Source: Chlorobiaceae bacterium
GTDB lineage: Bacteria; Bacteroidota; Chlorobiia; Chlorobiales; Chlorobiaceae
Assembly: GCA_013335115.1 (NCBI GenBank)
Contig: JAAXWQ010000003.1
Location: forward strand, 62,001 to 126,000
Length of the DNA: 64,000 nt
Reading direction: 5' to 3'
Shown here: positions 1-64,000 of the stretch, piece after piece
Position numbering within the stretch: the stretch's first letter is position 1
Layout: each line of letters opens with the position of its first letter
Notes under the pieces: model-generated
The model's database searches: none
The model's input: the letters and a program-made list of their open reading frames with translations, nothing else
Told to the model about the DNA's origin: nothing
Program-made: the position numbers and the translations under genes

Positions 1-2
1 TG

Positions 3-1178
3 CTGCAGGCTGAAACGCTCAGGGAAAAGCGGGACTTCATCGGGTTCCAGTTTCGCGAGCTCGAAGCGGCCGGCCTCATCGAAGGCGAGGAGGCTGCGCT
101 CGAGGAGGAGATCAACCTGCTCGAAAACGCTGAAACACTCTTCAGCCTCGGCACGAATCTCGGCGAAAAGCTTTACGACGCCGACCACTCCGCCTACGCA
201 TCCCTGTCGGCCTCGGTACACCTCCTCGAGAAACTCGCCGCGATCGACCGGCGTTTCGAGCCATCACTCGACGAGCTGCGGGGCGCCCTGGCATCAGTCG
301 AGGAGGCCAACCGGTTCGCCGGGCGCTACACCTCGGGCATCGAGTTCAACCGGGACCGGCTCGAGGAGCTGCGGGAGCGGCAACTCCTGCTGCAACGACT
401 GTCGAAAAAGCACGGCAGGAGCATCCAGGAGTTGATCGGGCTTCGGGATCGCCTGTCAGCCGAGCTCTCGGCCGAAGAGAGCGTCGCCGCCGATGCTGCG
501 CAGCTCAGGAATGAGATCGAATCGGCGCGAACCGGACTCTCGGCAACGGCCGTCGACCTGTCGGCCATGCGGCGCAAGGCGGCCGGACTCCTTGAACACG
601 AGATCGTCGCCGTGCTGCAGAAGCTCAGCATCCCCAACGGCATCTTCAAGGTGGAGCTTACCAGGGAGGAGGCTGCCGAAGGGGACATCACGCACGAAGG
701 CCGGAGGTACCGGGCTTTCGACAACGGGTTCGACCGGGTCGAATTCATGATCTCCACCAACCTCGGCGAAGCACCGAAACCGCTCGCGAAAGTGGCGTCG
801 GGCGGCGAGATCTCGAGGGTCATGCTGGCCATGAAAAGCGCGCTGGCCAAGGCTGCCCGCCTGCCGATCCTCGTGTTCGACGAAATCGACACCGGCATCA
901 GCGGCAAGGCGGCCCAGGCGGTCGGCATCAGCCTGAAACAGCTCTCGCGACTCCACCAGATCGTCGCCATCACCCACCTGCCGCAGATCGCGGCCATGGC
1001 GGACCTGCACCTGTCGGTCTCCAAGCGGGTCGAGGGTGAACGGACCGTCACCGGCGTGGCGCCACTCGGCAACGACGAACGGGTCGGGGAGGTCGCGCGG
1101 CTGATCAGCGGGCACACCATATCGCCCGCATCCCTGGAGCTTGCCGGCGAACTGATCGCAGCCGGAAATTCCGTATAG
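3..1178 (+). CDS. recN: DNA repair protein RecN, C-terminal part (5' end outside window)
   Basis: RecN is an SMC-like ATPase that acts at double-strand breaks during recombinational repair. The reading frame is already open at base 3, so about 391 residues are present and the N-terminal Walker A half lies outside the window. The visible part starts in the coiled coil (Glu/Leu/Arg-rich, from about base 3 to 650). It continues into the C-terminal head: the ABC signature region [14 protein letters not shown] near 795-840 and the Walker B motif [15 protein letters not shown] near 870-910, followed by the ITHLPQIA segment. A start at 432 would cut into the coiled coil and is not the real one. The stop at 1176-1178 is 68 bp before dapA on the same strand, so the two may be co-transcribed. 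Confidence 0.93.
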
Positions 1179-1246
1179 CAATTCAGGAAGTTTTGGCTAT
1201 TATTCGGCAATATTCGAACCTCGACACCAATCATTTATTGAGTTTT

Positions 1247-2155
1247 ATGTCCACTCGCCTCATCACCGGTTCCGCCGTGGCATTGGTCACCCCCTTCAGG
1301 CAGGACGGCACGGTCGACACCGACGCCCTTGTCCGGCTGGTTCATTTCCAGCGGGAAGCCGGCACCGATATCATCATTCCTTGCGGCACGACCGGCGAAT
1401 CGCCGACCCTGTCGACCGCAGAGCAGACCGAAATCATCCGTATCGTGCGCGAGGAGGCCGGCTCCTCCATGATGGTGGGCGCCGGAGCAGGCACCAACGA
1501 CACCGCCCATGCGATCGAGCTTTCGCGCAATGCCGAAAAGGCCGGAGCCCAGGTAATCCTTTCCGTGGCACCTTACTACAACAAGCCGTCGCAGGAGGGA
1601 TACTACCAGCACTTCAAGCACATCGCCCAGGCGGTCTCGATCCCGATCATCCTGTACAACGTGCCGGGACGAACCGGCAGCAATGTCACCGCCGACACCA
1701 TCATCAGGCTGGCCAACGACTTCGACAACATCCTCGCCGTCAAGGAAGCCTCGGACAACATGGAGCAGATCGCGGAGCTGATCGAACGACGACCCGGGCG
1801 ATTCTCGGTGCTGACCGGAGAGGATTCGCTGATTCTGCCCTTCATGGCCATGGGGGGAGACGGCGTCATCTCCGTGGCAGCCAACCAGGTACCGAAAGCG
1901 GTCAAGGGACTCGTCGACGCCATGAAGGCAGGAAACCTCGAAGAGGCACGCGCAATCAACCGGACCTACAGGAAGCTCTTCAAGCTGAACTTCATCGATA
2001 GCAACCCCGTACCGGTCAAGTACGCACTGGCGAAGATGGGCATGATCGAGGAACGCTACCGCTTGCCGCTCGTTCCGATGTCCGACGCCAACAAGGCGTT
2101 GCTCATGAAGGAGATGGAGAAGCTGGGGCTGGTGTGTGAGGGGAATGATGAATGA
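1247..2155 (+). CDS. dapA: 4-hydroxy-tetrahydrodipicolinate synthase
   Basis: DapA condenses pyruvate with aspartate semialdehyde in the lysine and diaminopimelate pathway, supplying peptidoglycan. The 302-residue protein has the family length. GTTGES lies at residues 47-52, the YNVPGR tyrosine at 137, and the Schiff-base lysine in ILAVKEAS at 166. An in-frame ATG at 1193 would add 18 residues with no family resemblance, so the ATG at 1247 (MSTRLITG) is chosen. The last codons (GGG AAT GAT GAA TGA) are themselves part of a 7-bp repeat array that continues downstream. A convergent terminator separates the gene from gcvPA. Confidence 0.96.
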
Positions 2156-2240
2156 TGAATGCTGAGTGCTGAGTTATGAATGATGAGTTGTGAGGTCTAA
2201 ATCCTGCACATTCATCATTCATAACTCAGCACGCAGCACT
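2144..2240. repeat. 7-bp-period array forming a long inverted repeat
   Basis: From 2144 the sequence runs in heptamers: AATGATG, AATGATG, AATGCTG, AGTGCTG, AGTTATG, AATGATG, AGTTGTG. The array begins inside the last codons of dapA and includes its stop. After a 25-nt loop, the inverse orientation follows to 2240. Bases 2166-2186 and 2212-2232 are a perfect 21-bp inverted repeat, so the transcript would fold into a long hairpin directly 5' of the terminator. Function unknown. Confidence 0.85.
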
Positions 2241-2244
2241 TGCA

Positions 2245-2271
2245 AAAAACCCCGGCGGTCCGGGGTTTTTG
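2245..2271. terminator. Bidirectional terminator between dapA and gcvPA
   Basis: A short GC stem (CCCCGG / CCGGGG) is flanked by A5 on the left and T5 on the right, so it can end transcription from dapA on the plus strand and from gcvPA on the minus strand. Confidence 0.85.
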
Positions 2272-2275
2272 CTTT

Positions 2276-3607
2276 TCAGAGAGATGCAAGCTCGCTGACG
2301 AACATGTCCAGTTCCTCGCGGGTGCGCTTTTCGGTGACCGCGACCAGGAGGCCGCTTTCGCCGAACGATGCGAGGTCGATGCCGGCGAATACCTTTTTCC
2401 CCAGCATGGCTTCGACGACGACCGAAGGAGCGACCGGGGTATCAACCACGAATTCGCGGAAGAATGGACCGTTGAACTTCAGGGAGTATCCCGGAAGTAC
2501 AGCAATCTTTTCGGCAAGGTAGTGCGCCTTCTGCGCTGAGCGCATGGCCACGTCACGTACCCCCTCCTTTCCAAGCAGCGACATCCAGACCACCGCCTGC
2601 AGGGCGCAAAGCGCCTGGTTCGAGCAGATGTTCGAGGTCGCCTTCTCACGGCGGATGTGCTGCTCCCGGGTCTGGAGCGTCAGGATAAAGCCGTCCTGGC
2701 CATCCCTGTCCTTCGTCATGCCGACAAGGCGGCCGGGAATCTTGCGCACGTGCTGCTGCTTGACGGTGAAGATGCCGAGGTAGGGGCCGCCGAAGCTCTG
2801 GGCGTTGCCCAGCACCTGCCCTTCGCCCACCGCGATGTCCGCGCCGTAGTTGCCCGGCGCCTCCAGCATGCCGAGCGACACCGGGTCGGCGGAAACGATG
2901 AAGAGCGCGCCGTGCTCACGGGCGATCCTGCCGATCTCTTCGACCTCTTCGAGGCGACCGTAGAAGTTCGGCTGCTGGACGATGACCGCAGCGGTCTGGT
3001 TCGTCACGAGCGCCTTGAGCGATTCGATGCTGCCGATGCCGTCCTCGATGGCGTTCTGCACCAGCGGACGCTCGCACGAGGCCTCGAGGTAGGTCTCGAG
3101 CACCTGGTAGCCGTAGGGATTGAGCTTGCCGGCCACCACGACGCCATTGCGCCCGGTGATGTTCACGGCCATCAGCGCCGCTTCGGCCAGCGCCGTCGCG
3201 CCATCGTACATCGACGCGTTGGCGACGTCCATTCCGTACAGGCGGCATACCATGCTCTGGTATTCGTAGATCGCCTGCAGGGTACCCTGCGACACCTCGG
3301 CCTGGTAGGGAGTGTACGCCGTGTAGAACTCGCTGCGGGACGAAATCGCCTTGACCGCAGCCGGGATGAAGTGGTCGTAGGCTCCGCCGCCGAGGAAGCT
3401 GACATGGTCGGCGGTGCTGGAATTGCGCATCGAAAGCTGTTCGAGCAGGCGCTTCACCTCGGGTTCGCCCATGGCGGGAAAAAGATCGAGGGCACGCTTC
3501 AGACGGATCTCTTCGGGGATGTCGACGACAAGCTCCTCGAAGCTCGTAACGCCGATCTGGCGGAGCATCTCGGCCCTGTCGGCATCCGTGTTGACAATGA
3601 ACGGCAT
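2276..3607 (-). CDS. gcvPA: Glycine dehydrogenase (decarboxylating) subunit 1
   Basis: This is the N-terminal half of the glycine cleavage P-protein, in organisms where P is split into GcvPA and GcvPB. It works with GcvPB to decarboxylate glycine onto the lipoyl arm of GcvH. The protein is 443 residues, normal for the PA subunit. It has the family N-terminus ([15 protein letters not shown]), a glycine-rich [10 protein letters not shown] stretch near residue 72, and the [16 protein letters not shown] segment near 97. The PLP-lysine belongs to the PB subunit, which is not in this window. gcvH lies 33 bp upstream on the same strand, so the order is gcvH-gcvPA. The ATG at 3605-3607 fits the family start. 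Confidence 0.96.
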
Positions 3608-3640
3608 GTGGTATGGTGCTGGATACGGTTGCTGAAGCTG

Positions 3641-4024
3641 TTACTCGCCGATGAGCGCGCGGTACTCCGCGGGTGAAAGCAGCGCGGCGACAGCATCCGG
3701 GCTTTCGACCTTCAGCTTTACGATCCAACCCTCCGCATAGGGGCTGCTGTTGACGATCTCGGCTGCATCGAGCGCCTCGTTGACGGCCACGACCTCTCCT
3801 GCCACCGGTGCGTAAAGGTCAGCGACCGTCTTGACGGCCTCAACGGTACCGAACACGTCATGCTCCCCGACCTTCGTGCCGACCGGCCTGGTTTCGACGA
3901 ACACGATATCACCGAGCTCGGACTGGGCGAAGTCGGTAATGCCGACCAGGGCGGTGACGCCGTCATCGAGGAGCTGGATCCACTCGTGGTCCTTGGTATA
4001 GCGGAGATTGTCAGGAAAGTTCAT
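3641..4024 (-). CDS. gcvH: Glycine cleavage system H protein
   Basis: GcvH is the lipoyl carrier that shuttles the aminomethyl group between the P, T and L proteins of glycine cleavage. The predicted 127 residues match the family. The lipoylation lysine is K65 in GTVEAVKTVADLY, and the KDHEW motif is at 11-15. The frame is open to 4123, but those extra residues are translated intergenic sequence, so the ATG at 4022-4024 (MNFPDNLRY) is the start. It heads a pair with gcvPA. Its 5' leader contains the 9-bp-period array at 4095-4139 and no recognisable glycine riboswitch. Confidence 0.95.
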   Translation of the reverse strand: MNFPDNLRYTKDHEWIQLLDDGVTALVGITDFAQSELGDIVFVETRPVGTKVGEHDVFGTVEAVKTVADLYAPVAGEVVAVNEALDAAEIVNSSPYAEGWIVKLKVESPDAVAALLSPAEYRALIGE

Positions 4025-4088
4025 GGCTGAATCGGTTGACTGTTTCTGGGAATGGGATATTTGAGTGAAAGTAACATTTTTCGGGGGA

Positions 4089-4216
4089 GAAGAAAAGGAC
4101 CGAAGGGACTGCAGGGACTTCAAGGACTACAGGAAGAAAAAACGATACGATACTGCGCAGAACCGTCTTGCTTTTCATCCCTGATGTCCTTGCTGTCCTT
4201 TAAGTCCTTTTCTTCC
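4089..4216. repeat. Inverted pair of 9-bp-period elements
   Basis: The left copy (4095-4139, plus orientation) reads AAGGACCGA, AGGGACTGC, AGGGACTTC, AAGGACTAC, AGGAAGAAA. The right copy (4179-4216, read on the minus strand) is AAGGACTTA, AAGGACAGC, AAGGACATC, AGGG. The outer ends, 4089-4100 and 4204-4215, are a perfect 12-bp inverted repeat. The right copy starts just after the rlmB stop codon in rlmB sense orientation; the left copy lies in the gcvH leader. Related elements occur at 30194-30235 and 51094-51138. Confidence 0.85.
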
Positions 4217-4222
4217 TCTTCC

Positions 4223-4996
4223 TCACCCCAGGCGCTGCCGCATCGCCTCGAAAAGCAGCACCCCGGTGGCGACGCTGACATTCAGAGACTCGACGCAGCC
4301 GGCCATCGGGATGCGCACCACGGCGTCACACCGCTTGCGGGTCTCGGAACCGAGGCCGCTGCCCTCGGCACCCATCACCAAAGCCGTCGGCCGACGCCAG
4401 TCGATATCGGTATGGTTCTTTTCGGCATCCATGTCGGCCGCGATGACCTGGAATCCGCGCTCGCGCAAGAGATCGAGGCTCTTGACGAGGCTCTTCACCT
4501 TGCAGACCCGCATGTGGGAAAGCGCCCCTGCCGAAGCCTTGTGCACGGTGGCGTTGACCGGGCAGCCCTTTCCGTCGATCAGGATGACGGCGTCGGCGGC
4601 CACCGCCTCGGCGGTCCTGACGATCGCCCCGATGTTATGGGGGTCCTCGAGGCCGTCGAGGATCACGAGCATCGGTGCGGTGTTGCGCGGTGCGGCAAGC
4701 ACCTCTTCGATACCATAGTAGGTGACGCTGGTGATGAGCGCGCAGACCCCCTGGTTCTTCGCCGTCCCGGCAAGCTCGGTGAGCTTCTCCATGCGCGCCT
4801 TGCCGGTAGGGATCTTCAGGCGCCTGGCGGTGATGAGGATCTCCTTGAGCTTGGGGTGGGAGGTATTGAACTGCAGATAGACCTTTTCCACGGTTTCGGG
4901 CTTCGACTGCATGAGCTCGACCACGGCGTTGCGCCCATAGACGACCTGCTCCGGATGCTCGCCGGCAGGGACGGCTGCGTTGCCTGATTTCTCCAA
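4223..4996 (-). CDS. rlmB: 23S rRNA (guanosine-2'-O-)-methyltransferase, RlmB/TrmH family
   Basis: This is a SPOUT-fold 2'-O-ribose methyltransferase that most likely modifies 23S rRNA. An N-terminal substrate-binding domain (VVYGRNAVVELM near residue 20) is followed by the SpoU catalytic domain. The three family motifs are visible: DPHNIGAIVRTAEA near 116, VMGAEGSGLGSETRKRCD near 205, and IPMAGCVESLNVSVATGVLLFEA near 230. The length of 257 residues is normal. The start is TTG (4994-4996), supported by a GGAGG Shine-Dalgarno sequence at 5002-5006 with 5-nt spacing. It is divergent from nifJ. RlmB versus another TrmH paralogue cannot be fixed from sequence alone. Confidence 0.88.
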   Translation of the reverse strand: MEKSGNAAVPAGEHPEQVVYGRNAVVELMQSKPETVEKVYLQFNTSHPKLKEILITARRLKIPTGKARMEKLTELAGTAKNQGVCALITSVTYYGIEEVLAAPRNTAPMLVILDGLEDPHNIGAIVRTAEAVAADAVILIDGKGCPVNATVHKASAGALSHMRVCKVKSLVKSLDLLRERGFQVIAADMDAEKNHTDIDWRRPTALVMGAEGSGLGSETRKRCDAVVRIPMAGCVESLNVSVATGVLLFEAMRQRLG

Positions 4997-5001
4997 AAAA
5001 A

Positions 5002-5006
5002 CCTCC
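5002..5006 (-). promoter_or_regulatory. Shine-Dalgarno sequence deciding the rlmB TTG start
   Basis: GGAGG on the minus strand is followed by a 5-nt T-rich spacer and TTG. No ATG is suitably placed, so this site supports the TTG initiation codon. Confidence 0.65.
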
Positions 5007-5215
5007 GGATGTACAAGGTTGAAACAAAATCGGAACCGGCCGGACCGACCGGCAAAAACTCTACGTAATTGAAAGAGTATATCAGTTTTTTTCCTATCTT
5101 AAAAAGCACACTCGAACCTTTCTTGCCTGCGACTGGAACACTTCATGTACCTTCGTGGTTTATTTGTCCGAGGAACGTGTACGTCCCATCAAATCATAAT
5201 CCAGTTATTGATCTT

Positions 5216-8773
<3,558 letters not shown>

Positions 8774-8794
8774 TTGCCAGGGGTGACACTCATG

Positions 8795-8823
8795 AAAAAA
8801 GCGGCTGCAAGGCCGCTTTTTTC
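8795..8823 (+). terminator. nifJ terminator
   Basis: An A6 run leads into an AGCGGC / GCCGCT stem with a short TGCAAG loop, followed by T6. It could also act on the opposite strand for the TPR gene. Confidence 0.88.
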
Positions 8824-8903
8824 TTTGGTACTGTGGAAAGAAAACCGAATGTCCGCAGAGTTAAACCCCTGCTGAATGTTAGACCAGGTTTTTCAGGCCT
8901 TGC

Positions 8904-10658
8904 CTATCGCCTGCCCTTCAAGCCTTTGGCTTTCTCGAACATCTCCCTGGCCTTGCCCGGGTCGCCCAGTTTTTCGTAGACCGTCCCCAGGTGCCGGTAG
9001 ACCTCATCCTCCTCGATTCGTGTGGAAACCGCCTTTTCGAGCATCTCGCGGGCATCCTCATAACTCCCCAATCGATAGTGCACCCAGCCGAGCGTATCCA
9101 AAAAGACTCCGTTCTCCGGTTCAAGCAGCACGGCGTTCCTGGCGTGGCGCAGCGCCTGCTGGAGCAAGATGCCCTGTTCTGCGTAAAGGTAGGCGAGGTT
9201 GTTCATGGCCAGGGCGTTGTGCGGGTCGAGCTCGAGGACCCTGGCGTACGCGACGCTGCTCCGTCGGCGTTGGCCAATCTGGTCATAGGCCATGGCAAGG
9301 GAGGTGTTTGCCTGGATCAGCAGCTCGTCGTCCATGCTCCCCTTTTTGCGCTCGGCAACCGTTTCGAGGATGCGGGCAGCCCTGGATGGCGAACCGGTGT
9401 GGAGCAGCGCATACCCTTCGAGCACGCTCAGCCTCAGGTGCTGGCGCGGGATCGCCCGCTTTGCCCTGGAGATCGTCCTGAAAGCCAGTTGTTTGTCCCG
9501 CAGCTCCAGCAGCGACATGACCAGGTTTTCCCAGCCGGACACCTCGGCAGGTGCGAGTGCGACGGCCTTGCCAAAACTCGTTGACGCCGACGCCAACCTC
9601 TTGTGGGTCATCTCGAACGCGCCTCGCAGCAGGTACACCCTGGAATCCCGGGAATGCCGGGAGGCAAGCTCGTCGAGCATCATCGAGGCCGGAGCAGTGT
9701 ACAGGGAGTCGCGGGCGGAGCGGGAGGCGAAAATCCTCGCCACCTCGACTGAACGGCCGGCATCGACCGGCTCAACGGTTTCGAAATCACGAAATTCACG
9801 ATGCAGCTCGTCGTGCTTGCCCATCCGGATCCTCTGGTCGAAGAGGGCGACCCAGGCAGGCACCGCACTCCGATCCTCCGCAATGATGCCCCTGAAGGTT
9901 TCAATGGCCATGTCGCCCTTCCCGTCGAGATCGTAGAGCTGGCCGAGCGCCAGGCGGAGCTTCCGGGTATTTCCTGAAACGGCAACCAGCCGGCTCATGG
10001 TGTCGATGGCCTCCGGGTAGCGCTTGATGGCAATCTGCAGCCAGAGGGTCTGTGCAAGACCCTTCTCGTCGAGGGGATCCCGGTCCAGGAGTTTCGCGAA
10101 CACCCCGAGCGCCTCGGTCGGCCTGTTCGCGGCGACATATTCGAGCGCCTGGGAGTAAAGGATCTCCGTCCGCTCCGGATTGGCGGCCGCAGCCTGGCCA
10201 TAGAGCTCCGCAGCACGTCCGAAATCCTGCATTTCGTGGACGATGCGGGCCAGGTGACGAGCATAGTGGCTGTTGCCAGGCTCCAGCTTTACGGCCGCCT
10301 CGCCGTGCACCCTCGCAGAATCCGCGACGGCAAGGGAGGTAAATGCCCGGGAAATGGAGTACTCGACCGCCGCAGCTTCGGAAGATGTGGCGGGGGATAT
10401 CTTCCTGAACGTTTCGACAGCACCCCAGTAATCTCCCTTCATGGACTGGAAGGAGCCCTTGGCGAAGAAGCGCAGGCCCGTGTTCGGGTCCGGCCTTGCC
10501 GGCTGGAGTTGAACGGTACGGCCATCTTGATGTCCGGTGGAGGGCGATGCACCCGTGGCGATGGCGACACCGGGAATCATCGAGAAGGCAAGGAACCATG
10601 CCTGCGGGAGGAAGCGGGCCGGGCGCCGCCCCAGGTGCCGGCAGGTGTCAGGACGCAT
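8904..10658 (-). CDS. Tetratricopeptide-repeat protein, probably exported
   Basis: From ATG 10658 the protein has about 584 residues and is almost entirely tandem TPR units. Repeats with the W/L-G-Y-A-F-A-P pattern include [35 protein letters not shown], and C-terminal units resembling [20 protein letters not shown] hydrophobic stretch near the N-terminus ([17 protein letters not shown]) looks like a signal sequence, so an envelope scaffold role is inferred. The frame is open to 10796, but that part overlaps ruvB deeply; ATG 10658 overlaps ruvB by only 11 bp and suits translational coupling. The specific function is unknown. Confidence 0.85.
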
Positions 10659-11691
10659 GGCCGCCAGCATCGTCGAACAGCGGACCATCGCCCGGGCGGT
10701 GCTCCGGTATGCCGAACCTGGACATGGCGAGCCTCGTCGCCACACGGCCTCGCGGAGTCCTGGAAAGGTAGCCCATCTGGATAAGGTAAGGCTCATACAC
10801 TTCCTCGATGGTGTCCTGCTCTTCGCCGACCGACACGGCCAGCGAAGCGACGCCGACCGGGCCGCCGTCGAACTTGTGTACGATCGTGTGCAAAATCTTC
10901 TTGTCCATGTCGTCCAGGCCGCCCTCGTCGATTTCGAGCGAGTCGAGGGTCAATCGCGCTATCTGCAGTGAGATTGCATCCTGGTTGGCGACCTGGGCGA
11001 AATCCCTTGCCCGCCTGAGCAGGCGGTTGGCGATGCGGGGAGTGCCGCGGGATCGCCCGGCGATCTCCGAGGCAGACTCCTCGTCGATGCCGATGTTAAG
11101 GATCGCCGCAGACCTGACCACGATTTTCTGGAGCAGTTCCGGGGAGTAGTAGTCGAGACGGCTGTTGATGCCGAAACGTGCCCTGAGCGGCGAGGTCAGC
11201 AGGCCGGCCCTGGTCGTGGCCCCGACCAGCGTGAAGGGTTCGAGCTTGAGCTGCACGGCACGGGACGCCGGACCGCTGTCGAGCAGGATGTCGATGCGGA
11301 AATCCTCCATGGCCGAATAGAGGTACTCCTCGACGGCCGGCGCCAGGCGGTGGATCTCGTCGATGAAGAGGATGTCCCCTTTCTTCAGGCTCGTCAACAG
11401 GCCGGCGAGGTTGCCGGGCTTGTCGATGAGCGGGCCTGAGGTGATCTTGATGCCGCCGCCCATTTCGGTCGCGATGATATGGGCCAGCGTGGTCTTGCCG
11501 AGTCCGGGCGGTCCCGACAACAACACGTGGTCGAGGGCGTCGCCGCGCTTCCTTGCCGCCTTGATGAAGACCTTCAGGTTGTCGGTCAGCTTCTTCTGGC
11601 CGGCGAATTCGGTCATGCTCTGCGGCCGTATCTGCTCCTCAAACCTGACCTCGATCGGGTCGGCAACGGTATTCAACAGTTCAATCCTCAC
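10648..11691 (-). CDS. ruvB: Holliday junction branch-migration ATPase RuvB
   Basis: RuvB is the hexameric AAA+ motor that with RuvA drives branch migration of Holliday junctions. The 347-residue protein shows Walker [12 protein letters not shown] at about 60-70, Walker [11 protein letters not shown] near 110, sensor region [11 protein letters not shown], arginine-finger stretch SPLRARFG, and a C-terminal winged helix ending in [13 protein letters not shown]. The start codon is GTG (11689-11691). ruvA is not adjacent; ruvC lies at 41856-42428. The gene follows the peptide permease by 48 bp and overlaps the TPR gene by 11 bp. Confidence 0.97.
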
Positions 11692-11739
11692 GTACTTCAG
11701 GTTTTATCGGGTTCACACACGTATTCGTTGAGCACCTCT

Positions 11740-12705
11740 TCAAAGCTTGATCCTTGGATCCACCACGGCATAGAGTACGTCGGCCAGCAGGTTGCCGAGG
11801 ACAATCAAGGTGCCGGAAACGAAGGTGTTGGCGATGATCAGCGGGTAGTCGCGGGCGAAGATCGCCTCGACGGTCACGCGCCCCATGCCGGGGAAGGCGA
11901 AGATCACCTCGATGAACAGGGCGCCGCTGAAGATGAAGGGCAAGGAACTACCCATGAGCGTCACCACCGGCAGCATCGCGTTGCGCAGGGCGTGCTTCAT
12001 GATGACCACCCTTTCGGAGAGCCCCTTGGCCCGTGCCGTGCGGATGTAGTCCTGCCGGACCACCTCGAGCATGCTGCCCCTGACATACCTGGCGATGCCG
12101 GCGGCGCCGTTGATGCTGAGTACCGTGACCGGGAGCGCCAGGTGCCAGATCCGGTCGAGGAAGAAGCCGAACGGCCCGTAGCTCTCGGCCCCCACCTCGT
12201 TGAGCCCCGAGACGGGAAAGAGCGGCAGCTTGAGGGCGAACAGGATGATCATCATCAGGGCGAACCAGAACTCGGGCATCGAGTAGAAGAACAGCGCCGT
12301 GACGGTCAGGAATCGATCAAGGAAACCGTTCTGCCTGACGGCCGATATCACCCCGATCACGATGCCGAACACGAAGTTGGCGACGAGCGTCAGCACCGCG
12401 ATGGTCATGGTTACCGGGAGCGCCTCCGAGATGACGTCGAGCACCGGCTGCTGGGCGCGGCTGAAGCTGCGGCCGAAATCACCGTGGAGCACGTTGCCGA
12501 GCCACTTGACGTACTGGACCGGCAACGGGTCGTTCAACCCGTACTGCTGCCGGATCTGCTCGGCCACGTTCGGACTGATGCCCGGCTGGATGAAAAAGGC
12601 TGCGGGATCGCCCGGAGCGAGCCTGATGATGAAGAAGGTCAGGGTCAGCACCCCGAACACGAGGGGCACGGCGATCAGGAGCCGTCGCAGGATATAGGTG
12701 GCCAT
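11740..12705 (-). CDS. Peptide-type ABC transporter permease (DppB/OppB family)
   Basis: This 321-residue inner-membrane permease has the family N-terminus (ILRRLLIAVPLVFGVLTLTFFIIRLAPGDPA), about six membrane helices, and the cytoplasmic EAA-type loop DYIRTARAKGLSERVVIMKHALRNA near residues 190-215 that contacts the ATPase. It would move di- or oligopeptides or a similar solute. It lies 6 bp after the binding-protein gene. No DppC-type second permease or ATPase is adjacent; a DppF-type ATPase sits separately at 27478-28485. Substrate unknown. Confidence 0.9.
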   Translation of the reverse strand: MATYILRRLLIAVPLVFGVLTLTFFIIRLAPGDPAAFFIQPGISPNVAEQIRQQYGLNDPLPVQYVKWLGNVLHGDFGRSFSRAQQPVLDVISEALPVTMTIAVLTLVANFVFGIVIGVISAVRQNGFLDRFLTVTALFFYSMPEFWFALMMIILFALKLPLFPVSGLNEVGAESYGPFGFFLDRIWHLALPVTVLSINGAAGIARYVRGSMLEVVRQDYIRTARAKGLSERVVIMKHALRNAMLPVVTLMGSSLPFIFSGALFIEVIFAFPGMGRVTVEAIFARDYPLIIANTFVSGTLIVLGNLLADVLYAVVDPRIKL

Positions 12706-12711
12706 TGGGTC

Positions 12712-14493
12712 TTACGGAACGGCGTTTGCCGACGGTTTGAGGGTCCAGTCGTCGATGTTGTAGAACGTACCCGAAATGTTCAGCACCGAACCGAGGATAC
12801 GCCGGTTGAAGCCATGGGTCTCCCTGATCCAGTAGAGGAACGTGACCGGCTGGTCGCGATGCAGGATCTGCTGGTACTCGACCCAGTAGGGGCGGGCGTC
12901 CTCGATCCGCATCTTCGACTTGGCAAGCTCGCTGAGCTGCTCGATCCTCGGGTTACGGTAACCGGTGAAGTTGAATCGGCTCTTGTCGAGATCCGAGCCC
13001 CAGACATCAAGCGGATCGATCTCGAGGCCGATCGACCATCCGGCCATCCATGCGTCGAGTTTGCGTGACTGCAGGTTCTCGAAGAAAACATTGGACTCCT
13101 GCATTTCGATCCTGCAGTCGATGCCGATCTCCCTGAGGTTCTGCTGGATCACCACGCAGGCGTAGTTCCTCCGGTCGTTGCCGGCGTTGGTGTAGAGCGT
13201 GAAGCTGAACTTTCGGCCGTCCTTCTGCCGGATGCCGTCGGGACCGGGTATCCACCCCTCCCGTTCGAGCATCTTCGCGGCAAGGGCCGGATCGTAGCCG
13301 TGGGGCTTTATCGTGTCGTCGTACGCCCACTTCAGCGACGGCGAGATGTCGGTGTTGCAGATCGTGCCATAGCTGCCGAGGTAACCGTCGATGATCGACT
13401 CGCGGTCGATGGCATGGGTCAGGGCCACGCGCACCGCCGGAGAACCGAAGATCGGGTGCGGCCTGATCTTGCCGGTCTTGTGGTACCAGTCGTGGTCGAT
13501 GTTCGACCAGCCGACATAGTCGAACACCCTGAGGCCGACCGTCCTGACCTCGATTGCGGGATTGGCTTTCCGGATTGCCCCGAAATCCTCGGGCTTCACG
13601 TTCTCGACCACATCTACCGCACCGGTCTGGAGCTGGGTGAGTCGCACGGTGTAATCGGGCACGACGCGGAACATGATCCTCCTGATGTTGCCCGGCTTGG
13701 GCAGCACGCACGAAGGGTTCGACGAGAGGGTCACCTCCTGCTGCCTGCTCCAGCCCGCCAGCCGGTAGGGACCGGAACCCACCGGGCGCATGTTGATCCT
13801 GGACTCACGGAACTCCTGCGGCTTCACCTCCTTCCAGACGTGCCCGGGCAACGGGGTGAGCGACGTGTGGAACAGGGCAAGGTGCTCGGGAACCGGCTTG
13901 TAAAAGCGGAACACCAGCGTCGTATCGTTCGGGGTCTCGATGGCCCGGTCGAAATCCACCGCGCCCTTCTCGGCACCCAGGAGCTCGGCGAGGTATTGCT
14001 GGCGGGGACTGGCGATCACCGGGTTGCCGTACATCCGGTAGGCGAACTTGAAATCGCCAGCAACGATCGGCTTGCCGTCCTCCCAACGGGCATCGCTCCT
14101 GAGGATATAGGTGATGGACCTGTGGTCCGGGGCCATGCTCCAGCTCTTTGCCAGGGCACCCCTGGGCGAACGGGCACCCTCGGCGTTCGTGACGGGGCGA
14201 AGGCTCTTTTCCAGCGCGAGGTAGTTGAGCAGGCCGGTCGACGTGTCGAACTCGCTCTGGAGCAGCGACGGGTAGATGAGGCCCGAGATGTTCGCGGAAG
14301 TCACCGACGAGCCGATCACCGGGTTGAGGTAGTCGGCGTCCCCGAGCATGGCAACCACCAGGGTCGTATCCCTCGCTGAACCTGAAAGCTTCTGGCCCCC
14401 CTTGGGCTTGCCGCATGACGACAGCATGCCAACGGTGGCGAGAAGGAACAGGAGGCTGCAGAAAAGGCGGAGCTTATTCGGTTTCATCGTCAT
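12712..14493 (-). CDS. Peptide ABC transporter substrate-binding lipoprotein (SBP_bac_5)
   Basis: This 593-residue family 5 extracytoplasmic binding protein starts with a lipoprotein signal: basic MKPNKLR, a hydrophobic FCSLLFLLATVG core and the lipobox LSSC with the modified cysteine near residue 27. Family features include SGLIYPSLL, LAKSWSMAPDHRSITYILR and ARWEDGKPIVAGDFKFAY. The C-terminal lobe has PLDVWGSDL. It begins 20 bp inside the end of hprK (ATG 14491-14493, or a second ATG six bases in), and the permease follows at 6 bp, so these two form a receptor and pore pair. The solute is not identifiable. Confidence 0.9.
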   Translation of the reverse strand: MTMKPNKLRLFCSLLFLLATVGMLSSCGKPKGGQKLSGSARDTTLVVAMLGDADYLNPVIGSSVTSANISGLIYPSLLQSEFDTSTGLLNYLALEKSLRPVTNAEGARSPRGALAKSWSMAPDHRSITYILRSDARWEDGKPIVAGDFKFAYRMYGNPVIASPRQQYLAELLGAEKGAVDFDRAIETPNDTTLVFRFYKPVPEHLALFHTSLTPLPGHVWKEVKPQEFRESRINMRPVGSGPYRLAGWSRQQEVTLSSNPSCVLPKPGNIRRIMFRVVPDYTVRLTQLQTGAVDVVENVKPEDFGAIRKANPAIEVRTVGLRVFDYVGWSNIDHDWYHKTGKIRPHPIFGSPAVRVALTHAIDRESIIDGYLGSYGTICNTDISPSLKWAYDDTIKPHGYDPALAAKMLEREGWIPGPDGIRQKDGRKFSFTLYTNAGNDRRNYACVVIQQNLREIGIDCRIEMQESNVFFENLQSRKLDAWMAGWSIGLEIDPLDVWGSDLDKSRFNFTGYRNPRIEQLSELAKSKMRIEDARPYWVEYQQILHRDQPVTFLYWIRETHGFNRRILGSVLNISGTFYNIDDWTLKPSANAVP

Positions 14494-15499
14494 GGTAAAG
14501 CGGGATTGAAGGGTCCGGCACCACCGACCGGTCCTTGTTGATAACGTTGCGGATCCTTTCGGTCAGGGCCTCGGCGGCGACATAGTTCGAGTAGCGCTTC
14601 AACAGGACGTTCAGGGCCACAACCTCGATGATGACCGTGATGTTCTTGCCGGGGAAGATCGGCAACTGCACCAGGGGAAGGTCGACCCCGAGCACCTTGA
14701 CGTTCTTCGTCTCCAGCCCGAGCCGTTCATACTCGCCCTCTTTGCTCCACTCGAGCAGTTCAACCACGACCTGCACCACCTTCCGGTCGCGGATAGCCCG
14801 GATGCCGAAGGTTGCGCGAACATCGACGACGCCCAGGCCGCGGATCTCCATGAAGTGGTCGATAATGTTGTTCCGCGAAGCGACGATCGTGGAGGTCTCC
14901 CCTTTCCGCTTGAGCACCACCACGTCGTCGGCGACCAGGCCATGCCCGCGTTCGACCAGGTCGAGCGCGATCTCCGACTTGCCCAGCCCGCTCTTGCCGG
15001 TAATCAACACACCGACGCCGTACACATCCACCATGGAGCCGTGGTACTGCTGGTACATCGAAAACTGCTCGTCGAGGAAGTCGGTAATGAAGTAGATCGC
15101 CTTGGTCGATGACTGGCGGGTGGTAAAGACCGGGATTCCCGCCTCGGTCGCCAGGTCGAGCAGCTCCTGGTCGAGCTTGTTGTTGCCGGTGAGGATGATG
15201 CACGGCATCCGGAACTTGACGAAGTTGGCGAAGGCCTGCCGCCGGACTTCCTGGCCGAGATGGTTCAGGAAACGCGTCTCGGTATTGCCGAGGACCTGTA
15301 CCCTCTTGTAGGTGAACAGGTTGGTGAAACCGGCGATGGCAAGGCCGGGGCGATGCAGGTCGCGTTCGAAGATACGCCGGGTCTGTTCATCGACACTGTT
15401 CAGCCGGCGAAGCTTCAGGTCGTACTTCGCGCCGATGTGCTCAAAAAAATAGGCGACCGTGATCGATCGCTTCTTCAAGCCCTTCTGTTCAAAATTCAT
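14474..15499 (-). CDS. hprK: HPr kinase/phosphorylase
   Basis: HprK phosphorylates HPr on serine and also removes that phosphate, linking metabolite levels to PTS-associated regulation. Its P-loop TGKSGLGKSE is at 168-176, preceded by the N-terminal MurF-like domain, with the HprK signature EIRGLGVVDV near 218 and a conserved C-terminal region (LVQLPIFPGKNITVIIEVVALN). At 341 residues it is slightly longer than the Firmicute enzymes. It lies 78 bp after hpf, a common pairing. No HPr or EI gene is in the window, so its substrate in this lineage is open. Confidence 0.94.
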   Translation of the reverse strand: MNFEQKGLKKRSITVAYFFEHIGAKYDLKLRRLNSVDEQTRRIFERDLHRPGLAIAGFTNLFTYKRVQVLGNTETRFLNHLGQEVRRQAFANFVKFRMPCIILTGNNKLDQELLDLATEAGIPVFTTRQSSTKAIYFITDFLDEQFSMYQQYHGSMVDVYGVGVLITGKSGLGKSEIALDLVERGHGLVADDVVVLKRKGETSTIVASRNNIIDHFMEIRGLGVVDVRATFGIRAIRDRKVVQVVVELLEWSKEGEYERLGLETKNVKVLGVDLPLVQLPIFPGKNITVIIEVVALNVLLKRYSNYVAAEALTERIRNVINKDRSVVPDPSIPLYHDDETE

Positions 15500-15577
15500 G
15501 CTCGGGAGATGCTATTGGTTCCACGCTGCCTTACATCGAACAGGGTCAGCAAGCTGACCCTGTTACGACAAGCCATA

Positions 15578-15904
15578 TCAGATGCTTCGCTGTTTTTCCT
15601 TGAACTTCTTCAACTGCCGCGACAGGGTGTCGATGCAGGTGTCGACGGCCTGTTCGTATGACTGTCCTGATTCGCAGGCGACAAAATCGTGCTGCGGAAC
15701 GTGGACTGATATTTCCGCGATCTTGTTGTTTTCGTAATCGTTCTTCTGATGGTCGAGGATGACATGACAACTCATCGGACCCGGATAAAACCTGGAAAGG
15801 CCGGAAGCCGCCTCCTGCGCATAGCCTTCGATGCTGTTGTGGTTGTTTGAATGCCGAAGGGTAACCTTGACGGAGACCGCTTCGTTCGTGAAGGACTTTG
15901 TCAT
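15578..15904 (-). CDS. hpf: Ribosome hibernation promoting factor, short type
   Basis: This 108-residue protein of the HPF/YfiA (RaiA) family binds the 30S decoding region and silences or pairs idle ribosomes. The family pattern is visible: VSVKVTLRHSNNHNSIEGYAQEAAS at the N-terminus, CHVILDHQKND in the middle, a beta strand AEISVHVPQHDF, and a C-terminal helix YEQAVDTCIDTLSRQLKKFKEKQR. It lacks the C-terminal dimerisation tail of long HPF. ATG 15902-15904 is chosen over upstream codons because GGAGG sits 5 nt before it. It lies between the xer gene and hprK. Confidence 0.93.
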   Translation of the reverse strand: MTKSFTNEAVSVKVTLRHSNNHNSIEGYAQEAASGLSRFYPGPMSCHVILDHQKNDYENNKIAEISVHVPQHDFVACESGQSYEQAVDTCIDTLSRQLKKFKEKQRSI

Positions 15905-15909
15905 ACATA

Positions 15910-15914
15910 CCTCC
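15910..15914 (-). promoter_or_regulatory. Shine-Dalgarno sequence for hpf
   Basis: GGAGG on the minus strand, 5 nt before ATG 15904. It fixes this start against the in-frame ATG 14 codons upstream. Confidence 0.75.
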
Positions 15915-15994
15915 ATTGAAAATAGGTGAATACTGGGAAAGAACATAACAGTGGCGAACCCGCGAACTGCAAACCTAAAGGATTGTTGCGGGGA

Positions 15995-16993
15995 TCAGGC
16001 TCGTGGATGTGATTTCCGGTAAACCTCCCTGAGCCTGCTGAAGGTCACATGGGTGTAAAGCTCCGTCGTGCTCAGGCTACTGTGGCCAAGCATCTCGCTG
16101 ACGCTCTTCAGGTCGGCGCCGGCATTCAGGAGGTGGGTGGCGAAACTGTGCCGGAGAATATGGGGGTTCTTCCTTTCCGACTCGGTAACCGGGGAGAGGT
16201 ACCGTTTTGTCATTCTCTGCACAAGCATGGGATATAGCTGTCTGCCTCTCGTGGTAACGAACGCCCTGGACGAAACTCCCGACCCATCTAGAGATATTCT
16301 AAAGAAGTTTCGGCGGACTTCAAAATAATTTCTGAGCGCGTCGGTGGCGGGTTTCCCGAGGGGTACGATGCGCTGCTTACGCCCCTTTCCGGTAATTTTC
16401 AGGAACCCGTTCTGCAGGTCGATGTCGACGGTGTCAAGGCCGATCACCTCTGAAAGGCGCAGGCCGCAACCGTAGAGGAGTTCGAGCACGGCAAGGTCCC
16501 TTGAGGCCTCGAACCCCGGGGCATTGACATCCTTGCCGCCGACGGACCGGGTCTCCGGAAAATGCTCGAACAGGCGGGCCGCTTCGCCCTCGCTCAGGAA
16601 CTCAGGCACGTTACGGCTCAACCGGGGGGTCATGACCAGCGAAAGCGCCGACTGCCCTATGGTGCCCGACTCCAGGAGGTAACGGTAACAGCTCTTGACC
16701 GAAGCGAGCTTCCGCGCGATGGAGCGGGGCTGGATGCCCCGGTCGAGCAGGCTGCCCATGAACAGCCTGACATCCACCGGCGCAGCCCGGCCCGGGTCGA
16801 GCGGGTCATCCTGGCCGAGCTCCCAGTGCTCCCGGAGAAACGTGAAGTACTGGATGAGGTCGGTCCTGTAGGCCGTCAGGGTTTTGGGCGAGACATTGGC
16901 CGAAGTTTCGAGGAACGAGAGAAACTCACCGATGCAGGGATGCGCGCCGGAGGCGGACCGTGAAGAGGAAGGTTTGGACAAGGGCTTCTTCAT
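15995..16993 (-). CDS. xerC: Tyrosine site-specific recombinase, XerC/XerD type
   Basis: Xer recombinases resolve chromosome dimers at dif. This 332-residue protein has a SAM-like N-terminal DNA-binding domain (FLSFLETSANVSPKTLTAYRTDL) and a complete catalytic domain: R179 (GCGLRLSEV), K203 (GKGRKQR), H278 and R281 (HILRH), H304 (LGHSS) and nucleophile Y313 (TELYTHV). Its place just upstream of hpf and hprK and downstream of housekeeping genes argues for a cellular Xer, not a phage or integron integrase. XerC versus XerD cannot be settled from this alone. The ATG overlaps the stop of the preceding gene by 4 bp. Confidence 0.9.
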   Translation of the reverse strand: MKKPLSKPSSSRSASGAHPCIGEFLSFLETSANVSPKTLTAYRTDLIQYFTFLREHWELGQDDPLDPGRAAPVDVRLFMGSLLDRGIQPRSIARKLASVKSCYRYLLESGTIGQSALSLVMTPRLSRNVPEFLSEGEAARLFEHFPETRSVGGKDVNAPGFEASRDLAVLELLYGCGLRLSEVIGLDTVDIDLQNGFLKITGKGRKQRIVPLGKPATDALRNYFEVRRNFFRISLDGSGVSSRAFVTTRGRQLYPMLVQRMTKRYLSPVTESERKNPHILRHSFATHLLNAGADLKSVSEMLGHSSLSTTELYTHVTFSRLREVYRKSHPRA

Positions 16994-17826
16994 GGAAGCA
17001 TGACGCCGACAAGTTCCTCGTTCTCCCTGATGTAGTACAAGACCGAGTCCCTGACCAGGAAATTATTGAACAGCGGCGCCGGTGCGGCCGCGGCCATGAT
17101 CCCCTCGTGCACCGTCACCCCTCCGACGCCGGCCCTGACCGTGGAACGCCAGGCTCCCGGCAGGAGCGATGGCATGTGCCGCCCTTCGACCGTCGCGACC
17201 CCGACCTCGACGACCTCTACCGGGCCGTCGGACGACATGCGGGCTTCGGGAAGGGCGATGCCCTGCCTCGACTCCTCGCTTTCGGCCGACATCCTGAGGA
17301 AGTTCGGGCGTTCGTGGCCGGTGCCCAGGGACTCGACGACATCCCCGTTCCGTGGATCGATCAGCCAGTATTCCCGCTCCGGGAAACCGGCGAACATGCG
17401 GGTCCGGTAGACAAGGAGGGCATCGCCGAGATTGGCGGCGAACACCGCCTCCGGCCGTCCCCATACAACGCGGCGGGCCGCCAGGTCGACAGCCCAAAGT
17501 CCCTGGTGCTCAGGGCTTCCCGGCTGGAAGGAATGACAGAAGAGCAAACCGCCATGGGTCGTCTCCAACCCGATCATCCACCCTTCGCCGACAGGCAGCT
17601 CCGATCCCTCGGCGAGCATGAGCGTGAAATCGTCGCAAACCGCGCAGCCGCTCGGCGCCTCAAGGCAGAAAAGTGATGCCGTGCGTGTGGCTGGAGAGCG
17701 CTTCAGGCCTGCAACCACCCCCCTTTCGGGAAACATGAGCTGCCAGATGACCGCCCCCTTCCCCGCATGCCAGGACCAGCTCCGGGTGAGTGAACCTTCC
17801 CCTGCCCCCAGGTCGGCCCGACTCAT
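16990..17826 (-). CDS. Uncharacterised protein, DUF4905-like
   Basis: A 278-residue soluble protein with no signal peptide or membrane segment. It is rich in short beta strands with repeated W and aromatic turns (SWSWHAGKGAVIWQL, GLWAVDLAARRVVWG, EREYWLIDPRNGDVVESL). This pattern resembles a beta-propeller or DUF4905 proteins of Bacteroidetes and Chlorobi, by recollection and not by search. It overlaps the methyltransferase gene upstream and the xer gene downstream by 4 bp each, so the three are translationally coupled. No function can be named. Confidence 0.75.
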   Translation of the reverse strand: MSRADLGAGEGSLTRSWSWHAGKGAVIWQLMFPERGVVAGLKRSPATRTASLFCLEAPSGCAVCDDFTLMLAEGSELPVGEGWMIGLETTHGGLLFCHSFQPGSPEHQGLWAVDLAARRVVWGRPEAVFAANLGDALLVYRTRMFAGFPEREYWLIDPRNGDVVESLGTGHERPNFLRMSAESEESRQGIALPEARMSSDGPVEVVEVGVATVEGRHMPSLLPGAWRSTVRAGVGGVTVHEGIMAAAAPAPLFNNFLVRDSVLYYIRENEELVGVMLP

Positions 17827-18560
17827 TTCACGGCCCGTTCAAGTTTGTAGATCGTAACGGCCACGGTCTTGTCGCCTGTGGCGTCGTGCATCTGCGACTC
17901 GGTCACCACGAACCCGTTCTCGCGCACCAGTTCGATGAACTGCTCCGCCAACCGGCGCCTCGGATCGGCGATGTAAGCCGCGCCCCCCTCCTTGAGCAGG
18001 CTTTCGATGGCGGTAATGATCGGCAGGAGGTTGACCCGCTCATACAGCACGTCGGCCGCAATGACGAAATCGAACTTCTCGTCGTTCCTGACCATCCGCC
18101 AGTCGAGCCGGCCGGTATCGAGGGAAACGCCGTTGCGGAGCGCATTGTACACGACGAACCGCAGCGCCTCGGTGGAGTAGTCGGTGCAGAGCACCTTCGC
18201 CCCGCGCCTCGCGGCGGCCACGCTCGCCATACCGACGCCAGCGCCAAGCTCGATGACCGATTTGCCCTCGATGTCGAGCTCCTCCATAATGACATGCGAC
18301 AGGGTCACGGCCGCCGGCCAGATCTCGGCCCAGTAAGGCATCTGCTCATCCTTGACGAACTCCTCGGGATCGATCCGGTCGAGCAGGGCGTAGCTGTCGA
18401 GCACGCTGAGAAAGCTGAAACCGGACTCCCCGAACCGGTAAGGAACCTCCCGAAGGTCGTATTCGGCGGCGAGTTCGTCGTGCAGGCGAAGCAGTTCTGC
18501 CTCGACGCCGGGATCACCGGGGACGACCGTAGCGGGCACATGGTGTCTGGATGTAATCAT
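17823..18560 (-). CDS. Class I SAM-dependent methyltransferase, METTL21-like
   Basis: The 245-residue protein has the Rossmann methyltransferase motifs: motif I VIELGAGVGMASVAAARRG near 93-111, acidic strand LCTDYS, and post-motif stretch FDFVIAADVLYE near 170. The DVLYE motif and the upstream MPYWAEIWPAAVTLSHVI are typical of the Methyltransf_16 / METTL21 lysine methyltransferase group, so a protein target is plausible but inferred. It is first in the long minus-strand run down to 8904 and overlaps the next gene by 4 bp. Confidence 0.85.
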   Translation of the reverse strand: MITSRHHVPATVVPGDPGVEAELLRLHDELAAEYDLREVPYRFGESGFSFLSVLDSYALLDRIDPEEFVKDEQMPYWAEIWPAAVTLSHVIMEELDIEGKSVIELGAGVGMASVAAARRGAKVLCTDYSTEALRFVVYNALRNGVSLDTGRLDWRMVRNDEKFDFVIAADVLYERVNLLPIITAIESLLKEGGAAYIADPRRRLAEQFIELVRENGFVVTESQMHDATGDKTVAVTIYKLERAVK

Positions 18561-18686
18561 GGCGAGGGTTGGCTGAAGGATATGAAACAGGCAAATATCG
18601 CCATGAAGTTAATGAAAATCAACGCTGTTTTCTATTTTGCGGCAGGAATGGATGCATCACCTCAACGACTAACCAGCGACATCGCC

Positions 18687-19040
18687 ATGAAAAAAGAGCT
18701 CCTCGAAGTCTTCGACAACACCTACCCCGGTCGGGATTATACCATCCAGATCGTCAACCCCGAGTTCACCTCGGTCTGCCCGAAGACGGGCCTGCCTGAC
18801 TTCGGCACCATCACCATCACCTACGTGCCCAGCAAGAGCTGCATCGAGCTCAAGTCCCTGAAGTACTATTTCCTCGAGTTCCGCAACGCCGGCATCTTCT
18901 ACGAGAATATCACCAACCGCCTCCTCGACGACCTGGTCGCAGCCTGCCAGCCCAAGAGCATGACCGTCAAAACCGACTGGAACGCCAGGGGCGGCATCAC
19001 CGAATCGATCACCGTCACCTACACCGCGTCGAACGCCTGA
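18687..19040 (+). CDS. queF: 7-cyano-7-deazaguanine reductase (preQ0 reductase)
   Basis: QueF reduces preQ0 to preQ1 with NADPH in queuosine synthesis. This is the short unimodular form, 117 residues from ATG 18687 (MKKELLEVFDN). The catalytic cysteine lies in FTSVCPKTGLPDFG, followed by the QueF signature CIELKSLKYYFLEFRNAG. The frame stays open far upstream across the methyltransferase, and ATGs at 18604 and 18649 would add 28 or 13 residues. The chosen start matches the family length, but no strong Shine-Dalgarno sequence decides it. I see no preQ1 riboswitch upstream. It is a single gene ending in a shared terminator. Confidence 0.93.
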   Translation: MKKELLEVFDNTYPGRDYTIQIVNPEFTSVCPKTGLPDFGTITITYVPSKSCIELKSLKYYFLEFRNAGIFYENITNRLLDDLVAACQPKSMTVKTDWNARGGITESITVTYTASNA

Positions 19041-19080
19041 CCGGTTCAAGGACTGCGCCCATGCCGGGCGCACCAACAGA

Positions 19081-19107
19081 AAACCCCGGAGGTTCGCTCC
19101 GGGGTTC
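19081..19107. terminator. Terminator between queF and pscC
   Basis: A 9-bp stem (AACCCCGGA / TCCGGGGTT) with a 7-nt loop lies between the convergent genes. The T-run is better on the minus strand (GGGGTTTTCTG), so it mainly ends pscC transcription. Confidence 0.78.
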
Positions 19108-19138
19108 ATCTAAAATCCGTTGTGCTTTTTATCTGCGA

Positions 19139-19762
19139 TCAGAACTTTTCGTGAAGCCAAATGCCGATGGTCTTTACCTCGTCGTCGCTGATGCCTGCTC
19201 CCGGGAAGCCCTGCATGCGCTTGACGATCAGGTTAACCTGGCCGGTCTTCTTGTACTTGGTCATGAAGAGGTCCTTGACGGAGTCCAGGGTGTGGCACTT
19301 GTTGCAACGGGCGTCGGTCAGGGTCTTGGCTGCAGCAAAGTCAAAGCCTGCCGGTGCGGGCGGCACGTCGCTGGTGGCTGCCGGCTTGGAAAGGAATTCG
19401 TTGAGTTCCGATACCGTCCTGATGTACTTGCCTTCGACGGTGGTGGTTCGGCCCTGCTCCCAGTAGACCCTGAGGCTGAAGAACATCACCATGACGATGA
19501 CGAAGATGCTGAGCGGGAAACTGAGGAACCATTTGTCGCTGATTGCAGAAGACATCTTGCCGAGCCCCATGATGATCAGGGAAGCGCAGAAGATGAGCAG
19601 GAACCATCCCATGAAGGACCTGAGAGGAGTCAGGATCGGGGAAATGGTCTTGGCCGGCACGGCATATCCGGTGAGGAACGAGACGCCGAAAAACAATGCC
19701 CCCATTAACACAGCCCCGCCAATAGCCAGAGCAATAAGCTTACCATTTGACTTGTTGTCCAT
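19139..19762 (-). CDS. pscC: P840 reaction-centre cytochrome c-551 (PscC, cytochrome cz)
   Basis: PscC is the membrane-bound monohaem cytochrome that re-reduces P840+ in the homodimeric type I reaction centre of green sulfur bacteria. The 207-residue protein has the expected architecture. Three membrane helices (about residues 9-31, 51-69 and 81-100) are followed by a periplasmic haem domain with CNKCH at 153-157 and a probable axial methionine in KRMQGFPGAGIS near 183. Length and layout match the known protein closely. The gene is monocistronic, with a promoter 39 to 68 bp upstream of its ATG, and lies divergent from ppc. Confidence 0.95.
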   Translation of the reverse strand: MDNKSNGKLIALAIGGAVLMGALFFGVSFLTGYAVPAKTISPILTPLRSFMGWFLLIFCASLIIMGLGKMSSAISDKWFLSFPLSIFVIVMVMFFSLRVYWEQGRTTTVEGKYIRTVSELNEFLSKPAATSDVPPAPAGFDFAAAKTLTDARCNKCHTLDSVKDLFMTKYKKTGQVNLIVKRMQGFPGAGISDDEVKTIGIWLHEKF

Positions 19763-19800
19763 GACTGGTAATTGAATTTGGTGTTAGCCTCTTGAAAGAA

Positions 19801-19830
19801 ATAATAAGTCAAGATAAACATAATTGACAA
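19801..19830 (-). promoter_or_regulatory. Predicted sigma-70-type promoter of pscC
   Basis: Read on the minus strand: TTGTCA (19830-19825), an 18-bp spacer, and TATTAT (19806-19801), each one mismatch from consensus. The predicted leader is about 30 nt. Confidence 0.6.
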
Positions 19831-19965
19831 AGGCGGCAAACAATTAACATGTAAAAAGCTGGCGCCCGGGAACGAATAAAAGGGCGGGCCCCGTTTGGCA
19901 ACTGGCTGAACCGTGGTTATGTTATTCATGGCACATCCTGCCGTTCCACCAAGAAATCCTGGCCC

Positions 19966-22731
19966 ATGATTACCTCCGCCACCAGCGTCGTCGATTTCGA
20001 CAAGGCTTTGCTCGATTACCAATTCCTCCTCGACTGTTTCATCGAAATGCTGCGCGACCTCGGCCACGGCGAACTCGCCGGGCTGCTGCTCGAAGGGGGG
20101 CGGCTGCACGAAGCCGGCCCAGGCAACGTAGAGCGCGCCGTGCAGGCGTGGTCGGTCGCTTTCCAGTTGCTGAACATGGCCGAAGAGAACTCGGCGGCAC
20201 AGTATCGCCGGACCCTCGAATCGAAGGAGGGGGTCGAACACCTTCCCGGCCTCTGGGGCGAAGCGCTGCGCAACCTCAAGTCGCTGGGCGTGACCGAGCG
20301 GGAGATAGCTGCCGAACTCCCCTCGATCGAGGTCGAACCGGCCCTTACCGCCCACCCGACCGAAGCGAAACGCAGGACCGTGCTCGAACAGCACCGCGAA
20401 CTCTACCTGCTGCTGGTCAAGCGTGAGAACCGGATGTGGACGCCAGCGGAGCAGGATGCAATCCGCTCGGAGATCAAGGTCATCCTTGAACGGCTCTGGC
20501 GCACCGGGGAGATCCTGTTCGAAAAGCCGGCGGTCAGCACTGAACGGAAAAACGTACTGCACTACCTGCACACGATCTTCCCCGACGTCCTCCCCATGCT
20601 CGACAAGCGCCTCGAACACGCCTGGGCGAACGCGGGTTTCGACCCCGCGACGACCGCGGACCCGCGAGCCCTGCCCCGCCTGTCCTTCGGGAGCTGGGTC
20701 GGAGGGGACCGCGACGGCCATCCCCTCGTCACGGCCGAAACGACCAGGCAAACGCTCGACGAGATGCGCCGCCACGCGCTCCAACTCGTCCGGAAGCACC
20801 TGCTCCGCCTGGCCTCGCAACTCAGCCTTTCCGGACGGTTCCACACCCCCGGCACCGAGATGCGGCAGCGGATGGAGGATATGCTTGCAGCCCTCGGCAA
20901 CAGGGGCGACGAAGCCCTGGACCGTAACCCGCAGGAGCCGTGGCGGCAGTTCGTCAACCTCATGGTCGCCTCGCTCCCTCAGGAGCCAGGCACCGGCCAG
21001 GCCGGGGATGCCGCAGGAGGGACCGGCCGTTACCGGCGCCACGCCGAACTCCTCGGCGACCTCGACCTGCTGCTCCGCTCGCTCGACCTGATCGACGCCG
21101 GGCATATCGCCTCCGGAGTCGTTGCGCCCGCCTACCGCATCATCCAGACCTTCGGCTTCCACCTCGGCAGGCTCGACATCAGGCAGAACAGCCGCTTCCA
21201 CGACCTCGCCCTGTCGCAGCTCATGACCGCGGCCGGTCTCGACGGCGAGGCTTTCCTCAGGTGGGACGAGCCCGAACGACTTGAATTCCTGAACCGCGAA
21301 CTGCTTTCGCCCCGCCCCTTCACGCACCCCGACATGCATGCCGGCCCGGAAGCCGAAGCCGTGCTCTCCTGCTACCGGGTGCTCTTCGATCATGTCCGCG
21401 AGTATGGCTCCGAAGGCATCGGGGCCCTGATCGTCAGCATGACCCGCAGCGTCTCGGACCTGCTGGTCGTCTACCTCCTGGCCAGGGAGGTCGGCCTGAT
21501 GGCGCCCTGCGCGGAGGGCGACGCCTGCATCCTGCCGGTAGTGCCGCTCTTCGAGACCATCGACGACCTCGGCAACAGCCCTGAGATCATCCGCCAGTTC
21601 CTCGCCCATCCCGTCACCGCACGGAGCCTCTCCTGCCAGCAGGAACTGGCCGGCAGGAAGCGCCTTGCCCAGCAGGTGATGGTCGGCTACAGCGACAGCA
21701 ACAAGGACGGCGGCATCGTCGCCAGCCTCTGGAACCTCTACCGGGCCGAAGAGCGGATGATGGCTGCCGGCCGGGAGCACGGTGTCGAGATCCTGTTCTT
21801 CCACGGCCGGGGAGGAAGCATCAGCCGCGGAGCCGGGCCGACCCACCGGTTCATCCAGGCCCAGCCCCACGGGGCGCTCGATGCCGGCCTCAGGGTCACC
21901 GAACAGGGGGAGACCATCGCCCAGAAATACGCCAACCGGATCAGTGCGGCCTACAACCTCGAGCTCTTCCTTGCGGGCGCGGCCGAAGCCAGGCTTTCGC
22001 ACAGCCACCAGGCTCGCCAACCGCACCCCATGGAAGAGAGCATGGACTTCCTCGCGGAACGGAGCAACCAGGCATACCGCAAGCTGATCGAAAATCCGGG
22101 GCTGATCGAATTCTTCCGCCAGGCGACCCCGATCGACATCATCGAATCGAGCCGGATCGGCTCGCGTCCGTCAAGGCGGACCGGCAGTTCGAGCCTCGAC
22201 GACCTCAGGGCCATCCCCTGGGTGTTCAGCTGGAACCAGGCGAGGTTCTCGCTCTCCGGATGGTACGGCGCCGGCACGGCGCTCGAGGCACTACGGACGG
22301 AACGCCCCGACCACTTCGAGGCGGCAAGGAAAGATGACTTCTCCTGGGCCCCTTTCAACTATGTCGTCAGCAATATCGCCACCAGCATCGCGGTCGTCGA
22401 CCCCTGGATCATGGAGCGCTACGCCATGCTGGTCGGGAACGCCGGGGTCAGGGATGAGTTGCTCGGCATGATTACCGCCGAATACCTGCGGACGAGGCGC
22501 CTGCTCGAAATCATCTACGGCGGGCCGCTCGAGGAGAAGTTGTTCAACGTCTGCCGATTCATCGCGATGCGGCAGAAAGGGCTTACCATGCTGCACCATC
22601 TGCAGATCGACCTGCTCAAACGATGGAGGGAGCTCAAGGCGGAAGGAAACTCTGCGGAGGCCGACATGCTCCTGCCCGAGCTGCTGCTCACGGTCAACGC
22701 CATCTCCGGAGGCCTCCGTTCGACCGGTTGA
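19966..22731 (+). CDS. ppc: Phosphoenolpyruvate carboxylase
   Basis: Ppc carboxylates PEP to oxaloacetate, feeding the reductive TCA cycle and aspartate-family synthesis. The 921-residue enzyme carries catalytic H130 in TAHPTE, the second site GYSDSNKDGG near residue 570, and the mobile-loop motif FFHGRGGSISRGAGPTHRF near 610. It ends in LRSTG, a variant of the usual C-terminal RNTG. ATG 19966 (MITSATSVVDF) gives the family length. Several long open frames on the opposite strand are by-products of high GC. The gene is divergent from pscC and 98 bp before the ComM-like gene. Confidence 0.97.
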   Translation: MITSATSVVDFDKALLDYQFLLDCFIEMLRDLGHGELAGLLLEGGRLHEAGPGNVERAVQAWSVAFQLLNMAEENSAAQYRRTLESKEGVEHLPGLWGEALRNLKSLGVTEREIAAELPSIEVEPALTAHPTEAKRRTVLEQHRELYLLLVKRENRMWTPAEQDAIRSEIKVILERLWRTGEILFEKPAVSTERKNVLHYLHTIFPDVLPMLDKRLEHAWANAGFDPATTADPRALPRLSFGSWVGGDRDGHPLVTAETTRQTLDEMRRHALQLVRKHLLRLASQLSLSGRFHTPGTEMRQRMEDMLAALGNRGDEALDRNPQEPWRQFVNLMVASLPQEPGTGQAGDAAGGTGRYRRHAELLGDLDLLLRSLDLIDAGHIASGVVAPAYRIIQTFGFHLGRLDIRQNSRFHDLALSQLMTAAGLDGEAFLRWDEPERLEFLNRELLSPRPFTHPDMHAGPEAEAVLSCYRVLFDHVREYGSEGIGALIVSMTRSVSDLLVVYLLAREVGLMAPCAEGDACILPVVPLFETIDDLGNSPEIIRQFLAHPVTARSLSCQQELAGRKRLAQQVMVGYSDSNKDGGIVASLWNLYRAEERMMAAGREHGVEILFFHGRGGSISRGAGPTHRFIQAQPHGALDAGLRVTEQGETIAQKYANRISAAYNLELFLAGAAEARLSHSHQARQPHPMEESMDFLAERSNQAYRKLIENPGLIEFFRQATPIDIIESSRIGSRPSRRTGSSSLDDLRAIPWVFSWNQARFSLSGWYGAGTALEALRTERPDHFEAARKDDFSWAPFNYVVSNIATSIAVVDPWIMERYAMLVGNAGVRDELLGMITAEYLRTRRLLEIIYGGPLEEKLFNVCRFIAMRQKGLTMLHHLQIDLLKRWRELKAEGNSAEADMLLPELLLTVNAISGGLRSTG

Positions 22732-22829
22732 ACGCCGCCTGAGGGGAATCTGCAGTTTTTTGAGTATCGTTGTAGAGTACTTGTTGCCAGATAGCTGTTC
22801 CGAGTGGTCAACCCCCAACCACCACCCCC

Positions 22830-24386
22830 ATGCTCACCACCCTGTGCGCAGCCTCGCTCGTAGGCATCGACGCCCTCAAGGTCGAGATCGAAACCAACGT
22901 GGCTGGCGGCCTGCCCGCCTTCACGGTCGTCGGCCTGCCCGACAGCGCCGTCAAGGAGAGCCGGGAGCGCATCCTGACGGCCATCCGCAACTCCGGCTTC
23001 GAACTCCCGTCGAAAAAGATCACGGTCAACCTCGCACCTGCGGACGTGCGCAAGGAGGGTACGGCGTTCGACCTCGGCATCGCCATCGGGCTCCTCGGCT
23101 CCCTTTCCGAGATCCACGGCAGCCTCGAAGGGACCATCGTGATGGGGGAACTGGCCCTCGACGGCTCGGTCAGGAGGATCAACGGCGCCCTGCCGGTAGC
23201 CGTCATGGCCGCAAAGGAGGGCATCCACCGCATTATCATCCCGGCGGTGAATGCACCCGAAGCCGCCGTGGCCGTATCGGCATCGGCTGCCGACATCAGC
23301 GTCTACGGCGTCGAGACGCTCAACGAAGCCGTCGCGCTGATCAACGGGGCAGCGGATGCCCTGCCCATGAGCATCGACATTGCGGAACTCTTCTCCGATG
23401 AACCCGAATACCCGGTCGACTTCGCCGAAATCAAGGGACAGCACGCAGCCAAGCAGGCCCTCGAAATCGCCGCCGCAGGAGCCCACAACATCCTGATGAT
23501 CGGCCCGCCCGGCAGCGGCAAGACGCTCCTGGCCAAGGCGCTCCCCGGCATCCTGCCGCCCCTCGGCTTCGAGGAGTCGCTGGAGACCACCAAGATCTAC
23601 TCGGTAGCCAACCTGCTGGAACGCGACCGGCCGCTCATGATTACCAGGCCGTTCCGCAGCCCGCACCACACCTCCAGCAATATCGCTCTCATCGGCGGGG
23701 GCGCCCAGGCCCGACCGGGCGAAGTGAGCCTCGCGCACAACGGCGTACTCTTCCTCGACGAACTGCCGGAGTTCACCCGCAGCGCCCTCGAAGTACTCCG
23801 CCAGCCGCTGGAGGACCGGGAGGTCAACATATCAAGGGCCGCGCTCTCCACGCGATACCCGGCGGGGTTCATGCTCGTGGCCGCCATGAACCCGAGCCCT
23901 GCGGGAGCACTGAAGGACAACGAAGGGCGCCCGACCGCCTCGCCCGAGCAGATCCGGCGCTACCTCTCGAAGATCTCCGGACCCCTGCTCGACCGCATCG
24001 ACATCCACATCGACGTCCCCAAGGTGGAGAACATCGACCTCTTCTCGTCATCCACTGCCGAATGTTCCCGAGACATCCGCGCCAGGGTCATCGCCGCCCG
24101 CAAGATCCAGCAGGAGCGGTTCGCCGGACTCGACACCCCGAGGATCTTCACCAACTCGCAGATGAACTCCAAGCTCATCCGCCGCTTCTGCCAGCTCGAT
24201 CGCCAGAGCTCGGACAAGCTGATGGAGGCGATGAACCGCCTGAACCTCTCGGCCCGGGCCCACGACCGCATCCTCAAGGTCAGCCGCACCATCGCCGACC
24301 TCGAAGGGGCTGAGAACATTGAAATGAAACACCTCGTCCTGGGCATCCAGTACCGCAACCTCGACCGCGAGTTCTGGAACTTCTGA
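22830..24386 (+). CDS. comM: YifB/ComM family Mg-chelatase-like AAA+ ATPase
   Basis: The 518-residue protein has an N-terminal Lon-protease-like domain (ALKVEIETNVAGGLPAFTVVGLPD), a Mg-chelatase AAA+ core with Walker A GPPGSGKTLLAK at about 225-236, Walker B GVLFLDELPEF, and a C-terminal helical domain. In Vibrio and Haemophilus ComM is a hexameric helicase that promotes branch migration in natural transformation. That role is known for the family and not shown here. It should not be confused with BchI, the bacteriochlorophyll Mg-chelatase subunit: the N-terminal domain marks it as YifB. It is convergent with the CapA-like gene. Confidence 0.92.
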   Translation: MLTTLCAASLVGIDALKVEIETNVAGGLPAFTVVGLPDSAVKESRERILTAIRNSGFELPSKKITVNLAPADVRKEGTAFDLGIAIGLLGSLSEIHGSLEGTIVMGELALDGSVRRINGALPVAVMAAKEGIHRIIIPAVNAPEAAVAVSASAADISVYGVETLNEAVALINGAADALPMSIDIAELFSDEPEYPVDFAEIKGQHAAKQALEIAAAGAHNILMIGPPGSGKTLLAKALPGILPPLGFEESLETTKIYSVANLLERDRPLMITRPFRSPHHTSSNIALIGGGAQARPGEVSLAHNGVLFLDELPEFTRSALEVLRQPLEDREVNISRAALSTRYPAGFMLVAAMNPSPAGALKDNEGRPTASPEQIRRYLSKISGPLLDRIDIHIDVPKVENIDLFSSSTAECSRDIRARVIAARKIQQERFAGLDTPRIFTNSQMNSKLIRRFCQLDRQSSDKLMEAMNRLNLSARAHDRILKVSRTIADLEGAENIEMKHLVLGIQYRNLDREFWNF

Positions 24387-24472
24387 CCCTGGAACGCCGG
24401 GCGCCGGAAAAAATTGGTGAAATCGGGAGGGTTTTGTGCTGCCAGTCAGGAACATCCCCTATCCCCTCCCTG

Positions 24473-25558
24473 TCAGAGGGAGATACTACCGGAGGAATCG
24501 AATTTGAGTTTGGATTCGGGGATGTCGCTCCCGGTCAGGCGCCTGATCGCTTCCAGCGCCTGGCCTGACGGGTCGATCACCGGTCCGCCCTTCCCCTGCT
24601 GCATGACGGAGATAATCTTGCCTCCGATGAAATCGCCATTTTTCGAGACCTGTATCCGCAGGATGGGGGCGATGCCGTTGGGCCCCTTGAGGTTGAACTG
24701 GCCGTAGGTGCAGAAGTTGCCCATCGAGTAGGCGATGAATTTGCCTTTGTAGAGGTCGATGGCCCTGGCTACATGGGGGCCATGCCCGAGGACGACGTCG
24801 GCCCCCGCATCGATGGCCAGCCTCGCGAACCGGTAGGCGTTACCCCGGTTCTCCCCGTAGAACATCTCGCCCTGCCTCGTGACATGGGTGTGCCCGGCAC
24901 CCTCCGCACCGCCGTGGAAGGAGACGATGAGGATGTCGCACTGCCGGCGCAATCCGGACACGACCCTCCGGACCAGTTCATCGTCGTTGAGGTTCAGGCA
25001 GCCCGTCACCGGGGCAAAGGTGGTAAAGCCGACCCTGATCCCTTTCCTGACGATTATGGTCGTCGGGCAGGATTCCTGGCCCGCAAAGGCGATCCGCCGT
25101 TCTGCAAGGAGCCGGGAAGTATTGTCCTTTCCGCGGATCCCGAAATCGTTGATGTGGTTGTTGGCCACCGAGAGGAGGTCGAATCCTGCCTCCGCGAGGT
25201 ATCCGGCGACCTGTTCCGGTTGCCGGAAGGCGAAACACTTCGAAGGGTCGGCGCACCTCTTGACCGCGTCGCCATCGTTCAGGATCGGGCCCTCGAGGTT
25301 CCCGAAGGTCACGTCGCCCTGCCCCAGCTCTCCGGCGACAGGTTCCAGCAACGAAGAGCCGCGGGGTGGCAGGCCGTCCTGGGAGGGGTAAGCTGATCCC
25401 ATCATGATATCGCCGACCGCGACGATGGTCAGGCCATCCTGTTCGGGTTGCCCGGCAAGGGACTTGACGGGGACGCTTGCATCGATGACGCAGGCCGCCA
25501 GCAGCAAGGCGAGGAACAGGGTACGGAAACATCGGGAAAAACAGGGAGACCTGAGCAT
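24473..25558 (-). CDS. CapA-family protein (PGA_cap metallophosphatase-like), exported
   Basis: A 361-residue protein in the family of poly-gamma-glutamate capsule enzyme CapA. It shows the calcineurin-like PGA_cap motifs: VAVGDIMMGS near the N-terminus, FGNLEGPI, SVANNHINDFG, VSFHGGAE and VLGHGPHVARA. A signal peptide (basic start, hydrophobic LFLALLLAACVIDA) points to periplasmic or anchored location. ATG 25556-25558 is chosen to give a normal signal peptide; in-frame starts at 25579 and 25597 are possible. No capB or capC lies nearby, so capsule synthesis is not implied. Function unknown. Confidence 0.85.
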   Translation of the reverse strand: MLRSPCFSRCFRTLFLALLLAACVIDASVPVKSLAGQPEQDGLTIVAVGDIMMGSAYPSQDGLPPRGSSLLEPVAGELGQGDVTFGNLEGPILNDGDAVKRCADPSKCFAFRQPEQVAGYLAEAGFDLLSVANNHINDFGIRGKDNTSRLLAERRIAFAGQESCPTTIIVRKGIRVGFTTFAPVTGCLNLNDDELVRRVVSGLRRQCDILIVSFHGGAEGAGHTHVTRQGEMFYGENRGNAYRFARLAIDAGADVVLGHGPHVARAIDLYKGKFIAYSMGNFCTYGQFNLKGPNGIAPILRIQVSKNGDFIGGKIISVMQQGKGGPVIDPSGQALEAIRRLTGSDIPESKLKFDSSGSISL

Positions 25559-25670
25559 ACGGCAAATAATTTGAAACATTACTGATGGGCAGCTCAAAAA
25601 ACCTGTTCCGCGATCGGTTCACTCACGACACACGTGGTAAAGGTACCCTGAACCGGGCATGACCGGCCGA

Positions 25671-27455
25671 TCATTTCACGACCACTTCGACGGGATCGAT
25701 GGCAAGGACCTGCGGCCTGTCCTGACGGAGCAGGAAACGGGTCGTCGCCGTACCGGGAAGCGAACGTCCGAGGGGAACCGACTCCCGGAACCATGTTTCG
25801 GCCAGCCTGGCGCCAAGGGCGGAAACGGATGCATTGCCGTCGGAAAGGTATTCCACCAGGCTCTTCGGGGCCGGAAGGTACACGATGCCGGGCTTTTTCG
25901 AGGAGTCCATGCGGGCCAGCTGCTGTGCGGCCCTGACGGCGGCGTCAAATCCTCCGATCTGGTCGACGAGGCCCGCCTCCAGCGCGCGCTTCCCGGTCCA
26001 GACCCGGCCGCCGGCCACGGCGTCGATCCGGTCGAACGACATCTTCCTGCGGGCAGCCACCTTGCCGACGAAGTCCCGGTAGATCCCGCCGGAGGTTTCG
26101 TCGAACTTCCTGAATGCCGCCTCGTCGAAAGGCTTGAACGGGGTATAAGCGTCAGCGAACCGGCCGCGGGTGAGCGCCTCGCGGTTCAGGCCGCTCTTCT
26201 TCAGGAGGCCCGACAGGTCGGGTTTGAGCGAGAAAACACCGATCGAACCGGTGACGGTCATGGGCTCGCAGAGGATGCGGTCCGCCCCGAGGGCCACCAT
26301 GTATCCGCCAGAGGCGGCAACGCCCGACATCGAGGCCACGATCGGCTTCTGCCTGCGGGTAGCGTCGAGCATCTCGAGCATGTTCGAGGCAGCAACCGCT
26401 TCGCCTCCGGGGCTGTCGATCCTCAGCACGATCGCCTTGACGTCGCGATCGTCGAGGGCCGCCTGCAGGGCATGCTTCAGCGTGGCCTCGTCGATCCCCT
26501 CCCCTTCGGCCATGCCCGCGATTCCACCGGAGCTGATCGGCCCCGTGACGTTGATCACCGCCACGTGTCCGCCCTTGCCGGAAGAGTTCATGCCGCCGGT
26601 GGCCTGGAGGTAGTCGCGCGCGCCGACGAACAGTTCGGCAGCCTTCGCGCCGTACCGCTTCTCGTACTCCTTCTCAAGTTTCCATGGGCTGGTGACCCGG
26701 TCGATAAGCTTCCAGGCAAGCGCTTTTTCGGGAGTGAGCACCGCCACCGAGTCGATGATGCCGGCAAAGGCAGCCCTTCCGATGCCGCGCCGGGCCGAGA
26801 CGTAGCCGAGGTAGTCGTCCCAGGATGCGTCGAGCAGGCCCGAAAGCTCTTCACGGGACTCGGGGGTCGAGGAGCTCCTGGTGAATGGTTCGATGGCGCT
26901 CTTGTACTTTTTCCACTGCGAAGCCTGGAACCCGATGCCGATCCTGCCGAGAGGTTCGGCGAAAAAGAAGGTTTCGGCCTTGAGGCCGTCGAGCAACAGC
27001 CAGGAGCCCTGCTGCACGACCACCGAGTCGCAGGCGACGGCTAGCAGGTAGTCCTTGTCTTCGGGCGAACGGAGCAAAGCGGTCACCCGCTTTCCGGAAC
27101 CGCGCAAAGCCTCGATGGAACGACGGAGCTGCCCGATCTTTGCCGCCGGGGCCGAGACGCCGTCGATCTCGAGGAGAACCGAGCGGACCCGGGCGTCGGT
27201 CCGTGCCCTGTCCATCACGGTCATCAGTTCCTGGAGCGAAATTTCCTGCCGCTCCCTGGCCAACGGGAACGGGATCTGGTCGGAGGGGCGCTCGTCGATG
27301 CTGCCGCCGACGGGCAACCGCAGGACGAAGCTGTCGGGAAGGCGGCGGCCCCACGACACCATCGCCCAGGCGATAACCAGGATGACAAGCGGTATGGCAA
27401 GGAGGGTGAGGCATCCCTTCAGGAAGCAACCCCGCCTTTTTTTCTGGACAGTCAT
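25671..27455 (-). CDS. sppA: Signal peptide peptidase SppA, 67K type
   Basis: SppA is a membrane-anchored serine protease that degrades cleaved signal peptides with a Ser-Lys dyad. The 594-residue protein has a membrane anchor at about 12-33 and two S49 domains. The lysine is K185 in KKYKSAIEPFTR and the serine S382 in GVAASGGYM, the expected arrangement for the 67K form. The frame extends to 27503, but the ATG at 27453-27455 (MTVQKKRRG) places a positive N-terminus directly before the anchor. It starts 22 bp after the DppF-like gene on the same strand. Confidence 0.93.
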   Translation of the reverse strand: MTVQKKRRGCFLKGCLTLLAIPLVILVIAWAMVSWGRRLPDSFVLRLPVGGSIDERPSDQIPFPLARERQEISLQELMTVMDRARTDARVRSVLLEIDGVSAPAAKIGQLRRSIEALRGSGKRVTALLRSPEDKDYLLAVACDSVVVQQGSWLLLDGLKAETFFFAEPLGRIGIGFQASQWKKYKSAIEPFTRSSSTPESREELSGLLDASWDDYLGYVSARRGIGRAAFAGIIDSVAVLTPEKALAWKLIDRVTSPWKLEKEYEKRYGAKAAELFVGARDYLQATGGMNSSGKGGHVAVINVTGPISSGGIAGMAEGEGIDEATLKHALQAALDDRDVKAIVLRIDSPGGEAVAASNMLEMLDATRRQKPIVASMSGVAASGGYMVALGADRILCEPMTVTGSIGVFSLKPDLSGLLKKSGLNREALTRGRFADAYTPFKPFDEAAFRKFDETSGGIYRDFVGKVAARRKMSFDRIDAVAGGRVWTGKRALEAGLVDQIGGFDAAVRAAQQLARMDSSKKPGIVYLPAPKSLVEYLSDGNASVSALGARLAETWFRESVPLGRSLPGTATTRFLLRQDRPQVLAIDPVEVVVK

Positions 27456-27477
27456 AATCTCGGATCGAAGTAAAGGT

Positions 27478-28478
<1,001 letters not shown>

Positions 28479-28485
<7 letters not shown>

Positions 28486-28506
28486 ATCTGCTGCTTTTGC
28501 TATACT
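28479..28506 (+). promoter_or_regulatory. Predicted promoter of rsmI-panC
   Basis: TTGTCA (28479-28484), a 16-bp spacer and TATACT (28501-28506), with a TGC extended -10. The -35 box overlaps the start codon of the divergent DppF-type gene, so expression of the two units may be linked. Predicted leader is about 70 nt. Confidence 0.6.
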
Positions 28507-28581
28507 ATGCTCTACTAATATAAAAGCTTAATCCGCCAAACAAAGGCGCCCGCAGCCGAACCGGGAGAGGACCGCACTATT

Positions 28582-29313
28582 TTGAGCACCCGCATCCAAC
28601 ACAAGGGCACGCTGTACGTCGTGGCCACACCCCTCGGCAACCTCGACGACATGACCTTCCGGGCCGTCACCACCCTCCGCGAGGCCGGGGCGATCGCCTG
28701 CGAAGACACCCGCCGCACCTCGATCCTGCTGAAACACTTCGGCATCCAGGGGAAAAAACTGGTCAGCTACCACAGTTTCAACGAAGCTCGCGCGGTCCAG
28801 CAGGTCACGGCGCTCCTGGAAGAGGGCACCGACGTTGCCATGGTCACCGACGCCGGCACGCCGGGCATCAGCGACCCCGGTTACAGTATGTCGAACGCCC
28901 TCCATGCAGAGGGATTCAGCGTCATACCGATACCGGGAGCGAGCGCACTGACGGCAGCCCTGTCCGTCTGCCCCCTGCCGGTCAGCAGTTTCTTCTTCGC
29001 GGGATTCCTGCCCCACAAGAAGGGAAGGAAAACCCGGATGGAGTACCTGGCTGCCCTCGGCAGCACGGTCGTGCTCTACGAATCGCCGCACAGGATCCTG
29101 AAGCTCCTTGAAGAGGTCAAGAACAACTTTCCCGATGCCGGGCTGTTCGTTGCCCGTGAAATCAGCAAGATCCACGAAGAGTACGTCAGCGGCACCCCTG
29201 ACTCCCTCATCGCACACTTCTCGACCGGCCAGATCCGCGGGGAGTTCGTCGTCGTGGTCCATCCGGGCGGCAAACGTCCAAAACAGCAGCAGGAACATGC
29301 AGATCATCACTGA
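28582..29313 (+). CDS. rsmI: 16S rRNA (cytidine-1402 2'-O)-methyltransferase RsmI
   Basis: RsmI methylates the ribose of C1402 in the 16S rRNA decoding centre. The 243-residue tetrapyrrole-methylase-fold protein has [20 protein letters not shown] at the N-terminus, [13 protein letters not shown] near 40, [14 protein letters not shown] near 88, and [10 protein letters not shown] near 130. The start is TTG (28582-28584), since no ATG or GTG gives a family-length product. It overlaps panC by 17 bp. Confidence 0.94.
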
Positions 29314-30175
29314 CCCTGCCGAAATGCAGGCGATCGCCGAAAACCTCCGGCTCCAGCGACAGCTCATCGGCGTCGTCATGACCATGGGCGCCCTGCACGA
29401 CGGGCATCTCAGCTTGGTGCGGATCGCCCGGAAGAGGGCCGGCATCGTGATCATGACCATCTTCGTCAATCCACTCCAGTTCGGACCGGGCGAGGATTTC
29501 GAGCGATATCCGCGCCCCTTCGAACAGGATGCTGCACTGGCACGGTCGGCCGGCGTGGATTACCTCTTCGCCCCGGAGCCAGACCTGATGTACCCCGGGG
29601 AATTCAGGTGCACGGTCGATCCCGGCCCGATGGCTGAACGGTTCGAAGGCAGCGCCCGGCCTGGCCACTTCAAGGGCGTCGCCACCGTCGTCCTGAAGCT
29701 TTTCAACATCACGAAAGCCCATCTCGCCGTGTTCGGCGAGAAGGATGCCCAGCAACTCGCCATCATCAGGAGAATGGCGGCCGACCTGAACATTGGCACG
29801 AAGATCGAAGCCGCCCCGATCGCACGCGAAACCGACGGCCTGGCCACCAGTTCCAGGAACATCTACCTCTCGTCCCAAGAGCGGGAGCATGCAACCGCGC
29901 TGTTCCGCGCGATACGCCACGCCGAAACGGAGACAGGACGGGGACGAAGGGACCTTTCCGCCATTGCGAAGGAGGGGCTGGCCATCGTGTCGTCGGTCCC
30001 CGGGTCGAGCCCGGACTACCTCTGCTTCGTCGATGACGACACCTTCGATCCGGCAGACCAGGCCGCACCCGGTAAAGCCTACCGCCTCGTCATGGCCGTC
30101 CGCATCGGCAGGACCCGCCTGATCGACAACTGGAGGTTCGTGTGCGAGGGGGAATCCGGGACTCGTAACACGTGA
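29297..30175 (+). CDS. panC: Pantothenate synthetase (pantoate-beta-alanine ligase)
   Basis: PanC joins pantoate and beta-alanine with ATP to make pantothenate, the coenzyme A precursor. The 292-residue protein has the family motifs MGALHDGH near 30 (HIGH-like), [15 protein letters not shown] near 57, the conserved [15 protein letters not shown] near 150, and [12 protein letters not shown] near 183, which holds the KMSKS-equivalent serines. ATG 29297 ([11 protein letters not shown]) is chosen; longer in-frame starts lie wholly inside rsmI. The 17-bp overlap suggests coupled translation. Confidence 0.95.
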
Positions 30176-30193
30176 CGTGATATATTGACATTA

Positions 30194-30235
30194 TTGTCCC
30201 TGCTGTCCCTGTCGTCCTTTGAGTCCTTTTCTTTC
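30194..30235 (-). repeat. 9-bp-period intergenic element between panC and pnp
   Basis: Read on the minus strand it starts GAAAGAAAAGGACTCA and continues in 9-bp units (AAGGACGAC, AGGGACAGC, AGGGACA), the same family as at 4089-4216 and 51094-51138. It begins 19 bp after the panC stop, in antisense orientation to panC. The rest of the 220-bp gap up to pnp shows nothing else I can name. Confidence 0.8.
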
Positions 30236-30395
30236 ATCAACACGCGTCACGAAAATTTCATTATATTAATAGACTTGTAAAAATTGACAACGGCACGACC
30301 ATAACCGGAACGCACCTCTTGAGCACGGGCGAGGAGTGCAGCAGCCCGGAAGATCCACCGGAAAGGTTTTTCATCACTAACCTCAACTGATCTCA

Positions 30396-32597
30396 ATGTT
30401 TATCAAAAAAGAAATCGATCTTGGACACGGCAAGACCATCACGATCGAGACAGGAAAAATGGCCAAGCAGGCCGACGGCGCGGTTGTCGTCCGCCTCAAC
30501 GACACCATGGTGATCGCCACGGTGGTCTCGAGCAAGACCCCTCCGAACCCGAACCAGGACTTCTTTCCGCTGCAGGTCGAATACCGTGAAAAGTACTCCG
30601 CCGCCGGCAAGTTCCCGGGCGGTTTCTTCAAGCGCGAAGGCCGTCCTTCCGAAAAGGAGATCCTCTCGGCAAGGCTGATCGACCGCGCCCTGCGCCCGCT
30701 CTTCCCTGACGGCTACTACCAGGAGACCCAGGTCATCATTTCGGTCATCTCCTCCGATACGATCAACGACTCCGACGTGCTCGGCGGCGTCGCCGCTTCG
30801 GCCGCCATCATGGTGTCCGACATCCCGTTCGCCAACCCGATGTCTGAAGTCCGCGTCGGCCGCATCAACGGCGAGTTCCTCATCAACCCCGACACCAACG
30901 AGCTGTCGCAGAGCGACCTCGATATCTGCATCGGCGGTACCGAGGAGACCATCTGCATGCTCGAGGGCGAAATGAAGGAGATTTCCGAAGCCGAGATGCT
31001 CGACGCCATCCGGTTTGGGCACAATGCCATCAAGAAGATCTGCCGCGTGCAGCGCGAACTGGCCCTCGAAGTCGCCAAGCCGAAACGCGCCTTCACCCCG
31101 ACGGAAGCCCCGGCCGAACTGGTCGCCTTTATCGAAGAGGCGTGCGCCGCCCGATTGAAGGAACTGGCCTACACGGCACTTGCCAAGGAGGAGCGTGCCG
31201 ACCGCACCAAGGCTGTCTACAAGGAGACCATCAAGAAGGCCATCGCGCACTTCTCCGGCATCATCGGCCCCGACCAGATCGAAGCCGACCCGCTGAGCGC
31301 GCTCTGCCTGAGCGAGCACATGATCGACGAGTGCATCCACTCGGTCGAGAAGAAGGTGATGCGCCACATGATCCTCGACGACAGCAAACGCCTCGACGGC
31401 CGTACCCTCTCGCAGGTCAGGCCGATCAGCATCGAGCTCGGCCTCATACCGAGGGCCCACGGCTCGGCGCTCTTCACCCGCGGCGAGACCCAGGCGCTGG
31501 TCACCCTGACCCTCGGCACCAAGAAGGATGCCCAGTCGGTCGACACGCTGACCGACGACAAGGACAAGCGCTTCATGCTGCACTACAACTTCCCGCCTTT
31601 CTCGGTCGGCGAGACCGGCAGGATCGGCGGCACGGGCCGTCGCGAGATCGGCCACGGCAACCTCGCCGAGCGCTCCATCAGGATGGTCATGCCTCCCGAG
31701 CAGGATTTCCCGTACACCGTCCGCATCGTCTCGGACATCCTCGAGTCGAACGGCTCGTCGTCGATGGCTTCGGTCTGTGGCGGCACCCTTGCAGCCATGG
31801 ACGGCGGCGTCCCGCTGCAGAAGCCGGTCTCCGGCATCGCCATGGGCCTGATCAAGGAGGGTGACCGCTACGCCGTGCTCTCCGACATCCTCGGCAACGA
31901 GGACCACCTCGGTGACATGGACTTCAAGGTCTCGGGCACCAGGGACGGCATCACCGCCTGCCAGATGGACATCAAGATCGACGGCCTCGACTACCACATC
32001 CTCGAAACAGCCCTCGAGCAGGCACGCGAAGGCCGCATGCACATCCTCGACGTCATGGCCGAGGCGATCGACGTGCCTCGCGAGGATATCGGCAAGTACG
32101 CGCCGCGCCTCACCTCGATCCAGATCCCGGTGGACGCCATCGGCCTGGTTATCGGCAAGGGCGGCGAAACCATCCGTAGCATCACCGAGGAGACCGGCGC
32201 CGAAATCAACATCGAGGACGACGGCACGGTGACCATCGCCTGCAACAGCCCCGAGGGGACCAAGGCAGCCGTGGAAACCATCAAGACCCTCATCGCCAAG
32301 CCCGAAGTCGGCACCATCTACATGGGCAAGGTGCGCGACATCCGCGACGAGCTCGGCGCCTTCGTCGAATTCCTGCCGAAGACCGACGGCCTGGTGCACA
32401 TCTCGGAAATCTCCCGCGAGCGCATCGCCAAGGTCAGCGACGTACTGAAGGTCGGCGACCGGGTGAAGGTGAAGCTGATCGAAGTGCGCAAAGACCCCCG
32501 CACCGGCAAGACCAAGTTCGCCCTCTCCATCCGGGCCCTCCTCGAGGCGGATGCAGCAGGCGCGCAGAACGACGCCACCCCGGCCAGGCAGGGTTGA
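30396..32597 (+). CDS. pnp: Polynucleotide phosphorylase
   Basis: PNPase degrades RNA 3' to 5' by phosphorolysis and is part of the RNA decay machinery. The 733-residue protein has two RNase PH domains separated by the helical linker ([22 protein letters not shown] in the first, [15 protein letters not shown] and [17 protein letters not shown] in the second). A KH domain with [15 protein letters not shown] near 580 and an S1 domain ([21 protein letters not shown]) complete the C-terminus. All catalytic and RNA-binding parts are present. It is a single gene with a strong terminator downstream. Confidence 0.97.
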
Positions 32598-32616
32598 GCA
32601 AACCTGATTGACAAGC

Positions 32617-32661
32617 AAGGCAGTGCAGGCGCCGCGACGAGGCCTGCACTGCCTTTTTTTT
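32617..32661 (+). terminator. pnp terminator
   Basis: A 14-bp perfect stem (32617-32630 with 32642-32655, AAGGCAGTGCAGGC and its complement), an 11-nt loop and a T8 run. One of the strongest terminators in the window. Confidence 0.92.
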
Positions 32662-32688
32662 GCGACATTCACCCCTGCGGAGTATCTT
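32660..32688 (+). promoter_or_regulatory. Possible promoter of leuS
   Basis: TTGCGA, a 17-bp spacer and TATCTT followed by CC. Each box is a 4/6 match, but the same TATCTTCC appears upstream of lpxC-fabZ with correct spacing. Confidence 0.35.
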
Positions 32689-32732
32689 CCGGCACTTTTG
32701 GGGAACCCCATACCGAAACCGACCACCGAACC

Positions 32733-35153
32733 ATGAGGTACGAATTTTCACCTATCGAGAAGAAATGGCAGGCCCGCTGGGCTGGCCAGAAGACCTTCGC
32801 CACAGGCACCGACCCTGACAAACCGAAATACTACGTGCTCGACATGTTTCCCTACCCGAGCGGTTCGGGCCTGCATGTCGGCCACCTCGAAGGCTACACC
32901 GCCACCGACATCATCGCCCGCTACAAGCGCAGCCGTGGCTTCAACGTGCTGCACCCGATGGGCTGGGACGCCTTCGGGCTGCCGGCCGAGCAGTTCGCCA
33001 TCAAGACCGGTACCCATCCCAGGCTCACCACCGAGAAGAACGTCGCCAGCTTCCGCGAGACCCTGAAGAGCATGGGCTTTTCCTACGACTGGGAACGGGA
33101 GGTCAACACCACCGACCCGGGCTACTTCAAGTGGACGCAGTGGATATTCCTGAAACTTTACGAGATGGGCCTCGCCTACGTCTCGGAGGTCGACGTCAAC
33201 TGGTGCGAGGAGCTCAAGGTCGTGCTGGCCAACGAAGAGGTCGATGAAAAGCTGGCCGACGGCTACACGGTCGTCAGGAGGCCGCTCAGGCAGTGGGTGC
33301 TGAAGATCACCGCTTACGCCGAGCGGCTGATCGAGGAGCTTGACGGGCTCGACTGGCCTGAGAACGTCAAGCAGATGCAGCGCAACTGGATCGGCCGTTC
33401 CGAGGGGGTCGAAATCGACTTCGAGCTACGCTGCCACCGCACGAACCTGAAGGTCTACACAACCCGGCCCGACACCCTGTTCGGCGCAACCTACCTGGTG
33501 ATCTCGCCCGAACACCCCATGGCCGAAAAGCTGGCCGTCGCACAGCAGCTCAACGAGGTCAAGGCCTACATCGAACAGGCGAAATTAAAGACCGAGCTCG
33601 AGCGTACCGGCCTGCAGAAGGACAAGACCGGAGTCTTCACCGGATCCTTCGCCATCAACCCGGCCAACGGCGAAGCCCTGCCGGTCTGGATCTCCGACTT
33701 TGTGCTGACCAGCTACGGCACCGGCGCCATCATGTCCGTGCCGGCGCACGACAGCCGCGACTGGGAGTTCGCCAGGAAGTTCGGCCTGCCGATCCGCGAG
33801 GTCGTCAAGAGCCCGCACGACGTGCAGGAGGCGGTCTTCGAAGGCAAGGAGAGTGTCAGCGTCAATTCGTCGAACGACGAGGTCAGTATCGACGGCCTCC
33901 CGTTCGAAACAGCCTTCGACCGCATGGCGAGCTGGCTCGAATCGAAGGGCCGCGGCAAACGCAAGGTCAACTACAAGCTCAGGGACTGGGTCTTCAGCCG
34001 CCAGCGCTACTGGGGAGAGCCGATTCCGATCAGGCACTACGATGACGGTACGATGCGCCCGGAACCCTCGCTGCCGCTGACCCTTCCGGAGGTGGAAGCC
34101 TACCAGCCGACCTCGACCGGCGAATCCCCGCTGGCTAACATCGGGGAGTGGCTCTACGGCTCGGACGAATACGGGAAGTTCCGCCGTGAGACCAACACCA
34201 TGCCGCAGTGGGCGGGAAGCTGCTGGTACTACCTGCGATTCATCGACCCCGACAACTCCGAAAAGCTCATCGACCCTTCGAAGGAAGGCTACTGGATGAA
34301 CGTCGACCTCTACATCGGTGGCGCCGAGCACGCCGTGCTGCACCTGCTCTATTCGAGGTTCTGGCACAAGGTGCTCTACGACCTCGGTGTGGTGAGCACG
34401 AAGGAGCCGTTCCAGCGCCTCTTCAACCAGGGCATGATCCTCGGTGAGGACAATGAGAAGATGTCCAAATCGCGCGGCAACGTCATCCCTGCCGACCATG
34501 TCCTGAACGCCTACGGCGCTGACGCCGTCAGGCTCTACGAGATGTTCCTCGGGCCGCTCGAGCAGGTCAAGCCATGGAACACCAACGGCATCGAGGGTAT
34601 CAGCCGCTTCCTCGGCAAGGTCTGGAGGCTGGTCTGGGCCGAAAATGAAACCTCGACGAGGGTCACCGGCGACAAACCGGCCGAAGCGGTGCTGAAGCGG
34701 ATGCACAAGGCCATCAGGAAGATCGGTGAGGATACCGACCTGCTCAAGTTCAACACCGCCATCTCCGAAATGATGGTGCTGGTCAACGAGCTGCATAAGG
34801 CAGGCTGTTACAGCCGCGAGGCCGTCGAAACGGTACTGCTCCTGCTCTCGCCATACGCGCCGCACATCACCGAAGAGCTGTGGGAGGCCATCGGCCACGG
34901 CACCTCGATCAGCGGAGCCGCCTGGCCGGTGTTCGACCAGGCCCTTGCCAGGGACGACGTGGCGACCATTGCCGTCCAGGTCAACGGCAAGCTCCGCGGA
35001 ACCTTCGACGCCCCGGTGCAAAGCACCAAGGAGGAACTGCTGAGGGAAGCAAAGCAGATCGAAAGCGTCATGAAATTCCTTGAAGGCCAGGCGATCGTCA
35101 AGGAGATCGTGGTGCCGGGCAAGCTCGTCAATTTCGCCGTCAAGCCCCTCTGA
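32733..35153 (+). CDS. leuS: Leucyl-tRNA synthetase
   Basis: This class I synthetase charges tRNA-Leu. The 806-residue protein shows the HIGH motif as HVGH within PYPSGSGLHVGHLEGY near residues 41-56, the CP1 editing domain (TTRPDTLFGATYLVISPEH and GTGAIMSVPAHD), and the KMSKSRGNV loop near 572. The anticodon-binding and C-terminal domains follow (IAVQVNGKLRGTF). Length is normal for the bacterial enzyme. A small hairpin, GCCCCTCT / AGAGGGGC, spans its stop codon at 35143-35159. Confidence 0.97.
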   Translation: MRYEFSPIEKKWQARWAGQKTFATGTDPDKPKYYVLDMFPYPSGSGLHVGHLEGYTATDIIARYKRSRGFNVLHPMGWDAFGLPAEQFAIKTGTHPRLTTEKNVASFRETLKSMGFSYDWEREVNTTDPGYFKWTQWIFLKLYEMGLAYVSEVDVNWCEELKVVLANEEVDEKLADGYTVVRRPLRQWVLKITAYAERLIEELDGLDWPENVKQMQRNWIGRSEGVEIDFELRCHRTNLKVYTTRPDTLFGATYLVISPEHPMAEKLAVAQQLNEVKAYIEQAKLKTELERTGLQKDKTGVFTGSFAINPANGEALPVWISDFVLTSYGTGAIMSVPAHDSRDWEFARKFGLPIREVVKSPHDVQEAVFEGKESVSVNSSNDEVSIDGLPFETAFDRMASWLESKGRGKRKVNYKLRDWVFSRQRYWGEPIPIRHYDDGTMRPEPSLPLTLPEVEAYQPTSTGESPLANIGEWLYGSDEYGKFRRETNTMPQWAGSCWYYLRFIDPDNSEKLIDPSKEGYWMNVDLYIGGAEHAVLHLLYSRFWHKVLYDLGVVSTKEPFQRLFNQGMILGEDNEKMSKSRGNVIPADHVLNAYGADAVRLYEMFLGPLEQVKPWNTNGIEGISRFLGKVWRLVWAENETSTRVTGDKPAEAVLKRMHKAIRKIGEDTDLLKFNTAISEMMVLVNELHKAGCYSREAVETVLLLLSPYAPHITEELWEAIGHGTSISGAAWPVFDQALARDDVATIAVQVNGKLRGTFDAPVQSTKEELLREAKQIESVMKFLEGQAIVKEIVVPGKLVNFAVKPL

Positions 35154-35159
35154 GAGGGG
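35143..35159 (+). other. Hairpin spanning the leuS stop codon, plus gap to acs
   Basis: GCCCCTCT and AGAGGGGC pair with almost no loop across the TGA; no T-run follows, so it is not a standard terminator. Further along the 206-bp gap is a 6-bp inverted repeat CCAATA-N9-TATTGG (35178-35198) followed by T8, which might be a weak terminator or a protein site. No promoter for acs is clear. Confidence 0.4.
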
Positions 35160-35359
35160 CCTGTGGCCCTCCTGCAGCCAATATGACCCAACTATTGGTA
35201 TCCTGATTTTTTTTCGTAAATTGGATGTTAACGATCCTGAACGCCTCTTCAGCCAGGCCCTGTCTTTTATACCACAGGCTGAAACCATTCGTCCGATAGC
35301 AATAATCTCCCTTTCAAAGGGTGGTTATCTTTTTTATTAAAATAAAACCATTTAATCAA

Positions 35360-37315
<1,956 letters not shown>

Positions 37316-37336
37316 GCCACTCGCCTGAAGGACAGC

Positions 37337-37376
37337 AAAAAAAAGCGGGAGCGGCCTGGTGCCTCTCCCGCTTTTT
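37337..37376 (+). terminator. acs terminator
   Basis: A8 run, stem GCGGGAG / CTCCCGC with flanking A and T residues, and T5. Confidence 0.85.
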
Positions 37377-37456
37377 CATTTTCCGGCACCTGAATTCCGC
37401 ATCAAAAACGTCGTAAAAGGTAGCAGGCCAAGACTAAACCAAAACCGACCGTTACC

Positions 37457-37945
37457 ATGAAACCGACATCCAAATCCTGGGCGACCCCGCTCATCATCGC
37501 GACCTTCACCATCTCAGGCATCACCGGCATCCTGATCTTCTTCCACATGGAGGGCGGCCTGGTCAAACCGGTCCATGAGTTGCTGAGCTGGGCGCTCGTG
37601 GCTGGTGCGGCACTGCACACCGCGGCGCACTGGAAAAGCTTCACCGCCTACTTCAAGAAGAGGTCTTCGATCGCCACCATCTCCATCGGGGCGATCGTCG
37701 CCCTGGCCTCGTTCATGGCGCCAGTCAAGGGCGGACACGGCAACCCCTTCATGAAGGCCGGCAAAGCCATGTCGACGGCCTCCGTCGAAACGGTCGCGCC
37801 GATTGCACGCCTGACACCGGCACAAGCCGTCAAGAAACTAGAACAGAAAGGCATCAACGTCGCAAACGCCTCCCAAAGCATCCAGGCCATCGCCTCCGAC
37901 AACCGGACAAAGGATGCCCGGGTACTTGATGCGCTGTTTGAGTGA
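37457..37945 (+). CDS. DUF4405-type membrane protein with conserved histidines
   Basis: A 162-residue protein with three predicted membrane helices (about 11-28, 38-55 and 72-89) and a soluble tail. The first two helices carry H in FFHMEGG, PVHELLS and LHTAAHW, the spacing seen in dihaem cytochrome b-like families, to which I believe DUF4405 is related; haem binding is an inference. The tail has a helical LTPAQAVKKLEQKGINVANASQSIQAIA segment of unknown role. It lies between acs and tspO as its own unit. Confidence 0.75.
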   Translation: MKPTSKSWATPLIIATFTISGITGILIFFHMEGGLVKPVHELLSWALVAGAALHTAAHWKSFTAYFKKRSSIATISIGAIVALASFMAPVKGGHGNPFMKAGKAMSTASVETVAPIARLTPAQAVKKLEQKGINVANASQSIQAIASDNRTKDARVLDALFE

Positions 37946-37960
37946 TAAGGACGTGACGCG

Positions 37961-38437
37961 TCACCGATTCAGCTGCAAAATCGTGAAATTCAGGTACGTT
38001 GCGAAGCTGACCCAGCAGAGGTAGGGGACGAGGAGCAGGGCCGCGGATTTCGAAACCTTCGCAAACGCCACGATGGTGGCCACGATGCAGCTCAAGAGCA
38101 GCAGGATATCGACGAAGCCGGCGAGGGGCGACCTCAAACCAAAAAACGAAGCGGACCACCCGAGGTTCAGGAGCAGTTGGATGCCGAAAAACGCCACGCC
38201 GACCCTGACCTCCCGGCGCTGCATCCCCTCACCGAGCACCTGGGAGAGCGAGATGCCCATGAGCACGAACAGCACGGTCCAGACTGGCGGGAAAAGCCAG
38301 TCCGCCGGATTCCAGGACGGTTTGTGCAGCGTCGTGTAGTACCATGACCCCGGTTCGGGGGTGAACAGGCTTCCGGCGAAGGCGAAAAGCATGCAGATGC
38401 CGATGCAGGACAGCGCGGTGATGAGTTTGCTGTTCAT
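37961..38437 (-). CDS. tspO: TspO/MBR family protein
   Basis: TspO proteins are five-helix membrane proteins that bind porphyrins and related ligands; in Rhodobacter TspO modulates pigment gene expression. The 158-residue protein has the signature elements WYYTTLHKPSWNPADWLFPPVWTVLFVLMG in its first third, LNLGWSASFFG near 100, and LLLVPYLCWVSFATYLNFTI at the end. ATG 38437 (MNSKLI) is chosen over the upstream ATG at 38476 because it directly precedes the first helix. It is convergent with the DUF4405 gene, only 15 bp apart. Confidence 0.93.
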   Translation of the reverse strand: MNSKLITALSCIGICMLFAFAGSLFTPEPGSWYYTTLHKPSWNPADWLFPPVWTVLFVLMGISLSQVLGEGMQRREVRVGVAFFGIQLLLNLGWSASFFGLRSPLAGFVDILLLLSCIVATIVAFAKVSKSAALLLVPYLCWVSFATYLNFTILQLNR

Positions 38438-38638
38438 ATAATCAAGGGGTTTACGCCGCCACCCGATCTGGTCCACGGCTGTTTCGTTGGCTCATACTTT
38501 TGATAACGCCAGAATCTACTGATAATTCCCGTCGCGTTGCCCTCGAAGTCAATTATACCGGAGTGCAGGGGTGCGTGCGTATCTGCGGGGCAATTGATAT
38601 ATTCCCTGCGAATCCGTCAACCATCCAGCCCGCACGAC

Positions 38639-39454
38639 ATGAACAAGGAACTCGAAACCGCCGTCAAGGCCGCCAGGGCGGCCGGGGCCATCACCATCTC
38701 CCGCTTCGGCGAGCTCTCGAGGCCGGAGATCGTGGCCAAGGAGTACAAGGACTTCGTCACGGAGGTGGACCGGCAGTGTGAAGCGACCATCACCTCGATC
38801 ATCATCAGTGAGTTCCCGGACGACAGCCTGCTTTGCGAAGAGGGCACCCTCAACGACGGCACATCGGGGCGCACCTGGATCGTCGATCCCCTCGACGGAA
38901 CGCTGAATTTCATCCACTCCTTCCCGGTCTTCTCCATAAGCATCGCCCTGCGTGGCACCGCTGGCGACCTGCTCGCCGGCGTAGTCTACCAGCCGGTGCT
39001 CGATGAGCTGTTCACGGCGGTGAGTGGGTGCGGGGCGTTGCTGAATGGCGAAAGGATACGGGTCTCGGACAGGGACTCGAAAGAGATCTTCATGTTCGCG
39101 ACCGGACTTCCCTTCAAGGAGTACCATTACCTCGATGCCTACGTGGCCATGATGCGCGAAGTGATCCGCGATTCGGCCGGCATCAGGCGCGCCGGGTCGG
39201 CGGCCATCGACCTTGCCTATACGGCTGCCGGACGGTTCGACGGATTCTGGGAGTATCGGTTGTACCCATGGGATTTCGCCGCGGGCGTGCTGCTGGTCCG
39301 CGAAGCCGGCGGCATCGTCACCGGCTTCGACGGCAGCAGCGACCTCTTCGGCCACTCCAGCATCCTTGCCGGCAACGCCGTCACGCACCCGATGCTGCTC
39401 GACATGGCACAACGCAACTTCAACGAGGAGCTCAGGAAGGACAAACGCTTCTGA
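38639..39454 (+). CDS. Inositol monophosphatase family protein (SuhB-like)
   Basis: The 271-residue Mg-dependent phosphatase has both family signatures: WIVDPLDGTLNFIHSFPVF (residues about 78-96) with metal-binding aspartates, and YPWDFAAGVLLVREAGG near 210. The upstream E in LCEEGT near 66 completes the metal site. Substrate could be inositol-1-phosphate or another small phosphate ester (3'-phosphoadenosine or fructose-1,6-bisphosphate in relatives); the sequence does not decide. ATG 38639 (MNKELETAVKAARAAG) is used; the frame extends to 38537 without similarity. Confidence 0.91.
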   Translation: MNKELETAVKAARAAGAITISRFGELSRPEIVAKEYKDFVTEVDRQCEATITSIIISEFPDDSLLCEEGTLNDGTSGRTWIVDPLDGTLNFIHSFPVFSISIALRGTAGDLLAGVVYQPVLDELFTAVSGCGALLNGERIRVSDRDSKEIFMFATGLPFKEYHYLDAYVAMMREVIRDSAGIRRAGSAAIDLAYTAAGRFDGFWEYRLYPWDFAAGVLLVREAGGIVTGFDGSSDLFGHSSILAGNAVTHPMLLDMAQRNFNEELRKDKRF

Positions 39455-39473
39455 TACCCTTCCGGGATCCGAT

Positions 39474-39502
39474 TTGAAGAGAACGGCGCGCTTTCGTATC
39501 TT
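39474..39502 (+). promoter_or_regulatory. Predicted promoter of lpxC-fabZ
   Basis: TTGAAG, a 17-bp spacer and TATCTT followed by CC, 29 bp before the start codon. The -10 region matches the one before leuS. Confidence 0.5.
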
Positions 39503-39531
39503 CCACCTTTTATCACTTAGCCATTCCACCC

Positions 39532-40935
39532 ATGCTCATCCACCAGCGCACCCTCCAGAACGAGGTCTCCCTCCAGGGGATCGGTCTCCATACCGGCCAG
39601 GAGTGCACGATCACCTTCAAGCCCGCCCCGGCCAACTACGGCTACACCTTCGTCCGCAACGACATCGACGATTGCCCCGAGATCCCTGCGCTGATCGACC
39701 ATGTGGTGGATGTCCGCCGCGGAACGACCATCGCCATCGGCGAGGTGAAGGTACACACGACCGAACACGTGCTGGCCGCGCTGTACGGGCTGCAGATCGA
39801 CAACTGCCGCATCGAGCTCAGCGGGCCCGAACCGCCGGTCATGGATGGAAGCGCCCGTCCCTTCGCCGACGCCATACTCTCGGCAGGCATCGCCGATCAG
39901 GACGAACCGAAGAACTACCTGGTCATCGACGAAACCATCGAGTTCCACAACGCGGAGCAGGGTGTCGATATCGTAGCCCTGCCGCTTGACGGCTTCCGGA
40001 CCACCGTCATGGTCGACTACAAGAACCCGGCCCTCGGCTCGCAGCACTCCGGCCTGTTCGACCTCAACAAGGAGTTCCTCGCCGATTTCGCACCCTGCCG
40101 CACCTTCTGCTTCCTGAGCGAAGTCGAAGCGCTCGCAAGCCAGGGCATCATCAAGGGCGGCGACGTCGACAACGCCATCGTGATCGTCGACCGGCAGCTC
40201 GACCAGCAGCAGATCCAGGAGCTCGCCGACAAGATCGGCGTCGACAGCGACCACCTCGTGCTCGGCAAGAACGGGATCCTGAACAACCGCGAACTCCGCT
40301 TCACCAACGAACCCGCACGACACAAGCTGCTTGACCTGCTCGGCGACATGGCCCTGCTTGGCATGCCGGTCAAGGCTCAGGTGCTCGCCGCAAGGCCCGG
40401 CCACGCTTCGAACGTCGAATTCGTCAAACAGCTCAAGAAGTATGCCGACAGGAACAAACTGGCACGCCAGTTCCAGCACGAGAAGAAAGCCGGCGTCATC
40501 TTCGACATCAACGCCATCCTGAACATCCTGCCGCACCGATATCCGTTCCTCCTGATCGACAAGATCGTCGAATTCACCCTCGACGAAAAGATCGTGGCGA
40601 TCAAGAACGTGACGATGAACGAGCCCTTCTTCCAGGGGCACTTCCCCGGCAACCCGGTCATGCCCGGCGTCCTGATCGTCGAAGCGATGGCCCAGACCGG
40701 CGGCATCATCATGCTGAACGGCAACGAGAACATCAAGGATTCGGTGGTCTTCTTCATGGGCATCGACAAGGCGCGCTTCCGCAAGCCGGTGCTGCCCGGA
40801 GACACCCTCGTCATCGAAGCCGTCATGACCAACAAACGCAGGTCCGTCTGCCAGTTCGACGCCAAAGCCTATGTCAGGGGCGAGCTGGTATGCGAAGCAT
40901 CCCTCATGGCCACGGTCATGACCAAGAAAAGCTGA
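39532..40935 (+). CDS. lpxC/fabZ: Bifunctional LpxC-FabZ: UDP-3-O-acyl-GlcNAc deacetylase / 3-hydroxyacyl-ACP dehydratase
   Basis: This 467-residue fusion joins the committed step of lipid A synthesis (LpxC, residues 1 to about 315) to the hotdog-fold FabZ dehydratase of fatty acid synthesis (about 320-467). LpxC zinc ligands appear in HTTEHVLAAL near 80 and in KLLDLLGDMALLG near 268 (the DxxGD aspartate). FabZ shows LPHRYPFLLIDKIVEF and NEPFFQGHFPGNPVMPG with the catalytic His and Glu. The fusion is known in Bacteroidetes and Chlorobi. ATG 39532 fits. A terminator follows. Confidence 0.96.
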   Translation: MLIHQRTLQNEVSLQGIGLHTGQECTITFKPAPANYGYTFVRNDIDDCPEIPALIDHVVDVRRGTTIAIGEVKVHTTEHVLAALYGLQIDNCRIELSGPEPPVMDGSARPFADAILSAGIADQDEPKNYLVIDETIEFHNAEQGVDIVALPLDGFRTTVMVDYKNPALGSQHSGLFDLNKEFLADFAPCRTFCFLSEVEALASQGIIKGGDVDNAIVIVDRQLDQQQIQELADKIGVDSDHLVLGKNGILNNRELRFTNEPARHKLLDLLGDMALLGMPVKAQVLAARPGHASNVEFVKQLKKYADRNKLARQFQHEKKAGVIFDINAILNILPHRYPFLLIDKIVEFTLDEKIVAIKNVTMNEPFFQGHFPGNPVMPGVLIVEAMAQTGGIIMLNGNENIKDSVVFFMGIDKARFRKPVLPGDTLVIEAVMTNKRRSVCQFDAKAYVRGELVCEASLMATVMTKKS

Positions 40936-40954
40936 CCCCGTCCCATCGACACCG

Positions 40955-40979
40955 AAAAGCCCCGAAATCCGGGGCTTTT
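40955..40979 (+). terminator. lpxC-fabZ terminator
   Basis: AAAAGCCCC / GGGGCTTTT stem with a short loop and a T4 tail. Confidence 0.75.
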
Positions 40980-41244
40980 CCATCTTCTCCACACCCTGCC
41001 AACACCCCTGCCAACAGGTTGCCAACAAGTTATCCACATTTCCCGCGCGCAGGGAAAACGCCCTAAAAAGCCATATAAGTCATTGCAATACAATAACTTA
41101 TATAAAACCATACATAAGCCTGGATTGACTTTGTATACACTTGCCCGTATTCAGTGCGTTAACTCCGTGGGCAACTAGCGCAGGCTGAGGATACACGGGC
41201 TTGCGAGGGGATTTGCAGGGTTCAGGAGGGAGCGCCGGAGGAAT
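40980..41244. other. AT-rich gap between convergent genes with a DnaA box and inverted repeat
   Basis: The gap from 40936 to 41244 holds no gene. CCAACA occurs three times at 40999, 41011 and 41022 (11-12 bp apart), ending in a consensus DnaA box TTATCCACA (41030-41038). An AT-rich stretch follows, with a perfect 8-bp inverted repeat ATATAAGT-N15-ACTTATAT (41073-41103). TTGACT at 41125-41130 is a possible -35 box without a good -10. GCCCGTAT (41143-41150) and ATACACGGGC (41191-41200) could form an imperfect stem. Role unknown. Confidence 0.5.
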
Positions 41245-41799
41245 TCAGGCGCGGTAATCCAGACCCTGCCGGATGCGGTAGAAGCGGATGCAGTACTCGA
41301 CGAAGGAGTAGAGCAGCATCGCTGCCGAGAGGTACATGAAGAACTCCTTCACCGGATAGCGCACGAACACGGGATGCGGCCAGATCATGGCGATAAACAT
41401 CATCGAGACGAATCCGACGGCCCATTTCCCCGGCCAGAGTGACGTGGTGAGCACGTTATGCCGGTGGCGGATCCATGCGGCGCCGAGGAAGATGATGAGG
41501 TCGCGCAGCAGGACGAACAGCACGAACCAGAAGGGCAGTTCCCCTTTCCAGAGGAAATAGATGGCCACGCTGGCCAGGCAAAGCTTGTCGGCCAGGGGGT
41601 CGAGGATCTTCCCCATGTCGGAAACCTCATTGGTCCATCGGGCAGCCCGTCCGTCTAACCAGTCCGTCAACAGGGCGACAATCATGACGGCGAACGCCTC
41701 TGTCGACCTCCCCACATGGAGGAAATAGATAAACCAGGGGATCAGGAGGATCCTCAGGAAGCTCAGGAAATTGGGGAGATTGACAATGTGTCCCTGCAC
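41245..41799 (-). CDS. pgsA: CDP-diacylglycerol-glycerol-3-phosphate 3-phosphatidyltransferase
   Basis: PgsA makes phosphatidylglycerol phosphate, precursor of phosphatidylglycerol in the membrane. The 184-residue protein has the CDP-alcohol phosphotransferase motif D-x2-DG-x2-AR-x8-G-x3-D-x3-D, seen as TDWLDGRAAR followed by GKILDPLADK near residues 45-72, and several membrane helices. The start is GTG (41797-41799). It is last in the minus-strand run yebC-ruvC-pgsA, 56 bp after ruvC. A related CDP-alcohol transferase is possible, but the NLPNFLSFLRILLIP N-terminus is PgsA-like. Confidence 0.9.
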   Translation of the reverse strand: MQGHIVNLPNFLSFLRILLIPWFIYFLHVGRSTEAFAVMIVALLTDWLDGRAARWTNEVSDMGKILDPLADKLCLASVAIYFLWKGELPFWFVLFVLLRDLIIFLGAAWIRHRHNVLTTSLWPGKWAVGFVSMMFIAMIWPHPVFVRYPVKEFFMYLSAAMLLYSFVEYCIRFYRIRQGLDYRA

Positions 41800-41855
41800 G
41801 GCTTGTTGCGTTTAGGTCGTTAAGTCTGCGTGTCACCAGCCCCGGGGCGGGCCAT

Positions 41856-42428
41856 TCAGGCAATCAGCTCGGGGTGGCCGTCGACAAAGTCCGACCACCC
41901 CTGTTTTTTCCTCTTCTTGCCCGGCGACGGGAGTGGGACCCTGCCACCGGGGCCTGCCGGCCCGTTCCTCGACAGATCGCAAAGCGCTATGCCGAGGGCA
42001 TCGGTCGCATCGGAAGGCATCGGCTTTCCGCCAAGGGGAAGCAGCTTCGAAAGCATCGACGCGACCTGCTCCTTGCCGGCCGAACCGTATCCCGTAACAG
42101 CCAGCTTGACCTCCCTCGGCGCGTACTCGCGGATCGGAAGGCCGTTGCGCACCGCCAGGGCGATCACCGCTCCACGCACCTGCCCGAGAATCATGGCGCT
42201 CCGGACGTTGCGGCCGACGAACGCGGTTTCGATGGCGATGCAGTCCGGCCTGGTCGCCGCGATGACCTCCTCAAGCCCGGTCCAGATCATGCCGATCCGC
42301 TCGGCAAGGGCGATCGAGCCCTTCATGCGGACCACGCCGCAACCAAGCACCGAATAGCCGGCATCCCCGCCGCTGATGACGCCGTAACCGGTAGTGCGGC
42401 TTCCGGGATCGACACCGAGGACGATCAC
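41856..42428 (-). CDS. ruvC: Crossover junction endodeoxyribonuclease RuvC
   Basis: RuvC cuts Holliday junctions and completes the RuvAB pathway. The 190-residue protein keeps the four acidic active-site residues: D in [14 protein letters not shown] at the N-terminus, E in [10 protein letters not shown] near 67, and the two aspartates in [13 protein letters not shown] near 140-150. The C-terminus is a basic tail ([11 protein letters not shown]) slightly longer than usual. The start is GTG (42426-42428), 3 bp after yebC, so the two are almost certainly co-transcribed, a widespread order. Confidence 0.96.
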
Positions 42429-42431
42429 AGC

Positions 42432-43184
42432 TCAGTCATTGAGGCTCTGCATGGCGCTTTCGCTGATCTCCATGTTGCTGTAGACCGCCTGCACGTCGTC
42501 GTTGTTTTCAAGCGCGTCGATCAGTTTGATCGCCTTTGCCGCATCCTCAGCCTCAAGTTCGATATAGTTGTCTGGCAACAGGTCGACCTTGGCGTTCTCG
42601 AACGGGATGCCCGCTTTCTCAAGCGAGTTCTTGGCCAGTTCGAGGTCCTTCACGTCGGTCAGTACCGTAAACAATTGCTCGTCGTCACCCTCAAGCTCCT
42701 CGAGGCCGGCATCAAGCAGCAGTTCCATCAACTGGTCTTCGGATACCGCGGACTTCGGCACCTCGATTGATCCCTTGCGCTGGAACATCCATGCGACGCT
42801 GCCGCTCTCGCCAAGCGAACCGCCGCTTCTGCTCATGAGGTGGCGGATGTCTGCAACCGTACGGTTCCTGTTGTCGGTAGCCGTCTCGATGATCAGGGCG
42901 ATACCTGCAGGGCCATACCCTTCGTAGGTGATCTCCTCATACATGGCGCCATCGAGCTCACCGGTACCCTTCTTGATTGCCCGCTGGATGTTGTCCATCG
43001 GCATCGAGTTGGCCCTGGCCGTGTCGACGGCAAGCCTGAGGCGCGGGTTGCCGGAGGGATCTCCCCCGCCCATCCTGGCCGCTATGGTGATCTCCTTGAC
43101 AAGCTTGGTGAACAGGTTCCCCCTCTTCTGGTCGGTGGCGGCTTTCTTTCGTTTGATCGTCGCCCATTTACTGTGTCCTGACAT
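42432..43184 (-). CDS. yebC: YebC/PmpR family protein
   Basis: The 250-residue protein has the family N-terminus [22 protein letters not shown], the middle motif [23 protein letters not shown] and the C-terminal region [11 protein letters not shown]. YebC proteins are described both as DNA-binding regulators and, more recently, as translation factors relieving ribosome stalling; the sequence does not choose between them. Heads the yebC-ruvC-pgsA unit and is divergent from pheA across a 127-bp AT-rich gap. Confidence 0.96.
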
Positions 43185-43311
43185 AGGTCTGCAAACCGAT
43201 AGTTGATATGTTCCGGAATTGTCGCGTTTATGATAAAAGATTTTATTTTCAATGAAAGCAAAAATAGATATCCGGCGACGTGTGAGAACAAATTAAGCAC
43301 AACGACAAAGA

Positions 43312-44154
43312 ATGACAAACTGGTTGATCGCTTATCAGGGAGAACCCGGGGCATATAGCGAAATCGCAGCCCTGAGGTTCGGCACTCCCCGGCCGTTCGA
43401 AAGCTTCGACGAGGTGTTCGCAGCGGTTGCCTCGAAGAGGACCGACTACGCCGTGGTCCCGATCGAAAACTCGCTCGGCGGCAGCATCCACCAGAACTAC
43501 GACCTCCTGCAGGACCAGCCGGTAGTCATCCTTGCCGAAACCTTCGTCAAGGTCGAGCACTGCCTCCAGGGGCTCCACGGCTCGAGCATCGAAGAAGCGC
43601 GGAAGGTGCTCTCGCACCCACAGGCCCTGGCGCAGTGCAGGAACTTCATTGCCGAGCACCCCCATATCAAGGCCGAGGCCGCCTACGACACCGCCGGCAG
43701 CGCAAAGATCGTCGCGGCCGGTGGGGACCCATCCGTACTGGCCATCGCCTCCCGGCGTGCAGCGGAGCTCTACGGACTCGACATACTGCGTGAAAACCTT
43801 GCCGACGAGGAGTGGAACATTACCCGCTTCTTCTGTATCGCCCACCAGGACAATCCGGACATCTCGCACCTTCGGGTAACCCCCGACACGACGCGGCAGA
43901 AAACCTCGATCGTCTTCTCCCTGCCCAATGAACCGGGATCGCTGTTCAAGGCGATGGCAACGCTCGCCCTGCGCGACATCGACCTGACCAAGATCGAATC
44001 ACGCCCATCCAGGAAAAAGGCGTTCGAATACCTTTTCTACGCCGACTTCATCGGGCAACGCGACGACCCGAACATCCACAACGCCCTTGAGCACCTCGGC
44101 GAATTCGCCCCGATGCTCAAGGTACTGGGAAGCTACGGCGTCGTGAACCCATGA
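43312..44154 (+). CDS. pheA: Prephenate dehydratase
   Basis: PheA converts prephenate to phenylpyruvate in phenylalanine synthesis. This is the monofunctional form (280 residues) without chorismate mutase. The catalytic part starts IAYQGEPGAYSEIAALR and contains VPIENSLGGSIHQNYDLL near 47 and the EEWNITRFF stretch near 168, where the catalytic threonine lies. The C-terminal ACT domain (KTSIVFSLPNEPGSLFKAMATLALRDIDLTKIESRP) gives phenylalanine feedback control. The stop overlaps the polA start (ATGA, 4 bp). Confidence 0.96.
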   Translation: MTNWLIAYQGEPGAYSEIAALRFGTPRPFESFDEVFAAVASKRTDYAVVPIENSLGGSIHQNYDLLQDQPVVILAETFVKVEHCLQGLHGSSIEEARKVLSHPQALAQCRNFIAEHPHIKAEAAYDTAGSAKIVAAGGDPSVLAIASRRAAELYGLDILRENLADEEWNITRFFCIAHQDNPDISHLRVTPDTTRQKTSIVFSLPNEPGSLFKAMATLALRDIDLTKIESRPSRKKAFEYLFYADFIGQRDDPNIHNALEHLGEFAPMLKVLGSYGVVNP

Positions 44155-46997
44155 TGAACGAAGGCCAGTTCGACCTCTTTGCGGCACCCGCGCCGAATGT
44201 GGCAGCAGCCGCGCCCATTTCGCCACCAACGCCCGCCCCGAAGGAAAAACCGGGACTCTACCTGCTCGACGGCATGGCGATGGTCTACCGTTCGTTCTTC
44301 GCCCTCCAGCAGGCCAGGATGACCACTCGCGACGGCCGGCCGACCGGAGCCGTCTTCGGCTTCGCTTCGAGCCTGCTCAGGATTATCGAGGCTTACGGGC
44401 CCGACTACCTGGCCGTGGCTTTCGACAGCCGGGAGAAGACCTTCAGGCACGACCGCTACGAGCCCTACAAGGCAAACCGGCCGGCACCTCCGGAGGACCT
44501 CATCAGCCAGATCGAGGAGATCCACGAACTGATCAGGGCCTTCGGCATTCCGATCGTCATCATGCCGGGTTTCGAGGCCGACGACCTGATCGGTTCGGCC
44601 GCCCGCAAGTTCGAGGAGGCCTGCCGGGTCTTCATCGTCACTCCCGACAAGGACATGTCGCAACTGGTCCACGACGGGGTGCGGATCCTGAAACCAGGCA
44701 AGAGGCAGAACGACTTCGAGCTCATGGGCCCCGATGAGGTCGCCGGACACTTCGGCGTACCCCCGGAACAGTTCATCGACTTCCTGACCCTGACCGGGGA
44801 TACTTCGGACAATATCCCGGGGGCGAAAGGCATCGGCCCGAAAACAGCGTCGGCCCTGCTCGGGAAGTACGGATCGCTCGACGCCATTTACCGCCATCTT
44901 GAGGAGGTATCGCCGAAGTCCAGGCAGAGCCTCGAAGAGTTCCGCGGCATGATGCCCATGGTCAGGGAACTGGTCACGATCCGCACCGACCTTGAGTTGA
45001 CCGTCTCGCTGGACGAACTGCGCTGCGGCACACCGGACCGAGCCATGCTCTTCGAACTCCTGGACCGGCTTGAGCTCAGGGCCATAGCCGCAAGGGTGCC
45101 CGCCCTTTTCCACATCGAGCCGCCTTCGGCCACGGGCGCAGGCTCCGGGGATGCCACAGGCGAAGGAGGATCCGGGATAGAGGAGCTCGTCCCTGCGGGC
45201 CATGGCGCCACATACACCCTCGTCGACACCGATGAGGCGCTTGACAGCCTGGTCCGGAGGCTTGAAGCATCGGAGGGGTTCGCCGTGGATACCGAGACGA
45301 CGAGCCTCGACACCTTCAAGGCTGATTTGGCCGGCATCTCGTTCGCCGTCGCTCCGATGGAGGCATTCTTCGTCTACTTCGGCGACGGGGGGCTGGACGC
45401 GGCCAGGACCACGCAACGCCTGAAGCCGTTGCTCGAGAGTGCTGCCCACCCCAAGACCGGCCAGAACCTCAAATACGACATCCTCGTCCTGAAGCGCTAC
45501 GGGATCGACCTCTCCCCCGTGTCGTTCGACACCATGCTGGCCAGCTACGTGCTCGATCCCGAACAGAAGCACAACCTCGACGACCTCGCCGCAACGCACC
45601 TGAAGTGCCGCACGACGAAGTTCACGGAGCTGGTGGGCGAAGGCAAGTCGGCCATCGGCATTTTCGACGTCGAACGGCATAAGCTCTCCGACTACGGCTG
45701 CCAGGACTCGGACATCGCCCTGAGGCTGAAGGTTGCACTCGCGGAACTGCTCGACGCCAACCCTGAACTGCGCCGGGTATGTGAACTGCTCGAGTTCCCG
45801 CTGGTCGGAGTGCTCGCATCGATGGAGTACCAGGGAGTCTCGATCGATACGACCCACCTTGAGCGAACCGCAGGGATCGTCGTACGCCAGCTCGCCCTGC
45901 TCACCGACAAGATCCATGCGGCCGCAGGGGAACCATTCAACATCGACTCCCCGAAGCAGCTTGCCCACATCCTCTTCGAAGTACTGCAGCTTCCGGCCAA
46001 AAAGGCTACCAAGACCGGCTGGTCGACCAACGTCCAGATCCTCGAAGACCTGGCCGGCATCCACCCGATCGCCTCGGACCTCCTGGAGTACCGCAGCCTG
46101 CAGAAGCTCAGGACGACCTACATCGAGGCACTCCCGAAGATGGTCAACCCCGTGACGGGACGGGTGCACACCTCGTTCAACCAGTTTGTCACGGCTACCG
46201 GGCGCCTCTCATCCTCGAACCCGAACCTGCAGAACATCCCCATCCGCACGGAACTCGGAAAGGAGATCCGGAGGGCATTCATTCCCTCCTGCGCAGGCAA
46301 CCTCCTGCTCTCGGCGGACTATTCGCAGATCGAGCTCAGGATCGCCGCGGAGCTCTCGGGCGACCCGAAGCTCATCGAAGCCTTCAGGAACCGCGAGGAT
46401 ATCCATGCCGCCACGGCCAGGGTCATCTTCGACACCGGAGAGGTCACGCCCGACATGCGCCGAAAGGCCAAGGAGGTCAACTTCGGCGTCCTCTACGGAA
46501 TCCAGCCATTCGGCCTCTCGCAGCGGCTTGGCATTCCCCAGAAAGAGGCCAGGGAGATCATCGACACCTACATGGCCAAATACCCCGGAATGTTCGGTTC
46601 GCTTGACGCGACCATCGCCGAGGCCCGGGAAAAAGGGTATGTCTCGACGCTCATGGGCAGGAGACGCTACATCCCCGACCTCACCAGTACGAACGTGAAC
46701 CTCCGCAAGGCAGCCGAACGCGTTGCCATGAACACACCCATCCAGGGCACCGCAGCCGACATCATCAAGTATGCCATGTGCTCCATCAGCCGCCGCCTGG
46801 AAAAAGGAGACTTCCGGTCGGTCATGCTCCTGCAGGTACATGACGAGCTGCTCTTCGAAACCTCCATGGACGAAAAGGATGCGCTGCAGGAACTGGTCGA
46901 GCGCTGCATGGTCGAAGCCGCCGTCGAATGCGGGATCCGGAACGTGCCCGTCGAGGTTGAGACCGGCACAGGGAAAAACTGGCTGGAGGCCCACTAG
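44151..46997 (+). CDS. polA: DNA polymerase I
   Basis: PolA fills gaps and removes RNA primers in replication and repair. The 948-residue protein has all three domains. The 5'-3' nuclease has LYLLDGMAMVYRSFFALQ and a helix-hairpin-helix TGDTSDNIPGAKGIGPKTA near 225. The 3'-5' exonuclease keeps its acidic residues (VDTETTSLD, GQNLKYD, and Y-x3-D in YGCQDSD), so proofreading is predicted active. The polymerase has motif A DYSQIELRIAAELSGD, motif B RRKAKEVNFGVLYGI and motif C QVHDELLFE. It starts in a 4-bp overlap with pheA. Confidence 0.97.
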   Translation: MMNEGQFDLFAAPAPNVAAAAPISPPTPAPKEKPGLYLLDGMAMVYRSFFALQQARMTTRDGRPTGAVFGFASSLLRIIEAYGPDYLAVAFDSREKTFRHDRYEPYKANRPAPPEDLISQIEEIHELIRAFGIPIVIMPGFEADDLIGSAARKFEEACRVFIVTPDKDMSQLVHDGVRILKPGKRQNDFELMGPDEVAGHFGVPPEQFIDFLTLTGDTSDNIPGAKGIGPKTASALLGKYGSLDAIYRHLEEVSPKSRQSLEEFRGMMPMVRELVTIRTDLELTVSLDELRCGTPDRAMLFELLDRLELRAIAARVPALFHIEPPSATGAGSGDATGEGGSGIEELVPAGHGATYTLVDTDEALDSLVRRLEASEGFAVDTETTSLDTFKADLAGISFAVAPMEAFFVYFGDGGLDAARTTQRLKPLLESAAHPKTGQNLKYDILVLKRYGIDLSPVSFDTMLASYVLDPEQKHNLDDLAATHLKCRTTKFTELVGEGKSAIGIFDVERHKLSDYGCQDSDIALRLKVALAELLDANPELRRVCELLEFPLVGVLASMEYQGVSIDTTHLERTAGIVVRQLALLTDKIHAAAGEPFNIDSPKQLAHILFEVLQLPAKKATKTGWSTNVQILEDLAGIHPIASDLLEYRSLQKLRTTYIEALPKMVNPVTGRVHTSFNQFVTATGRLSSSNPNLQNIPIRTELGKEIRRAFIPSCAGNLLLSADYSQIELRIAAELSGDPKLIEAFRNREDIHAATARVIFDTGEVTPDMRRKAKEVNFGVLYGIQPFGLSQRLGIPQKEAREIIDTYMAKYPGMFGSLDATIAEAREKGYVSTLMGRRRYIPDLTSTNVNLRKAAERVAMNTPIQGTAADIIKYAMCSISRRLEKGDFRSVMLLQVHDELLFETSMDEKDALQELVERCMVEAAVECGIRNVPVEVETGTGKNWLEAH

Positions 46998-47000
46998 GCT

Positions 47001-47030
47001 TTGATTGTTACCGGAAAGTTTTTTTATATT
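47001..47030 (+). promoter_or_regulatory. Predicted promoter before the M23 peptidase gene
   Basis: TTGATT, an 18-bp spacer including a T7 run, and TATATT. It starts 4 bp after the polA stop, giving a leader of about 45 nt to the ATG at 47083. Confidence 0.55.
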
Positions 47031-47082
47031 GCACGGAATTTCAACCAGATCATCCAGTCTCCCAAAATCAATCGCACGCTGA

Positions 47083-47904
47083 ATGCCTCTCCTTAACAGG
47101 CTTGCATACCTTGCAACCATCGACATGGTCGCGCAGGCCCGGAAGGTCCGTTCAGCCCTCCTGCCCGCCGTCCTGGCGGCCGCCCTCTTGGTATTCGTCA
47201 ATCCCGCCGTCCAGTCCCTTTCAGGACAGGAGGGGCTCCACGCCGCCGTAAGGCAGGCCGGGAAAGGGGCTATCGAGAAGCAGCAATCCAAAGCTGCTGC
47301 CGTCAAGGAGGCCTCAGCCTCCGACTCCAATGAAGAGGTGGTTTCGACGACCGAACAGATGATCGAGAAGCTCGTCATGCAGATCGACCGGGAAAACAAA
47401 CAGCAAATCCGGACCAAGTCCCCGGCCGGCAGGGAGAAATCGATCGTCGGCACACGCCCCTCGATCAAACCGATAGAAGGCCTCGTCAGCAGCGGGTTCG
47501 GCTTGAGGATGCACCCGATCCACAAACGCATGATCTTCCACGCAGGCACCGATTTCTCTGCACCAGTCGGCACAAAGGTGATGGCGACGGCGGATGGCAC
47601 CGTGATGTTCTCCGGCTTCGACACCGGATACGGAAAGAAGGTGATCCTCGATCACGGCAACGGCTACCAGACCATCTACGCCCATCTTTCCAAGGCAGTC
47701 ATCCGCCAGGGACAGCATGTCAGGTGCGGCGACATCATAGCATTCTCCGGAAACACCGGACTCTCGACCGGCCCCCACCTCCACTACGAGGTCCGCAAGA
47801 ACAATACGGTCGTCAATCCGACCGCATTCTTCCAGGACGACATGGACCCGGACAAATTCATGTCCCTGCACGACACCGTTCCGGATGAGGACAGCAACTC
47901 TTAA
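47083..47904 (+). CDS. M23-family metallopeptidase, membrane-anchored
   Basis: M23 peptidases cut peptidoglycan cross-bridges or, without activity, regulate amidases. The 273-residue protein has a hydrophobic N-terminal segment (VRSALLPAVLAAALLVFVNPAV), a charged linker and a C-terminal LytM domain. The zinc ligands look intact: H and D in FHAGTDFSAP near 160, and HLHYEV near 248, with the upstream active-site H in YAHLSKAV. It is therefore probably active. It is followed by the DUF2795 gene (27 bp) and the BamA-like gene, suggesting an envelope unit. Confidence 0.92.
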   Translation: MPLLNRLAYLATIDMVAQARKVRSALLPAVLAAALLVFVNPAVQSLSGQEGLHAAVRQAGKGAIEKQQSKAAAVKEASASDSNEEVVSTTEQMIEKLVMQIDRENKQQIRTKSPAGREKSIVGTRPSIKPIEGLVSSGFGLRMHPIHKRMIFHAGTDFSAPVGTKVMATADGTVMFSGFDTGYGKKVILDHGNGYQTIYAHLSKAVIRQGQHVRCGDIIAFSGNTGLSTGPHLHYEVRKNNTVVNPTAFFQDDMDPDKFMSLHDTVPDEDSNS

Positions 47905-47931
47905 CCTGAATCAATCATTTCATCGACCCGT

Positions 47932-48159
47932 ATGTACTGGAATCTCGACCTTGCCCGATATATCGCAGACGCACCATGGCCTGTGACCAGGGAAGAACTG
48001 ATCGACTATGCAAACAGGACCGGCGCTCCCCAGCAGGTTGTCGACAACCTGATCGACCTGCCCGAGAGCGACGAGCTCTATGAAAGCCTCGAAGAGATCT
48101 GGCCGGATTATCCTACCGATGAAGATTTCGGATACGGCGATGAAGAACCGTTAACGTAA
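47932..48159 (+). CDS. Small acidic DUF2795 protein
   Basis: A 75-residue soluble protein with the DUF2795 pattern: WPVTREELIDYANRTGAPQQVVDNLIDLPESDELYESLEEIWPDYPTDEDF. It is predicted helical and strongly acidic at the C-terminus. The family is found in many bacteria without known function. It lies between an M23 peptidase and an outer-membrane assembly-type protein on the same strand. Confidence 0.85.
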   Translation: MYWNLDLARYIADAPWPVTREELIDYANRTGAPQQVVDNLIDLPESDELYESLEEIWPDYPTDEDFGYGDEEPLT

Positions 48160-48171
48160 GCCACGGGCATC

Positions 48172-50383
48172 ATGTTTTTTTTTTAGGCTGACCGACCTTT
48201 CCAGGGCGGCATGCATACTCCTCCTTGCCTGCATCGCCATGCTGCCCGATGCGATCGAGGCAAAGACATCCGTCCCCACCGCGGTCGGCAGCATCAGCAT
48301 CAAAGGCAACAAGGCCATCACCACCGATGAGATAAGGAGCATCATGCTCACCTCCACGAGCAGTTCGTTCCTCGGGACGGGCCTGTTCGGCGGTGCGACG
48401 CGCCCGTTCAGCCAGGAGGACTTCGAAAAGGATGTCAGCCTGATCAGGAAACTCTACGCATTCAAGGGCTACTTCTCGGCCGCAATCGACACGACCGTCG
48501 TGCGCAGGGTTGACCGACAGAAGGTCGAACTCCTCATCCGCATCCGAGAAAACCGGCCGTCACGCATCGATACGGTGACATTCGCAGGGCTCGACAGCAT
48601 CCCCGCAGAACTCCGAACCCGCTATGTCACACGAAGCCGGATCAAGGTGAAGGATGTATTCACCGTCGAGAACCTCATCCTGGAGCGCGACCGGTCGCTG
48701 GAGTTCTTCAGGGAGCACGGCTATGCGCTGTTCCATCCCGACAGCGTCCGGATCAAGGTCGACACGGTCGGCCTGAACGCAGGCATCCACTACCGCATCA
48801 GCCTCCCGGGCAAAGTTGCCTATGGGCCGGTCAACGTCGTCGTCCACGACCCTGTCAGGAAAGACGACGCGGCAACGGCAAGGAAGGTCGTCAAGGATGG
48901 CATGTCGGTCACAATCTACGGCCGCCAGAAGCTCAACGACGGCATCTTCATCCATTCCCTGGCGTACCACCCGGGCGTGTCGACGAAGTATTCGCTCGAA
49001 CAGAGGACGTTGCAGAACTTCGGGGCGACGAACCTCTTCTCATCCATATCCATCGAGAACGACTCGCTGAAGGCGGGGAAACTCTACACCACCGTCCACC
49101 TCCTTCCGGGCCCGAAGCACCTGATCGAACCAAAGCTCCTGGTGGATAACCGGTACGGACCCCTGTTCGTCGGCAGCTCGCTCGCCTACGAGAACAGGAA
49201 CCTTTTCGGCGGCGCCGAACAGTTGCGAATTTCAGCAGATTACGGTACCCAGACCACCACGAAGAACAACCTGGTGGGCAACATGACGGACGACCAGTAC
49301 GACCATGCACGACTGTACAACATGAGCCTCAAGGCCAACCTGTCGATGCCGGTCCTGAAAAGGCAGGGCGCCATGACGAGCACGACGGCCGAATACTCGC
49401 AATCGACGCTCCCCGTGCTGCTCCAAAGCAGGAAAGAGCTCTTCAGGGCGAGTTACAGCACCCCGCTCAGCCGGTACTCGAGGCTCAATTTCGACTTCTT
49501 CGAGATCGAGATCGCCCAAAAGGACTCGCTCAGGGGATTCAGGCAACTGTTCAAATCCCAGCTCGCCAAAAATATCGGAATCGACCCCACCAAAGACGAT
49601 GCTGTCAACAGGGGCATCGACAGCCTCCTGCAACGGAGGATCAGCCAGATATTCCGGCTGCGCTACGACTATTCGAACCGCAACGCCCCTGCCTGGCAGA
49701 GGAAGACGGTCTGGAACATCGGCGCCACTGCAGAAGAGTCCGGCAGCCTCTTCTGGCTGGTCGACAAGTACATCGACAAATCGAGCCATCCCGGCTTCAT
49801 CGACGACGATCCGCAGATCTTCGGAACGGCATACTCCCAGTACCTCAAACTCGATACCCAGGTGGCCTTCTCGAGCCAGGTCGCCCAGGACCGCCAGGTC
49901 GCCGGGAGGATCAACCTTGGCTGGATGAGCCCCTACGGCAAATCGAACACCACCCCGGAAGAGCACCGCTTCTACGCCGGCGGCTCGAACAGCATGAGGG
50001 GGTGGCTCTTCAACACCCTCGGGCCCGGCAGCAGCGCGAGCAAGGCCGCCTCGAACTTTGGCGCCGATATCAAGCTCGAGCTCGGCATGGAGTATCGCAT
50101 GACGCTCTTCAAATTCCTCGGCCAGCCGTCAGGAGTCACCCTGTTCTCCGACATCGGCAACATCTGGGACCGCAAGGGCACCTATGCCTTTTCGCTCGCT
50201 TCGCTCCAGCGCGACTTCGCCTGGGACGCCGGCGCAGGGTTGCGCGTCGGCTCCCCGATCGGGCCGTTCAGGTTCGACTTCGCCTGGAAGCTGCACGACC
50301 CGGCAGCTCCAGAGCCCTGGCAGATTTCAAACTGGAACCTGAAGGATGTGACCTTCAACTTCGGCATCGGCGAGGCTTTTTGA
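48172..50383 (+). CDS. BamA/TamA-like outer-membrane protein; start out of frame by a T10 tract
   Basis: An Omp85-superfamily protein with N-terminal POTRA-like domains (SISIKGNKAITTDEIRSIM; SRIDTVTFAGLDSI) and a C-terminal beta barrel with the lid-lock-like GGSNSMRGW near the end, finishing in a C-terminal Phe (GIGEAF) as outer-membrane proteins do. It would insert or translocate other envelope proteins. An in-frame ATG exists at 48239 (714 residues) but falls inside the signal peptide. The upstream frame encodes RLTDLSRAACILLLACIAMLP, a signal sequence with a possible lipobox LLAC. The only ATG before it (48172) is followed by ten T and is one base out of frame; nine T would give MFFFRLTDLS. 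The 5' end is therefore uncertain. Confidence 0.8.
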
Positions 50384-50425
50384 TCATCGAGTCCATTTTC
50401 ATCCATCACTAGCGCTGTCACCATT

Positions 50426-51088
50426 ATGCCAGGCAAACCAACACTCATCGCCCCGTCGATCCTGTCGGCGGATTTCGCAGACCTGAAAAGTGCACTCAAC
50501 CTCGCCGAAACAGCCGGCGCTGACTGGATCCACTGCGACGTCATGGATGGCGCATTCGTCCCGAACATCACCTTCGGCCCCTTCATCGTCCAGGCCATCG
50601 CCAGGTGCACCAACCTGGTCATCGACACCCACCTGATGATCCGGGACCCCGACCGTTACATCGAGGATTTCGTCAAGGCGGGTTCACACCAGGTCACGGT
50701 ACACCAGGAGGCCTGCCCGCACCTGCACCGCACCATCCAGTTCATCAAGGGCCTCGGAGCGAAGGCGGGCGTGTCGATCAACCCCGCGACCCCGGTTTCG
50801 GTGCTTGAATCGATCCTTCCGGACCTCGACCTCGTGCTGCTGATGTCGGTCAACCCGGGATTCGGCGGCCAGAAATTCATCCCTTCATCGATCGGCAAGA
50901 TCGCAAAGCTTGACCGGATGCGCCGGGAGATGAACCCGGGGATGCTCATCGCCGTGGACGGGGGCGTGACCGAAGAGAACGCCGCCGGGCTTGCCGCGGC
51001 AGGCGCCGACTCGCTCGTCGCCGGGACGGCATTCTTCAAGGCTTCTGACCCGGCCGCAGCAGCAAGGAAGATCAAGGGTCTGGAATAA
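50426..51088 (+). CDS. rpe: Ribulose-phosphate 3-epimerase
   Basis: Rpe interconverts ribulose 5-phosphate and xylulose 5-phosphate. The 220-residue TIM barrel has APSILSADFADLKSAL at the N-terminus, WIHCDVMDGAFVPNITFGP near 34-52, DTHLMIRDPDRYI near 67, LLMSVNPGFGGQKFI near 138, and the phosphate-binding AVDGGVTEENA and GADSLVAGTAFF loops. In a reductive-TCA autotroph it serves pentose supply, not the Calvin cycle. It starts 42 bp after the BamA-like gene. Confidence 0.96.
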   Translation: MPGKPTLIAPSILSADFADLKSALNLAETAGADWIHCDVMDGAFVPNITFGPFIVQAIARCTNLVIDTHLMIRDPDRYIEDFVKAGSHQVTVHQEACPHLHRTIQFIKGLGAKAGVSINPATPVSVLESILPDLDLVLLMSVNPGFGGQKFIPSSIGKIAKLDRMRREMNPGMLIAVDGGVTEENAAGLAAAGADSLVAGTAFFKASDPAAAARKIKGLE

Positions 51089-51093
51089 GGGAA

Positions 51094-51138
51094 AAGGACT
51101 TAAAGGACATCAGGGACTGCAAGGACGTCAGGGCAGAA
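51094..51138 (+). repeat. 9-bp-period element directly after rpe
   Basis: Begins 6 bp after the rpe stop: AAGGACTTA, AAGGACATC, AGGGACTGC, AAGGACGTC, AGGGCAGAA, in gene sense. It is the same family as 4089-4216 and 30194-30235 and lies directly before the rpe/trpC terminator. Confidence 0.85.
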
Positions 51139-51147
51139 TAAAAACAG

Positions 51148-51185
51148 AAAACCCGCAGGCTACGATCAGCGCCCGCGGGTTTTTG
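51148..51185. terminator. Terminator between rpe and trpC
   Basis: AAACCCGC at 51148-51155 pairs with GCGGGTTT at 51175-51182, flanked by A-rich and T-rich ends. It can serve both convergent genes. Confidence 0.75.
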
Positions 51186-51190
51186 CTTAC

Positions 51191-51235
51191 TATCGTCCAC
51201 TCAGTCCATTCAGTCCACTGCGTCCATCATCTCCA
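51191..51235 (-). repeat. Second 9-bp-period array, TGGAC type
   Basis: On the plus strand five 9-bp units all end in TCCA, four of them in GTCCA: TATCGTCCA, CTCAGTCCA, TTCAGTCCA, CTGCGTCCA, TCATCTCCA. Read on the minus strand it is a TGGAC array directly after the trpC stop, in trpC sense. It has a different unit sequence from the AAGGAC family but the same period. Confidence 0.78.
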
Positions 51236-51238
51236 CGC

Positions 51239-52015
51239 TCACCCCCGCTGCCAGCCGAAGCTTTTGAGCTCGGCGCTGCCCAGCAGCCCTTCGCCGATCA
51301 GCACGGCATCGAACCCGGCGTCCTGCATCAGCCTGATGTCGGCAGCCTGCTTCATGCCGCTTTCGGCCACGGCAAGCACCCCTTCAGGCATCGCTGCCCT
51401 CAGGCGGACCGAGGTCTGCAGGTCGACGGTGAAGTCCCTCAGGTCGCGGTTGTTGACCCCGATGATGCCGGCTCCCTGTTCGACGGCGATGTCGAGCTCG
51501 TGCCGGTCGTGGACTTCCACCAAGGCATGCAGCCCCAGTTCGGCGAACAGCTGGAGGTAGTCACGAAGCTGGACGGGATCAAGGGCTGCGACGATCAGCA
51601 GCGCAGCATCGGCGCCCATCAGGCGGGTGTCGTAGATCTGGCTTTCGTCGACGATGAAATCCTTGCGAAGCACGGGGAGCGGGAATGCCTGCGAGACCGC
51701 AACCAGATAGTCCGGCGATCCCTGGAAGTAGTTGCGGTCGGTGAGGACGGAGAATGCGGATGCTCCAAGGGCGGCGTATTCCGCAGCCAGCTCCAGGTGC
51801 CTGAAATCCTCAACGAGCACGCCTCGCGAAGGGGATGCCTTCTTGATCTCTGAGATAAGGCGGATGCCACCGTCGCGCCTCGTGACCGCAGCCCGAAAGT
51901 CCCTTGCCGTCGGAAGGTCGCGGCTCACCGCGCGGTACCGGAGCTCGGGATTCAATTTCCTGAGCTCCGCGACCTCTTCGGATTTCGTCTGGAGGATCTT
52001 CGCCAGTACGGTCAT
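51239..52015 (-). CDS. trpC: Indole-3-glycerol phosphate synthase
   Basis: TrpC closes the indole ring in tryptophan synthesis. The 258-residue TIM barrel has [14 protein letters not shown] at the N-terminus, [14 protein letters not shown] near 57 with the catalytic lysine, [13 protein letters not shown] near 90, [14 protein letters not shown] near 116, and [15 protein letters not shown] and VAESGM further on. No other trp genes are adjacent. It starts in a 4-bp ATGA overlap with the carB half gene, so translation is coupled. Confidence 0.96.
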
Positions 52016-53499
52016 GACTCGATGCCTGCGGCGGCCATCTCCCTGAGCTCATCTTCAAACTCGACGATCTGGCGGATGTTGTCGAGGAACCAGGGATCAA
52101 TACCGGTGGACTCGTGCACCTCTTCGATGGTGGCGCCGGCCTGGAAGGCGTAACGCAGGTAGAACATGCGGTCGGCCTTCGGAATCCTGATCTTCTCGAG
52201 CAGGTCCTCCTTGGCGAACTGGCGCTGTTGCGGGGTCATGTCGATGACGTTCATGATCTCCTTGCCGTCGCAGCCGAGGCCCGCACGGCCGATCTCCAGG
52301 CCGCGCAGCGACTTCTGCAGCGCTTCCCTGAAGTTCCTGCCGAAAGCCATGACCTCGCCGACCGACTTCATCTGCACGCCGAGGCGCGCGTCGACGTTCT
52401 TGAACTTCTCGAAGTCCCAGCGGGGCACCTTTACCACGCAGTAGTCGATCGATGGCTCGAAGCTTGCCGGGGTCGACTTGGTGATATCGTTCATGATCTC
52501 GTCGAGCGTGTAGCCCACGGCGAGTTTGGCGGCAACCTTGGCAATCGGGAACCCGGTCGCCTTCGAGGCGAGCGCAGAGCTCCGGGAGACCCTCGGATTC
52601 ATCTCGATGACGACGATGCGGCCATCCTCCGGGTTGATGGAGAACTGGATGTTGCTGCCTCCCGTCTCGACGCCGATCTCACGGATGATCTTGATCGAAG
52701 CGTCTCGCAGCTCCTGGTATTGGCGGTCAGTCAGGGTCTGGGCCGGGGCGACCGTGATGCTGTCGCCCGTGTGGACGCCCATCGGGTCCACGTTCTCGAT
52801 CGAGCAGACAATGATGACGTTGTCGGCCAGGTCGCGGATGACCTCAAGCTCGTACTCCTTCCAGCCGTTCAGGCACTCCTCGACGAGCACCTCGCCGATG
52901 GGGCTTTCGGCCAGGCCGCGGCGCACCGCGTCATAATAGTCGGGCTTGGTCTCGGCGAAACCGCCACCGGTACCGCCAAGGGTGAACGACGGGCGGATGA
53001 CGATCGGCAGGCCGATCTCCTCGAGCGCCTCTTTCGCCTCCTTCTCGTTGCGCACGAAAAAGCCCTTGGCCATATCGAGTCCGATCTTCTTCATCGCATC
53101 GCTGAAGAACTCACGGTTCTCGGCCTTGCGGATGGCGCGGAGTTTGGCGCCGATGAGTTCGACACCGTGGCGTTCGAGTACGCCGGATTCGGCAAGCTTC
53201 ACCGCAGTGTTCAGCGCCGTCTGGCCACCCATGGTCGGGAGCAGCGCATCGGGCTTCTCCTTCTCGATGATCTTGCGGACGTAGTCGGGAGTGATGGGTT
53301 CGATGTAGGTCGCATCGGCGAATTCGATGTCGGTCATGATGGTCGCCGGATTGCTATTGACCAGGATGACCCGGTAGCCGTCCTCTTTCAGGGCGCGGCA
53401 CGCCTGGGTACCCGAATAATCGAACTCGCAGGCCTGACCGATGACGATCGGGCCTGCCCCGATTACCAGAATCGATTTGATATCCTCGCGTTTTGGCAC
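52012..53499 (-). CDS. carB: Carbamoyl-phosphate synthase large subunit, N-terminal half
   Basis: The full large subunit is about 1070 residues; this gene encodes 495. It covers the carboxyphosphate synthetic domain ([28 protein letters not shown] at the N-terminus, ATP-grasp with [15 protein letters not shown] near 170, [36 protein letters not shown] near 300) and ends inside the oligomerisation domain ([20 protein letters not shown]). The C-terminal half with the second ATP-grasp is absent downstream, where trpC starts. Split carB is known in some bacteria and archaea, so the second half is probably elsewhere on the chromosome. Start is GTG 53497-53499. Confidence 0.92.
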
Positions 53500-53584
53500 T
53501 GTTCTTCCGCTTTAAATCTTGGTGTAGGTTTTCCGTTGCGTAATGTACGAAATATTTCCGGGTTCCCGAGCCCAGGTAGTAGGG

Positions 53585-53729
53585 GAGAATGGCTGGAATG
53601 GGGGCTATGGGCCATGGTCGTATGGGTCCCATGTGTTGAAATCAAAAATCCCCTCCCCCTCCTCTTCAACTATCAACTATCCATTATCCATTATCCATTA
53701 TCCATTATCCATTATCCATTATCCAGTCA
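53585..53729. repeat. Irregular ATGGG stretch and 7-bp CCATTAT array
   Basis: At 53588-53633 ATGG recurs at about 9-bp spacing (ATGGCTGGA, ATGGGGGCT, ATGGGCC). From 53667 a strict 7-bp period begins: CAACTAT twice, then CCATTAT six times to 53722. The array runs into the 3' end of the JAMM gene and contains its stop codon. The 219-bp gap holds no gene. Confidence 0.8.
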
Positions 53730-54150
53730 CCCTTATCTGCTCCTGGTGAAACCCTCCCGACTCCCGGCGGAGCCACGCGGTAACCTCCCTTGGAAGGCCG
53801 TTGTACAGGGAGATGATCAGCATGGAGTGGCCCGGCCTCGCGAAATCGACGTCGTGCCGGGAGGGCACGGCGGTCGAGTTGATGTGCGAGTGGTACGAGC
53901 CGACGATGGAGAGCCCGAGCCCCCTGGCTTCGCGCTCGACCTCCTCGTACTCCCTGAACGAGATCTCGAAGCTGGTCTCCTTGCCGAAATAGAGGTCGTT
54001 CCTGCACGGGGCGACCTCGAGCACGATGTTGTCGACGTTGCCGCGGTGGTCGACGGACTTTCGGCCGACGAGCAGGCCGCAGCACTCGTAGGGAAGCTCC
54101 TTGACGGCCTGTTCCTGGATGATTTCGAACTTGCGACGGGGTAGTTTCAT
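53719..54150 (-). CDS. JAMM/MPN+ metallopeptidase, M67 (Mov34) family
   Basis: The 143-residue single-domain protein has the full JAMM zinc motif: E in LPYECCGLLVG near residue 22, HSH in GSYHSHINSTAVPS near 86-88, and S-x2-D in SRHD near 95-98. Bacterial stand-alone JAMM proteins trim ubiquitin-like sulfur carriers or cysteine adducts in sulfur transfer pathways; no carrier gene is adjacent, so the substrate is unknown. The last codons overlap the 7-bp array. purD is 30 bp upstream on the same strand. Confidence 0.9.
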   Translation of the reverse strand: MKLPRRKFEIIQEQAVKELPYECCGLLVGRKSVDHRGNVDNIVLEVAPCRNDLYFGKETSFEISFREYEEVEREARGLGLSIVGSYHSHINSTAVPSRHDVDFARPGHSMLIISLYNGLPREVTAWLRRESGGFHQEQIRVTG

Positions 54151-54180
54151 TGCTGGCTGCTCACTAATATGACGACTCGT

Positions 54181-55458
54181 TCAGAGGGCCTTCGCACCGA
54201 TATCGCGGCGGAAACAGGCCCCTTCGAAATGAATCTTGCCGATGCCTTCGTAGGCCTTGTCGAGCGCATCTTTCAGGCTGCCGCCAAGAGCCGTGACCGA
54301 CAGGACCCTGCCGCCGGCGGTGAGCAGCTTCGATCCCTCCCGTTTCGTACCCGCATGGAATACGGTCGCGCCATCGATCAGGGCCACCGTCGGGTCGATG
54401 CTGATCTCCTTTCCGCTTTGGTAGGCGTCGGGGTATCCGGCAGAAGCCATAACGACGGTTGCGGCAGAGCCGTCATGCATCTCGAAGGGCACATCATTAA
54501 GGCCACCGTCCACGCTCGCCATGAGCGCATCGACGAAATCGCTCTTCAACAGCGGCAGGACAACCTGTGTCTCGGGATCGCCGAGCCGGGCGTTGAACTC
54601 GACCACCGAGGGCTCGCCGCGCTCGATCATCAGGCCGACATAGAGGAATCCGGTGTAAGGGTAGCCTTCGGCGGCCATGCCGGCGAGCGTCGGACGAATG
54701 ACCTGCTCCTCGACCTTCCGCATCACCTCCGGCGTTACCAGCGGGGCCGGCGCGTAGGCACCCATGCCACCGGTATTCTTGCCCGTATCCCCCTCGCCGA
54801 TGCGCTTGTGGTCTTGAGCTGACTGGAAAAGCCGGTACTCATGGCCATCGGTAAGGGCAAAGACGCTCGCCTCCTGGCCATGCAGGAAGCCTTCGATCAC
54901 CACCTCGTCGGCCGCGTCGCCGAAAACCCGGGCCTCGAAGAACTCGTGGATCGCCTCGAGTGCCTCCTGGCGGCTCATGGCGACAACCACGCCCTTGCCA
55001 GCGCAAAGTCCGCTCGCCTTGATGACCTGGGGAAACGAACCGCACGATTCGAGATACGCCTTCGCCTCGGCATGGCTGCGGAACACCCGGTACTCCGCCG
55101 AGGGGATGGCCTGGCGCTTCATGAAATCCTTGGCGAACACCTTGCTGGTCTCGAGCCTCGCCGCCTCCTGCGTCGGCCCGACCACCCGCCGGCCGGCATC
55201 CCTGAACCGGTTGACGACCCCCAGCCCGAGCGGCTGTTCCGGGCCGACAATGGTCAGGTCGACCGACTCCTTCGAGGCGAAATCGAGCAGCGCATCAAGC
55301 TCGGTGGTCCCGATCGGCACGTTCGAGACCTTGCCTCCCATCATGGCGGTACCGCCGTTGCCCGGCGCGACGAAGACCTTCAAAACCTTTTCACTGCGAA
55401 GGACGGCCCACGCCATGGCGTGCTCCCTGGCGCCGCTGCCGATAATCAGAATATTCAT
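54181..55458 (-). CDS. purD: Phosphoribosylamine-glycine ligase
   Basis: PurD joins glycine to phosphoribosylamine in purine synthesis. The 425-residue ATP-grasp enzyme has ILIIGSGAREHAMAW at the N-terminus, VIKASGLCAGKGVVVA near 145, GFLHGQEASVFALTDG near 193, and the purD signature region FNARLGDPETQVVLPLL near 290. Full length, ATG start. It is first of a pair with the JAMM gene and divergent from the acyltransferase gene across 173 bp. Confidence 0.97.
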   Translation of the reverse strand: MNILIIGSGAREHAMAWAVLRSEKVLKVFVAPGNGGTAMMGGKVSNVPIGTTELDALLDFASKESVDLTIVGPEQPLGLGVVNRFRDAGRRVVGPTQEAARLETSKVFAKDFMKRQAIPSAEYRVFRSHAEAKAYLESCGSFPQVIKASGLCAGKGVVVAMSRQEALEAIHEFFEARVFGDAADEVVIEGFLHGQEASVFALTDGHEYRLFQSAQDHKRIGEGDTGKNTGGMGAYAPAPLVTPEVMRKVEEQVIRPTLAGMAAEGYPYTGFLYVGLMIERGEPSVVEFNARLGDPETQVVLPLLKSDFVDALMASVDGGLNDVPFEMHDGSAATVVMASAGYPDAYQSGKEISIDPTVALIDGATVFHAGTKREGSKLLTAGGRVLSVTALGGSLKDALDKAYEGIGKIHFEGACFRRDIGAKAL

Positions 55459-55631
55459 GTTGACGTGTGAAGCTCCGGCCTCAAATCACCCTGTGGTTTG
55501 TCGGCGTGGATTAATTAAATTACATCCGGCTGAATGCTGGAAGTATATAATGCATGAAGCATCAAAAAAGCAATTAAAAAAAATTCCGGCCTGAAAACCC
55601 CGGCTGCCCCCGTGGCCCCGCACCTCCCCTC

Positions 55632-56252
55632 GTGAACACGACACCCAGGAACATGCTCCCCGTCCTTCTCGCACCGATGCTCAGGCTGCTCTTTGCGAGC
55701 CAGCGCATGGAGATCCGCGTGCCTCACCAAGGGCTGCCGGACGCGCGGCGCGGCGTGGTGTTCGCCTTCTGGCACGGGAAGATGGCCACCGGGTGGTTGC
55801 TCGCCCTCCGACTGTTCCCTGGCACCGTCCCCTCGGCCGTGGTCAGCCTCTCCAGGGACGGCCAGCTCCTTTCCGACACCCTCGGACGGCTCGGCTTCAA
55901 GCTCATCAGGGGATCGAGCTCGAAGGGAAAGGAGGAGGTCCGCTCGGGCATCACCGAAGGACTGCGCTCCGGAGGGGTGGTCGCCGTCACGCCCGACGGA
56001 CCCCGGGGCCCGATCCACCGCTTCAAGTACGGCACACTCAGGCTGGCCTCCGAGAGCGGCTCGCCGATCCTCTTCGCCGATATCGCCCATGAGCGGCCCC
56101 GAATGCTGAAAAGCTGGGACCGCTTCGAAATCCCCGGCCTGTTCGGCAGGACCGTCGTCACGCTGCACCTGGTCGATGTTCCCCGGTTCGCCGACGAAAT
56201 GGAGCTGCAGCGCTTTGCGAACTCGCTTTCGGAGCGCTTCGCCCATGAGTGA
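55632..56252 (+). CDS. Lysophospholipid acyltransferase family protein, DUF374 type
   Basis: The 206-residue protein has a short hydrophobic N-terminus and the DUF374/acyltransferase-like motifs: VFAFWHGKMATGWLL near 38 (HxxxxD-like site), VVSLSRDGQLLSDTL near 70 and VAVTPDGPRGPIHRFKYGTLRLA near 117. The family probably acylates lipid A or a phospholipid. The start is GTG (55632-55634), with ATG 55653 as an alternative. It overlaps lpxK by 8 bp, supporting a role in lipid A or outer-membrane lipid assembly. Confidence 0.85.
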   Translation: MNTTPRNMLPVLLAPMLRLLFASQRMEIRVPHQGLPDARRGVVFAFWHGKMATGWLLALRLFPGTVPSAVVSLSRDGQLLSDTLGRLGFKLIRGSSSKGKEEVRSGITEGLRSGGVVAVTPDGPRGPIHRFKYGTLRLASESGSPILFADIAHERPRMLKSWDRFEIPGLFGRTVVTLHLVDVPRFADEMELQRFANSLSERFAHE

Positions 56253-57294
56253 TCGCCCGGCACCACCCATGCTCGCCCCTGCAGGCCTGGCCTACGGCCT
56301 GGTCATGACTGGCCGCAACGCCCTGTACGACCTGGGGATCCTCAAGCCCTGGCGGGCGCCCCTCCCGGTCGTTTCGGTCGGAAACATCACCACGGGCGGC
56401 ACCGGCAAGACGCCGCTGGTCGACTGGATCGTCAAATTCTACCAGGAGCACGGCAGAAGGGCGGCCATCGTCTCTCGAGGGTATGGCCGGCGCACGAAAG
56501 GAGCCAGGCTCGTCTCCGACGGTTCGCGGATACTGCTCGGCAGCCGCGATGCCGGGGACGAGGTCGCCATGCTCGCCGCAAGGAACCCGTCGACGATCGT
56601 CGTCGTGGCCGAGCATCGACGGGAAGGGGTAGAACTGCTCATGCGCGAGTTCGCGGGACGGATGCCTGACGTGATCGTGCTCGACGACGCCTTCCAGCAC
56701 CGGGCAATCGCCCGAGACCTCGACATCGTGGTGATCAACGCCCAGGAGCCTTTCGGCGGAGGCAGGGTGCTTCCCGCCGGCCGGTTGCGCGAGCCGCTTC
56801 GGGGCCTCGCGCGAGCAGGCATCTTCATCCTGAACAAGGTCACTGACAAACGCCGGGCTGCCGGCATCGTCAAGGAGCTGAAACCCCTGGGCAAACCGGT
56901 GGTGCGCTCACGGATCCGGTCCGGAGGGCTCGTCGAGATCGGACAACATCGTGAAATCGTGGATGGGGGCAGGGTCAGGGCGCTCGCCTTTGCCGGTATC
57001 GGATCCCCGCAGGGGTTCCTGCAAAGCCTCGCGGAAGCTGATGTCGATGTCGTTGCATCAAGATTCTTCAGGGACCACCAGCCGTTCACCCCGGATGCGG
57101 CCAGGGCGATCATCGCCGATTCGCAGCGACTCGGGCTGGTGCCGGTCACGACCGAAAAGGACTGGTTCCGTATCAGGGATGAGCAAGTACTCGCCGCCAT
57201 GTTCGAAAAAGCCGGATGCCGCTACCTCGCCATCGAACCGGAAATCGGCGAAGGGAAATCCGTACTGGAACAGATGCTCATCGACCTCGCCTGA
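56245..57294 (+). CDS. lpxK: Tetraacyldisaccharide 4'-kinase
   Basis: LpxK phosphorylates the lipid A disaccharide at the 4' position on the inner face of the inner membrane. The 349-residue protein has the family P-loop VGNITTGGTGKTPLVDW near residues 45-61, RGYGRRTKG near 82, VIVLDDAFQHRAIARDLDIVVI near 145, and PAGRLREPL near 178. ATG 56245 (MSDRPAPPM) is used; the frame extends upstream only inside the acyltransferase gene. The 8-bp overlap with that gene indicates coupling. Confidence 0.95.
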   Translation: MSDRPAPPMLAPAGLAYGLVMTGRNALYDLGILKPWRAPLPVVSVGNITTGGTGKTPLVDWIVKFYQEHGRRAAIVSRGYGRRTKGARLVSDGSRILLGSRDAGDEVAMLAARNPSTIVVVAEHRREGVELLMREFAGRMPDVIVLDDAFQHRAIARDLDIVVINAQEPFGGGRVLPAGRLREPLRGLARAGIFILNKVTDKRRAAGIVKELKPLGKPVVRSRIRSGGLVEIGQHREIVDGGRVRALAFAGIGSPQGFLQSLAEADVDVVASRFFRDHQPFTPDAARAIIADSQRLGLVPVTTEKDWFRIRDEQVLAAMFEKAGCRYLAIEPEIGEGKSVLEQMLIDLA

Positions 57295-57303
57295 CCTTGG
57301 GGA

Positions 57304-57846
57304 TCACTCCTTGACGATCTTCGATATCTCCCTGAACGTATCACCTTCGGCAACTCGCAGCAGCTCGAAAATCGCCATTTCGGTGCTGGTGGGAACGCCG
57401 CCCAAACGTTCGATGCAGTGGATGCCGAGCTGCCGGTTCTGTTCGCTCCTCGAAGAGACCGCATCGGTGATGATATGCACATTGTAGCCGAAATCGAGGA
57501 GTTCGACACAGGTCTGGTAGACGCAGATATGCGCCTCCATGCCGACGACCAGGATGTCGTTTCGGCCCATCGACCGGAGCCGTTTCATGAAATCCCCACT
57601 GCCGCAACAGCTGAACGAAATCTTCTCGAACGGAACCAGTTCACCGAGCAGTTCCTTCAGCGGTTCGACGGTATGCCCCAAGCCTTTCGGATACTGCTCG
57701 GTATACAGCACCGGAAGGTCGAGGAGTTTACAGGCCCTGAGCAGCTTCCCGATATTTTTTTCAACAAGTGCCGCATTCGAGACCAGTGAAGCAAGCTTGC
57801 CCTGCACGTCGACCACCAGCAGGAGTGTATCTTTCGGCGATATCAT
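57304..57846 (-). CDS. Isochorismatase-family hydrolase
   Basis: A 180-residue cysteine-hydrolase-fold protein, YcaC-like. The catalytic aspartate lies in LLLVVDVQGKLASL at the N-terminus, the lysine region in YTEQYPKGLG near 72, and the nucleophile cysteine in VVGMEAHICVYQTC near 112. The family includes nicotinamidases and isochorismatases, but the substrate here cannot be told. It is convergent with lpxK, 9 bp apart, and has no co-directional neighbour. Confidence 0.88.
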   Translation of the reverse strand: MISPKDTLLLVVDVQGKLASLVSNAALVEKNIGKLLRACKLLDLPVLYTEQYPKGLGHTVEPLKELLGELVPFEKISFSCCGSGDFMKRLRSMGRNDILVVGMEAHICVYQTCVELLDFGYNVHIITDAVSSRSEQNRQLGIHCIERLGGVPTSTEMAIFELLRVAEGDTFREISKIVKE

Positions 57847-57983
57847 AACGTATGGTGAAGTGGTGATTTATAGCTGATCTGAAGCCATATTTCATACATT
57901 GGCGTAGTTTTTAAGATAGTCATTTCGAGCAATTATCATACCGGTGATGCACAAATGCCGGCATTCGTCCAGGACCCGGCGGG

Positions 57984-58012
57984 TTTCAAAAAAAGGGCGA
58001 TTTTCGTACACT
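57984..58012 (+). promoter_or_regulatory. Possible promoter of elbB
   Basis: TTCAAA, a 17-bp spacer and TACACT followed by TCC, about 50 bp before the ATG. Confidence 0.35.
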
Positions 58013-58064
58013 TCCCTCATGTCCCCGGGCAACCGGCATCTCCTGAACCAGCATCAGAGAACCA

Positions 58065-58721
58065 ATGAAAAAAATAGGAGTCATCCTCGCCGGCTGCGGC
58101 GTCTACGATGGAAGCGAAATCCACGAAGCGGTGCTGACGCTGCTCTCCATCGACAACGCCGGGGCGGCTGCGGCCTGCCTTGCCCCGGATATCGACCAGC
58201 ACCATGTCGTCAACCATCTCACCGGCGAGCCCGCCGGAGGTGAGCGGAGGAACGTGCTCGTCGAGTCGGCGCGCATCGCCCGCGGCAACATCACCGACCT
58301 CAAGCTGCTCGACTCGCTCGGCCTTGATGCGCTGATCATTCCTGGCGGATACGGAGCGGCCAAAAACCTGAGCGACTACGCCGTAAAGGGCGCGAATTTC
58401 AACGTCGATCCCGATGTAGCCAGCGCCATCCGGAGCTTCCATCGTGCAGGCAAGCCGCTCGGGTTCGTCTGCATTGCCCCGGTAATCGCCGCCAGGCTGC
58501 TCGGATCGGAGCAGGTCGAACTGACCATCGGCAACGATCCCGCCACGGCGTCCGACATCGAGGCCCTCGGCGCCACCCACACCGAACGTCGCGTGGACGA
58601 AATTGTCGTGGACATGCACAATAAGGTCGTCACCACTCCGGCCTACATGCTCGGGCCTTCGATAGGCCAGGTGGCCATAGGGATCGATGCCCTGGTCAGG
58701 AAAGTGATTGAACTCTGCTGA
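58065..58721 (+). CDS. elbB: Isoprenoid biosynthesis glyoxalase ElbB
   Basis: ElbB/ES1 proteins are class I glutamine-amidotransferase-like proteins with weak glyoxalase activity in E. coli. The 218-residue protein has GVILAGCGVYDGSEIHEAV at the N-terminus, LIIPGGYGAAKNLSDYA near 88, and the nucleophile cysteine in GKPLGFVCIAPVIAA near 132. The E. coli protein was linked to isoprenoid synthesis genetically, which gave the name; the physiological substrate is not known. Single gene, convergent with the orphan permease. Confidence 0.92.
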   Translation: MKKIGVILAGCGVYDGSEIHEAVLTLLSIDNAGAAAACLAPDIDQHHVVNHLTGEPAGGERRNVLVESARIARGNITDLKLLDSLGLDALIIPGGYGAAKNLSDYAVKGANFNVDPDVASAIRSFHRAGKPLGFVCIAPVIAARLLGSEQVELTIGNDPATASDIEALGATHTERRVDEIVVDMHNKVVTTPAYMLGPSIGQVAIGIDALVRKVIELC

Positions 58722-59594
58722 CTACCGCTCGTTGTCGTAGGGTACGCCGAGCCCGGCAGGCGGGGTCGACTTTCCAACGAAACCGGCGAGTACCACAAGG
58801 GTGATCACGTAAGGCAGGGACTGCACCAGCTGCGTCGGCAGCCATCCGGTCTGCACCCACATCTCCATGGCTTCGGTCACGGCGAACAGCAGGCTGGCCA
58901 GGGCCGCACCGACCGGCGACCACTTGCCGATGATCATGGCCGCAAGGGCGATATACCCCCTGCCGGCAGACATGTTGTCCGTAAAGCTGTGCTGCTGGTA
59001 GACAAGGAACGCCCCGCCCAGCGCCGCAAGGGCGCCGGAAAGCAGGACTCCGGCATATCGCAGCCCGCGCACGCCCACCCCGGCGGTCTCGACCGCTTCG
59101 GCACGTTCGCCCGCCGCGCGCAACCGGAGGCCGAACGGCGTCCGGAACATGACGAAATGACCGAGCACGACCGTGGCCACGGCGATCAGGAAAAGCGGAT
59201 CGGCAAGCAGCGAAGGCGCCTCCATGCCGGCGATGCGCCCGGAATTCATGGCACTTCCGAACAGCAGGGAGAGGCCGAAACGGGTCGCCCCCATCACCAG
59301 GATGTTGATGGCGATGCCGCTCACGATCTGGTCGGCCTTCAGTGTGATCGTCACGAAGGCGTGCAGGAGCGCGACCAGCAGCCCGAGCAGTAACGCGCAG
59401 CCCACCCCGGCCCAGGCCGAACCGGTCAGGTACTGCCCCGCGGCTGCCCCGAACGCGCCGGCGAGCAGCAGCCCCTCCAGCGCAAGGTTGACCACCCCGC
59501 CCCGCTCCGAAAATGTGGCACCCACCGACGCGAGGAGGTACGGCACGGAGATTCCGAGCACCTGGAATATGAAAACCACGGCAATGTTTTCCAT
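58722..59594 (-). CDS. Nucleoside/simple-sugar-type ABC permease without adjacent partners
   Basis: The 290-residue membrane protein belongs to the BPD_transp_2 family (NupQ/YufQ branch): ASVGATFSERGGVVNLALEGLLLAGAF at the N-terminus, DQIVSGIAINILVMGATRF near 90, FRTPFGLRLRAAGERAEAVETAGVGVRGLRYAGV near 150 (the coupling loop) and about eight membrane helices. Such permeases work with a second permease, an ATPase and a BmpA-type receptor, none of which is in this window. It abuts elbB (convergent, adjacent stops) and is divergent from ppdK. Confidence 0.88.
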   Translation of the reverse strand: MENIAVVFIFQVLGISVPYLLASVGATFSERGGVVNLALEGLLLAGAFGAAAGQYLTGSAWAGVGCALLLGLLVALLHAFVTITLKADQIVSGIAINILVMGATRFGLSLLFGSAMNSGRIAGMEAPSLLADPLFLIAVATVVLGHFVMFRTPFGLRLRAAGERAEAVETAGVGVRGLRYAGVLLSGALAALGGAFLVYQQHSFTDNMSAGRGYIALAAMIIGKWSPVGAALASLLFAVTEAMEMWVQTGWLPTQLVQSLPYVITLVVLAGFVGKSTPPAGLGVPYDNER

Positions 59595-59617
59595 GCAGGA
59601 AAGGAATTAGAGCGTTA

Positions 59618-59643
59618 TCCGGGGTTTTTCCGGACGTTTTTTT
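59618..59643 (+). other. Terminator-like hairpin upstream of ppdK
   Basis: TCCGG (59618-59622) and CCGGA (59630-59634) with a T-rich loop, followed by CG and T7. It lies between the divergent permease and ppdK genes on the ppdK strand, so it could shield ppdK, end antisense RNA or act as a leader attenuator. Confidence 0.4.
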
Positions 59644-59766
59644 CTGTTAAATTCACAAACTGGAAATTAGCGAACACCTGTCGCTTTTTTTCGGAATTTC
59701 CTGGTTTTTTCCCGGGTTGCCCACAAGGGACGACCTGCTCTTTCACTCAATACACTCCAGACAACA

Positions 59767-62511
59767 ATGCCGAATTCTCACGTTGACGAATCAGCAACCA
59801 AGCAATACATTTACAGTTTTGCCGGTGGTGCTGCAGAGGGGGACGCTTCCATGAAGAACCTTCTTGGAGGCAAAGGCGCAAACCTTGCAGAGATGGCGAA
59901 CATAGGCCTTCCCGTCCCTCCCGGGTTCACAATTTCGACCGAGGTCTGTACTTATTATTACGACCACCAGAAGTCCTACCCGGCAAACCTCTTTGACAAG
60001 GACATCCCCGCCGCGATGAAGAAGATCGAGGAGTACCTCGGCAAGCAGTTCGGCGATGTCGAAAATCCGCTCCTCGTCTCGGTCCGTTCCGGCGCACGCG
60101 CCTCGATGCCCGGCATGATGGACACCATCCTCAACCTTGGCCTCAACGACCGCACCGTAGCCGGCCTGGCCAAGAAATCAGGAAACGAGCGTTTCGCCTG
60201 GGACTGCTACCGCCGCTTCGTGCAGATGTACGGCGACGTGGTGCTGGACCTCAAACCGACCGACAAAAAGCAGATCGACCCCTTCGAGGAGATCCTGGAG
60301 CATAAGAAGCATGAGCTCGGCATCAGCCTCGACACCGAGTTCAACGTCGAAGACCTGAAGGACCTGGTCGCCAAATACAAGAAAGCCATCCTCGACAAGA
60401 CCGGCAGGACCTTCCCCGAAGACCCGACCGAACAGCTTCGCGGAGCCATCGGCGCCGTGTTCAACAGCTGGAACAACGAGCGCGCCATCGTGTACCGCAA
60501 ACTGAACCACATCCCCGGCTACTGGGGCACCGCCTGCAACGTCCAGGCCATGGTGTTCGGCAACATGGGCGAAGACTGCGGCACCGGCGTGGCATTCACC
60601 CGTGACGCCGCCGCCGGCGACAACATCTTCTACGGCGAGTTCCTGATGAACGCCCAGGGCGAGGACGTCGTGGCCGGCACCAGGACCCCGCTCAAGATCG
60701 AGCAGCTCGCACTGGACAACCCGAAGATCTACGGTCAGCTCGACGAGATCCGCTCCATCCTCGAGAAGCACTATCGCGACATGATGGACATCGAGTTCAC
60801 CATCGAGAGCGACAAGCTCTTCATGCTGCAGTGCCGCGTCGGCAAGCGCACCGGATTCGCCGCCATCAAGATCGCCGTCGACATGTTCAACGAGGGGCTG
60901 ATCGACGAGAAGGAGGTGCTCCGCAGGATCGAGCCCGAGCAGCTCAACCAGCTCCTCCGCCCGGTCTTCGACCTTAACGAAAAACGGGCCGCCATCGAAA
61001 GCGGACGCCTGCTCGCCACCGGCCTGAACGCCGGCCCCGGCGCTGCCTGCGGAAAAATCTACTTCAACGCCGAGGACGCCCAGGAAGGGGCCGCACGTGG
61101 GGAAGAGGTTATCCTGGTGAGGATCGAAACCTCCCCTGAAGACATCAAGGGCATGGCAGTCTCCGAAGGCATCCTCACCGAGCGCGGTGGCATGACCTCC
61201 CATGCGGCCCTCGTAGCGCGCCAGATGGGCAAGGTCTGCGTGGCTGGCTGCGGAGCCCTGAGGATCGATTACAAGACCGGCGAGATGCGGGTCAACGGCA
61301 AGGATATCGTGCTCAAGGAGGGTGATTTCCTCTCCATCGACGGCAGCACGGGTGAAGTGATTGCCGGCCAGGTCAAGACCAAGAACTCCGAGATCCTCGA
61401 GGTGCTGATCGACAAGACCCTGAAACCAGAAGACGCACCAATCTGGAAGATCTACGACCAGCTCATGCAGTGGGCCGACAAGTACCGCAAGCTCAACATC
61501 CGCACCAACGCCGACCAGCCCGACCAGGCTGAAATCGCCATCACCTTCGGCGCGGAAGGCATCGGCCTCTGCCGGACCGAGCACATGTTCTTCGGCGGCG
61601 ACCGCATCGACGCCATGAGGGAGATGATCCTCGCTGACGATGTCGCCGGCCGCAAGGCGGCGCTCGACAAGCTCCTCCCCTACCAGAGGAATGACTTCTA
61701 CGGCCTCTTCAAGGCCATGGGCGCCCGCCCGGTCACCATCAGGCTCCTCGATCCGCCGCTCCACGAGTTCCTGCCGCACACCGATGCCGAGATCGACGAC
61801 CTTTCCGTCAAGATCGGCAAGTCGAGCGCCGAGATCAAGCAGCGCATCAGCAGCCTGCACGAATTCAACCCGATGCTCGGCCTCCGCGGCTGCCGCCTCG
61901 GCATCCTGCACCCCGAGATCATCGTCATGCAGGCGCGCGCCATCATCGAGGCGGCCTGCAAGATCAAGAAGGAGGGCCAGGAGATTGTCCCTGAAATCAT
62001 GGTTCCGCTGGTCAGCACCGTCAAGGAGCTCGAAATCACCAGCGAAATCATCCACAAGACCGCACGTAGCGTCATCGCAGAACAAGGCGTCGGCGTCAAG
62101 TACCTGGTCGGCACCATGATTGAAGTGCCTCGCGCCGCACTGACCTCCGACCAGATCGCCAAGGCAGCGGACTTCTTCAGCTACGGCACCAACGACCTGA
62201 CCCAGATGGCCCTCGGCATGAGCCGCGACGACTCCGGCCAGTTCCTGCCCATCTACCAGCAGCAGGAGATCTTCGACCGCGACCCGTTCGAAAGCATCGA
62301 CAAGGACGGCGTCGGCCGCCTGCTCAGCATGTCGGCTAAGGAAGGCCGCTCGGTCAAGCCGGACCTCAAGCTCGGCATCTGCGGCGAGCACGGCGGCGAC
62401 CCTGCCACCGTGGAGTTCTGTCACAAGACGGGGCTGAACTACGTCTCCTGCAGCCCGTTCCGCGTACCGATCGCCCGCCTCTCCGCAGCCCGCGCTGCAC
62501 TGCTCGACTGA
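59767..62511 (+). CDS. ppdK: Pyruvate, phosphate dikinase
   Basis: PpdK converts pyruvate, ATP and phosphate to PEP, AMP and PPi, the gluconeogenic step after pyruvate synthase. The 914-residue protein has the N-terminal ATP-grasp domain ([43 protein letters not shown]), the phosphohistidine loop [20 protein letters not shown] near 475-494 with the catalytic His and its neighbouring regulatory Thr, and a C-terminal PEP/pyruvate barrel with [10 protein letters not shown] near 875. All catalytic parts are present. Confidence 0.97.
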
Positions 62512-62534
62512 TCCGCAAGGAAAGGGCAAAAACT

Positions 62535-62568
62535 AAAAAAGGCTGTCTCGAAAGAGGCAGCCTTTTTT
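62535..62568 (+). terminator. ppdK terminator
   Basis: A6, a nine-pair stem (GGCTGTCTC / GAGGCAGCC with one G-T pair), a GAAA tetraloop and T6. It may also serve the exonuclease gene on the other strand. Confidence 0.9.
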
Positions 62569-62595
62569 GTTGGGAAAAAGGACGATAAGGACCAA

Positions 62596-63231
62596 TCAAC
62601 CGGCGAGGGATGAGAGGTAGCGGTGGGTGTAGAGGCGGTCGATTTTCGACAGCTCGATGAGCTGGCCGAAGGTTACCGTCCGCAGGCCGTACTGCCTTTC
62701 GATCCGCGCGAGCATGTCCTGCCAGAGCGAAGCGGTCATCTCGGCGTCAGCCAGGGCTCGGTGAAAACTGCCCGCAGGCTTGATGCCGACATGGGAGACG
62801 AGGGTCTGGAGCCTGTAGTTCGGGGCATCGAGGTAGATGCGCCTCGAGAGCAGGAGCGAGCAGCAGCAGCCGCCGTCGAAGGATTTCCCTGCTTTTTTCA
62901 GCTCCGCATCGAGGAACCTCCGGTCGAACGATGCGTTGTGCGCCACGATGTTGCGGCCGGCGATGAACCGGGCGAATTCAGCCATCACCTCTTCGCACCC
63001 CGGCTGTCCTTTCAGCATCTCGTTGGTAATGCCGGTATACCGCTCGATAAAGGGGCTGATACGGAATCCGGGATTCATGAGCTTCTGGAATCGGTCGACA
63101 ACCGAACCATCCTCGACGAACACCGCCCCGATCTCGATGGCCCGGTCGCCATACTGCGGAGAGAGCCCGGTGGTCTCGAAATCCAGGACGACCACCGTAC
63201 CGGACGGCATCCTTTTCAGCGCCTCAACCAT
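62596..63231 (-). CDS. DEDDh 3'-5' exonuclease, DnaQ/epsilon-like
   Basis: The 211-residue protein has all DEDDh motifs: [12 protein letters not shown] near 15 (D and E), [17 protein letters not shown] near 95 (D) and [14 protein letters not shown] near 157 (H and D). It has no PolC or UvrC-like fusion. It may be a DNA polymerase III epsilon-type proofreading subunit or a free exonuclease; a C-terminal polymerase-binding segment is not obvious, so the generic name is kept. Confidence 0.88.
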
Positions 63232-63267
63232 GCGATAGCGTACAACTTCCGTGCTGCTGAAAAACGG

Positions 63268-63456
63268 TCATTCACCATATTTGTCAGTCGAAATACCAAG
63301 GATCGTGTACAGCGGACAGTAAGCGAAAGCTGCCGTTACCAGCGGGATCAGGCCGACAAGCCCGACAAAATTCTGGAAAACCAGACCATACACGATCATG
63401 ACCGCACCGATCAAGGCACGAACGATCTGATCCGTCCGACCCATGTTTTTTTTCAT
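63268..63456 (-). CDS. DUF2892 (YgaP-like) small membrane protein
   Basis: A 62-residue protein with the DUF2892 pattern: MKKNMGRTDQIVRALIGAVM, a second hydrophobic stretch and AYCPLYTILGIST, where the cysteine is conserved. Two membrane helices. In YgaP this domain anchors a rhodanese; here it stands alone. ATG 63454-63456 is chosen since the extension to 63510 has no similarity. Confidence 0.88.
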   Translation of the reverse strand: MKKNMGRTDQIVRALIGAVMIVYGLVFQNFVGLVGLIPLVTAAFAYCPLYTILGISTDKYGE

Positions 63457-63572
63457 TGCTGCTCCGAAAAGGTTGTTGATCCGTTTTGTGCGTACTACAG
63501 GGAACTGCAAAAGGAAAGCGCTCGAAAAATATACAAAAAGATCGCCGTGAACCAGCTTGACCCCGGAAACGG

Positions 63573-63761
63573 TTATCCTTCACTCCGGTTCGGGGTCAAC
63601 ACGACGGCAATCAGGCCGAACACGCTGAAGATCAGGCCGGCGGCCAACCACCCGAGGATCCGGCTCCCCCGATACCCTTTGCCGCGGGCGATGATCATGC
63701 AGGCTATGCCGCATCCGGCGCTCATCACAAGGATGAACATCCAGCTGGAGAGATCCATCAT
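63573..63761 (-). CDS. Small two-helix membrane protein
   Basis: A 62-residue protein with a first hydrophobic segment (SWMFILVMSAGCGIACMII), a basic loop (ARGKGYRGSR) and a second segment (ILGWLAAGLIFSVFGLIAVVLTP). It resembles the many short bacterial proteins with a basic loop before a GLI-ALVLTP helix; function unknown. The position next to another tiny membrane protein and the clean composition support it as a gene. Confidence 0.65.
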   Translation of the reverse strand: MMDLSSWMFILVMSAGCGIACMIIARGKGYRGSRILGWLAAGLIFSVFGLIAVVLTPNRSEG

Positions 63762-63940
63762 ATCGTACAGGCTTGAAGGTTTTCAGGGAACATGCGGCGC
63801 GCATGGCTGGAATATACACACAAAGAACGCACAAAACCCATCGCCACGCCACCGGGCGTCAGACAAGCCGTCGTAAAATGATTATCGATTGTCTTTGTCA
63901 CAATCCATGTTATTTTGATATATTCGAGTATCCCCTCTTG

Positions 63941-64000
63941 TATACTTCCCCCCTTGCAGCAACCGTCTGTTTGATACGGATAGCCACCTATGTCTACTGA
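63941..64000 (+). other. Possible promoter and start of the next gene
   Basis: TGTATACT (63939-63946) is a good extended -10 followed by TCC; TTGATA at 63915-63920 is 20 bp upstream, long for a -35. An ATG at 63990 (ATG TCT ACT GA) may start a gene cut by the window edge. Between 63762 and 63938 I see nothing else. Confidence 0.3.

Follow-up and report, generated by a model that had tools for sequence, protein, structure and literature searches.

A conserved out-of-frame T tract at the start codon of a TamL/TamA-like Omp85 gene in Chlorobiaceae, a probable site of transcriptional slippage

In green sulfur bacteria, a TamL/TamA-like gene of the Omp85 family opens with a start codon and roughly ten T in a row, which leaves almost every copy out of frame, so that the protein would probably be obtainable only if RNA polymerase stutters on the run. 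We compared gene starts among 84 Chlorobiaceae genomes (one per species) and found a start codon 0–6 codons before an unbroken T9–T11 run in 47 of them. With 47/84 genomes sharing it at one and the same position, this arrangement is far beyond chance. In the window (the whole 64,000-nucleotide stretch of DNA analyzed here) the tract is a T10 (Table 1), which we consider a probable programmed transcriptional-slippage site at the start codon that would set the expression of the TamL/TamA-like protein.

Table 1. Features around the start of the Omp85-family gene (window coordinates).
Feature	Position	Strand	Remark
Zero-frame start codon ATG	48172..48174	+	ATG, GTG or, once, TTG here in 47 Chlorobiaceae species
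T10 tract (candidate slippage site)	48175..48184	+	T9–T11, unbroken in 47/47 tract-bearing species
Zero-frame stop TAG abutting the tract (MFFF-stop)	48184..48186	+	Immediate in 36/47 species
Signal-peptide n-region RLTDLSRAAC in the Omp85 frame, abutting the tract	48185..48214	+	Open and net positive in 47/47
Signal peptide, hydrophobic core and end (ILLLACIAMLPDAIEA)	48215..48262	+	ATG 48239 lies inside and would halve the signal peptide
Omp85-family ORF (POTRA + barrel), TamL/TamA-like, as placed by the start-codon caller	48239..50383	+	
DUF2795 gene	47932..48159	+	Ends 12 nt 5' of start codon ATG 48172

The gene start and gene identity in the window

The T10 tract is the longest homopolymer in the window (runner-up: 8), which has a GC content of 61%. 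The 2.1 Mb genome contains 38 T/A runs of at least nine bases, including three of ten bases; with the tract and an A10 in dnaX (see below), two of these three ten-base runs lie at conserved frame changes. The third, a T10, is located at G000:C22:27129-27138 (L077).

As the initial annotation had read it, ATG 48172 is followed by exactly ten T and then AGG, and the zero frame as written (ATG TTT TTT TTT TAG) encodes MFFF and stops. The signal peptide of the Omp85 gene is one base off this frame, and the prediction that nine T would join ATG 48172 to it proved correct (T9 in place of T10 would read MFFFRLTDLSRAACILLLACIAMLPDAIEA). The Omp85 frame is open from just past TAA 48152-48154, and between this stop and ATG 48239 it contains no ATG, GTG or TTG, as had been claimed for the opening of the signal peptide; the only in-frame near-cognates before ATG 48239 are CTG 48188 and ATA 48215. 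The description of 48172 as the only ATG in this region needs amendment: that codon is out of frame as stated, but a second ATG, likewise out of frame, is present at 48211. Judged from the sequence, the true coding region of the Omp85 gene begins at or before the tract and not at ATG 48239. The DUF2795 gene and the Omp85 gene are probably co-transcribed, and neither an intrinsic terminator nor a promoter was found near the tract on the + strand. Shine-Dalgarno matches 5' of the start codon were unconvincing (mean longest match 3.73 vs. 3.60 in shuffled sequence). A genome-wide habit of RTG-T9 starts was considered and rejected: the pattern is about as frequent as its reversed control, and the instances inspected elsewhere in the genome are not conserved out-of-frame starts.

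The encoded protein matches the Pfam Omp85 (2.4e-38) and POTRA (4.4e-14) domains. The closest NCBIfam model is TamL (NF052279, 300.9 bits, below the cut-off of 400), whereas the BamA equivalog TIGR03303 scores 111 bits (under its cut-off of 297) and TamA 58 bits. The earlier label ‘BamA/TamA-like’ is too broad, as BamA is a separate gene of this genome (L172, TIGR03303 448 bits). Two more Omp85 genes exist besides BamA and the tract gene, and TamB is encoded at G000:C4:6998-8338 (PF04357, 1.4e-53). The signal peptide in the window ends in LLAC, and its cysteine is not conserved in relatives (e.g., G017, ILLLLFLAALPETL). Because the model cut-off is not reached and the lipoprotein cysteine is unconserved, we name the gene TamL/TamA-like and claim no TamL membership. 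It was found in all Chlorobiaceae genomes that are at least 90% complete, and the end of the DUF2795 gene is recognizable upstream of it in relatives. In Flavobacterium, TamL is essential and appears to be strictly regulated at the protein level (PMC12045153). The text of an OMV proteome paper does not name the TamL/TamA-like protein, and no report of the tract site was found in the open-access papers searched.

Tract, reading frame and start codons across Chlorobiaceae

The tract is T9 in four, T10 in 39 and T11 in four of the 47 tract-bearing species, and it is interrupted in none. In 46/47 its start codon and the Omp85 ORF are in different frames (sole in-frame species: G088, T11), counts that are not independent because the tract species share ancestry. 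Entry into the Omp85 frame takes one T more (or two fewer) in 34 species and one T fewer (or two more) in 12, including the window. On a tree of the Omp85-gene protein, built with the signal peptide excluded, tract-bearing species show seven or more changes of frame class, and in nearly all of these one out-of-frame state gives way to the other. The close species G012 (T10) and G011 (T11), for example, are one T apart and both out of frame. The comparison with related Chlorobiaceae that the initial annotation had proposed finds the tract retained; the results that it had named as refuting its reading did not arise, and several relatives lack an in-frame start even down to the equivalent of 48239.

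In the Omp85 frame, no stop follows the tract in any of the 47 species, and a net positive n-region running into the hydrophobic core is present in all of them, whereas stops occur in 28 and 6 species in the other two frames. Mean n-region charge over the 47 species is +2.7 in the Omp85 frame vs. +0.7 and 0.0 in the others. No in-frame ATG, GTG or TTG exists within 18 codons 5' of the signal-peptide core in 35/47 tract species. Eleven tract species carry an in-frame ATG or TTG past the tract with a positive n-region, a possible start. For a clade of six species, we considered an in-frame ATT start and rejected it, given that an out-of-frame ATG 5–6 codons 5' of the tract fits all six better.

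Species that lack the tract mostly have an ordinary start. An in-frame ATG, GTG or TTG within 18 codons before the core is found in 36/37 tract-less species, the start codon being GTG or TTG at the matching place, and such a start together with a net positive n-region in 35/37, compared to 11/47 tract species (Fisher p 1.4e-11, uncorrected for shared ancestry). A phylogenetically paired test of tract vs. ordinary start comprised five pairs and was not significant (p 0.25–1), with the predicted direction in most pairings, and the association therefore rests on about five tract losses. All losses are accompanied by a replacement start, with the exception of G005 (L021), which has neither a long T tract nor an in-frame ATG, GTG or TTG before the core (CACGGTTTTTTTGTCAGGCTGACC). 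As its loss from many Chlorobium species shows, the device is not indispensable. At L112, L120, L161 and other tract-less Chlorobium loci, an out-of-frame ATG lies four bases 5' of the in-frame TTG (ATGNTTG), which may be a decoy or a remnant of ATG-T10. In the sister family f2 (L028, L030), the open tamL-like ORF extends upstream across the DUF2795 gene, in a different frame, and no in-frame ATG, GTG or TTG precedes the signal-peptide core.

Transcriptional slippage and its alternatives

In the mechanism that we propose, RNA polymerase copying the ten template A would generate mRNAs with about 8–12 U, and ribosomes would initiate at AUG 48172. A faithful transcript would yield MFFF and then a stop, and a transcript with one U fewer or two more would give an Omp85-frame product whose signal peptide is complete. 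The default would be out of frame, with expression arising from the slipped fraction of transcripts, which would cap the level of the gene. Slippage itself, its efficiency and a purpose in low or adjustable dosage are what we infer from sequence comparison. Among the three meanings offered by the initial annotation, this one, programmed polymerase slippage, appears to fit best; phase variation is disfavored and sequencing error excluded.

Two hallmarks of slippage sites were found here: a conserved, unbroken A/T homopolymer of about nine or longer (47 species), and a conserved frame change with coding beyond the tract (46/47; n-region in 47/47). E. coli RNA polymerase slips on T7–T8 placed before an out-of-frame gfp, by insertion as well as deletion, at about 5–10%, and its slippage rises with tract length and prefers T over A (PMC6260861). 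Transcript insertions in E. coli and Buchnera likewise occur in A/T runs and increase exponentially with homopolymer length (PMC5574713).

The main rival is programmed ribosomal frameshifting, in which the ribosome would slip on UUU UUU UUU in the first codons to reach the Omp85 frame, and we consider it improbable. U_UUU_UUU heptamers are slippery and favor the −1 ribosomal shift needed in 34/47 species, but the 12 others that are out of frame, the window included, need the opposite direction, so that no fixed direction of shift is found. The zero-frame stop beside the tract in 36/47 species would suit frameshifting, whereas 11 species have no immediate stop. Seven U would suffice for it, yet 9–11 unbroken T are kept, and the fold around the tract is no better than shuffles (z −0.40, window only) where a downstream stimulatory RNA structure would be expected. 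Slippage by the polymerase is favored because the shift direction varies, the tract is pure with nine or more T, and some species lack the adjacent stop. In particular, both shift directions occur, which suits a slip on a homopolymer and does not suit directional ribosomal frameshifting.

Still less probable is a start at CTG 48188, ATA 48215 or ATG 48239, with ATG-T10 serving as a leader or decoy ORF. The in-frame CTG 48188 corresponds to TTG or ATG in some relatives, and a large tract-less Chlorobium clade has an in-frame TTG at this place; in many species, however, the homologous codon is not start-like, and about ten species have no ATG, GTG or TTG at all ahead of the POTRA domain. The signal peptide would be lost with a start at 48239, and any such start leaves the retention of the upstream start codon and T10 without explanation.

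Phase variation, in which replicative slippage would toggle the gene between on (T9/T12) and off (T10) from cell to cell, is very unlikely, even though a homopolymer sits at the start codon of a surface-protein gene and tract length differs between close species (T10 to T11, G012/G011). Both states should then be common, with about a third of the species in frame, but only one of the 47 is, and the length is almost fixed at T10. The essentiality of TamL in Flavobacterium (PMC12045153) would also forbid an off state, if valid here. Finally, a sequencing or assembly error in the homopolymer can be dismissed in spite of the draft state of the source assembly (29 contigs), as the out-of-frame arrangement recurs in 46 species, including the single-contig genomes G003, G011, G016 and G020.

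Dosage and comparison with known systems

One-base changes in long homopolymer runs are among the easiest mutations, yet the in-frame state is rare at the tract gene, which suggests selection for limited output, i.e., a dose limiter. The in-frame state was found in 1/47 species for this gene vs. 7/22 genomes for dnaX (Fisher p 0.001, uncorrected for ancestry). Lineages have switched between a one-T excess and a one-T shortage and have almost never come into frame, and they therefore provide a natural test of slippage as a selected dose limiter. We tentatively put forward the broader idea that selection holds a core outer-membrane biogenesis gene out of frame across much of the family, and that stuttering at the start codon, perhaps according to growth state or UTP, sets its dose; regulation of the tract gene by UTP or growth state is speculation.

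Known programmed slippage sites lie inside genes and mostly yield products of different length. A conserved slippage site at the start codon, if true, would gate the protein as a whole. Because the first ORF has four codons only, such a site is easily overlooked by gene callers and frameshift finders, and the signal peptide of a gene gated in this way would be annotated in truncated form.

Homopolymer phase variation at start codons is known from Neisseria, Helicobacter and others. The Chlorobiaceae tract resembles it in lying near the start of a surface-protein gene, but differs in its near-constant length and the near absence of in-frame states. Reiterative transcription occurs at the pyrBI, codBA and upp promoters, and here, too, expression would be set by stuttering on a T run close to the 5' end. 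Those systems act at the transcription start, whereas the tract follows a translation start, 12 nt past the upstream gene, and no nearby promoter was found.

The nearest parallel is present in the very same genomes. Programmed transcriptional realignment has been proposed for dnaX of Thermus thermophilus (A9) and of Chlorobi (A7–A10) (PMC3711429). The source genome matches the Chlorobi report with an out-of-frame A10 in dnaX at G000:C25:77792-77801 (L185); the zero frame closes there after 9 codons, and one additional A opens 211. An A9 or A10 is present in all 22 genomes examined for dnaX. Both genes have an unbroken, conserved A/T run of 9–10 by a frame change, but dnaX slips in mid-gene and gives two useful products, whereas the tract stands at the start codon and its unslipped product would be a four-residue peptide. 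In the Shigella type III secretion genes spa13, spa33 and mxiE, the polymerase also slips on a homopolymer and changes the frame, although these sites are internal and give products of different length, without gating a whole protein at its first codons (PMC5009743). Out-of-frame poly(A/T) genes are similarly tolerated through polymerase slippage in Buchnera and Blochmannia, there as a side effect of the AT bias of reduced genomes (PMC3017870), in contrast to the conserved position described here, in a 61% GC window of a genome with no more than three ten-base T/A runs.
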